A DNA stretch of 36,054 nucleotides from Comamonadaceae bacterium (GTDB lineage Bacteria > Pseudomonadota > Gammaproteobacteria > Burkholderiales > Burkholderiaceae_C). Shown here piece by piece: positions 1 through 36,054 of the stretch; the first letter of the stretch is position 1; each line of letters starts with the position of its first letter. The notes under the pieces were generated by a model that saw only the letters and a list, made by a program, of their open reading frames with translations, ran no database searches and was not told where the DNA came from. The translations under genes and the position numbers were made by a program. The DNA is taken from contig CANFZL010000004.1 in assembly GCA_947451205.1 (NCBI GenBank), forward strand, positions 1 through 36,054. Direction: 5' to 3'.

Positions 1-779
1 CCACCTTCGTAGACAGCGCGCAGCTTGGCCAGCACCTCGACGGGCGAGATGCGGGCATGCGTGTCGTGAGTAACCTCAGTGATTTTTCCTTGCAGCTTGA
101 TACCGCGTGATGTGTAACCTGTCAGCTCGAACTTTTCGGTGGTCACCGGGACGATCTCACCCGCATGAAAACCGGCTTGCTGCGCGGCCACCGCCTTGGC
201 AAACGAGGCCGAGGAAAATTCGTCGACCTGCTCACGCGTGATGCTGTATTTTTTAGCCAGGTTCTCTGCCGTCTGGATCATGTTAATGCCGGCCGCCGGG
301 TCTTTCAGGGCCTCCCACATGTAGTCTTTGAAGTCGACCGGTGCGCCCAGCTTGAAGCCCGTGCGGTGACTGAAAGCGGCTATCGGGTTGCGCGTCATGC
401 TTTCGGTGCCAACCACCAGTGCGGCCTCACACGCGCCGCTTTGAATGCTCTCGCCGGCTTGGCGAAACAACTCAAACCCGGTGCCGCAAATGCGCTGCGC
501 CATCAGGGCGGGTACCTCGACGGGCACGCCCGCGTACAGCCCAATATGACGCGGCAAAAAGAATTGGTCAAAGTCGCCCGGGGCCATGTTGCCGGCAATC
601 ACTGTACCGATGTGCTCGCCGGGAACGCCACTGCGCGCCAGCACGGCACGCGCCACTTTGATGCCGAGATCGGTCGGCGAAATATGGCCCAGTGCGCCGC
701 AGTAGTCGACCATCGGCGTGCGCACGCCGTCGAGCATCCAAACGTCGTCGAAGTGGGAGAAAAAACCTTTGCTTGCCAT
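1..779 (-). CDS. Thiolase / acetyl-CoA acetyltransferase family protein (partial, C-terminus beyond left edge)
   Basis: Manual translation of the minus strand from ATG at 779: MASKGFFSHFDDVWMLDGVRTPMVDYCGALGHISPTDLGIKVARAVLARSG...ALMAQRICGTGFELFRQAGESIQSGACEAALVVGTESMTRNP, with thiolase-type active-site Cys region (RICGTG) and GTESM motif; open to window edge. Not in ORF track because it has no stop in the window. Confidence 0.88.
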   Translation of the reverse strand, partial: MASKGFFSHFDDVWMLDGVRTPMVDYCGALGHISPTDLGIKVARAVLARSGVPGEHIGTVIAGNMAPGDFDQFFLPRHIGLYAGVPVEVPALMAQRICGTGFELFRQAGESIQSGACEAALVVGTESMTRNPIAAFSHRTGFKLGAPVDFKDYMWEALKDPAAGINMIQTAENLAKKYSITREQVDEFSSASFAKAVAAQQAGFHAGEIVPVTTEKFELTGYTSRGIKLQGKITEVTHDTHARISPVEVLAKLRAVYEG

Positions 780-793
780 GGTGTTTTGGACTT

Positions 794-2659
794 TCAAGCC
801 GTGATGGGTTTCAGAATGCAGTGCAGCTTGTCGGCATGCAGCGCGTCCACCGTTTCTGCGCGGTGCATCAGCACGGCGCGCTGGTTGATCGAGCCCTTGT
901 CCGTGACTTCGCTGCGGTCGATGGTCGGTGGCTCAGCCAACAGACACATGCGGGCGATGCGACTGGCACTGCCGGTGGCGCCTAAAGCCAGCTGATTGAT
1001 GATTTTTTGAAACTGCGCGTTGACGGGCGCACTGGCCAGCACATCGGCCATCGGCACCGAGGCATCCAAACCGCTCAAGGCCCGCACCGCCTGCGTCGGG
1101 AAGACCATCGCACCGACCTCCTTGAGGTTGATACCGGTCAACACGACGTCCTGAATATAGGGCGCGCCCGCCGCAATGATCTTGGCGCGCAGCGGACCCA
1201 CGCTGACAAATGTGCCCGTGGCCAACTTGAAGTCTTCGGCAATACGGCCATCGAACTTCAGACCCTGATGAACGTCGGTTTCATCGATCCACTTGACCGC
1301 ATCACCTGAGCAAAAAAAGCCTTCGTCGTCGAAATGCGCGGCGGTTTCTTCGGGTGCTCGCCAGTAACCGGGTGTGATGTTGGGACCACGGTAACGCACT
1401 TCTGTCTTGCCATCCATGTCGACCAGTTTGAGCGTCATGCCCGGTGTCGGCACACCCAAATCGCCCGCTTTGACATTCGGGTTGGTGACAAAAATCGCAA
1501 ACGGACCGGACTCCGTCATGCCCAAACCAGTGGACATCACGATCCGCTCGCCGATTTCTTTTTCTTGGGCCGCATACAAGCCATCCCAGATCGGCTGGGC
1601 CAGCGCGGCCCCCGAATAAAAGAACATCTTCACGCGTGACAAAAGTTTGCTGCGCAGTGCGGCATCGGTCTTCATGGCGTTGGCGATGGCCTCAAAACCG
1701 GTCGGCACATTGAAGTACACCGTGGGTGCGATGTCACGCAAGTTGCGCAGCGTCTCGGCCATCAAGGCGGGTGTTGGCTTGCCGTCATCGATGTACAGCG
1801 TGCCGCCGTTGTAGATCACCATGCCGACATTGTGATTGCCGCCGAAGGTGTGGTTCCAGGGCAACCAGTCCACCAACACCAGTGGTTGTTCGGCCAGCAC
1901 GGGCATGCTTTGGATCATTTGCTGCTGGTTGGCGCACCACATGCGCTGGGTGTTGATCACCGCCTTCGGCATCTTGGTGGAGCCGCTGGTGAACAGGAAC
2001 TTGGTGATCGTGTCGGGGCCTGTGGCCGCCATGGCGGCATCCACGGCAGGCGTCGCCACGGTATCTAGCAATGTTTGAAATGCAGTGCTGGTGCGATCGC
2101 CCAAGTGACCCTGCGTGAGAATAACGTCTGTGTCAGCGCCAACGGTCGCTGTGATGGCTTTGGCGTAGCGCGCAGCATCCGCCGCAAACACCAAACCGGG
2201 GGTGACGGTCTTCAGGACATGACGCAGTTTGTCGAAGTCCTGGCTGACCAAGGAATAAGGCGGTGAGGTCGGGACAAACGGGACGCCTGCGACCAAGCAG
2301 CCCAAAGACAGCAGCGCATGTTCCAAGTCATTTTCAGACAGAATCGCCACCGGCCGCTCAGCGTTCAAGCCCCTGTCTATCAAGGCCTGAGCGATGCTGC
2401 GTGCACTCGCCCACGCTTGCGCATAACTGATCTCTTGCCAGTCACCGCTGCCGCCGCCTGCCAACTTTTCGCGTCTAGCGATGAAGATTCGATCCGGCGT
2501 GGTCTCAGCCCAATGCTGCAGGCGATCAGTCATGCGTGTTGGGTAGTCGGCCAGCGCTTGGTCGGCGGCTAGGTAGTGCACGCCAGGCGCACCGTCTCGC
2601 AGCTTCACGCGGGTGACGCCAAAGGTCAGCGGGCGAAATTGAGGCGTTTGCATGGTCAT
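794..2659 (-). CDS. Feruloyl-CoA synthase-like AMP-dependent acyl-CoA ligase
   Basis: 621 aa ORF; AMP-binding motif FLFTSGSTKMPKAVINTQRM, GMTESGP, YRGPNITPGYW; overall length and N-terminus resemble feruloyl-CoA synthases; ATGA overlap with upstream crotonase. Confidence 0.85.
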   Translation of the reverse strand: MTMQTPQFRPLTFGVTRVKLRDGAPGVHYLAADQALADYPTRMTDRLQHWAETTPDRIFIARREKLAGGGSGDWQEISYAQAWASARSIAQALIDRGLNAERPVAILSENDLEHALLSLGCLVAGVPFVPTSPPYSLVSQDFDKLRHVLKTVTPGLVFAADAARYAKAITATVGADTDVILTQGHLGDRTSTAFQTLLDTVATPAVDAAMAATGPDTITKFLFTSGSTKMPKAVINTQRMWCANQQQMIQSMPVLAEQPLVLVDWLPWNHTFGGNHNVGMVIYNGGTLYIDDGKPTPALMAETLRNLRDIAPTVYFNVPTGFEAIANAMKTDAALRSKLLSRVKMFFYSGAALAQPIWDGLYAAQEKEIGERIVMSTGLGMTESGPFAIFVTNPNVKAGDLGVPTPGMTLKLVDMDGKTEVRYRGPNITPGYWRAPEETAAHFDDEGFFCSGDAVKWIDETDVHQGLKFDGRIAEDFKLATGTFVSVGPLRAKIIAAGAPYIQDVVLTGINLKEVGAMVFPTQAVRALSGLDASVPMADVLASAPVNAQFQKIINQLALGATGSASRIARMCLLAEPPTIDRSEVTDKGSINQRAVLMHRAETVDALHADKLHCILKPITA

Positions 2660-3441
2660 GACTCTTTTGTGACCTTGCCAGCGCGGCCTTCCAGAAAGGC
2701 GCGAACCCGCGCTTTGGCCTCTGGTGCACTTTGGGCAATCGCCGCCATCATGGCTTCCGTCATAAAACCTTGATCTGCCGGTTGTTCCGCAATGCGCGGC
2801 AGCACATGGGTCAGCGCGTAATTGGTCAGCGGCGCATTGGTCGCAATCCGCACGGCCAAGGCATACGCCTTGTCAAAAGCTGTTCCTTGCGGCACCAGGT
2901 ACTGGGCCAGACCGATGCGCTCACCGTCTTGTGCATTGAAGACTCGACCGGTCAACATCATGTCGGTCATGCGCGCCGTGCCGATCAGGCGCGGAATGCG
3001 CACCGAGCCACCGCCGCCCACAAAAATTCCGCGCGAGCCTTCGGGCAGTGCATAAAAAGTAGACTCATCGGCGACACGAATATGGCAAGCGCTGGCCAGT
3101 TCAAGACCACCACCAACCACAGCGCCGTGCAGGGCGGCAATGACGGGCACCGGACCGTACTGCACACGCTCCAGCGCGGCGTGCCACATGCGGGAGTGAT
3201 GCAAACCTTGGCCGGCATCGCGGTCTTGAAGTTCGCTCAAATCAAGGCCGGCACAAAAGTGTTCGCCCTCGCCATCAATGACGGCGGCGCGCACGCTGGA
3301 CGGCAATTTTTCAAAGATATCGCGCAGTGCCAGAATGAGGGCATCGTTTAAAGCGTTGCGCTTGGCGAGGCGGGTCAAGCGGATGACAGCGACTTCTTTT
3401 TGGTCCCCGCACAATTCGAATTGAATGTCTTTGCTGCTCAT
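2656..3441 (-). CDS. Enoyl-CoA hydratase/isomerase (crotonase) family protein
   Basis: 261 aa; crotonase oxyanion-hole motifs GEHFCAGLDLSEL and AALHGAVVGGGLELASACHIRVA. Confidence 0.88.
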   Translation of the reverse strand: MSSKDIQFELCGDQKEVAVIRLTRLAKRNALNDALILALRDIFEKLPSSVRAAVIDGEGEHFCAGLDLSELQDRDAGQGLHHSRMWHAALERVQYGPVPVIAALHGAVVGGGLELASACHIRVADESTFYALPEGSRGIFVGGGGSVRIPRLIGTARMTDMMLTGRVFNAQDGERIGLAQYLVPQGTAFDKAYALAVRIATNAPLTNYALTHVLPRIAEQPADQGFMTEAMMAAIAQSAPEAKARVRAFLEGRAGKVTKES

Positions 3442-3567
3442 GGTGTTGGTTCTTTCTGGGCTGAATTATGGTTATAAGATATAAGCAACTCAAGAGGTTT
3501 TTAGCCTCGTTTGATCAGTGTTTACCCTAGGCTGCCTGGCTTTTTTCACTCTTTATTTGAAACTTTT

Positions 3568-4431
3568 ATGGACCATCAGAACCTCATCGCGATTGACATT
3601 CACACCCACGCCGAAGTCAGTTGCTGGAACCCGTTTGACAACTATGGCGAGGAATTTGACCGTGCTGCGGACAAGTACTTCCGCAACAGTCGCCGCCCGA
3701 CGATTGCGGAAACCATCGCCTATTACCGCGAGCGAAAAATTGGACTGGTGATGTTCACGGTCGACGCTGAATCTCAGATGGGGCGTCAACGCATTCCGAA
3801 CGAAGAAATCGCCGAGGCGGCCAAGGCCAACGCCGACATGATGATCGCCTTCGCCAGCATTGACCCGCACAAAGGAAAGATGGGTGCGCGTGAGGCGCGG
3901 CGCTTGATTGAAGAGTTCGGCATCAAAGGCTTCAAGTTTCACCCTACCGTGCAGGGTTACCACCCGTACGACCGGATGGCCTGGCCGATTTATGAGGTGA
4001 TCAACGAGTACAAATTGCCCGCTATTTTTCACACCGGTCACAGCGGCATTGGCAGTGGCATGCGCTGCGGCGGCGGGCTTCGCTTGGAATACAGCAACCC
4101 AATGCACCTGGATGACGTTGCGATTGATTTTCCGGACATGCAAATCGTCATGGCCCACCCCAGTTTTCCGTGGCAAGACGAAGCGCTCAGCGTGGCTACT
4201 CATAAACCCAACGTTTGGATTGACCTGAGTGGATGGAGTCCCAAATACTTTCCTAAGCAGCTGGTGCAATACGCCAACACGCTTTTAAAGGACCGCATTC
4301 TTTTTGGCAGCGACTACCCGCTGATCACCCCCGATCGCTGGATGAAAGAGTTTCAAGAAGCCGGCTTCAAGCCCGAGGTGATGCCCGGGATTTTGAAAGA
4401 CAACGCGGTTCGGTTGTTGGGACTAGCTTGA
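3568..4431 (+). CDS. Amidohydrolase family metal-dependent hydrolase
   Basis: ORF 3511..4431, more likely start ATG at 3568 (MDHQNLIAIDIHTHAEVS); IDIHTH, KFHPTVQGYHP, IFHTGHSG, MAHPSFPW, LFGSDYPLITPDRW are amidohydrolase (PF04909-like) motifs. Confidence 0.85.
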   Translation: MDHQNLIAIDIHTHAEVSCWNPFDNYGEEFDRAADKYFRNSRRPTIAETIAYYRERKIGLVMFTVDAESQMGRQRIPNEEIAEAAKANADMMIAFASIDPHKGKMGAREARRLIEEFGIKGFKFHPTVQGYHPYDRMAWPIYEVINEYKLPAIFHTGHSGIGSGMRCGGGLRLEYSNPMHLDDVAIDFPDMQIVMAHPSFPWQDEALSVATHKPNVWIDLSGWSPKYFPKQLVQYANTLLKDRILFGSDYPLITPDRWMKEFQEAGFKPEVMPGILKDNAVRLLGLA

Positions 4432-4473
4432 GGAAATGAATTTCGATGACCGAGTGCCAACGAGGTACGCGCT

Positions 4474-5274
4474 CTAACCGAGCGTGTCGCGTCCCAAGCT
4501 TCGCGGAAATCCTGATACAAGCGCGGACAGCTCATGCCGTGTGTGAATGTTCAGGCTCGCAAACGCACGGTTCCGGTATGTTTTGACGGTGGACGGGGTC
4601 AAGCCAAGATCCGCGGCGATGCCGTCTTGCGTCCAACCTTTGAGCAATCGCTCGCAGACTTCTTTTTCACGACGGGGCAATTGATCTAACGGCGAGCACC
4701 CCGCAAAAGCTGGCGTCATCAGCACAACATGGCGCTGCACACAGGCCATGAGCAAAGACGCGACATGTCTAACGCCGTCAATTGCCGCGTCAGTGAAGGC
4801 CGGCTGAGCATTTTCTCGGTACAGATTGACCGCAAACAAACCATCATCGGGCGTTCTCGCCACAACTGAAAGCCGCTCCCGCAAATTGTGTTTTTCGTAT
4901 ATCTCCGCACGATGCGGGGCTGGAATTTCCTTCGCCACCCAGTGCACCAACGCCGTTCGACCACCCTCCGTGTAATCGCGGGCGGCGTGAAATGTTTCGT
5001 CATGTCGGTACAGCGAGTTCTTGTAAACCGCCCATGAATCCAGCGTTCCATCTGGAACGTCATAACTGCCATGACCATGCAAGCTCGGCGGTTTTTTTTC
5101 AAAAACGGTGTAAATGGACCACCAGCAAAGTGGCATCCAATGGTTCAGTTGAACCAGCCCTTCTCGGCCGAACGAGGCGCTGCCCATGGACGAAATCATC
5201 CCCGCCAAGGCGTTATTGGCATGCTCGTCGCCTGAATGTTGGCTCTTGCCAGATTCAACCGGTATCAGTTGCAT
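4474..5274 (-). CDS. LuxR-family transcriptional regulator
   Basis: 266 aa; C-terminal LuxR-type HTH: LPRREKEVCERLLKGWTQDGIAADLGLTPSTVKTYRNRAFASLNIHTRHELSALV. Confidence 0.85.
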   Translation of the reverse strand: MQLIPVESGKSQHSGDEHANNALAGMISSMGSASFGREGLVQLNHWMPLCWWSIYTVFEKKPPSLHGHGSYDVPDGTLDSWAVYKNSLYRHDETFHAARDYTEGGRTALVHWVAKEIPAPHRAEIYEKHNLRERLSVVARTPDDGLFAVNLYRENAQPAFTDAAIDGVRHVASLLMACVQRHVVLMTPAFAGCSPLDQLPRREKEVCERLLKGWTQDGIAADLGLTPSTVKTYRNRAFASLNIHTRHELSALVSGFPRSLGRDTLG

Positions 5275-5369
5275 GCGAGGCCTCCAGACCTAGGGTTTTC
5301 CCGTCCACCTCTCGGAGGACTGACTTTAATTTCGTCGAAGTTTACTATTGTTGAATGCTTGTTTTCCTC

Positions 5370-5385
5370 AAGTCTATTCAGACTT
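5370..5385. promoter_or_regulatory. Perfect inverted repeat AAGTCT-ATTC-AGACTT in the LuxR / acyl-CoA ligase divergent intergenic region; candidate operator
   Basis: Read directly: cAAGTCTattcAGACTTa at 5370..5385, 37 bp upstream of the ligase start. Confidence 0.4.
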
Positions 5386-5422
5386 AATGTCAGACAAATA
5401 GTTAATTTTCGACGCCTTCATC

Positions 5423-7279
5423 ATGCAAATTTCCTCAATTAGCAACGCTTGCGACATTCAAAAAATTGAGGCAAAACCCTATGCCGATTTCATGCCGTAC
5501 ACCAATGTGTACGCCGGCCTGAATGCTGCCGCAGACAAGTACGGTGCGCTGAAAGCACTGACTTTCATTACCACTGCGGAGACAACGCAACCAGCCGAGA
5601 GTTGGACGTATTCAGAATTTATTGCGGACCTTCGACGAGTCGCCAACTTATTTACTGACTTGGCGAAAGGTGCTGAGCCGCGCATCGCCATGCTGCTGCC
5701 AGCCATTCCGGAGGCCTATTTCACTTTATTTGGCGGGGAGACTGCCGGGGTCGTATGCCCGATCAACTATCTCCTAGACGCAGAGCACATCGCTGATTTG
5801 GTGAACGCTTCGGGGGCAACTATTTTGGTGGCCTTGGGCCCCAACCCTGAACTGGATATTTGGGCTCGCGTCACAGAACTTCAAAACCGATGCCCCGACC
5901 TTCAACACATCCTCGCAGTCGGCGGTGCCCCCGGTGCACTCAACTTCAATGTCGAATTAAAAAAGATGGACGGCTCGACTTTAGAGCGCGATCGCCGCCT
6001 CCATGAACAGTCAGTTGCAGCTCTGTTCCACACAGGTGGGACCACGGGTAAGCCCAAACTAGCACAGCACACCCACGGCAACCAACTTCACGCAGCCTGG
6101 GGTGCCGCGAACATGTATGTAACGCAACCTGGCGATGTCGTCCTCAACGGCTTTCCACTTTTTCACGTCGCCGGATCGTTTGTTTACGGGCTCTCAACGC
6201 TGCTCGCTGGTGGTGAAGTACTGTTGCCAACATTGTTGGGAATGAGGAACAAAGGCTTTGTAGAGCGCTACTGGGATTTTGTTGAAAAGCATGGCGCCAC
6301 CATCCTCGCCGCTGTTCCCACTGTCATGACCGCCTTGATCAACGTTCCAACGGGGTCTGCTGACATTCAAACCGTCAGAGCCCTTTTCACAGGCGGTTCC
6401 CCGTTGCCGAGCGAGCTGGCGGCTAATTTTGAACGGAAATTTGGCATTCCAGTTCGAAATATTTTGGGTATGACGGAGTGTGCCGGCGTTATCGCTATTG
6501 AGCCCATGAATTCCGAACGAATACCTGGCTCATGTGGCCTAGCTTTGCCCTTCACCCGCGTCTTCACCATCAACGACGCCGGCAAAGAACTTGCACCAGG
6601 GGAAACGGGCATTCTCTGCATCAAAGGCCCGAATGTAGGGCCCGGCTACACAGAGTCCGAACGCAACCCTGGCACGTTCACGGCGGATGGAGAGTTGATC
6701 ACCGGTGACATTGGCCACATCAACCCTGAAGGCAGAATTTTTATCACGGGAAGAGCCAAAGATCTCATCATCCGAAGTAGCCACAACATCGACCCGCAAG
6801 TCATCGAAAATGCGCTGCTCAGCCATCCAGATGTCTTGATGGCTTCGGCAGTAGGCGCTCCAGACGAATATGCAGGAGAAATTCCTGTGGCATTTGTGAC
6901 ATTGAAACCTGGCTCAACATTAACTGAAGCTGAACTCTCTGAATTCGCCAACAAACGGATACCCGAGAGACCTGCCTATCCGAAAAGAATCGATTTTTTA
7001 GACGCCATTCCCATGACAGTGATTGGAAAAATTTATAAACCGGCGCTCAAAATCATGGCCATCGAGCGCGTTATCAACAATCGGCTTGAAGTGTCTGGCT
7101 TGTCTTCAAAGATAACGCTGAAAGTCACTGAAGAGGCCTCTAAAGTGACCCTGTATTTCATTCTTCAGGCGACTGATGACGACGCTACCCTGACCGACTC
7201 GGTTAAACATCTGATGAGCAACTTCCCAATGCATTACAAAATTGGCAACATCAGTCAATCCGGGCTTGACATCACATGA
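5423..7279 (+). CDS. AMP-dependent acyl-CoA synthetase/ligase
   Basis: 618 aa; LFHTGGTTGKPKLAQHTHGNQ, NILGMTECAGV, GDIGHINPEGRIFITGRAKDLIIRSSHNIDP, catalytic-Lys region VIGKIYKPALK followed by an about 80-aa tail. Confidence 0.9.
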   Translation: MQISSISNACDIQKIEAKPYADFMPYTNVYAGLNAAADKYGALKALTFITTAETTQPAESWTYSEFIADLRRVANLFTDLAKGAEPRIAMLLPAIPEAYFTLFGGETAGVVCPINYLLDAEHIADLVNASGATILVALGPNPELDIWARVTELQNRCPDLQHILAVGGAPGALNFNVELKKMDGSTLERDRRLHEQSVAALFHTGGTTGKPKLAQHTHGNQLHAAWGAANMYVTQPGDVVLNGFPLFHVAGSFVYGLSTLLAGGEVLLPTLLGMRNKGFVERYWDFVEKHGATILAAVPTVMTALINVPTGSADIQTVRALFTGGSPLPSELAANFERKFGIPVRNILGMTECAGVIAIEPMNSERIPGSCGLALPFTRVFTINDAGKELAPGETGILCIKGPNVGPGYTESERNPGTFTADGELITGDIGHINPEGRIFITGRAKDLIIRSSHNIDPQVIENALLSHPDVLMASAVGAPDEYAGEIPVAFVTLKPGSTLTEAELSEFANKRIPERPAYPKRIDFLDAIPMTVIGKIYKPALKIMAIERVINNRLEVSGLSSKITLKVTEEASKVTLYFILQATDDDATLTDSVKHLMSNFPMHYKIGNISQSGLDIT

Positions 7280-8082
7280 GCACGCTTATTTATGACAAGA
7301 AGGATGCCATCGCCACGGTGACCTTCAATCGTCCTCAATCCCGCAATGCCTTGACGCCCGAAATGCTTTGTCGCTTTGCAGAAGCGCTGCTTGACTTCAA
7401 GCATGACGATCAGCTGCGGGTGATGATTTTGACGGGCGCTGGCGACCAAGCATTCTGCGCAGGCGGTGATCTGGGCAGCACGCTTCCATTAATGACCGGC
7501 GCCAGACCCGCCATGGATCAGTGGGACAAACGTCTACTGGAAGACCCTTTTGTCTTGGCGGCATCGTCCTTGCGAGAGTTTGAGCTTCATAAACCCATCA
7601 TTGCAGCCATTAACGGCGCATGCTTTGCGGCCGGTTTCGAAATGATGTTGGGCACAGACATCAGAATTGCTGCGCATCACGCCACCTTTGCCCTGCCCGA
7701 AGTCAAGCGAGCTCTCATTCCATTTGCCGGCTCAATCGTCCGACTTCCTAGGCAAATAGCCTATTGCCAGGCCATGGAATTACTGCTGACTGGCGATTCA
7801 GTGACCGCTGAAAAGGCAGTGAGCATGGGCTTAGTTAATTACGCGGTGCCTGCAGCCGAAGTCATGGCCAAAGCCTTGGAGATCGCACAGCGTATCGCCA
7901 TGAATGGGCCTCTTGCTGTGCAGCGCGTCAAGCAGACGGCCATCCAAGCAAGCGGATTGCCTCTGTCTGCAGGCTATCTGCTCGAGGATGAAAGCAAACA
8001 ACTTGTTTTAGCCAGCGACGACGCAAAAGAAGGTCCGCGGGCCTTCATGGAAAAGCGCTCACCCCTTTACTCAGGTCAGTAA
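7276..8082 (+). CDS. Enoyl-CoA hydratase/isomerase (crotonase) family protein
   Basis: 268 aa; GDQAFCAGGDLGS and AAINGACFAAGFEMMLGTDIRIA; start overlaps stop of the ligase (ATGA). Confidence 0.88.
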   Translation: MSTLIYDKKDAIATVTFNRPQSRNALTPEMLCRFAEALLDFKHDDQLRVMILTGAGDQAFCAGGDLGSTLPLMTGARPAMDQWDKRLLEDPFVLAASSLREFELHKPIIAAINGACFAAGFEMMLGTDIRIAAHHATFALPEVKRALIPFAGSIVRLPRQIAYCQAMELLLTGDSVTAEKAVSMGLVNYAVPAAEVMAKALEIAQRIAMNGPLAVQRVKQTAIQASGLPLSAGYLLEDESKQLVLASDDAKEGPRAFMEKRSPLYSGQ

Positions 8083-8105
8083 TTTTTAAACACACGGAGA
8101 CACAA

Positions 8106-9086
8106 ATGACATCACGCAGAGCGTTCAGCATACTCACGGCCATCATCCTTTTAGCCGGCATAGGGTCAACTCCTGGTTGGGCCCAAAACTACCCTGACAA
8201 ACCCGTCAAATTGATTGTCGGATTCGCCCCCGGAACGGGCCCAGACGTGTTGGCCCGAACCTTGAGTATCAAACTCGGTGAAAAGCTCAAACAGCCCGTT
8301 TTGGTCGACAACAAGTCTGGTGCAGGCGGACAAATTGCAGCCCTGTCGATCGCCAAAGCGATGCCTGATGGCTATAACTTATTGATTGCTGATGTCAGCG
8401 CCATCAGCATTGCGCCGTCCGCGTTTACAAAACTCCAATACGATCCGGCCAAAGAATTGGTGGCTATCTCTGAAGTGGCCCGGACCGATTTTATTTTGGT
8501 GGTACCGGCCAACTCACCCTTTAAAACTGTCGCAGATTTTGTCAAGGCAGCCAAAACCAATCCAGGCAAAGTTAATTTCGGCACTTTTGGCGCGGGAACA
8601 CCGGGCCACTTTGGGGCCGAAGTTTTTGCAGAGATCGCCGGCTTCAAAGTGGAACCGATCCATTACCGCGCTACCGGCGACGCGGTCACAGCCATTGTGA
8701 CTGGCGACGTTCAAGGTGCTTTTGTATCTGTTGCTTTGGGCATGGCACAAATCAAGGGCGGCAAGATGCGCGGCTTAGCAACCACTGCTCCGAAACGCTC
8801 GGCACTGGTTCCAGATGTGCCGACTTTCATTGAGGCAGGGTTTCCAAAAGCTGATTTTTCTGCTTGGTTCGCCGTCTTTGTCCCAGCCGGCACACCACCC
8901 AACATCATTGCAACACTGAATGCACAAGTTGTCGGCGCCATCCAATCACCTGACGTCAAACAAAAACTTGAAGAAGCTGGTTTCAGTGTGTCGGGGACTT
9001 CTGTTGCCGAGGTTAAAAACATGATCGCCGCTGAAAATATTCGCTGGGATCGTGTGGTCAAAGCCAGCGGTTTCAAAGTTGATTAA
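8106..9086 (+). CDS. Tripartite tricarboxylate transporter (Bug/TctC) family substrate-binding protein
   Basis: 326 aa; signal peptide, YPDKPVKLIVGFAPGTGPDVLARTLS, LVDNKSGAGGQIAA, LVPDVPTFIEAGFP typical of Bug proteins. Confidence 0.92.
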   Translation: MTSRRAFSILTAIILLAGIGSTPGWAQNYPDKPVKLIVGFAPGTGPDVLARTLSIKLGEKLKQPVLVDNKSGAGGQIAALSIAKAMPDGYNLLIADVSAISIAPSAFTKLQYDPAKELVAISEVARTDFILVVPANSPFKTVADFVKAAKTNPGKVNFGTFGAGTPGHFGAEVFAEIAGFKVEPIHYRATGDAVTAIVTGDVQGAFVSVALGMAQIKGGKMRGLATTAPKRSALVPDVPTFIEAGFPKADFSAWFAVFVPAGTPPNIIATLNAQVVGAIQSPDVKQKLEEAGFSVSGTSVAEVKNMIAAENIRWDRVVKASGFKVD

Positions 9087-9109
9087 CCTCATTTCCCCCG
9101 ATAAGTACC

Positions 9110-9850
9110 ATGCGTTTACTTGACAAAGTTTGCATCATCACCGGATCCGCCAACGGCATTGGATTGGCATCGGCTAGGAAGTTTTCATCGGAGGGCGCTG
9201 TTTCAATTGTCTGCGACCGAGATAAAGAACTGGCTGAAAATGCTGCCGTCAGCATCCGCGCTGAAGGCGGACGCGCCTACAGCTATTTTGTAGACGTCAC
9301 TGATCGCCAAACAGTCGAGGCAATGGTCTACGACGTTCAAACCCGTTTACATCGGATTGACACCTTGGTGAACAACGCCGGTATCACAAAGGACGCTAGG
9401 CTCATCAATATGACGGAAGAAGATTGGGATGCCGTTATCAACGTCAACCTCAAAGGTGCTTTCCACTGCACGCAAGTGGTCGCCAAGCACATGCTTGCCC
9501 GCGGAACAGGCTCGATCATCAACACCTCCAGCATCACCGGTGTTTATGGAAATTTCGGTCAGGGCAACTACGCTGCGACGAAAGCTGGCGTGATAGGACT
9601 TACGAAAACATGGGCCCGAGAGCTGGGATCTAAAGGCATCCGCGTGAACGCGGTTGTCCCTGGATCCATTGCGACACATATCTTAGACACCGTGCCGCCT
9701 GAACAGCTCGATAAGATCAAAAATGGTTGCTGGTTAAAAAGGATTGGGCAGCCCGAAGAGGTTGCCAACGTGTATGCTTTCCTCGCCAGTGACGAAGCCA
9801 GTTATGTCAACGGCGCGACGATTGAAGTGAGCGGCGGCGTCTCACTTTAA
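9110..9850 (+). CDS. SDR family oxidoreductase (3-oxoacyl-ACP reductase-like)
   Basis: 246 aa; TGSANGIG, NNAG, YAATKAGV, NAVVPGSI, YVNGATIEVSGGVSL. Confidence 0.92.
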   Translation: MRLLDKVCIITGSANGIGLASARKFSSEGAVSIVCDRDKELAENAAVSIRAEGGRAYSYFVDVTDRQTVEAMVYDVQTRLHRIDTLVNNAGITKDARLINMTEEDWDAVINVNLKGAFHCTQVVAKHMLARGTGSIINTSSITGVYGNFGQGNYAATKAGVIGLTKTWARELGSKGIRVNAVVPGSIATHILDTVPPEQLDKIKNGCWLKRIGQPEEVANVYAFLASDEASYVNGATIEVSGGVSL

Positions 9851-9907
9851 TTTCTTCACTGCAGACGGCGCAAAATCAATTTCGTTTATACGCATGACTA
9901 ACCCGCC

Positions 9908-10906
9908 ATGATGTTTCAAAAAATTGCCATCTACGGCGCAGGTTCTATCGGCGGCTGGATCGGTGCACGCTTAGCGCAGCAGCCCGGGGTTGAGCTGTCC
10001 GTTGTCGCGCGTGGCGAGACCCTGGCGGCACTGAAGACCTCTGGCCTTCGCCTGCACATGTTGGGCGTTTTGACCTCGCACAGTGCGCTCACTGCCAGCG
10101 ACCATCCGGCTGATTTAGGCGTGCAAGATCTGGTCATCGTGGCCGTCAAAGCGCCGAGTCTCGCGGATGTCGCTGCACATATCGCACCGCTCTTAGGACC
10201 GAACACGGTCGTCTTGACGGCGATGAACGGTGTTCCCTGGTGGTTCTTGCAAGGCTTTGGCGGTGCGCACGCCAACACCTCCTTGTCCAGCGTGGACCCG
10301 CAGGGCCGCATCGCTCAATCGATTCCCGCAGAGCATGTCATCGGCTGTGTGGTGCACGCCAGCTGCTCACTGCGCAGCCCGGCTGAAGTGCAACATCACT
10401 TCGGCAACGGTCTGATCATTGGTGAGCCTTCTGGCCTGGTGTCTGAGCGCGTTCAAGCCCTGCACACCTTGCTACAAAACGCCGGGTTCGACACCACGCT
10501 GTCGGCGCAAATTCAAAAAGACACTTGGTACAAGCTGTGGGGCAATATGACGATCAATCCCGTCAGCGCTTTGACCGGTGCCGCGACGGACAAAATTTTG
10601 AATGACCCATTCGTGTTGAACTTCATCTCGCAAGTCATGCTGGAGGCTAAATCGATTGGCGCAGCGATCGGGATTCCGATCGATCAAAACCCGGAAGACC
10701 GGCATGCAGTCACGCGCAAACTCGGCGCCTTTAAAACCTCGATGTTGCAAGACGTGGAGGCGAAGCGCTCGGTGGAGCTTGATGCGCTGGTCGGCGCAGT
10801 CAGAGAGTTGGGCCAGATCACGGGACTGCCGACGCCCTTCACCGATGCGCTTTATGGCTTGGCGAGATTGCGGATGCAGGAGCTGGGCTTGTACCCAACG
10901 GCCTAG
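9908..10906 (+). CDS. 2-dehydropantoate 2-reductase (ketopantoate reductase) family protein
   Basis: 332 aa; N-terminal IAIYGAGSIGGWIGARLA, KDTWYKLWGNMTINPVSALTG, KTSMLQDVEAKRSVELDALVGAV. Confidence 0.9.
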   Translation: MMFQKIAIYGAGSIGGWIGARLAQQPGVELSVVARGETLAALKTSGLRLHMLGVLTSHSALTASDHPADLGVQDLVIVAVKAPSLADVAAHIAPLLGPNTVVLTAMNGVPWWFLQGFGGAHANTSLSSVDPQGRIAQSIPAEHVIGCVVHASCSLRSPAEVQHHFGNGLIIGEPSGLVSERVQALHTLLQNAGFDTTLSAQIQKDTWYKLWGNMTINPVSALTGAATDKILNDPFVLNFISQVMLEAKSIGAAIGIPIDQNPEDRHAVTRKLGAFKTSMLQDVEAKRSVELDALVGAVRELGQITGLPTPFTDALYGLARLRMQELGLYPTA

Positions 10907-10919
10907 GCTGAACGCAAGC

Positions 10920-11681
10920 TTAAACTCCCAAAAATCCTGCCAGCGCAGCACTGGCAGCCACCGCAGGGGCGGAACCCTGCAAAACCACCAGCCCTTTTTG
11001 CAGCACGATGGCTCGGTCGGAATGGGCCAACACCTTGCGGTAGTCTCGGTCAACGATCAAGGTGGCGATGCCGCTGGCGCGGATCTGTCCGATCACGCGC
11101 CAGATGTCGGCCACGATCAGCGGTGCCAGTCCTTCAGTGGCTTCGTCCAAAATGATGAGTTCAGGGTGCTGCATCAGCGCGCGGCCGATGGACAGCATTT
11201 GCTGCTCACCACCGGACAACTGCGCACCGAGGTTGCTGATTCGCTCTTGCAACCGCGGAAAGGTTTCCAGCACCCGCTCTAGCGACCAGTCGTTGCGCCC
11301 GTCACGGCCAAGCCGGGCGGCCATCACCAAATTTTCTCGCACCGTCAGGTTGGGGAAAACGCCGCGCCCCTCGGGCACATAAGCCACACCGAGTCGCGCC
11401 ACTTCGTGCGGTTTGGCGCGCGAGCAGTCCTTGCCGAACAGCGTCAAATGTCCCTCGCGCTGCGCCACATGACCGAGTAGGCTGCGTATTAGCGTGCTTT
11501 TGCCCATGCCGTTGCGGCCGAGCAGACCGATCGTTTCACCGCGCCCGATTTGCAGGTCGATGCCGTGCAGCACATGGCTGGAACCGTACCAAGCATGGAT
11601 CGCGTGCGCGTCCAGCAGCAGATCGACAGAAGCCACCGAAACATCGTCCGACATGGATGCGGTTGCATATAGCTTGCTCAT
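10920..11681 (-). CDS. livF: ABC transporter ATP-binding protein, branched-chain amino acid type (LivF-like)
   Basis: 253 aa; GRNGMGKSTLIRSLLG, LSGGEQQMLSIGRALMQHPELIILDEATEGLAP. Confidence 0.9.
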   Translation of the reverse strand: MSKLYATASMSDDVSVASVDLLLDAHAIHAWYGSSHVLHGIDLQIGRGETIGLLGRNGMGKSTLIRSLLGHVAQREGHLTLFGKDCSRAKPHEVARLGVAYVPEGRGVFPNLTVRENLVMAARLGRDGRNDWSLERVLETFPRLQERISNLGAQLSGGEQQMLSIGRALMQHPELIILDEATEGLAPLIVADIWRVIGQIRASGIATLIVDRDYRKVLAHSDRAIVLQKGLVVLQGSAPAVAASAALAGFLGV

Positions 11682-11682
11682 G

Positions 11683-12447
11683 TCAATGCTCCCCGAGATA
11701 AGCAGCCTGCACCAGCGGATTGCTGCGTATGGCTGCCGGCGTGTCGGTCGCGATCACGCAACCATTGACCATCACCGTGATGCAGTCAGCGATGCGAAAA
11801 ATGGCGTCCATGTCATGCTCGACCAGCAAGATGGCATGCCCTTGTTTGAGTTCGGCCAACAAGGCCAGCATGCGCTCGGTTTCTTCAGCGCCCATGCCCG
11901 CCAGAGGTTCGTCGAGCAGCAGCACGTCGGGCGCCGTGGCCAGGCACATGGCGATTTCAAGCTGGCGCTTTTGGCCGTGCGACAGCAGGCCGGCATCGCG
12001 GTCCAGCAGTGGCCTCAAACCGCTGCGCTCGGCAGCGGCGTACGCTGCCGCCAGGCTTGCTTCGCAGCGCTGTGCATTCTGCCAAAAAAGCCATGGCTTT
12101 TGGATACCCGCCTGGGCCGCCAAGCGGCAGTTTTCAAGCACAGAGAAGCTCGGGTAAATCGTGTTGCGTTGGTAGCTGCGCCCCAGCCCGGCACGGGCGC
12201 GCCGCGGCTGAGTCCAGCCAGTCACGTCTTGACCCATCAACTCGACCCGGCCGCTAGACGGCTCGATTTCGCCTGACAAGATGTTGATGAGCGTGGACTT
12301 GCCCGCGCCGTTGGTGCCGATGACCGCATGCACGGTCCCGCGCTCAAGTGCCAACGAGACCTTGTCAAGCGCCAGCAGCCCGCCCCAACGGCGGCTGATC
12401 TCCTGCCCGCGCAGCAAGATGTCGGGAACGCTTTCAGACGGCTTCAT
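11683..12447 (-). CDS. livG: ABC transporter ATP-binding protein, branched-chain amino acid type (LivG-like)
   Basis: ORF 11683..12468; start at 12447 (MKPSESVPD) preferred because AAGGAG precedes it. GTNGAGKSTLINILSG, LSHGQKRQLEIAMCLATAPDVLLLDEPLAGM. Confidence 0.88.
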   Translation of the reverse strand: MKPSESVPDILLRGQEISRRWGGLLALDKVSLALERGTVHAVIGTNGAGKSTLINILSGEIEPSSGRVELMGQDVTGWTQPRRARAGLGRSYQRNTIYPSFSVLENCRLAAQAGIQKPWLFWQNAQRCEASLAAAYAAAERSGLRPLLDRDAGLLSHGQKRQLEIAMCLATAPDVLLLDEPLAGMGAEETERMLALLAELKQGHAILLVEHDMDAIFRIADCITVMVNGCVIATDTPAAIRSNPLVQAAYLGEH

Positions 12448-13429
12448 GGCGCGCTCCTTCTTCTTCACCGCGACGACCGGTCAGCCGTGCCTTGATTTGT
12501 CCTGGTAAACCCACCAGACCGCGCGGCAGCAAGACCACGCTGGCGATGATGGTCAAGCCCAAACCCATGTTCCAATGTTTCGCAAAGGCGCCAAAGATCG
12601 CTTCAGATTTGAAGAATTCCTGTAGCAGCGCAAAGGCAAACGCACCGATCAGCGCACCACGCAAATCGCCGAGCCCACCCAAAATAATCATGATGAGCAC
12701 CGCACCCGAGAGGTGCCAGCTCATCATCTCGGGATTTACGTAGCCGTCTTTGATGGCGAACAGAAATCCCGCCAGACCGGCAATGCCGCCAGAAATCACA
12801 AAGGCACCCAGCTTGTAGGGGTAGGTCGAAAAACCGGTGGCCCGCATGCGCTGTTCGTTGACGCGAATGCCTGAGAGCGCCCGGCCAAAACGTGAGCGCA
12901 ACAGCAGCGCTAAAAAGCCGAACACCGCCACCAACACAGCCAGTGTGAAACCGTACAACACGTGTGCGTTGTCCAGGTCAAGCCATGTGCCTAGCGTCGG
13001 TTTGACCATCAGGTAAATGCCGTCTGTGCCGCCGCCCAGTGGTGTGTCATGCACCACGTAATAGGCCATCTGCGCGAAGGCCAAGGTGACCATGATGAAG
13101 TAAACACCCTTGGTCCGCAGCGACAAGGCACCGACCATCAAGGCGTAAGCGCTGGCGGCCAGCACGCTGGCCGGCAGCAACCAAGCCAGCGACGACGCAT
13201 CGGTGGGCGAGGCCAGCAACACCGCCGCGTACGCGCCAATCCCAAAGAAGGCGGCATGGCCAAAGCACACCAAGCCGGTGGTGCCCACCAGCAACTCCAG
13301 GCTGAGCGCAAAGACCGCAAAGATCATGATCTTGGTGACCAAGTCAATGCCGTAGCTGCCGCTGACCAACGGGTAAAGCCCTAACGCCACAAAGGACGCG
13401 ATGGCGAATAAATTTTTAGAATTGAACAT
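12434..13429 (-). CDS. livM: ABC transporter permease, branched-chain amino acid type (LivM-like)
   Basis: 331 aa hydrophobic; SLELLVGTTGLVCFGHAAFFGIGAYAAV, GAVLIMIILGGLGDLRGALIGAF. Confidence 0.9.
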   Translation of the reverse strand: MFNSKNLFAIASFVALGLYPLVSGSYGIDLVTKIMIFAVFALSLELLVGTTGLVCFGHAAFFGIGAYAAVLLASPTDASSLAWLLPASVLAASAYALMVGALSLRTKGVYFIMVTLAFAQMAYYVVHDTPLGGGTDGIYLMVKPTLGTWLDLDNAHVLYGFTLAVLVAVFGFLALLLRSRFGRALSGIRVNEQRMRATGFSTYPYKLGAFVISGGIAGLAGFLFAIKDGYVNPEMMSWHLSGAVLIMIILGGLGDLRGALIGAFAFALLQEFFKSEAIFGAFAKHWNMGLGLTIIASVVLLPRGLVGLPGQIKARLTGRRGEEEGARHEAV

Positions 13430-13432
13430 CGC

Positions 13433-14320
13433 TCATCCCGCCTTGAAAAGTCCGTCCGGCTTCCACAGCAGGATCAAGGCCATCAGCACATAGACCAACA
13501 CACCGGCGGCTTCGGGTAGCAACACCTTGCCAAAGGTGTCGACCACACCGATCAACAGCGATGCCAGGAGCGCTCCCCTTATGGAGCCAATGCCGCCGAT
13601 GACCACCACCACAAAACAGATGATGAGCACACTGTTGCCCATGCCCGGGTAAACCGACGACACCGGTGCGGCCACCATGCCGGCCAACACAGCAATCGCT
13701 ACGCCCGCAGCGAATACCACGCGGTATAAAAATTTGATGTCAATGCCCAGCGACTGCACCATTTCGCGGTTCGTGCTGCCGGCGCGGATCATCATGCCCA
13801 GCCGCGTGCGCGTGAACACCAGGTACATGCCGAGCGCCAACACCAAACAAACCGCCGACACAAACAGACGGTAAACCGGGTAGGTCATGACGTCGCCCAA
13901 TGCCAGCGTGCCGGACAGCAGCGCCGGCACATCGACGCCATGCACGTCGTCGCCCACCAAGATGCTGCGCAACTCTTCAAAGACCAGAATCAAACCGTAG
14001 GTCATGAGCACCTGCTGCAGGTGTTCGCGGTCGTACAAGAAGCTGTAAAACGCCCATTCGAGCACGTAGCCCAGAATCACCGCCAGCACCAGCCCGACGC
14101 ACAAGGTAGCGAAAAATCCGCCGCCAAACGTCATCGCTACAAACGGTGCCAGCGCGTACGCCATGTAGGCGCCGATCATGTAGAAACTGCCATGCGCCAA
14201 GTTGATGACGCCCATGATTCCGAAGATCAGTGTCAAGCCTGAGGCCACCAAAAACAGCAGCAAGCCGTATTGCAGTGCGTTCAGGCACTGAATTAAAAAG
14301 ATCGACAAATCCATGGGCAA
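13433..14320 (-). CDS. livH: ABC transporter permease, branched-chain amino acid type (LivH-like)
   Basis: 295 aa; SGLTLIFGIMGVINLAHGSFYMIGAYMAY, VVVVIGGIGSIRGALLASLLIG. Confidence 0.9.
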   Translation of the reverse strand: MPMDLSIFLIQCLNALQYGLLLFLVASGLTLIFGIMGVINLAHGSFYMIGAYMAYALAPFVAMTFGGGFFATLCVGLVLAVILGYVLEWAFYSFLYDREHLQQVLMTYGLILVFEELRSILVGDDVHGVDVPALLSGTLALGDVMTYPVYRLFVSAVCLVLALGMYLVFTRTRLGMMIRAGSTNREMVQSLGIDIKFLYRVVFAAGVAIAVLAGMVAAPVSSVYPGMGNSVLIICFVVVVIGGIGSIRGALLASLLIGVVDTFGKVLLPEAAGVLVYVLMALILLWKPDGLFKAG

Positions 14321-14338
14321 ACCTCTGTGCAGAGCGGT

Positions 14339-15523
14339 TTAAAGACGGCAGCCACGGCCAGGGTCAGACAAGCCTTTGCTGGCAATCCCAATCACTTTAT
14401 TTTCTTTGCCTGTGACCTGGCGCAAGTAAAAGTCTTGCACCGGGTTGTTCGACTTGGAAATGGTGAAGGGGCCGCGTGGGCTGTCAATTTTGGCTTTGTG
14501 CAGGGCAGCAGCAAATTCGGCTTTCTTGCTCACATCGCCTTTGACGGCGCTCAGGCCAATACCCAGCATTTGACCGGCGTCGTAACCTTGCACAGCGTAA
14601 ACGTCAGGCTGCAATTTATAGGCCTTGGCGTAGCTCAGGCGAAAGGCGTTGTCGCGCGGCGTGCCAAGGCTGTCCGCGTAATGTAGCGCCGTCAGCAGGC
14701 CGTCGGCGTCGGCGCCTTGGGCTTCCAGCGTGCCATCGGTCAGGAAGCCTGAACCGTACAGCGGGATATTTTTCTTCAATCCGGCTGCCGCGTAGTCCTT
14801 GACAAATTTCACCGCGCCGCCGCCAGCAAAAAAGGTGTAAACCGCATCCGGCTTGGTGGCGGCAATGTCGGTCAGCAGGGATTGAAACTCGACGTTCGGG
14901 AACGGCAAGCTGAGTTCTTTGACGACTTTACCGCCACCTTTTTCAAAGGCTTCTTTGAACCCTTTCACGGACTCGTCGCCGGCTGCGTATTTCCAGGTGA
15001 TGGTGACGACCTTTTTAAGTCCTTTTTTAGCCATGACTTCGCCCATGGCGTAGCCGGGTTGCCAGTTGGAAAAGGAGCTGCGGAAAATATTGACGGCGCA
15101 CATTGGGCCCGTCACGGCGTCAGCACCCGCGTTGGGCACGATCAACAACGTACCGCTGTCTTTGGCCACTTTGGCCATGGCCATGGCCACGCCTGAATGC
15201 ACGGTGCCGATCAGCACATCCACGTTGTCACGCTTGATCAGTTTGTTGACGTTGTCCGTTGCCTTGGAGGGGTCCGACTCGTCGTCGACTTTGAAGAACT
15301 CGATCTCACGACCACCCAGCTTGCCGCCGTTTTCAGCGACGTACAGACGAAAACCATTTTCAATCGCCGTGCCCAGTGAGGCAAAAGTGCCGGTGTACGG
15401 CAGCATCAGGCCGACTTTGAGCTTGGCCGGCGCTTGTGCCAGCGCAGTGCTGGCGCTGGCCAGCAAACTGAGGGCGGCTAGGGCGGCCACGAGCGGGCGG
15501 CGGGTCATTTGGATTGGTTTCAT
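14339..15523 (-). CDS. livK: ABC transporter periplasmic substrate-binding protein (LivK-like, type I)
   Basis: 394 aa; signal peptide MTRRPLVAALAALSLLASASTALAQ, LKVGLMLPYTGTFASLGTAIENGFRLYVAENGGKLGGREIEF. Confidence 0.9.
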   Translation of the reverse strand: MKPIQMTRRPLVAALAALSLLASASTALAQAPAKLKVGLMLPYTGTFASLGTAIENGFRLYVAENGGKLGGREIEFFKVDDESDPSKATDNVNKLIKRDNVDVLIGTVHSGVAMAMAKVAKDSGTLLIVPNAGADAVTGPMCAVNIFRSSFSNWQPGYAMGEVMAKKGLKKVVTITWKYAAGDESVKGFKEAFEKGGGKVVKELSLPFPNVEFQSLLTDIAATKPDAVYTFFAGGGAVKFVKDYAAAGLKKNIPLYGSGFLTDGTLEAQGADADGLLTALHYADSLGTPRDNAFRLSYAKAYKLQPDVYAVQGYDAGQMLGIGLSAVKGDVSKKAEFAAALHKAKIDSPRGPFTISKSNNPVQDFYLRQVTGKENKVIGIASKGLSDPGRGCRL

Positions 15524-15544
15524 CTTGTCTCCTTCGGGTGGTTG

Positions 15545-16366
15545 TTAGGCTGGCTGGGTGAGTGGAAAATGGTGTTTGAAAAATGCTTCAATGCGCGCGA
15601 TCAACTGCGCTGGCTGGTCGCGGTGCGGGGAATGGCCGCATTCTGCCAGTTCAAACAACTCGGTCTGCGGCACGCTTGTGGCAATGTCGCGAATTTGGCT
15701 CAGTGTGCCGTACTCGTCGTCGAGTCCCTGTATCGCCAACAACGGGCAAGTGATGGTGGCAACGTCCGCCACGATCGTCCATGACCGGAAAGCCGGGTCT
15801 AGCCAGATTTTGTTCCAGCCCCAAAAAGCAGAATCGGGGTCTGCATGGTGGCGCGCCAAGCGCTGGCGCAAATCGGTTTCTACATAAGCTGTGCGCGTTT
15901 TAGCAATGCTGCTGACCGAGATGTCTTCCACCCTGATGTGCGGCGCCAAGAGCACCGCGCCGGCCACACGATTCGGGAAACGTGCAGCGTACAGCAAAGC
16001 GATCGAGCCACCATCGCTGTGGCCCAGCAAGCAAGGTGGGTTGGCAGCGGTGTCCACGCCCAAGGCCAGCAGCAAAGCGGGCAACACCTCATGCGCTTGG
16101 CGGTGCATGAAGTCGGGCGCCCAAACGTCGTCAGCCGCACGTGGGGTCGACTGGCCGTAGCCGGGTCGTGAATAGACCAGCCCGCGGCAGCCCAAGGCAC
16201 GGCACAGCGTCTGCGGGAAGTCGCGCCACATCGACAACGAGCCTAGACCTTCGTGCAAAAAAACCAGCAGCGGCGCGTCGGAATTTTCTTCGCCCAGCCA
16301 CTGGTATTCGACGCGCACAGCCCGTCCAGCCCAATCGATCTCGGCCGTCAAGGTGCTCTGCATCAT
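15545..16366 (-). CDS. Alpha/beta hydrolase associated with box (benzoyl-CoA oxidation) locus
   Basis: 273 aa; LVFLHEGLGSLSMWRDFP, LLGHSDGGSIALLYAARFP (GHSDGG nucleophile elbow), ECGHSPHRDQP; 4-nt overlap with the upstream ligase gene. Confidence 0.85.
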   Translation of the reverse strand: MMQSTLTAEIDWAGRAVRVEYQWLGEENSDAPLLVFLHEGLGSLSMWRDFPQTLCRALGCRGLVYSRPGYGQSTPRAADDVWAPDFMHRQAHEVLPALLLALGVDTAANPPCLLGHSDGGSIALLYAARFPNRVAGAVLLAPHIRVEDISVSSIAKTRTAYVETDLRQRLARHHADPDSAFWGWNKIWLDPAFRSWTIVADVATITCPLLAIQGLDDEYGTLSQIRDIATSVPQTELFELAECGHSPHRDQPAQLIARIEAFFKHHFPLTQPA

Positions 16367-17946
16367 GCGGATGTCTTGTCCATGTCGCGCAGTTTGAAGC
16401 GCTGAATCTTGCCAGTAGCCGTCTTCGGCAACTCCGGCAAAAACTCGATCACGCGCGGGTATTTGTACGGGGCCAAGCGTTCTTTGACAAAGGCCTTGAG
16501 TTCATCGGCCGTGGCCATTTGCCCCGACTTGAGCACCACGAAAGCCTTGGTTTTGGTCAAACCCTCGCTGTCGGTCATGCCGATCACAGCAGCTTCCAGC
16601 ACAGCCGAGTGCTGCACCAAAGTCGCTTCGACTTCGAATGGCGACACATAAATGCCGCTGACCTTGAGCATGTCGTCGCTGCGGCCGGAGTAGGTGTAAG
16701 TGCCGTCGGCGTTGCGCACATATTTGTCGCCGCTCTTGGTCCAAGCGCCCTGAAAGGTTTCGCGCGTTTTGTCGCGGTTGCCCCAGTACAGCAAAGCTGC
16801 ACTCGGGCCGCGCACGTAAAGGTCGCCGGTCTCGCCATCGGCGACCGGCAAGCCGTCGTCACCGCGCAACTCGACGTCATAGCCAGGCACCGGCCAGCCG
16901 GTGGTGCCGTAGCGCACTTTGCCGGGAATGTTGGACACATAAATATGCAACATCTCGGTGGAACCGATGCCGTCAATGATCTCTACGCCGTAGTGGGCGG
17001 TGAAACGCTGACCCAAGTCAGCCGGCAAGGCTTCGCCAGCAGACGACACCAAACGCAAAGCCACTTCGTTTTTGGCGGGTAAGTTCGCCGAGGCCAGCAT
17101 GCCCGCGAAGCCTGTCGGTGCGCCAAAAAAGACCGTCGGCTGCTGCTCTTTCCAGCGCTTGAAGGTGGCGTCGGGCGTCGGCCGCTCAGCCATTAGCACA
17201 ACGGTCGCGCCCACGCTCAAGGGAAAACTCAAACCGTTGCCCAAGCCGTAGGCAAAAAAGAGCTTGGCGGCTGAAAAGCAGACATCTTTTTCTTGCAAGC
17301 CGAGAACGGCTTTGCCATACAACTCGGCGGTCCAGTAGGGATTGGCGTGGGTGTGGGTGGTGCCTTTCGGACGGCCGGTGGAGCCTGACGAATACAACCA
17401 AAAACCAGGATCGTCCGGGCTGGTCGCCGCCGCTTTCTCCAAGGGCGCGCTGCGCTCGATCAAAGCGTCCAAAGATACTTCGCCATTTATTAATGTTGCG
17501 GCTGGTCGGGACACCACCACAGCCTGGACTTCATGTCCGCCCTGCGCCATGGCTTGTCGCAAGATCGGCAGCAGCGCGTCCGACACCAACGCGGCCTGCG
17601 AGCGGCTGTGCTGCAACATGAAGGCGTAGTCGTCGGCGGTCAGCAGGGTGTTCACCGCCACCGGAACCAGCCCGGCGTACATCGCGCCCAGAAAACTCAG
17701 CACCCAGTCGCTGCTGTCGTGCATGAGCAGCAGCACGCGCTCTTCACGGCGCAGACCCAGTGCCAGCAAGCCGGCAGCGACGCGCCTAATCCGTTCCGCC
17801 AACTCGCCATAGCTGAGCTGCCCGACATCATCGATCAGGGCGATTTTGGCGGGCCGGCTGACGTTGCAGTCAATCAGGTGCTGCGCAAAATTAAAGCGTG
17901 GGCCGGGGGTCGCTGGCCGTGAGCCTTGTGCAAGTGTTGGTGCCAT
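16363..17946 (-). CDS. bclA: Benzoate-CoA ligase family protein
   Basis: 527 aa; FWLYSSGSTGRPKGTTHTHANPYWTAELYGKAVLGLQEKDVCFSAAKLFFAYGLGNGLSFP, GSTEMLHIYVSN, KTATGKIQRFKLR; located in box locus. Confidence 0.92.
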   Translation of the reverse strand: MAPTLAQGSRPATPGPRFNFAQHLIDCNVSRPAKIALIDDVGQLSYGELAERIRRVAAGLLALGLRREERVLLLMHDSSDWVLSFLGAMYAGLVPVAVNTLLTADDYAFMLQHSRSQAALVSDALLPILRQAMAQGGHEVQAVVVSRPAATLINGEVSLDALIERSAPLEKAAATSPDDPGFWLYSSGSTGRPKGTTHTHANPYWTAELYGKAVLGLQEKDVCFSAAKLFFAYGLGNGLSFPLSVGATVVLMAERPTPDATFKRWKEQQPTVFFGAPTGFAGMLASANLPAKNEVALRLVSSAGEALPADLGQRFTAHYGVEIIDGIGSTEMLHIYVSNIPGKVRYGTTGWPVPGYDVELRGDDGLPVADGETGDLYVRGPSAALLYWGNRDKTRETFQGAWTKSGDKYVRNADGTYTYSGRSDDMLKVSGIYVSPFEVEATLVQHSAVLEAAVIGMTDSEGLTKTKAFVVLKSGQMATADELKAFVKERLAPYKYPRVIEFLPELPKTATGKIQRFKLRDMDKTSA

Positions 17947-17984
17947 GTTTGTCTCCTCAATCTCATTTTTAACAGGGCAAGCGC

Positions 17985-19547
17985 TTATTCATTGACAGGT
18001 TTCAAGTGCGCCAGCACTGCTGTGCTGGCCTGCACGGCGCTGCGGCGGTGGTAAAAATTGAGCGCCCGAAGGCCGCCCAGTTCTTCGCCACCACCCGCGC
18101 GGCCAGGCCCGCCGTGCAGCGACTGCGGCATCACGTTGCCGTGGCCCGTGTGCAGTGCCGCCACGTCGGGCGAAATGATGTGCACGCGGCCGTGGCTGTC
18201 GGCCAGTTCCAGTGCGGCGCTGGCCAGCGCAGCCGGGTCACTGCCGTATAGCGACGTGACCAGCGAGCCTTGACCGCGTCGCACCAGCGCCAGCGCATGG
18301 GCGATGTCGCGGTAAGGCACCAGGGTGGCGACCGGGCCAAAGACTTCGGTGTCGTGCACATGGCGCGAGGCATCGCTGACCTCTGCCGTGCGCAGCCCCA
18401 GCAAGGTCGGGCCGACGCAGCAAGCGATGGCTGGATCGGCATCGACCAGCGCATGGGCAGCGCCGTCGTGCAGCACTTCGGCTTCGGTTTTGAGCAGCGC
18501 CAAGCCTTCCTGCACAGTGTTGAATTGTGCGCGGTTCACCAGCGCGCCCATGCGCACCGTCTCGTTGCGAGGGTTGCCCACCGTTGTTTTGACCAACCTG
18601 GCGCTGATGGCAGCAGCAACCTCTTTGTAAACAGCTTGCGGCACCAGCACGCGGCGAATCGCCGTGCATTTCTGGCCTGACTTGACCGTCATTTCGCGGG
18701 CCACTTCTTTGGCCAACAACTCGAGTGCTTCGGCGCCAGCATCTGGCAAGAGCAGTGCCGAGTTCAAGCTGTCGGCTTCGATGTTGACGCGGACTGAGCG
18801 CTGTGTGACGGCGGGATGCGAACGAATGACCGCGGCGGTGGCTGCCGAGCCGGTGAAGGACACCACGTCAAAGGCTTGCAACTGGTCCAGCAAACCGGCT
18901 GAACTGCCGCATATGACGGACAGTGCGCCCGCCGGCAAGACGCCGGCGTTCACCACGTCTTGCACCATGCGCTGCGTCAGCCAAGCGGTGGCCGTGGCCG
19001 GCTTGATGATCACCGGCACACCCGAGAGCAGCGCAGGCGCGGCTTTTTCCCACAAGCCCCACGCGGGGAAATTAAAGGCATTGATGAAGAGCGCCACACC
19101 GCGGGTTGGCGTCATCACATGCTGAGACTGAAACAGCGGGTCTTTGCCCAAACGCGCGCTGTCACCGTCTAACAGGTGATGCCGATCACCCAGCGATTCG
19201 CCCATCTTGGCGTAGCTGCCGAGCGTGAAAAAACCGCCGTCGATGTCGACTGCCGTGTCGTTTTTCACGGTGCCGCTGTTGGCGGTGGCGATGGCGTAGT
19301 AAGCCTCGCGGTTGGCTTGCAAGACCTTGCCGACTTCCGCCAACAGAGCAGCCCGTTGTCGGTAGCTCAACTGCCGCAAGGCGCTGCCGCCTTGCTCGCG
19401 GGCAAAGGCAAAAGCTTCAGCCAGATCCATACCCGTGGCGTCGACGCGCACCAGCGGCGTGCCCAGCACAGGGTCGACCAGTTCGGTGCCTGCACCACTG
19501 CCGTTTTGCCAACGGCCGGCCAAAAAATTAGGGAGAAGTTCAGTCAT
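17985..19547 (-). CDS. boxD: 3,4-dehydroadipyl-CoA semialdehyde dehydrogenase (BoxD/PaaZ-type ALDH)
   Basis: 520 aa; FNFPAWGLWEKAAPALLSGVPVIIKPAT, VVSFTGSAATAAVI, VKSGQKCTAIRRVLVP, MPQSLHGGPGRAGGGEELGGLRALNFYHRRSAVQ; typical of box-cluster ALDH. Confidence 0.9.
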   Translation of the reverse strand: MTELLPNFLAGRWQNGSGAGTELVDPVLGTPLVRVDATGMDLAEAFAFAREQGGSALRQLSYRQRAALLAEVGKVLQANREAYYAIATANSGTVKNDTAVDIDGGFFTLGSYAKMGESLGDRHHLLDGDSARLGKDPLFQSQHVMTPTRGVALFINAFNFPAWGLWEKAAPALLSGVPVIIKPATATAWLTQRMVQDVVNAGVLPAGALSVICGSSAGLLDQLQAFDVVSFTGSAATAAVIRSHPAVTQRSVRVNIEADSLNSALLLPDAGAEALELLAKEVAREMTVKSGQKCTAIRRVLVPQAVYKEVAAAISARLVKTTVGNPRNETVRMGALVNRAQFNTVQEGLALLKTEAEVLHDGAAHALVDADPAIACCVGPTLLGLRTAEVSDASRHVHDTEVFGPVATLVPYRDIAHALALVRRGQGSLVTSLYGSDPAALASAALELADSHGRVHIISPDVAALHTGHGNVMPQSLHGGPGRAGGGEELGGLRALNFYHRRSAVQASTAVLAHLKPVNE

Positions 19548-19580
19548 GTGAGTTTTTCTGCGTTGTCTGGTGTGTCTGGT

Positions 19581-20045
19581 TTATCGGGTGAAGTCGATGC
19601 GGCCTTCAGGCAGCAGATAGAGAACCAAGGCGCGGCCTTGGGTGACGGTCGGGCGGTGCGCGCTGCCCGGTGGGCAGACCAGCCAACCCGCCGGACGGCC
19701 GTCAAAGCAGGCGCCGGCGTCCACTGGCATGACCAGGTCAATTTCACCGTTCGGGTGGCTGTGGTGCGGCCCGGCGACATCGGTCATGTCGACGACATCG
19801 ACTGAAAAGCCATGCAGGTCGTCGGCGGGCTTGAAGATGCGGCCGTATTTCAAACCGCCGCCTTCGCGGTCACACAGCCAGCCTTCGGCCACACCGGCGA
19901 CGCAAGCTGCCTGCAATTGGGTAAAAGTGGCGCTGCCGGGGCCGTGCTCAGCATTGAGCCAGGCGTCCAGTTCGGCATTCAGCGGGCGGCCCGCCAGTTG
20001 CGTCGTCAGTTGAGCAATCTGCTCGCGAAATTCAAGGGGAGACAT
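19581..20045 (-). CDS. DUF4863 / 4-hydroxylaminobenzoate lyase (PnbB)-like small protein
   Basis: 154 aa; cupin-like HHSHPNGEIDLVMP...PAGWLVCPPGSAHRPTVTQGRALVLYLLPEGRIDF; first gene of the boxD/bcl minus-strand operon. Confidence 0.7.
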   Translation of the reverse strand: MSPLEFREQIAQLTTQLAGRPLNAELDAWLNAEHGPGSATFTQLQAACVAGVAEGWLCDREGGGLKYGRIFKPADDLHGFSVDVVDMTDVAGPHHSHPNGEIDLVMPVDAGACFDGRPAGWLVCPPGSAHRPTVTQGRALVLYLLPEGRIDFTR

Positions 20046-20105
20046 TGGGGAACTCGTCCATTCACGGGAAGGTTAGGGTGCACGACCTAGCTTGTCAGGC
20101 CTTGC

Positions 20106-20129
20106 AACATGAATTATTATGCGTGCCTG
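20106..20129 (-). promoter_or_regulatory. Candidate box operator, copy 1: CAGGCACGCATAATAATTCATGTT (minus-strand reading)
   Basis: 20 of 24 positions identical to 21135..21158; ends 60 nt upstream of the first gene of the minus-strand box operon. Confidence 0.65.
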
Positions 20130-20200
20130 AACAATAAAGCGCGCAAAGCATCGTGTCAAGCACTATATTGCATGTACTAGGGATAACACCGAGCCAGCCC

Positions 20201-21094
20201 ATGCCAGAAAAGACAGACCACAACAGTAAGAACCCATTTTTGGTGGCCTTGGGCGAGCGCGTGCGTGGTTTGCGGGCTCGCCGCGGCATGACGCGCAAGG
20301 CCGTCTCGATAGCGGCTGATGTGTCTGAGCGTCACCTTGCAAATCTTGAATACGGCGAAGGCAACGCCTCTATCTTGGTGCTGCTGCAGGTGGCCAGCGC
20401 CTTGCAGTGCAGCTTGGCCGAGTTGATTGGCGATGTCACCACGCTGTCGCCAGAATGGTTGCTGATCCGAGAGTTGTTGGAGCGGCGCGGTGAAGCCGAC
20501 CTGCGACTGGCCCGCATCGCTTTGGGCGAGTTATTGGGAACCGGCGGCGGCGCGTCTGGAACTGTCAGCACGCGGGTGGCGCTGATAGGGCTGCGCGGTG
20601 CAGGCAAGTCGGCACTCGGGCAGATGCTGGCCGAAGACCTCGGTTTTCCCTTCGTTGAGCTGAGCCGCGAGATCGAGAAGTTTGCCGGCTGCAGTGTGGC
20701 TGAAATCCAGGCTTTGTATGGCCAAAATGCCTACCGCCGCTATGAGCGCCGCGCCATGGAGGAGACCATACAGATTTATCCCGAAGCGGTGATCGCCACG
20801 CCCGGTGGCCTGGTCTCGGACCCGGCCACCTTCAACCAGCTGCTCAGCCACTGCACCACGGTCTGGCTGCAGGCCGACCCCGAAGACCACATGAACCGCG
20901 TGTTGGCCCAAGGCGACACGCGGCCGATGGCGGCCAGCAAAGAGGCGATGGAAGACCTGAAGGGCATTCTGGCTGGCCGTGCGGCTTTTTACTCGAAGGC
21001 GCAGCTGACCCTCAACACCAGCGCTCAGGGCTTAGCGCCTTCTTTCGCGCTGCTGCGCAGCCAAGTGCGCGATATTCTTCAGCTACCGGCCTGA
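20201..21094 (+). CDS. boxR: BoxR-type transcriptional regulator: N-terminal HTH (XRE) fused to shikimate kinase-like domain
   Basis: ORF 20153..21094 begins with GTG; ATG at 20201 (MPEKTDHNSKNPFLVALGERVRGLRARRGMTRKAVSIAADVSERHLANLEYGEGNASI) is preferred. C-terminal VALIGLRGAGKSALGQMLAEDLGFPFVELSREIEKFAGCSVAEI matches shikimate-kinase-type P-loop domain. Confidence 0.92.
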   Translation: MPEKTDHNSKNPFLVALGERVRGLRARRGMTRKAVSIAADVSERHLANLEYGEGNASILVLLQVASALQCSLAELIGDVTTLSPEWLLIRELLERRGEADLRLARIALGELLGTGGGASGTVSTRVALIGLRGAGKSALGQMLAEDLGFPFVELSREIEKFAGCSVAEIQALYGQNAYRRYERRAMEETIQIYPEAVIATPGGLVSDPATFNQLLSHCTTVWLQADPEDHMNRVLAQGDTRPMAASKEAMEDLKGILAGRAAFYSKAQLTLNTSAQGLAPSFALLRSQVRDILQLPA

Positions 21095-21121
21095 GTTTTG
21101 AGAGAATCTGCAAAAAAGTGC

Positions 21122-21151
21122 TTGACCTCGGCTTCAGGCGTGCATTATTAT
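21122..21151 (+). promoter_or_regulatory. Possible sigma70-type promoter for boxCBA (TTGACC - 18 nt - TATTAT) overlapping the 24-bp element
   Basis: TTGACC at 21122..21127 and TATTAT at 21146..21151 read directly; no transcription-start evidence. Confidence 0.35.
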
Positions 21152-21158
21152 TCATGTT
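21135..21158 (+). promoter_or_regulatory. Candidate box operator, copy 2: CAGGCGTGCATTATTATTCATGTT
   Basis: 20/24 identity with the reverse complement of 20106..20129; ends 53 nt upstream of the boxC ATG at 21212. Confidence 0.65.
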
Positions 21159-21211
21159 AAGAATTTTAAAAGGTGCAGCTTCCTGCATCTGAACGGCAGC
21201 ACAACGGAGAT

Positions 21212-22882
21212 ATGTCCATGACCACAGCCCTTGCACCGCGCGTCGAATACCAAACCGACCCGACCCAGTACAAACACCTCAAGCTCAGTTTTAACGGCCC
21301 AGTGGCCACGCTGGCGGTCGACATTGACGAGAACGCGGGATTGCGTCCGGGCTACAAGCTTAAGCTGAACAGCTACGACCTCGGCGTCGACATTGAACTC
21401 AATGACGCAGTGAGCCGCATCCGTTTTGAGCACCCTGAAGTGCGCACCGTGGTCGTCACCAGCGGCAAAGACAAGGTCTTTTGCTCCGGCGCCAACATCT
21501 TCATGCTGGGCGTCAGCAGCCATGCCTGGAAAGTCAACTTCTGCAAATTCACCAATGAAACCCGCAATGGCTTGGAAGACTCCTCCAAGCACAGCGGCTT
21601 GAAGTTCTTGGCTGCTGTGAACGGCGCTTGCGCCGGTGGTGGCTACGAGCTGGCCTTGGCTTGTGACGAAATCATCTTGGTGGATGACCGCTCCAGCGCG
21701 GTCAGCCTGCCGGAAGTGCCTTTGCTCGGCGTGCTGCCCGGCACCGGTGGCCTGACCCGCGTGACCGACAAGCGCCATGTGCGCCACGACTTGGCCGACA
21801 TTTTCTGCACCAGCGTCGAAGGCGTGCGTGGTCAGAAAGCAGTCGACTGGCGCTTGGTCGACGCCGTTGCCAAGACCGCCGTCTTCGCTCAAAAAGTGCA
21901 GGAACGCGCACTGGAATTGGCCGCCCAAAGCGATCGCCCTGCCGATGGCCAAGGCGTGACGCTGACGCCGCTCAAGCGCACGGTAGAAGCCGACGCGCTG
22001 CGTTATCAGTATGTGAGCGTTGAGATTGAGCGTGCCAAACGCACCGCCACCTTCACTGTCAAGAGCCCGAGCGGTGCACAACCGACTGACATCGCTGCCA
22101 TCGAGAAAGCCGGTGCCGACTGGTTCCCGTTGGCCATGGCCCGCGAACTCGAAGACGCGATTTTGCAGATGCGCACCAACGAACTCGACATCGGCGTCTG
22201 GCTGATCAAGACCGAAGGCGATGCCGTTGCCGTGTTGGCCAGCGACGCCGTCTTAATGGCGCACCAAAACCATTGGTTGGTGCGCGAAACCATCGGCCTG
22301 ATGCGCCGCACCTTCAGCCGTCTCGACGTCTCGTCGCGCAGCCTGTTTGCGCTGATCGAGCCCGGCTCATGCTTCGCTGGTTCCTTCCTAGAACTCGCGC
22401 TGGCCTGCGACCGCAGCTACATGCTGGCGCTGCCGGACGACGCAGCCAAGGCACCAACCCTCACGGTTGGCGATAGCAACTTTGGCTTGTTCCCAATGGT
22501 CACCGAGCAAAGCCGACTCGGTCGCCGTTTTTATGATGAACAGCCTGCGCTGGACGCCGTGCGCGCCAAAGCCGGCCAGCCACTCGACGCCGACGCCGCT
22601 TTCGCGGTCGGCTTGGTCACCTCGAACCCGGACGACATCGACTGGGCTGACGAAGTGCGGATCGCGATTGAAGAGCGCGTCTCGATGTCGCCGGATGCCT
22701 TGACCGGCCTCGAAGCCAACCTGCGTTTCAACGGCCCGGAAAACATGTTCACGCGCATTTTTGGTCGTCTGACGGCTTGGCAAAATTGGATCTTCCAGCG
22801 GCCCAATGCTGTCGGTGAAAAAGGCGCCTTGAAGGTTTACGGCAAAGGTGACAAAGCCCAGTTCGACTGGAACCGCGTCTAA
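21212..22882 (+). CDS. boxC: Benzoyl-CoA dihydrodiol lyase (2,3-epoxybenzoyl-CoA dihydrolase), BoxC
   Basis: ORF 21173..22882; ATG at 21212 (MSMTTALAPRVEYQTDPTQYKHLKLSF) follows a GGAGA-like RBS. Crotonase-like AAVNGACAGGGYELALACDEI and a second crotonase-like half, typical of BoxC; adjacent to boxB. Confidence 0.93.
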   Translation: MSMTTALAPRVEYQTDPTQYKHLKLSFNGPVATLAVDIDENAGLRPGYKLKLNSYDLGVDIELNDAVSRIRFEHPEVRTVVVTSGKDKVFCSGANIFMLGVSSHAWKVNFCKFTNETRNGLEDSSKHSGLKFLAAVNGACAGGGYELALACDEIILVDDRSSAVSLPEVPLLGVLPGTGGLTRVTDKRHVRHDLADIFCTSVEGVRGQKAVDWRLVDAVAKTAVFAQKVQERALELAAQSDRPADGQGVTLTPLKRTVEADALRYQYVSVEIERAKRTATFTVKSPSGAQPTDIAAIEKAGADWFPLAMARELEDAILQMRTNELDIGVWLIKTEGDAVAVLASDAVLMAHQNHWLVRETIGLMRRTFSRLDVSSRSLFALIEPGSCFAGSFLELALACDRSYMLALPDDAAKAPTLTVGDSNFGLFPMVTEQSRLGRRFYDEQPALDAVRAKAGQPLDADAAFAVGLVTSNPDDIDWADEVRIAIEERVSMSPDALTGLEANLRFNGPENMFTRIFGRLTAWQNWIFQRPNAVGEKGALKVYGKGDKAQFDWNRV

Positions 22883-22969
22883 AAATTTATCGTTGTGCAG
22901 CGTATCTCTGGTGGCGCGCTGCAACCGAACTTCTTCCACCGTTGCAGACCTTTTTTATTGGAGACTCTC

Positions 22970-24397
22970 ATGTCCGGTATCAACTACAGCGAAAAAATTC
23001 CCAATAACGTCAACCTGAGCGAAGACCGCACCTTGCAGCGCGCGCTGGAGCAGTGGCAACCCAACTTCATCAACTGGTGGGACGACGTCGGCCCGGTCGG
23101 TTCGACCGACTCTGAGGTTTACCTGCGCACCGCTGTCAGCGTGGACCCGCAAGGCTGGGCCCAGTTTGGCCACGTCAAGATGCGCGACTACCGCTGGGGC
23201 ATTTTTCTGAACCCAGGCGAAGCTGAGCGGACCATTCACTTTGGCGACCACAAAGGCGAAAAAGCCTGGCAAGACGTGCCCGGTGAACACCGCGCCAACC
23301 TGCGCCGCATCATCGTCACGCAAGGCGACACCGAGCCTGCATCGGTCGAGCAGCAACGCCACTTGGGCCTGACCGCGCCCAGCATGTACGACCTGCGCAA
23401 CCTGTTCCAGATCAACGTCGAAGAAGGCCGCCATTTGTGGGCCATGGTGTATTTGCTGCACAAGCACTTTGGCCGTGACGGCCGTGACGAAGCCGAAGGC
23501 CTGTTGGAGCGTCGCAGCGGTGACGAGAACAATCCGCGCATTCTGGCCGCATTCAACGAGCAGACGCCCGATTGGCTGAGCTTTTTCATGTTCACTTACT
23601 TCACCGACCGTGACGGTAAGTTCCAGCTCTGCGCCTTGGCTGAAAGCGCTTTTGACCCGTTGGCCCGGACCTCTAAGTTCATGCTGACCGAAGAGGCGCA
23701 CCACATGTTTGTCGGCGAGAGCGGCATCAGCCGCGTGATCTCACGCACCGCTCAAAAAATGAACGAGCTGAAGACCGACGACGTTAACAAGCTGCGTGCC
23801 GCTGGCGTGATCGACCTGCCGACGATTCAGCGCTACATCAACTTCCACTTCAGCGTGACCATTGATTTGTTCGGCGCGGATGAGTCGAGCAACGCCGCCA
23901 CCTTCTACAGCACCGGCATCAAAGGCCGCTACGAAGAAGGTAAACGCGTCGATGACCACGTCCTCAAGGGCCAGACTTACAAAGTCCTGGAAGCACGCGA
24001 CGGCCAATTGGTCGAAAAAGAAGTGCCGATGCTCAACGCGCTCAACGAAGTGCTGCGCGACGATTACATCAAGGACTCTGTCGCTGGTGTGGAGCGTTGG
24101 AACAAGGTGCTGGAAAAGGCCGGTATTCCAACCCGCATGAAAGTGCCGCACAAGGCCTTCAACCGCAACATCGGTGCGCTGTCCGGCGTTAAAGTTTCAC
24201 CAGAAGGCCGCGTGCTGAGCCTGCCCGAATGGAAAGCGCAAGTCGGCGAGTGGTTGCCGTCGCTGCAAGACCGCGCTTACGTCGCCAGCCTGATGGGCCG
24301 TGTGGTCGAGCCAGGCAAGTTCGCTAATTGGATCTCGCCGCCGGTCATGGGCATCAACCGCCAGCCCGTTGACTTCGACTACGTGCGATTCAACTGA
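22970..24397 (+). CDS. boxB: Benzoyl-CoA 2,3-epoxidase subunit BoxB (di-iron oxygenase)
   Basis: ORF 22895..24397; likely ATG at 22970 (MSGINYSEKIPNNVNLSEDRTLQRALEQWQPNFINWWDDVGP). Di-iron ligand motifs EEGRHLWAMVYLLHKHF and LTEEAHHMFVGESG. Confidence 0.95.
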   Translation: MSGINYSEKIPNNVNLSEDRTLQRALEQWQPNFINWWDDVGPVGSTDSEVYLRTAVSVDPQGWAQFGHVKMRDYRWGIFLNPGEAERTIHFGDHKGEKAWQDVPGEHRANLRRIIVTQGDTEPASVEQQRHLGLTAPSMYDLRNLFQINVEEGRHLWAMVYLLHKHFGRDGRDEAEGLLERRSGDENNPRILAAFNEQTPDWLSFFMFTYFTDRDGKFQLCALAESAFDPLARTSKFMLTEEAHHMFVGESGISRVISRTAQKMNELKTDDVNKLRAAGVIDLPTIQRYINFHFSVTIDLFGADESSNAATFYSTGIKGRYEEGKRVDDHVLKGQTYKVLEARDGQLVEKEVPMLNALNEVLRDDYIKDSVAGVERWNKVLEKAGIPTRMKVPHKAFNRNIGALSGVKVSPEGRVLSLPEWKAQVGEWLPSLQDRAYVASLMGRVVEPGKFANWISPPVMGINRQPVDFDYVRFN

Positions 24398-24419
24398 TCG
24401 CGCGGTTGTGCTGAAATCA

Positions 24420-24442
24420 TCAGGGGGCCTCGCGCCCCCTGA
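24420..24442 (+). terminator. GC-rich hairpin TCAGGGGGC-CTCGC-GCCCCCTGA between boxB and boxA (possible attenuator, processing or 3'-stabilising structure)
   Basis: 9-bp perfect inverted repeat with 5-nt loop read directly; no strong T-tract follows (ttcgattgttgcgcttgttg). Confidence 0.5.
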
Positions 24443-24511
24443 TTCGATTGTTGCGCTTGTTGCGCTGAATGCGTTAGATTCGCTGAAGACGTATTGAACT
24501 GAGAAAACACC

Positions 24512-25825
24512 ATGGACATGAGCACCACCATCGTCATCCAACAGCACCTGATCGACCCTGAGATCTGTATTCGGTGCAACACCTGCGAAGCGATCTGCCC
24601 GGTTGGCGCGATCACGCATGACTCGCGTAATTACGTCGTCGACGCTGAGAAGTGCAACCTGTGTATGCACTGCGTCCCGCCGTGCCCCACCGGCTCGATC
24701 GACAACTGGCGCACCATGCTGCGCGTCAAGGCCTACACGCCGGATGAACAATTGTTGTGGGACGAGTTGCCAGCAGAACTGCCTGCCGAGCAGTTGGCTG
24801 AAAACGGCGTGGTCGTGGCGGCGGGCGAGGCCGTATTGGCCGAAACCGAGACTGCAGCCGAGACCCCCGGCGATGCTCTACGCGCTGAAGCCAGCTTTAA
24901 CAGTTTTAACAGCGCGCAATACGGCGCGACACTGCCGCCGTGGTCGGCGGCCCATGCGTACACCAATCTCTACGGCCCCAAAGCCGCTGAAAAAACCATC
25001 ACCGCCACCGTCAGCGGCAACGTCCGCGTCACTGAAGTCGGCCAGACGGCCGGCAGCGATTACGACACCCACCACATCGTGCTGGACTTCGGCAGCCTGC
25101 CGTTTCCAGTGCTCGAAGGCCAGTCGATCGGCATCATTCCGCCCGGACTCGACGCCAAGGCTAAAGCCCACCACGCGCGCCAATATTCCATTGCCAGCCC
25201 GCGCAATGGCGAGCGGCCCGGCTACAACAACCTGTCGCTGACCATCAAGCGCGTGCTCGAAGACCATCAAGGCCAGCCGGTGCGGGGCGTCGGTTCCAAC
25301 TACATGTGCGACCTGCAAGTCGGCGACAAGGTGCAGGTCATCGGCCCCTTTGGTGCGAGCTTTTTGATCCCGAACCATCCGCGCAGCAACATCGTCATGA
25401 TCTGCACCGGCACCGGCAGCGCACCGATGCGCGGCATGACCGAATGGCGACGTCGGCTGCGGGCTTCAGGCAAGTTTGAAGGTGGCAAATTGATGCTGTT
25501 CTTCGGCGCCCGAACGCAAGAAGAACTGCCGTACTTTGGCCCGCTGCAAAACCTGCCCAAAGATTTCATCGACATCAACTTCGCGTTTTCGCGCACACCC
25601 GGCCAGCCCAAACGCTATGTGCAAGACGTCATGCGTGAACGCGCGGCCGATCTGGCGCCGCTGCTCAACGATGCCAACACCTGCTTTTATGTCTGTGGCC
25701 TGAAAAGCATGGAAGAGGGCGTGGTGCTGGCGCTGCGCGACGTGGCGACCCAAGCCGGTCTGGATTGGGACACGGTCGGCGCGTCACTCAAGCAACAAGG
25801 TCGCCTGCATTTGGAAACCTATTGA
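24512..25825 (+). CDS. boxA: Benzoyl-CoA 2,3-epoxidase reductase subunit BoxA
   Basis: 437 aa; two 4Fe-4S motifs [12 protein letters not shown] and [15 protein letters not shown]-type reductase domain [40 protein letters not shown]. Confidence 0.95.
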
Positions 25826-25841
25826 TGAAAGCGAGCGCGCG

Positions 25842-25937
25842 ATGAAATTTGCTGAATTTCAGGTCGGCCAAGTCAACACCACCGGCCCTTTCCGTGTCAC
25901 CGAACCGGTCGCCGCCAAGGACGGACGTTTTAGCTGA
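25842..25937 (+). pseudogene. Truncated N-terminus of a MaoC-like acyl dehydratase (31 codons then stop)
   Basis: Manual translation MKFAEFQVGQVNTTGPFRVTEPVAAKDGRFS*; MKFxEFxxGQVxxTGPxxVTE resembles MaoC-like N-termini, and no domain body follows. Confidence 0.45.
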
Positions 25938-25999
25938 CGAATCGCCAGTGGCTGGCGCACCCACTTACGTCATTCATGTTCCCAACGAAGGGTGCATTC

Positions 26000-26612
26000 T
26001 CAGTCCAGCTTGATACCGCGCTCGGCGATCAGCTTGCTCCAACGGGCAGATTCATGCGCCAGATATGCTGTCACCTCGTCGGGGGACGAACCGATGGGTT
26101 CTGCACCCATCGTTTCAAATCGGGCGCGCACATCGGGTTGCTTCATGGCATCCAACAAAGCGGCGTTGAGCTTAGCAATCACCGGTTTTGGCGTACCCGC
26201 AGGCATGAACACGGCAAACCAGGGCGAGACTTCGTCGCCGGGCAGACCGGCTTCGGCTAGCGTGGGCACGTTGGGCAAGGCGCTTTAGCGCTTGGCTGTG
26301 GTCACACCCAGCGCGCGCAGCTTGCCTGAGTGGATGTGCGGGCGCTCCGAAGTCATGCTGCCAAACATGTAGTTGACCTGACCACCAAGCAAGTCTGCCA
26401 CGGCCGGTCCGCTGCCTTTCTAGGGCACGTGCAGCATTTCGATTTTTGCCAGGGATGTGAATACTTCTCCAGCCAGATGGACCGAGGTGCCGTTGCCCTG
26501 CCGACGCATAGGTCAGCTTGCCGGGCTCTTTTTTGGCTTCGGCAATCAGATCGGTCACGGTTTTGATGTTGGGCTGGGTCGAATTTGTCACCAGTTGTTG
26601 TCAAAAACAATC
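26000..26612 (-). pseudogene. Decayed TctC/Bug substrate-binding protein gene
   Basis: Minus-strand fragments collectively read LVTNSTQPNIKTVTDLIAEAKKEPGKLTYASAG(frameshift)NGTSVHLAGEVFTSLAKIEMLHVP*KGSGPAVADLLGGQVNYMFGSMTSERPHIHSGKLRALGVTTAKR*SALPNVPTLAEAGLPGDEVSPWFAVFMPAGTPKPVIAKLNAALLDAMK...; two in-frame stops and one frameshift, N-terminus missing. Confidence 0.88.
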
Positions 26613-26616
26613 AAAC

Positions 26617-26790
26617 TGGTGGGTGCCGACCACTGCGTCATGTCTACGGATGCACGGATGCTTGTTGGCAGTTTTTACCCTCATGAGCAGTTTCGGATGT
26701 TTGGTGAGCGCATGCAGGGCTACGACATTTCCCGCAAGGAGGTGGAAATCATGATGTGTTGAAACCCTGCCGCATTGGTTGGACTTTGAA
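26617..26790 (+). pseudogene. C-terminal remnant of an amidohydrolase-superfamily protein (DUF6282-like)
   Basis: Plus-strand reading KLVGADHCVMSTDARMLVGSFYPHEQFRMFGERMQGYDISRKEVEIMMC*NPAALVGL*; internal TGA interrupts an otherwise family-like C-terminus (xxNPAxLxGL). Confidence 0.55.
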
Positions 26791-26807
26791 TGGGGCGGTG
26801 TAACCGG

Positions 26808-27350
26808 TCATTTGATGCGCTGTTTTTCCAGCTTTCGGGCCAGCGTTCTGCGGTGCATACCTAAGCGTCTCGCGGCTTCAGAAATATTGAAATCCGCTGC
26901 AGCCATGGCCTCATGGATGTGCTCCCACTCCAGCGTCTTGATCGACGTTGTCCGCGCTGTCAGCCCCACCGCCGCATCGCCCTGGGCGCGGGCAAAAGCC
27001 TCTTCGATGTCGTCGGTGTTGGCCGGCTTAGCCAGGTAGTGCCGAGCGCCCAGTTTGATCGCCTCGACCGCGGTGGCGATGCTGGCGTAACCGGTGAGCA
27101 CCACAATCAACATCAGGGCATCGTGCTTGTGCAAAAGTTGCACACAGTTCAGACCGGAAGCGCCACCCGCCAGCTTCAAGTCGACCACCGCGAACTGAGG
27201 GCGGTGAGCCAGCAGCAGTGAGGGCACATCGACCAAACCTGCGGCCCGTTCGACGATGTATCCGCGCCGCTCAAACGAGCGGCTCAAGGTCATGGCAAAA
27301 GCATCGTCGTCTTCGACAATCAACAGTCGGCGCTCAGAATCCATCCTCAT
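26808..27350 (-). CDS. regA: RegA/ActR/PrrA-type response regulator
   Basis: 180 aa; LLIVEDDDAFAMTLSRSFERRGY, FAVVDLKLAGGASGL, VVLTGYASIATAVEAIKLGARHYLAKPANTDDI, Fis-type HTH FNISEAARRLGMHRRTLARKL. Confidence 0.88.
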   Translation of the reverse strand: MRMDSERRLLIVEDDDAFAMTLSRSFERRGYIVERAAGLVDVPSLLLAHRPQFAVVDLKLAGGASGLNCVQLLHKHDALMLIVVLTGYASIATAVEAIKLGARHYLAKPANTDDIEEAFARAQGDAAVGLTARTTSIKTLEWEHIHEAMAAADFNISEAARRLGMHRRTLARKLEKQRIK

Positions 27351-28710
27351 TCCCTTCCCGCAAAGTCAGCGCAGCCAGTGGCAACTTGACCACCACTTCG
27401 GCGCCACCACCCGTCATGTTGCTGGCGTCGATCCTGCCGCCCAAAGTGCGAGCCACATTGACCGACAAAAAAAGTCCCAGGCCGCTACCTGGGCGACCTT
27501 TGGTTGAATAGTAGGGCTTGGCGAAATTGGCCAGTATTTCAGGGCTAAAGCCCGGGCCGGCATCGCGGATACTCAGCGTGAGCCAGTTGCTAGCGCATTC
27601 AACACGCAGCTGCAACGGCATTAGCGGCGCCGCGTCAATGCCGTTGTCCAGCACATTTCCGATCATTTGTTTGATGGCCGAATCAGAAATGATCGGCCTG
27701 TCGATCAAATCACTGCGCTCGTACTCGAGCACTTGCGTCGGCCGCGCCCGGCGCCACTCTTCCACCAGTTGGTCTAGAAACAGATGCAGCGTCGTCGCCA
27801 CAGCCGCTTCGCCACGGGCTTCGCCTGCCGACATCAAAATACCGCTGACGATGCTCTTGCAGCGCTGCAATTGCAGCTGCATCAGCTTGATTTCATCCCG
27901 CATCACGGGATCCTTGGCCAATGGCGCGCTATGCGACCAATCGCCCAAAATCACCGACAAGGTGGCCAGCGGCGTGCCGAGTTCATGCGCAGCCCCCGAA
28001 GCCAGCAAGCCCATGCGAACAATGTGTTCTTCTTCAGCAGCGCGTTGGCGCAAATCTGCCAGCCGGGCGTCACGTTGACGCAAGTTGCTGCCAATACGGT
28101 GGATGAATATGACCAGCAGCGTCGCATTCAGTGCAAAGCAAACCACCAGCCCGCCAATGTAGTGCAGCGACAGTGTCAGGTCGACAAGGTCTGGCAGGAT
28201 CAAGGGCCGGTGCCAGAGGGTCAGCACCACAAAGCACCCGCTGGTCAACACCACCATGACCCAGATGTATCGGGGTTTGAGGAGCACGGCGCCAACCGCA
28301 ACCTGCAATAAATACAAAAATATAAAAGGATTGGCGATGCCTCCGCTGTAATAAAGCAAGGCACTCAGCAGCGCCACATCGACCAACAAGCTGGTGAACA
28401 ACTCCCAGTTGGCAATGTCGCCCGCAGCGGTCCGGCAACGCAACCAACTGAGCAAGTTGAACAGGCTGAGCGCAGCCACCAGGGTCAACATCTCCGTCAG
28501 CGGGAGTTGCGCGTCCAAGCCAAATTCAACCCCCAAAATCGTCGCCAACTGACCGACCACCGCCAGCCAACGCAACTGAACCAGTTGCAGCAAATTATTG
28601 CGACCCGCCAGAATTTCAGTGGCATCACTGCGGCCACTCAGGCTCTTACCATTGGCCTGTAGCGGCAGCCATTTCACGGGGTTAAACACCGGCCCGCACC
28701 CGATTGACAC
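27334..28710 (-). CDS. regB: RegB/PrrB-type redox sensor histidine kinase
   Basis: 458 aa; several TM segments, quinone-site-like GGIANPF (GGxxNPF), H-box SGAAHELGTPLATLSVI, Cys in QLQRCKSIVSG, ATP-binding GLGLFLSVNVARTLGG. The start codon may be internal. Confidence 0.85.
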   Translation of the reverse strand: MSIGCGPVFNPVKWLPLQANGKSLSGRSDATEILAGRNNLLQLVQLRWLAVVGQLATILGVEFGLDAQLPLTEMLTLVAALSLFNLLSWLRCRTAAGDIANWELFTSLLVDVALLSALLYYSGGIANPFIFLYLLQVAVGAVLLKPRYIWVMVVLTSGCFVVLTLWHRPLILPDLVDLTLSLHYIGGLVVCFALNATLLVIFIHRIGSNLRQRDARLADLRQRAAEEEHIVRMGLLASGAAHELGTPLATLSVILGDWSHSAPLAKDPVMRDEIKLMQLQLQRCKSIVSGILMSAGEARGEAAVATTLHLFLDQLVEEWRRARPTQVLEYERSDLIDRPIISDSAIKQMIGNVLDNGIDAAPLMPLQLRVECASNWLTLSIRDAGPGFSPEILANFAKPYYSTKGRPGSGLGLFLSVNVARTLGGRIDASNMTGGGAEVVVKLPLAALTLREGNEDGF

Positions 28711-29467
28711 GAGCGACCAAAGCGCGCAGTTGCCGCTCGGAATACAGCAGATAAAACGCCGCCGCCGCCACCATCGCCGCCAAAATAAACCAGGTGATGG
28801 CGTAAACCATATGGCTGTTGTTGAAGCTGAGCACCGTCAAACCGCCGCGCGGCCAAGCCGTCACGTCGGCTGACGCCGCAGCGTCAATGAAGTACGGCGC
28901 CATCGATGCGGCATCCAGCTTGACGCTGGCGGTCAACGCCATCACGTCGCGCGAATACCAACGACCAGCCGCTGCGTCGTTGTGTTGTAGAAAAGTACCG
29001 GCGGGTTCACTGAGACGCAGCAAGCCTGTGATGACTTGCAACTCGGGACTGTCAGGACCTGCGGCAAGTGTTTTGTCAGTCTCAGCCACATATCCGCGGT
29101 TCACCAAAATCGAAAAGCCAGCGCTGGTTTGCAGCGGCGTCATCACCCAAAAACCGCGACCCAGCACGGTGCTGGCGCGCACCAGCGTGGCACGGCTGTG
29201 GTCAAAATGACCGGCCACTTGAACACGGCTGTATTCATTCGATTCACGGTTGATGGCCGACCATTCGGCCGGTCCGGGAGCGGGTATCGGCGTCGCATGC
29301 ACCCGCTGTTCAACACGCTCGATCAAGGCCAACTTCCACTGCAGACGCTGCACTTGCCACATCCCCAAAGCCAGAAAACCGACAAACAACGCCGTGGCCA
29401 ACAACAACAAGACAAGCACCTTGACAGGCTTGGCGGGTTGCGAAGGGCAGTCGGTTGTGTTGTCCAT
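28682..29467 (-). CDS. SURF1 family cytochrome oxidase biogenesis protein
   Basis: 261 aa; FLALGMWQVQRLQWKLALIERVEQRVHA, FWVMTPLQTSAGFSILVNRGYV, two terminal TM helices, NNSHMVYAITWFILA. Confidence 0.88.
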   Translation of the reverse strand: MDNTTDCPSQPAKPVKVLVLLLLATALFVGFLALGMWQVQRLQWKLALIERVEQRVHATPIPAPGPAEWSAINRESNEYSRVQVAGHFDHSRATLVRASTVLGRGFWVMTPLQTSAGFSILVNRGYVAETDKTLAAGPDSPELQVITGLLRLSEPAGTFLQHNDAAAGRWYSRDVMALTASVKLDAASMAPYFIDAAASADVTAWPRGGLTVLSFNNSHMVYAITWFILAAMVAAAAFYLLYSERQLRALVARVNRVRAGV

Positions 29468-29470
29468 AGA

Positions 29471-29866
29471 TCAGGGCATGTTACGCATTTCTGTCATGTC
29501 GTGCACCGGCATCATGTTGGTGTTCAGGTGGTACATCACCCAAATCGAGCCCGACAACATGATCAACACCAACACGCCGGTGAACAGCAGGGCCAGCATT
29601 GACCAGCCACCCTCAACCCGCGTGTTCATGTGCAGAAAGTAAATCATGTGCACCACAATTTGCACTGCGGCAAAGCCCAGCACGACCAAGGCTGTGATGC
29701 CCGACGACGGCAAGACCTTGGCCATCACCAGCCAGAACGGAATAGCGGTGAGAAACACCGACAGGCAAAACCCAGTCAAATAACCTTTAACGCTGGCGTG
29801 GTAGCCGCTGTCGCCATCGCTGTGGTGATCGCTGTGGTCGTCGGACGCATGCAGGTGCTCGCTCAT
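29471..29866 (-). CDS. cyoD: Cytochrome bo-type ubiquinol oxidase subunit IV
   Basis: ORF 29471..29947; ATG at 29866 ([18 protein letters not shown]...) gives ATGA overlap with cyo[36 protein letters not shown]. Confidence 0.88.
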
Positions 29867-30486
29867 GGCAACACTCCCATCAAATAAACAAAGGTGAAGA
29901 CGCCAATCCAGACCACATCCAGAAAGTGCCAGAACATCGACAAGCACATCAAGCGGCGCTTGTTCTCAAGGGTCAATCCAAAGCGGCTGACTTGAAACAT
30001 CAACGTCACCAACCAGATCGTGCCGAAGGTGACATGCAAACCATGCGTGCCGACCAAGGTGAAAAACGACGACAGAAAAGCGCTGCGCTGCGGGCCCGCA
30101 CCTTCTTGGATCAAATGCGAGAACTCAAACAGCTCCAAGCCCAGAAAGCCCAAGCCAAAAACGGCGGTGACGGCCAACCAACCCAACACTGCTTTTTTGT
30201 GGCCATGCTGCATGCCGATCATGGCCAAGCCATAGGTGACGGAGGAGAACAACAGCAAAGCCGTGTTGGCCGCCACCAGCGGCAGGTTGAACAAATCAGC
30301 GCCCGATGGACCTGCCGCATAACCACGGCCCAGCACAGCATAAATAGCAAACAGGACAGCAAAGATGAGGCAGTCGCTCATCAGGTAAATCCAGAATCCC
30401 AGCAAAGTGCCTTGCTGGGGATGGTGCTCACCATCGTCATAAAAGCGCACCGGGTGACCGGCCGCCAAAGGTGTAGAAGTCTGCAT
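29863..30486 (-). CDS. cyoC: Cytochrome bo-type ubiquinol oxidase subunit III
   Basis: 207 aa; [61 protein letters not shown]. Confidence 0.93.
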
Positions 30487-30512
30487 TTTTAGGGACGCTT
30501 CAAGGGTTAAGT

Positions 30513-32513
30513 TCAGGCTTGGGCCGCTAGGGAGAGCGTGCGCAGGTTTTCAATCTCGGTGACATGGTCTGCCGGAATATAAAAGTCACGTTGGTAGTTG
30601 AAGGTGTGGGCAACAACCGTCACCAGCACCAGGGCGAAGAACAGCCCTGCCACCAGCCACATGTGCCAGGTCAAAGCAAACCCGACCACGGCGCAAAGCA
30701 TGGCGATGACAAAGCCGGTCGCCGTGTTTTTCGGCATGTGAATCGCTTTGAAGCCCGCAACCGGCCGCTGGTGACCGCGTTGTTTCATGTCGTGCCAAGC
30801 ATCGAGTTCATGCACGACGGGTGTGAAGGCGAAGTTGTATTCAGGCGGTGGTGAAGCCGTTGACCATTCCAGCGTCCGGCCATTCCATGGGTCGCCGGTG
30901 ACGTCGCGTAGTTGCTCCCGGTTGCGATAGCTCACGGCCAGTTGGATCAAGAAACAGGCAATCCCAATCGCGATCAACACGGCGCCTAAGGCGGCCACCT
31001 GAAACCAGATCTGCAGCGATGGATCCTCAAAGTGACTCATGCGGCGGGTCACGCCCATCAAGCCCAACACGTACAGCGGCATGAAAGCCATGTAAAAGCC
31101 AACCAGCCAGAACCAGAATGAACATTTGCCCCAAAACGCATCCAGCTTGTAGCCGAAGGCTTTTGGAAACCAATAATTGATACCGGCAAACATGCCAAAC
31201 ACAACGCTGCCAATGATGACGTTATGAAAATGCGCAATCAGGAACAAGCTGTTGTGCAACACGAAGTCAGCCGCCGGCACCGCCAGCAACACACCGGTCA
31301 TGCCGCCGATCACAAAGGTGACCATGAAACCAATCGACCACAGCATCGGCACGTCAAAAACAATGCGGCCGCGGTACATGGTGAACAGCCAGTTGAATAT
31401 TTTCGCGCCGGTCGGGATGGAGATGATCATGGTGGTGATGCCGAAAAAGGCATTCACACTGGCACCCGAGCCCATGGTGAAAAAGTGGTGCAGCCACACC
31501 ACGTACGACAACACGGTGATGACGACGGTGGCGTAAACCATGGAGGCATAACCAAAGAGGCGTTTGTGGCTGTAGGTTGAAATCACCTCGGAGAAAATAC
31601 CGAAGCAGGGCAAAACCAAGATGTAGACCTCGGGATGGCCCCAAATCCAGATCAAGTTGACGTACATCATGGCGTTGCCGCCAAGGTCATTGGTGAAGAA
31701 GTTGGTGCCCACGGTGCGGTCCAGTGTCAGCAAGGCCAACACCGCCGTCAGCACTGGGAAAGCCGCGACGATCAAGACGTTGGTGCACAGGGCTGTCCAG
31801 GTGAAGATGGGCATCTTCATCATGGTCATCCCAGGGGCGCGCATTTTGATGATGGTGGCGATCAAGTTGATGCCTGACAGCGAGGTGCCGACACCGGCAA
31901 TCTGCAACGCCCAAATGTAGTAGTCAACGCCGACCCCCGAACTCTGCAAAATACCGGACAGCGGTGGATAAGCCAGCCAGCCCGTGGCCGCAAACTCGCC
32001 GACAAACAGCGAAATCATCATCAGAACCGCACCGCTGGCGGTCATCCAAAAGCTGAAGTTGTTCAAGAACGGAAACGACACGTCACGTGCGCCAATTTGC
32101 AAGGGCACCACATAGTTCATGAAACCAGTGATCACGGGCATAGCGACGAAAAAGATCATCAGCACGCCGTGTGCCGTGAAAATTTGGTCGTAGTGGTGGG
32201 GCGGTAAAAACCCGGTGTTGTCACCGAATGACATGGCTTGTTGGGCGCGCATGAGGAGCGCATCAACGAAACCGCGCAACAGCATTACCACCGCCAAGAT
32301 GATGTACATGATGCCAATTTTTTTGTGGTCGATGCTGGTGATCCAGTCGCGCCACAGCGTCCCCCAGACGCGGTAGTAGGTCATCGCCACAAACAGTGAC
32401 AAGCCGCCCAGAATCACCATCGCGAGGGTACCCAAGACAATCGGGTCGTGCGGTATGGCGTCTGGGCCCAGGCGGCCAAACACAAGCTTCAAAATATCTT
32501 GAACGGGGAACAT
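30513..32513 (-). CDS. cyoB: Cytochrome bo-type ubiquinol oxidase subunit I
   Basis: 666 aa; [66 protein letters not shown] (heme/Cu ligand motifs). Confidence 0.95.
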
Positions 32514-32525
32514 GTGAGATCTCGG

Positions 32526-33578
32526 TTATTTTTTTAAATAGGCCACAGGGCCTTCGCCGCTGAGGTTGTCGGGCGTGCACAAGGCAGCGACGTAAGTGCG
32601 CTGCGCATCTCGCCAAGGTTGGGTCGACAAACCATCGACGCTGCCTTTGCCCAGCCCGCCAGCCGCATCGATGGCCATCATTTGGCCCATGCACATCTTG
32701 CTGCTGTCGACGCAGCGGTTCAAAATGGCTTGGTACAAACCAGCGTCAACGTTGGCGTAACGGCGCACCGGTTCGCTTTCGCTGGGCTGCTCGAGCTGCA
32801 GATATTCGCGTCTGGCCAGCTCGCCACCGCCGCTTTTTGTCGTTTTAACCCAACGCTCAAAGTCCGCTGGTGCCAAGCCTAAAAATTTAAATCGCATGTG
32901 TGAAAAGCCTCTGCCGCTGTAATTGGCTGAAAAACCGTCGTACACACCGGCCGTGTTGATCACCGCGTGCAGCTGGGTTTGCATGCCGGGCATGGCATAA
33001 ATTTGACCCGCCAGCGCAGGGATGTAGAAGGAATTCATCACCGTAGACGCCGTGATTTTGAATTCGATGGGCCGGTCGACCGGAGCTGCCAACTCGTTCA
33101 CAGTAGCTATGCCAAGCTCAGGGTAAACAAACAACCATTTCCAATCCAGCGCTACCACTTCAACAACGAAAGGTTTGACGCCAGCGACGAGTGGCCGATG
33201 AGCATCCAGCCGTTCCAGCGGACGGTAGGGGTCTAGTTTGTGGGTGCTGATCCAGGTCACCGCGCCCAGCGCAATGACGATCAACAAAGGCGCGCCCCAG
33301 ATCAGCAGCTCGAGGCGGGTCGAATGGTCCCACTCCGGCGTGTAGGGCGCCGCTTGGTTGGCGCTGCGGTATCGCCAAGCGAACACCAGCGTCAGGGCGA
33401 TGACCGGCACGACAATCAGCAGCATCAGTACGACGGCGGTGACAATCAGCTGAGATTGCTGCTGTGCGATGTCGCCAAAGGGCTTCATCACAATTGTGCT
33501 GCAAGCCGCTAAGGGCAAGGTTCCCAGCAACAGGGTCAAGCGTTTTAAGGTTTGAAAACGATCAGGTGCGAGTGACAT
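32526..33578 (-). CDS. cyoA: Cytochrome bo-type ubiquinol oxidase subunit II
   Basis: 350 aa; lipoprotein-like LPLAACSTI, TM helices, LDWKWLFVYPELGIATVNELAAPVDRPIEFKITASTVMNSFYIPALAGQIYAMPGMQTQLHAVIN. Confidence 0.93.
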   Translation of the reverse strand: MSLAPDRFQTLKRLTLLLGTLPLAACSTIVMKPFGDIAQQQSQLIVTAVVLMLLIVVPVIALTLVFAWRYRSANQAAPYTPEWDHSTRLELLIWGAPLLIVIALGAVTWISTHKLDPYRPLERLDAHRPLVAGVKPFVVEVVALDWKWLFVYPELGIATVNELAAPVDRPIEFKITASTVMNSFYIPALAGQIYAMPGMQTQLHAVINTAGVYDGFSANYSGRGFSHMRFKFLGLAPADFERWVKTTKSGGGELARREYLQLEQPSESEPVRRYANVDAGLYQAILNRCVDSSKMCMGQMMAIDAAGGLGKGSVDGLSTQPWRDAQRTYVAALCTPDNLSGEGPVAYLKK

Positions 33579-33639
33579 GCGTGATAACCAACTACAGAGG
33601 GTAAACGCTAATTGCGTGTTGATCGTTACTGTAGCTTCA

Positions 33640-33653
33640 TTGATCTAAATCAA
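33640..33653. promoter_or_regulatory. Consensus FNR/ANR-type box TTGAT-CTAA-ATCAA
   Basis: Read directly in the cyoA/MFS intergenic region; perfect match to TTGATNNNNATCAA. Confidence 0.7.
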
Positions 33654-33656
33654 CGA

Positions 33657-33673
33657 TTGGACATATTGTCCAA
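33657..33673. promoter_or_regulatory. Perfect 17-bp palindrome TTGGACA-TAT-TGTCCAA, candidate operator of unknown factor
   Basis: 7-bp arms with 3-nt spacer read directly, immediately next to the FNR-type box. Confidence 0.5.
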
Positions 33674-33679
33674 GGCGAA

Positions 33680-33693
33680 TTGATTTAAATCTA
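33680..33693. promoter_or_regulatory. Degenerate second FNR-like box TTGAT-TTAA-ATCTA
   Basis: Perfect left half and partial right half of the FNR consensus. Confidence 0.35.
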
Positions 33694-33727
33694 CTTTTTC
33701 ACCAAGTCATACAGCGCTTCACCCACC

Positions 33728-35065
33728 ATGAACCTCACTCCAGCCAGCGTTATCGGCCCCGACATCCATCAGAGGCCCAGCAGCGACAGCCTTTACCCAT
33801 CCAGCGACAGCGTCGCCCCAGGAGACATCGCCGTGGGCGTGGTGATCGGGCGTGCTTCTGAGTACTTCGACTTTTTTGTTTTTGGCATCGCGTCGGTATT
33901 GGTCTTTCCTGCGGTGTTCTTTCCGTTTGTGGACAGTCTGCAGGGCACGCTCTACGCTTTTGTCCTGTTTTCCTTGGCCTTTGTTGTGCGTCCACTGGGC
34001 ACTGTCGCCGGTATGTGGCTGCAGCGCCGCTACGGTCGCAGCGCCAAGCTCAGCCTCGCGCTGCTGTTGCTGGGTTGCGCCACCGCAGCCATGGCCTTGT
34101 TGCCTGGCTACCAAGTGTTGGGCGTCGGCGCTATTGCCTTGCTGGCGTTGTGCCGAATCGGCCAGGGGCTGGCACTTGGCGGCTCGTGGGACGGACTCCC
34201 ATCGCTTTTGGCCTTGAACGCACCCGAAGCCCGGCGCGGCTGGTACGCCATGCTGGGCCAACTCGGCGCACCGCTGGGGTTTTTAATCGCTTGCAGCTTG
34301 TTTGCCTATCTCTGGGGCAATTTGAGCAGTGCGGAATTTTTGGATTGGGGCTGGCGCTACCCTTTCTTTGCCGCTTTCGCGATCAATGTGGTGGCTTTGT
34401 TTGCTCGCCTGCGCTTGGTGGTCACGCATGAATACGAGCGCGAGTTGGATGCCAATGAACTGCAACCCTGCAGCGTTCGCGAACTGCTTAGCGCCCAGGG
34501 CAACAACTTGTTCATCGGCGCTTTTGCTGCGCTGGCCAGTTTTGCCCTGTTCCACATCGTCACGGTGTTTCCCCTGTCTTGGGTGATGTTGTACTCAGAG
34601 CAGTTGATTGGCGAGTTCCTCGTTGTCGAGATGTTTGGCGCGCTGCTGGCTGCTGCTGCCATGCCGCTGTCTGGCCTGCTAGCTGACCGCATCGGACGGC
34701 GCAGCACGCTGGGCCTGCTGGCAGTGCTGATTGGTGTGTTTGGGTTGTTTGCCCCCGTGCTGCTTGGCGGCGGAACACTGGGTCAAGACGCCTTCATCCT
34801 GATCGGCTTTGTCTTGCTGGGTTTGTCGTATGGCCAGGCGGCAGGGGCCGTCACGGCTAACTTCTTGCCCCACTTGCGCTACACCGGCGCAGCGCTAACG
34901 ACCGATCTGGCATGGCTGATAGGCGCTGCCTTCGCGCCATTGGTGGCCCTCGGCTTGTCCGCGCGCTTTGGCTTGGTGGCTGTCAGTGTTTACTTGCTTT
35001 CTGGCGCTGTTTGCACCTTGCTGGCGCTGCGCGCCAACCGAACACTGTCGTTGCGGGATCAGTAG
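33728..35065 (+). CDS. MFS transporter (metabolite:H+ symporter-like)
   Basis: 445 aa hydrophobic; GRASEYFDFFVFGIASVLVFPAVFF, VRPLGTVAGMWLQRRYGRSAKL, LCRIGQGLALGGSWDGLPSLL. Confidence 0.88.
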   Translation: MNLTPASVIGPDIHQRPSSDSLYPSSDSVAPGDIAVGVVIGRASEYFDFFVFGIASVLVFPAVFFPFVDSLQGTLYAFVLFSLAFVVRPLGTVAGMWLQRRYGRSAKLSLALLLLGCATAAMALLPGYQVLGVGAIALLALCRIGQGLALGGSWDGLPSLLALNAPEARRGWYAMLGQLGAPLGFLIACSLFAYLWGNLSSAEFLDWGWRYPFFAAFAINVVALFARLRLVVTHEYERELDANELQPCSVRELLSAQGNNLFIGAFAALASFALFHIVTVFPLSWVMLYSEQLIGEFLVVEMFGALLAAAAMPLSGLLADRIGRRSTLGLLAVLIGVFGLFAPVLLGGGTLGQDAFILIGFVLLGLSYGQAAGAVTANFLPHLRYTGAALTTDLAWLIGAAFAPLVALGLSARFGLVAVSVYLLSGAVCTLLALRANRTLSLRDQ

Positions 35066-35157
35066 CAAGTCCGGGACTCGCGTTGCCGCCTTGATTAATC
35101 GCTAGTTTGACCTTGTTGAATTCCACCCAGAATTGACCCCTTGGAGGTGCGGCGTTG

Positions 35158-35457
35158 TCACCTAAGTGTCAAACCTTGGCCGAGCTCGAAGCCATTGACA
35201 GCCGCAATGACGATGGCTGGATGCTTGCGCAATGCCATGTTGATTTCAATCGCCTCTGACCCGGCGGTGTCGACTTGGTCTGCGGCTATTTCTGCTTCCC
35301 GTTCCTTCAGATCTGGACCTGCGTAAAAGCTTGCACCTGTTCCCCTCAACACAATGACCTGAACCTTGCCATGCAAGGCTTCAAGCCCACGCAACAAACT
35401 GTCTTGTGTCGCTCGATCCAAAGCGTTCCGTTTGGCCTCACGGTCGATCCTCAGCAA
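35158..35457 (-). pseudogene. Internal fragment of an enoyl-CoA hydratase/isomerase (crotonase) gene
   Basis: LLRIDREAKRNALDRATQDSLLRGLEALHGKVQVIVLRGTGASFYAGPDLKEREAEIA...ALRKHPAIVIAAVNGFELGQGLTLR*; about 100 aa, missing true start and C-terminal half. Confidence 0.8.
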
Positions 35458-35606
35458 TGCCCAGTCGGGGTGTACAGCACGACGAAAAAGATCGGCTTGT
35501 TGGGCCAGTCGGACTGAGCTTGCGCGTGGCTGGTGTGGAGTCCAGTCAGAGCCACTAAGCCTGCTAAAACCAGTCGCCTAGTCACCGCTGTTTGCTCTAA
35601 TCTCAT
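35451..35606 (-). pseudogene. N-terminal fragment of a TctC/Bug family binding protein, joined to the crotonase fragment
   Basis: MRLEQTAVTRRLVLAGLVALTGLHTSHAQAQSDWPNKPIFFVVLYTPTGHC*; signal peptide plus the Bug N-terminal motif WPxKPIxFVVxYTPxG, then a stop in the crotonase-like sequence. Confidence 0.8.
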
Positions 35607-35631
35607 GGCTAGGCTGCGCTTGTCTCGGTTT

Positions 35632-36054
35632 TTAGATTGATGGAGCCAAAGTGGGCCCTGTGAGGGTTTGAATGTCCGCCGCACCGTACCCTAATTCTGC
35701 CAATAGTTCGGCGTTGTGCTCGCCCAATTTCGGTGGATTCAACCGAACGCCTAGTCGTTTGCCACCCATCGTGATCGGCATCAGGACTGTTTTGCTGGGG
35801 CGTCCGTCTGGCAAAGTAATCGATGCTAAACCGCCGTTAGCCAACAGGTGTGGGTCATCCATCAAGTCTTGTGGGCGTGTGATCGGTGCGAAGGGGAGTG
35901 CATATTTTTCAAACACCGCGCTGAGCTCGGCTGCACTGAAGTCGGCCAGCCGTTCGCGCAGCAACGGCATCATCCAGTCGCGCGCCCGCACCCGGTCGTT
36001 GTTACTGCCCAATCGTTCATCGCGCTGAAGGTCATCAAAGCCGAAGGCTTGACA
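35632..36054 (-). CDS. CoA-transferase family III (CaiB/BaiF) protein, C-terminal part (N-terminus beyond right edge)
   Basis: Frame stays open to the window edge (...CQAFGFDDLQRDERLGSNNDRVRARDWMMPLLRERLADFSAAELSAVFEKYALPFAPITRPQDLMDDPHLLANGGLASITLPDGRPSKTVLMPI...LGEHNAELLAELGY). Confidence 0.88.
   Translation of the reverse strand, partial: CQAFGFDDLQRDERLGSNNDRVRARDWMMPLLRERLADFSAAELSAVFEKYALPFAPITRPQDLMDDPHLLANGGLASITLPDGRPSKTVLMPITMGGKRLGVRLNPPKLGEHNAELLAELGYGAADIQTLTGPTLAPSI

Follow-up and report, generated by a model that had tools for sequence, protein, structure and literature searches.

BoxR and its paralogue BzdR are repressors with benzoyl-CoA as the inducer (PMC6449761, PMC6678401). 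Phylogenetic footprinting in Betaproteobacteria yielded the BoxR/BzdR operator consensus ATGCACTATAGTGCAT, a 16-bp palindrome of the form TGCA-N6-TGCA (Suvorova and Gelfand 2019, PMC6449761). According to the main text of that survey, the sites nearly always occur in multiple copies per region, and experiments show TGCA repeats for the operators. TGCA palindromes were footprinted for BzdR; at the bzd PN promoter of Azoarcus/Aromatoleum, OR1 is long and contains a TGCA-N15-TGCA palindrome, and the promoter has an upstream activator, AcpR (PMC6678401).

The locus described here lies in a stretch of 36,054 nucleotides (the window, meaning this whole stretch) from a Comamonadaceae bacterium. Its nearest named relatives, Polaromonas and Rhodoferax, were both included in the survey of PMC6449761. 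The locus resembles the box divergon described there, with boxR-boxCBA on one side and pnbB, boxD, ligase and ABC transporter genes on the other. The following genes surround the two intergenic regions of interest.

16363..17946, minus strand: gene for benzoate-CoA ligase, in the leftward operon (TIGR02262)
17985..19547, minus strand: gene with an NF008868 match
19581..20045, minus strand: pnbB-like gene, previously labelled DUF4863 (Pfam PF16155, E 3.9e-55)
20153..21094, plus strand: boxR, XRE-type HTH and shikimate-kinase-like domain, 313 aa from the likely GTG start
21218..22882, plus strand: boxC (TIGR03222)
22895..24397, plus strand: boxB (TIGR03225)
24512..25825, plus strand: boxA (TIGR03224)

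The boxR product has the domain make-up of the BoxR family, with an N-terminal XRE-type HTH (PF01381, 1e-7) and a C-terminal shikimate-kinase-like domain (PF01202, 4.7e-32). It scored 440 bits against NF006015 (cut-off 204), and the gene is linked to boxABCD and to benzoate-CoA ligase. Downstream of the ligase gene, positions 10920-15523 of the minus strand hold branched-chain-type ABC transporter genes, which make up the putative benzoate transporter usually seen in BoxR regulons.

The 24-bp match and its core

Two 24-nt sequences, one in each intergenic region next to boxR (minus strand, 20129..20106; plus strand, 21135..21158), are identical at 20 of 24 positions, exactly as reported in the first-pass annotation of this DNA. 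The resemblance is real and above chance. In 2000 trials with shuffled versions of both regions, the best 24-mer match was at most 19 and typically 14-15. The joint 24-mer pattern occurred twice in the window at up to 3 mismatches and was absent from 100 shuffles.

The first-pass annotation had taken the 24 bp as a unit whose copies point toward their downstream genes. Judged by conservation, the functional unit is a 16-bp quasi-palindromic core within the match. The refutation proposed earlier was a core missing from orthologous promoters beside equally conserved flanks. The outcome was the reverse: in the promoters of relatives a core of 14-16 bp is the sole conserved part, and the flanks CAGGC and GTT, which raise the match to 20/24, lack conservation. 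Therefore, the 20/24 similarity over exactly these 24 bp is peculiar to the genome of the window. Orientation has no meaning, because the core is near-palindromic: the two cores of the window agree at 12/16 in either orientation, and the boxC-side core of one relative (L038) is the exact reverse complement (TGAATAATAATGCA). A directional 24-bp element was rejected on both grounds, conservation being limited to the core and the match being equal both ways.

The two copies had also been placed at nearly the same distance from a start codon. The 60 nt between the minus-strand copy and the ATG of the pnbB-like gene was right. The 53 nt given for boxC holds if ATG 21212 is taken as the start; however, ATG 21218 is conserved in relatives and has better Shine-Dalgarno spacing, so that the distance is 59 nt. 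Near-equality is in any case uninformative, as the distances in relatives range over 33-119 and 33-90 nt, and a meaningful equal spacing was rejected because of this wide variation.

Predicted BoxR sites and promoters

ATGCACTATAGTGCAT recurs in the core in degenerate form, and assigning the core to BoxR is therefore consistent with the literature. Five predicted sites, a tentative sixth and three predicted promoters were placed in the two regions. Identities are to the published consensus, and scores are from a position weight matrix (PWM).

20109..20124: D2, predicted operator core in the minus-strand copy, ATGAATTATTATGCGT on the plus strand (11/16; PWM 20.75, rank 2)
20127..20142, minus strand: Dmid, degenerate tentative site over the leftward promoter -10, GCGCTTTATTGTTCAG (PWM 4.34, rank 14)
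20158..20173: D1, strongest predicted operator, AAGCACTATATTGCAT (14/16; PWM 23.85, rank 1)
21108..21123: C1, predicted operator at the boxC promoter -35, CTGCAAAAAAGTGCTT (11/16; PWM 15.53, rank 4)
21140..21155: C2, predicted operator core in the plus-strand copy, GTGCATTATTATTCAT (11/16; PWM 19.53, rank 3)
21173..21188: C3, weaker downstream predicted operator, GTGCAGCTTCCTGCAT (exact TGCA-N6-TGCA; PWM 7.97, rank 8)
20092..20120, plus strand: predicted rightward boxR promoter, TTGTCA-N17-TATTAT, with its -10 inside D2
20131..20159, minus strand: predicted leftward pnbB-boxD promoter, TTGACA-N17-TATTGT
21122..21151, plus strand: predicted boxC promoter, TTGACC-N18-TATTAT, with its -10 inside C2

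The matrix was trained on non-close relatives only, with the window and its close kin left out. In the 36-kb window it ranked D1, D2, C2 and C1 first to fourth, and the next score was 8.4. A scan with the published consensus gave 8 positions at 11/16 or better, half of them (4/8) inside these two intergenic regions. C3 is the sole exact TGCA-N6-TGCA of the window. Dmid lies 31 bp after D1, as C2 lies after C1, and reaches 10-11/16 in several relatives. The two regions show, near ATGCACTATAGTGCAT, a TGCA-N6-TGCA palindrome in several regularly spaced sites per region, adjoining boxR and the box operons.

These observations suggest, at a probability of about 0.9, that D2 and C2 are a pair of BoxR operators within a set of five, possibly six, sites at the box divergon. 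The first-pass annotation had proposed the shared element as a candidate BoxR operator. That proposal is supported, inasmuch as both cores fit the published consensus and rank at the top of the window, and its interpretation of what is an already known operator class appears essentially right; what fell away is the directional 24-bp form. Its two copies were also not the full set. At least five sites are present, and it had missed D1, the strongest, as well as C1 (21108) and C3 (21173), which precede boxC.

D2 and C2 are 16-bp quasi-palindromes that belong to the TGCA-N6-TGCA class, although their half-sites are relaxed (TTCA, TGAA or TGCG). The half-sites are imperfect in D2 (TGAA/TGCG) and in one half of C2 (TTCA). 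Both cores reach just 11/16, the -10 boxes account for part of their conservation, and C3 is weak by its matrix rank, all of which counts against the BoxR reading. The overlap of the boxC copy with a -10 region, already proposed, was supported. The -10 box occupies positions 7-12 of both cores; D2 and C2 are alike because in each a predicted operator covers a -10 box with identical register, and the operators look asymmetric because the bases of the -10 box are also operator bases. D2 overlaps the boxR promoter -10 and the region where transcription from the leftward promoter would start. It is off the leftward -10 itself, since it bears the plus-strand boxR -10 and the leftward promoter runs from 20159 to 20131. 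The boxR and pnbB-boxD promoters (20092-20159) face each other, with predicted starts at about 20127 (plus) and 20124 (minus). Starts only a few bases apart suggest mutual occlusion. For boxC the start is predicted at about 21158 (plus).

From the anatomy of the sites and the established behaviour of BoxR and BzdR, we infer BoxR binding, repression, autoregulation and a response to benzoyl-CoA at this locus. C2 lies over the predicted boxC promoter -10 and D2 over the -10 of boxR's own promoter and the leftward start area, with stronger or additional sites at the -35 boxes (D1 and C1) and downstream (C3). BoxR dimers would occupy the sites cooperatively and keep RNA polymerase off boxC, pnbB-boxD and boxR: those on C1-C2-C3 would block the boxC promoter, and those on D1-D2 the pnbB-boxD promoter and, by autoregulation, boxR's own. 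Binding of benzoyl-CoA to BoxR would then free all three promoters.

The sites are like those in the main text of PMC6449761 in being 16-bp TGCA-N6-TGCA palindromes, several per intergenic region and about 3-5 helical turns apart. They differ in that the half-sites of D2 and C2 are relaxed and these two sites are in register with -10 boxes, and in that D1 lies within the boxR coding start; neither feature turned up in that main text. OR1-OR3 at bzd PN (PMC6678401) are the operators of BzdR, a repressor of the same family, and likewise comprise several TGCA palindromes, which cover the promoter and also lie beyond the start on the downstream side. However, they serve an anaerobic pathway, and their spacing differs from that of the box sites.

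Assembly-wide scans were made by pattern matching, while the matrix was applied to the window. With ATGCACTATAGTGCAT at up to 3 mismatches, D1 was the only match in the 2.6-Mb assembly (about 79% complete). A relaxed consensus found D1, D2, C2 and two unrelated places, at a threshold where up to about 10 matches are expected by chance in the assembly by our own estimate. A wider BoxR regulon was rejected, as these two places (L117 and L118) were the only additions. L117 has a LuxR-type gene and an unnamed frame nearby, and L118 lies downstream of clpB; in the pieces examined, no aromatic-degradation context was found at either.

Conservation in relatives and alternative explanations

Both intergenic regions were excised by tblastn from 80 boxR loci of species-level genomes. 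Sites at 11/16 or better numbered 2.39 per region on the boxC side and 2.15 on the boxR/pnbB side, versus about 0.09 in shuffles, although relatives share ancestry and the 80 loci therefore do not count as independent. At least one site was present in 79/80 boxC-side and 55/55 boxR/pnbB-side regions. Spacing was also kept: D1 and D2 are 49 bp apart in 47/55 relatives, C1 and C2 32 bp apart in 36 of 51 scored, and C3 commonly follows C2 by 33 bp. The TTCA half-site is TGCA at the same place in other lineages (L072, L102, L064 and L075). Many BoxR homologues of 48-63% identity have the motif nearby, and it is present at L025, L027, L028 and L029, whose BoxR homologues are only about 50-60% identical.

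The promoters are conserved as well. On the boxC side, operator and TATNAT in the same register with a TTG -35 were found in 64/80 relatives. The boxR promoter has a 17-bp spacer and a -10 of TATTRT or TATTCT in 52/55, with TTG at the -35 in all tabulated hexamers, and the leftward promoter, whose -35 is touched by D1, has TTGACA in 52/55. The shared element might be mainly a sigma-70 -10 region (TATTAT) in an AT-rich context and no repressor site at all, as TATTAT stands on the plus strand at the same offset in both cores, with a TTG -35 at 17-18 bp. We consider this very unlikely. The conserved columns take in GCA and TGC/TTC half-sites beyond the -10, the palindrome is also present in D1, C1 and C3, where there is no -10, and the inverted C2 core of L038 is intact.

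The sites might be read by another regulator, for example an activator of the BenR/XylS type, whose boxes (TGCA-N6-GGNTA) have the TGCA half in common with the sites described here (PMC6678401). The second half-sites of the window are TGCA, TTCA, TGCT or TGCG, and none is GGNTA. The motif moreover accompanies boxR across the 80 loci, also where the homologue is about 50-60% identical, and the gene between the two regions is boxR, which makes another reader extremely improbable. That the match arose recently, by duplication or gene conversion of a single promoter segment, has a chance close to negligible: in this genome it does run 4-5 bp past one side of the core (CAGGC), but the nearest relatives (L034-L039) lack the flank match and have a best match between the two regions of 16-19, often at C1/D1, and the cores diverge and are palindromic. 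BoxR operators overlapping -10 boxes thus remain the preferred reading of D2 and C2.

The boxR start codon and D1

The most likely start of boxR, from comparison with relatives, is GTG 20153 rather than ATG 20201, from which the product would have 297 aa; with GTG 20153, D1 would be codons 2-7 of the gene. In relatives, ATG or GTG stands at the same place, followed by the codons TCA AGC ACT ATA TTG CAT. In 60/77 relatives this start codon immediately precedes D1 and is followed by an open, in-frame path to the HTH. D1 and the HTH are 37 to 151 nt apart, yet the reading frame between them is kept in 73/77. Between D1 and the HTH, the block 20176-20190 (consensus TCAGGGTTAACACC on the plus strand, coding SGLTP) is unusually conserved, and the N-terminal linker after it differs in length between species.

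All 59 aligned boxR genes have AGC as codon 3 and ATA as codon 5. Elsewhere in boxR, ATA makes up 44/726 Ile codons, and the commonest codon of other conserved residues has a mean share of 0.67. Because codons 3 and 5 are invariant although ATA is otherwise rare, constraint acts on the DNA of D1. D1 also persists in 13 loci where a break or shift of the frame separates it from the HTH. The possibility that D1 is kept merely as coding sequence was rejected on these two observations.

It seems an even call whether, in most Comamonadaceae, the strongest predicted BoxR operator lies in boxR codons 2-7 (ATG TCA AGC ACT ATA TTG CAT) and also touches the -35 of the opposite catabolic promoter. As the promoters face each other with adjacent starts, one D1-D2 cluster would set the repressor level and pathway expression jointly, possibly with mutual exclusion of polymerases. 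An operator in the first codons of the repressor gene predicts autoregulation that can be tested by simple mutations. This placement is the single less expected detail of the locus, and the general picture of box pathway control is unchanged. The analysis places predicted BoxR sites precisely in a genome like those of Polaromonas and Rhodoferax and corrects the likely start codon of boxR; its value is in the revised site map, in the overlap of predicted operators with -10 boxes and in the predicted operator at the start codons of the repressor.

A second, more divergent BoxR group exists in the same genus, at L031, L032 and L033 and in further genomes. Its members at the three named loci, which were examined, had about 43-51% identity and about 345-397 bits, and some genomes have the divergent BoxR beside another BoxR copy. 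TGCA-N6-TGCA-like sites were strong by L031 and weaker by L032 and L033.
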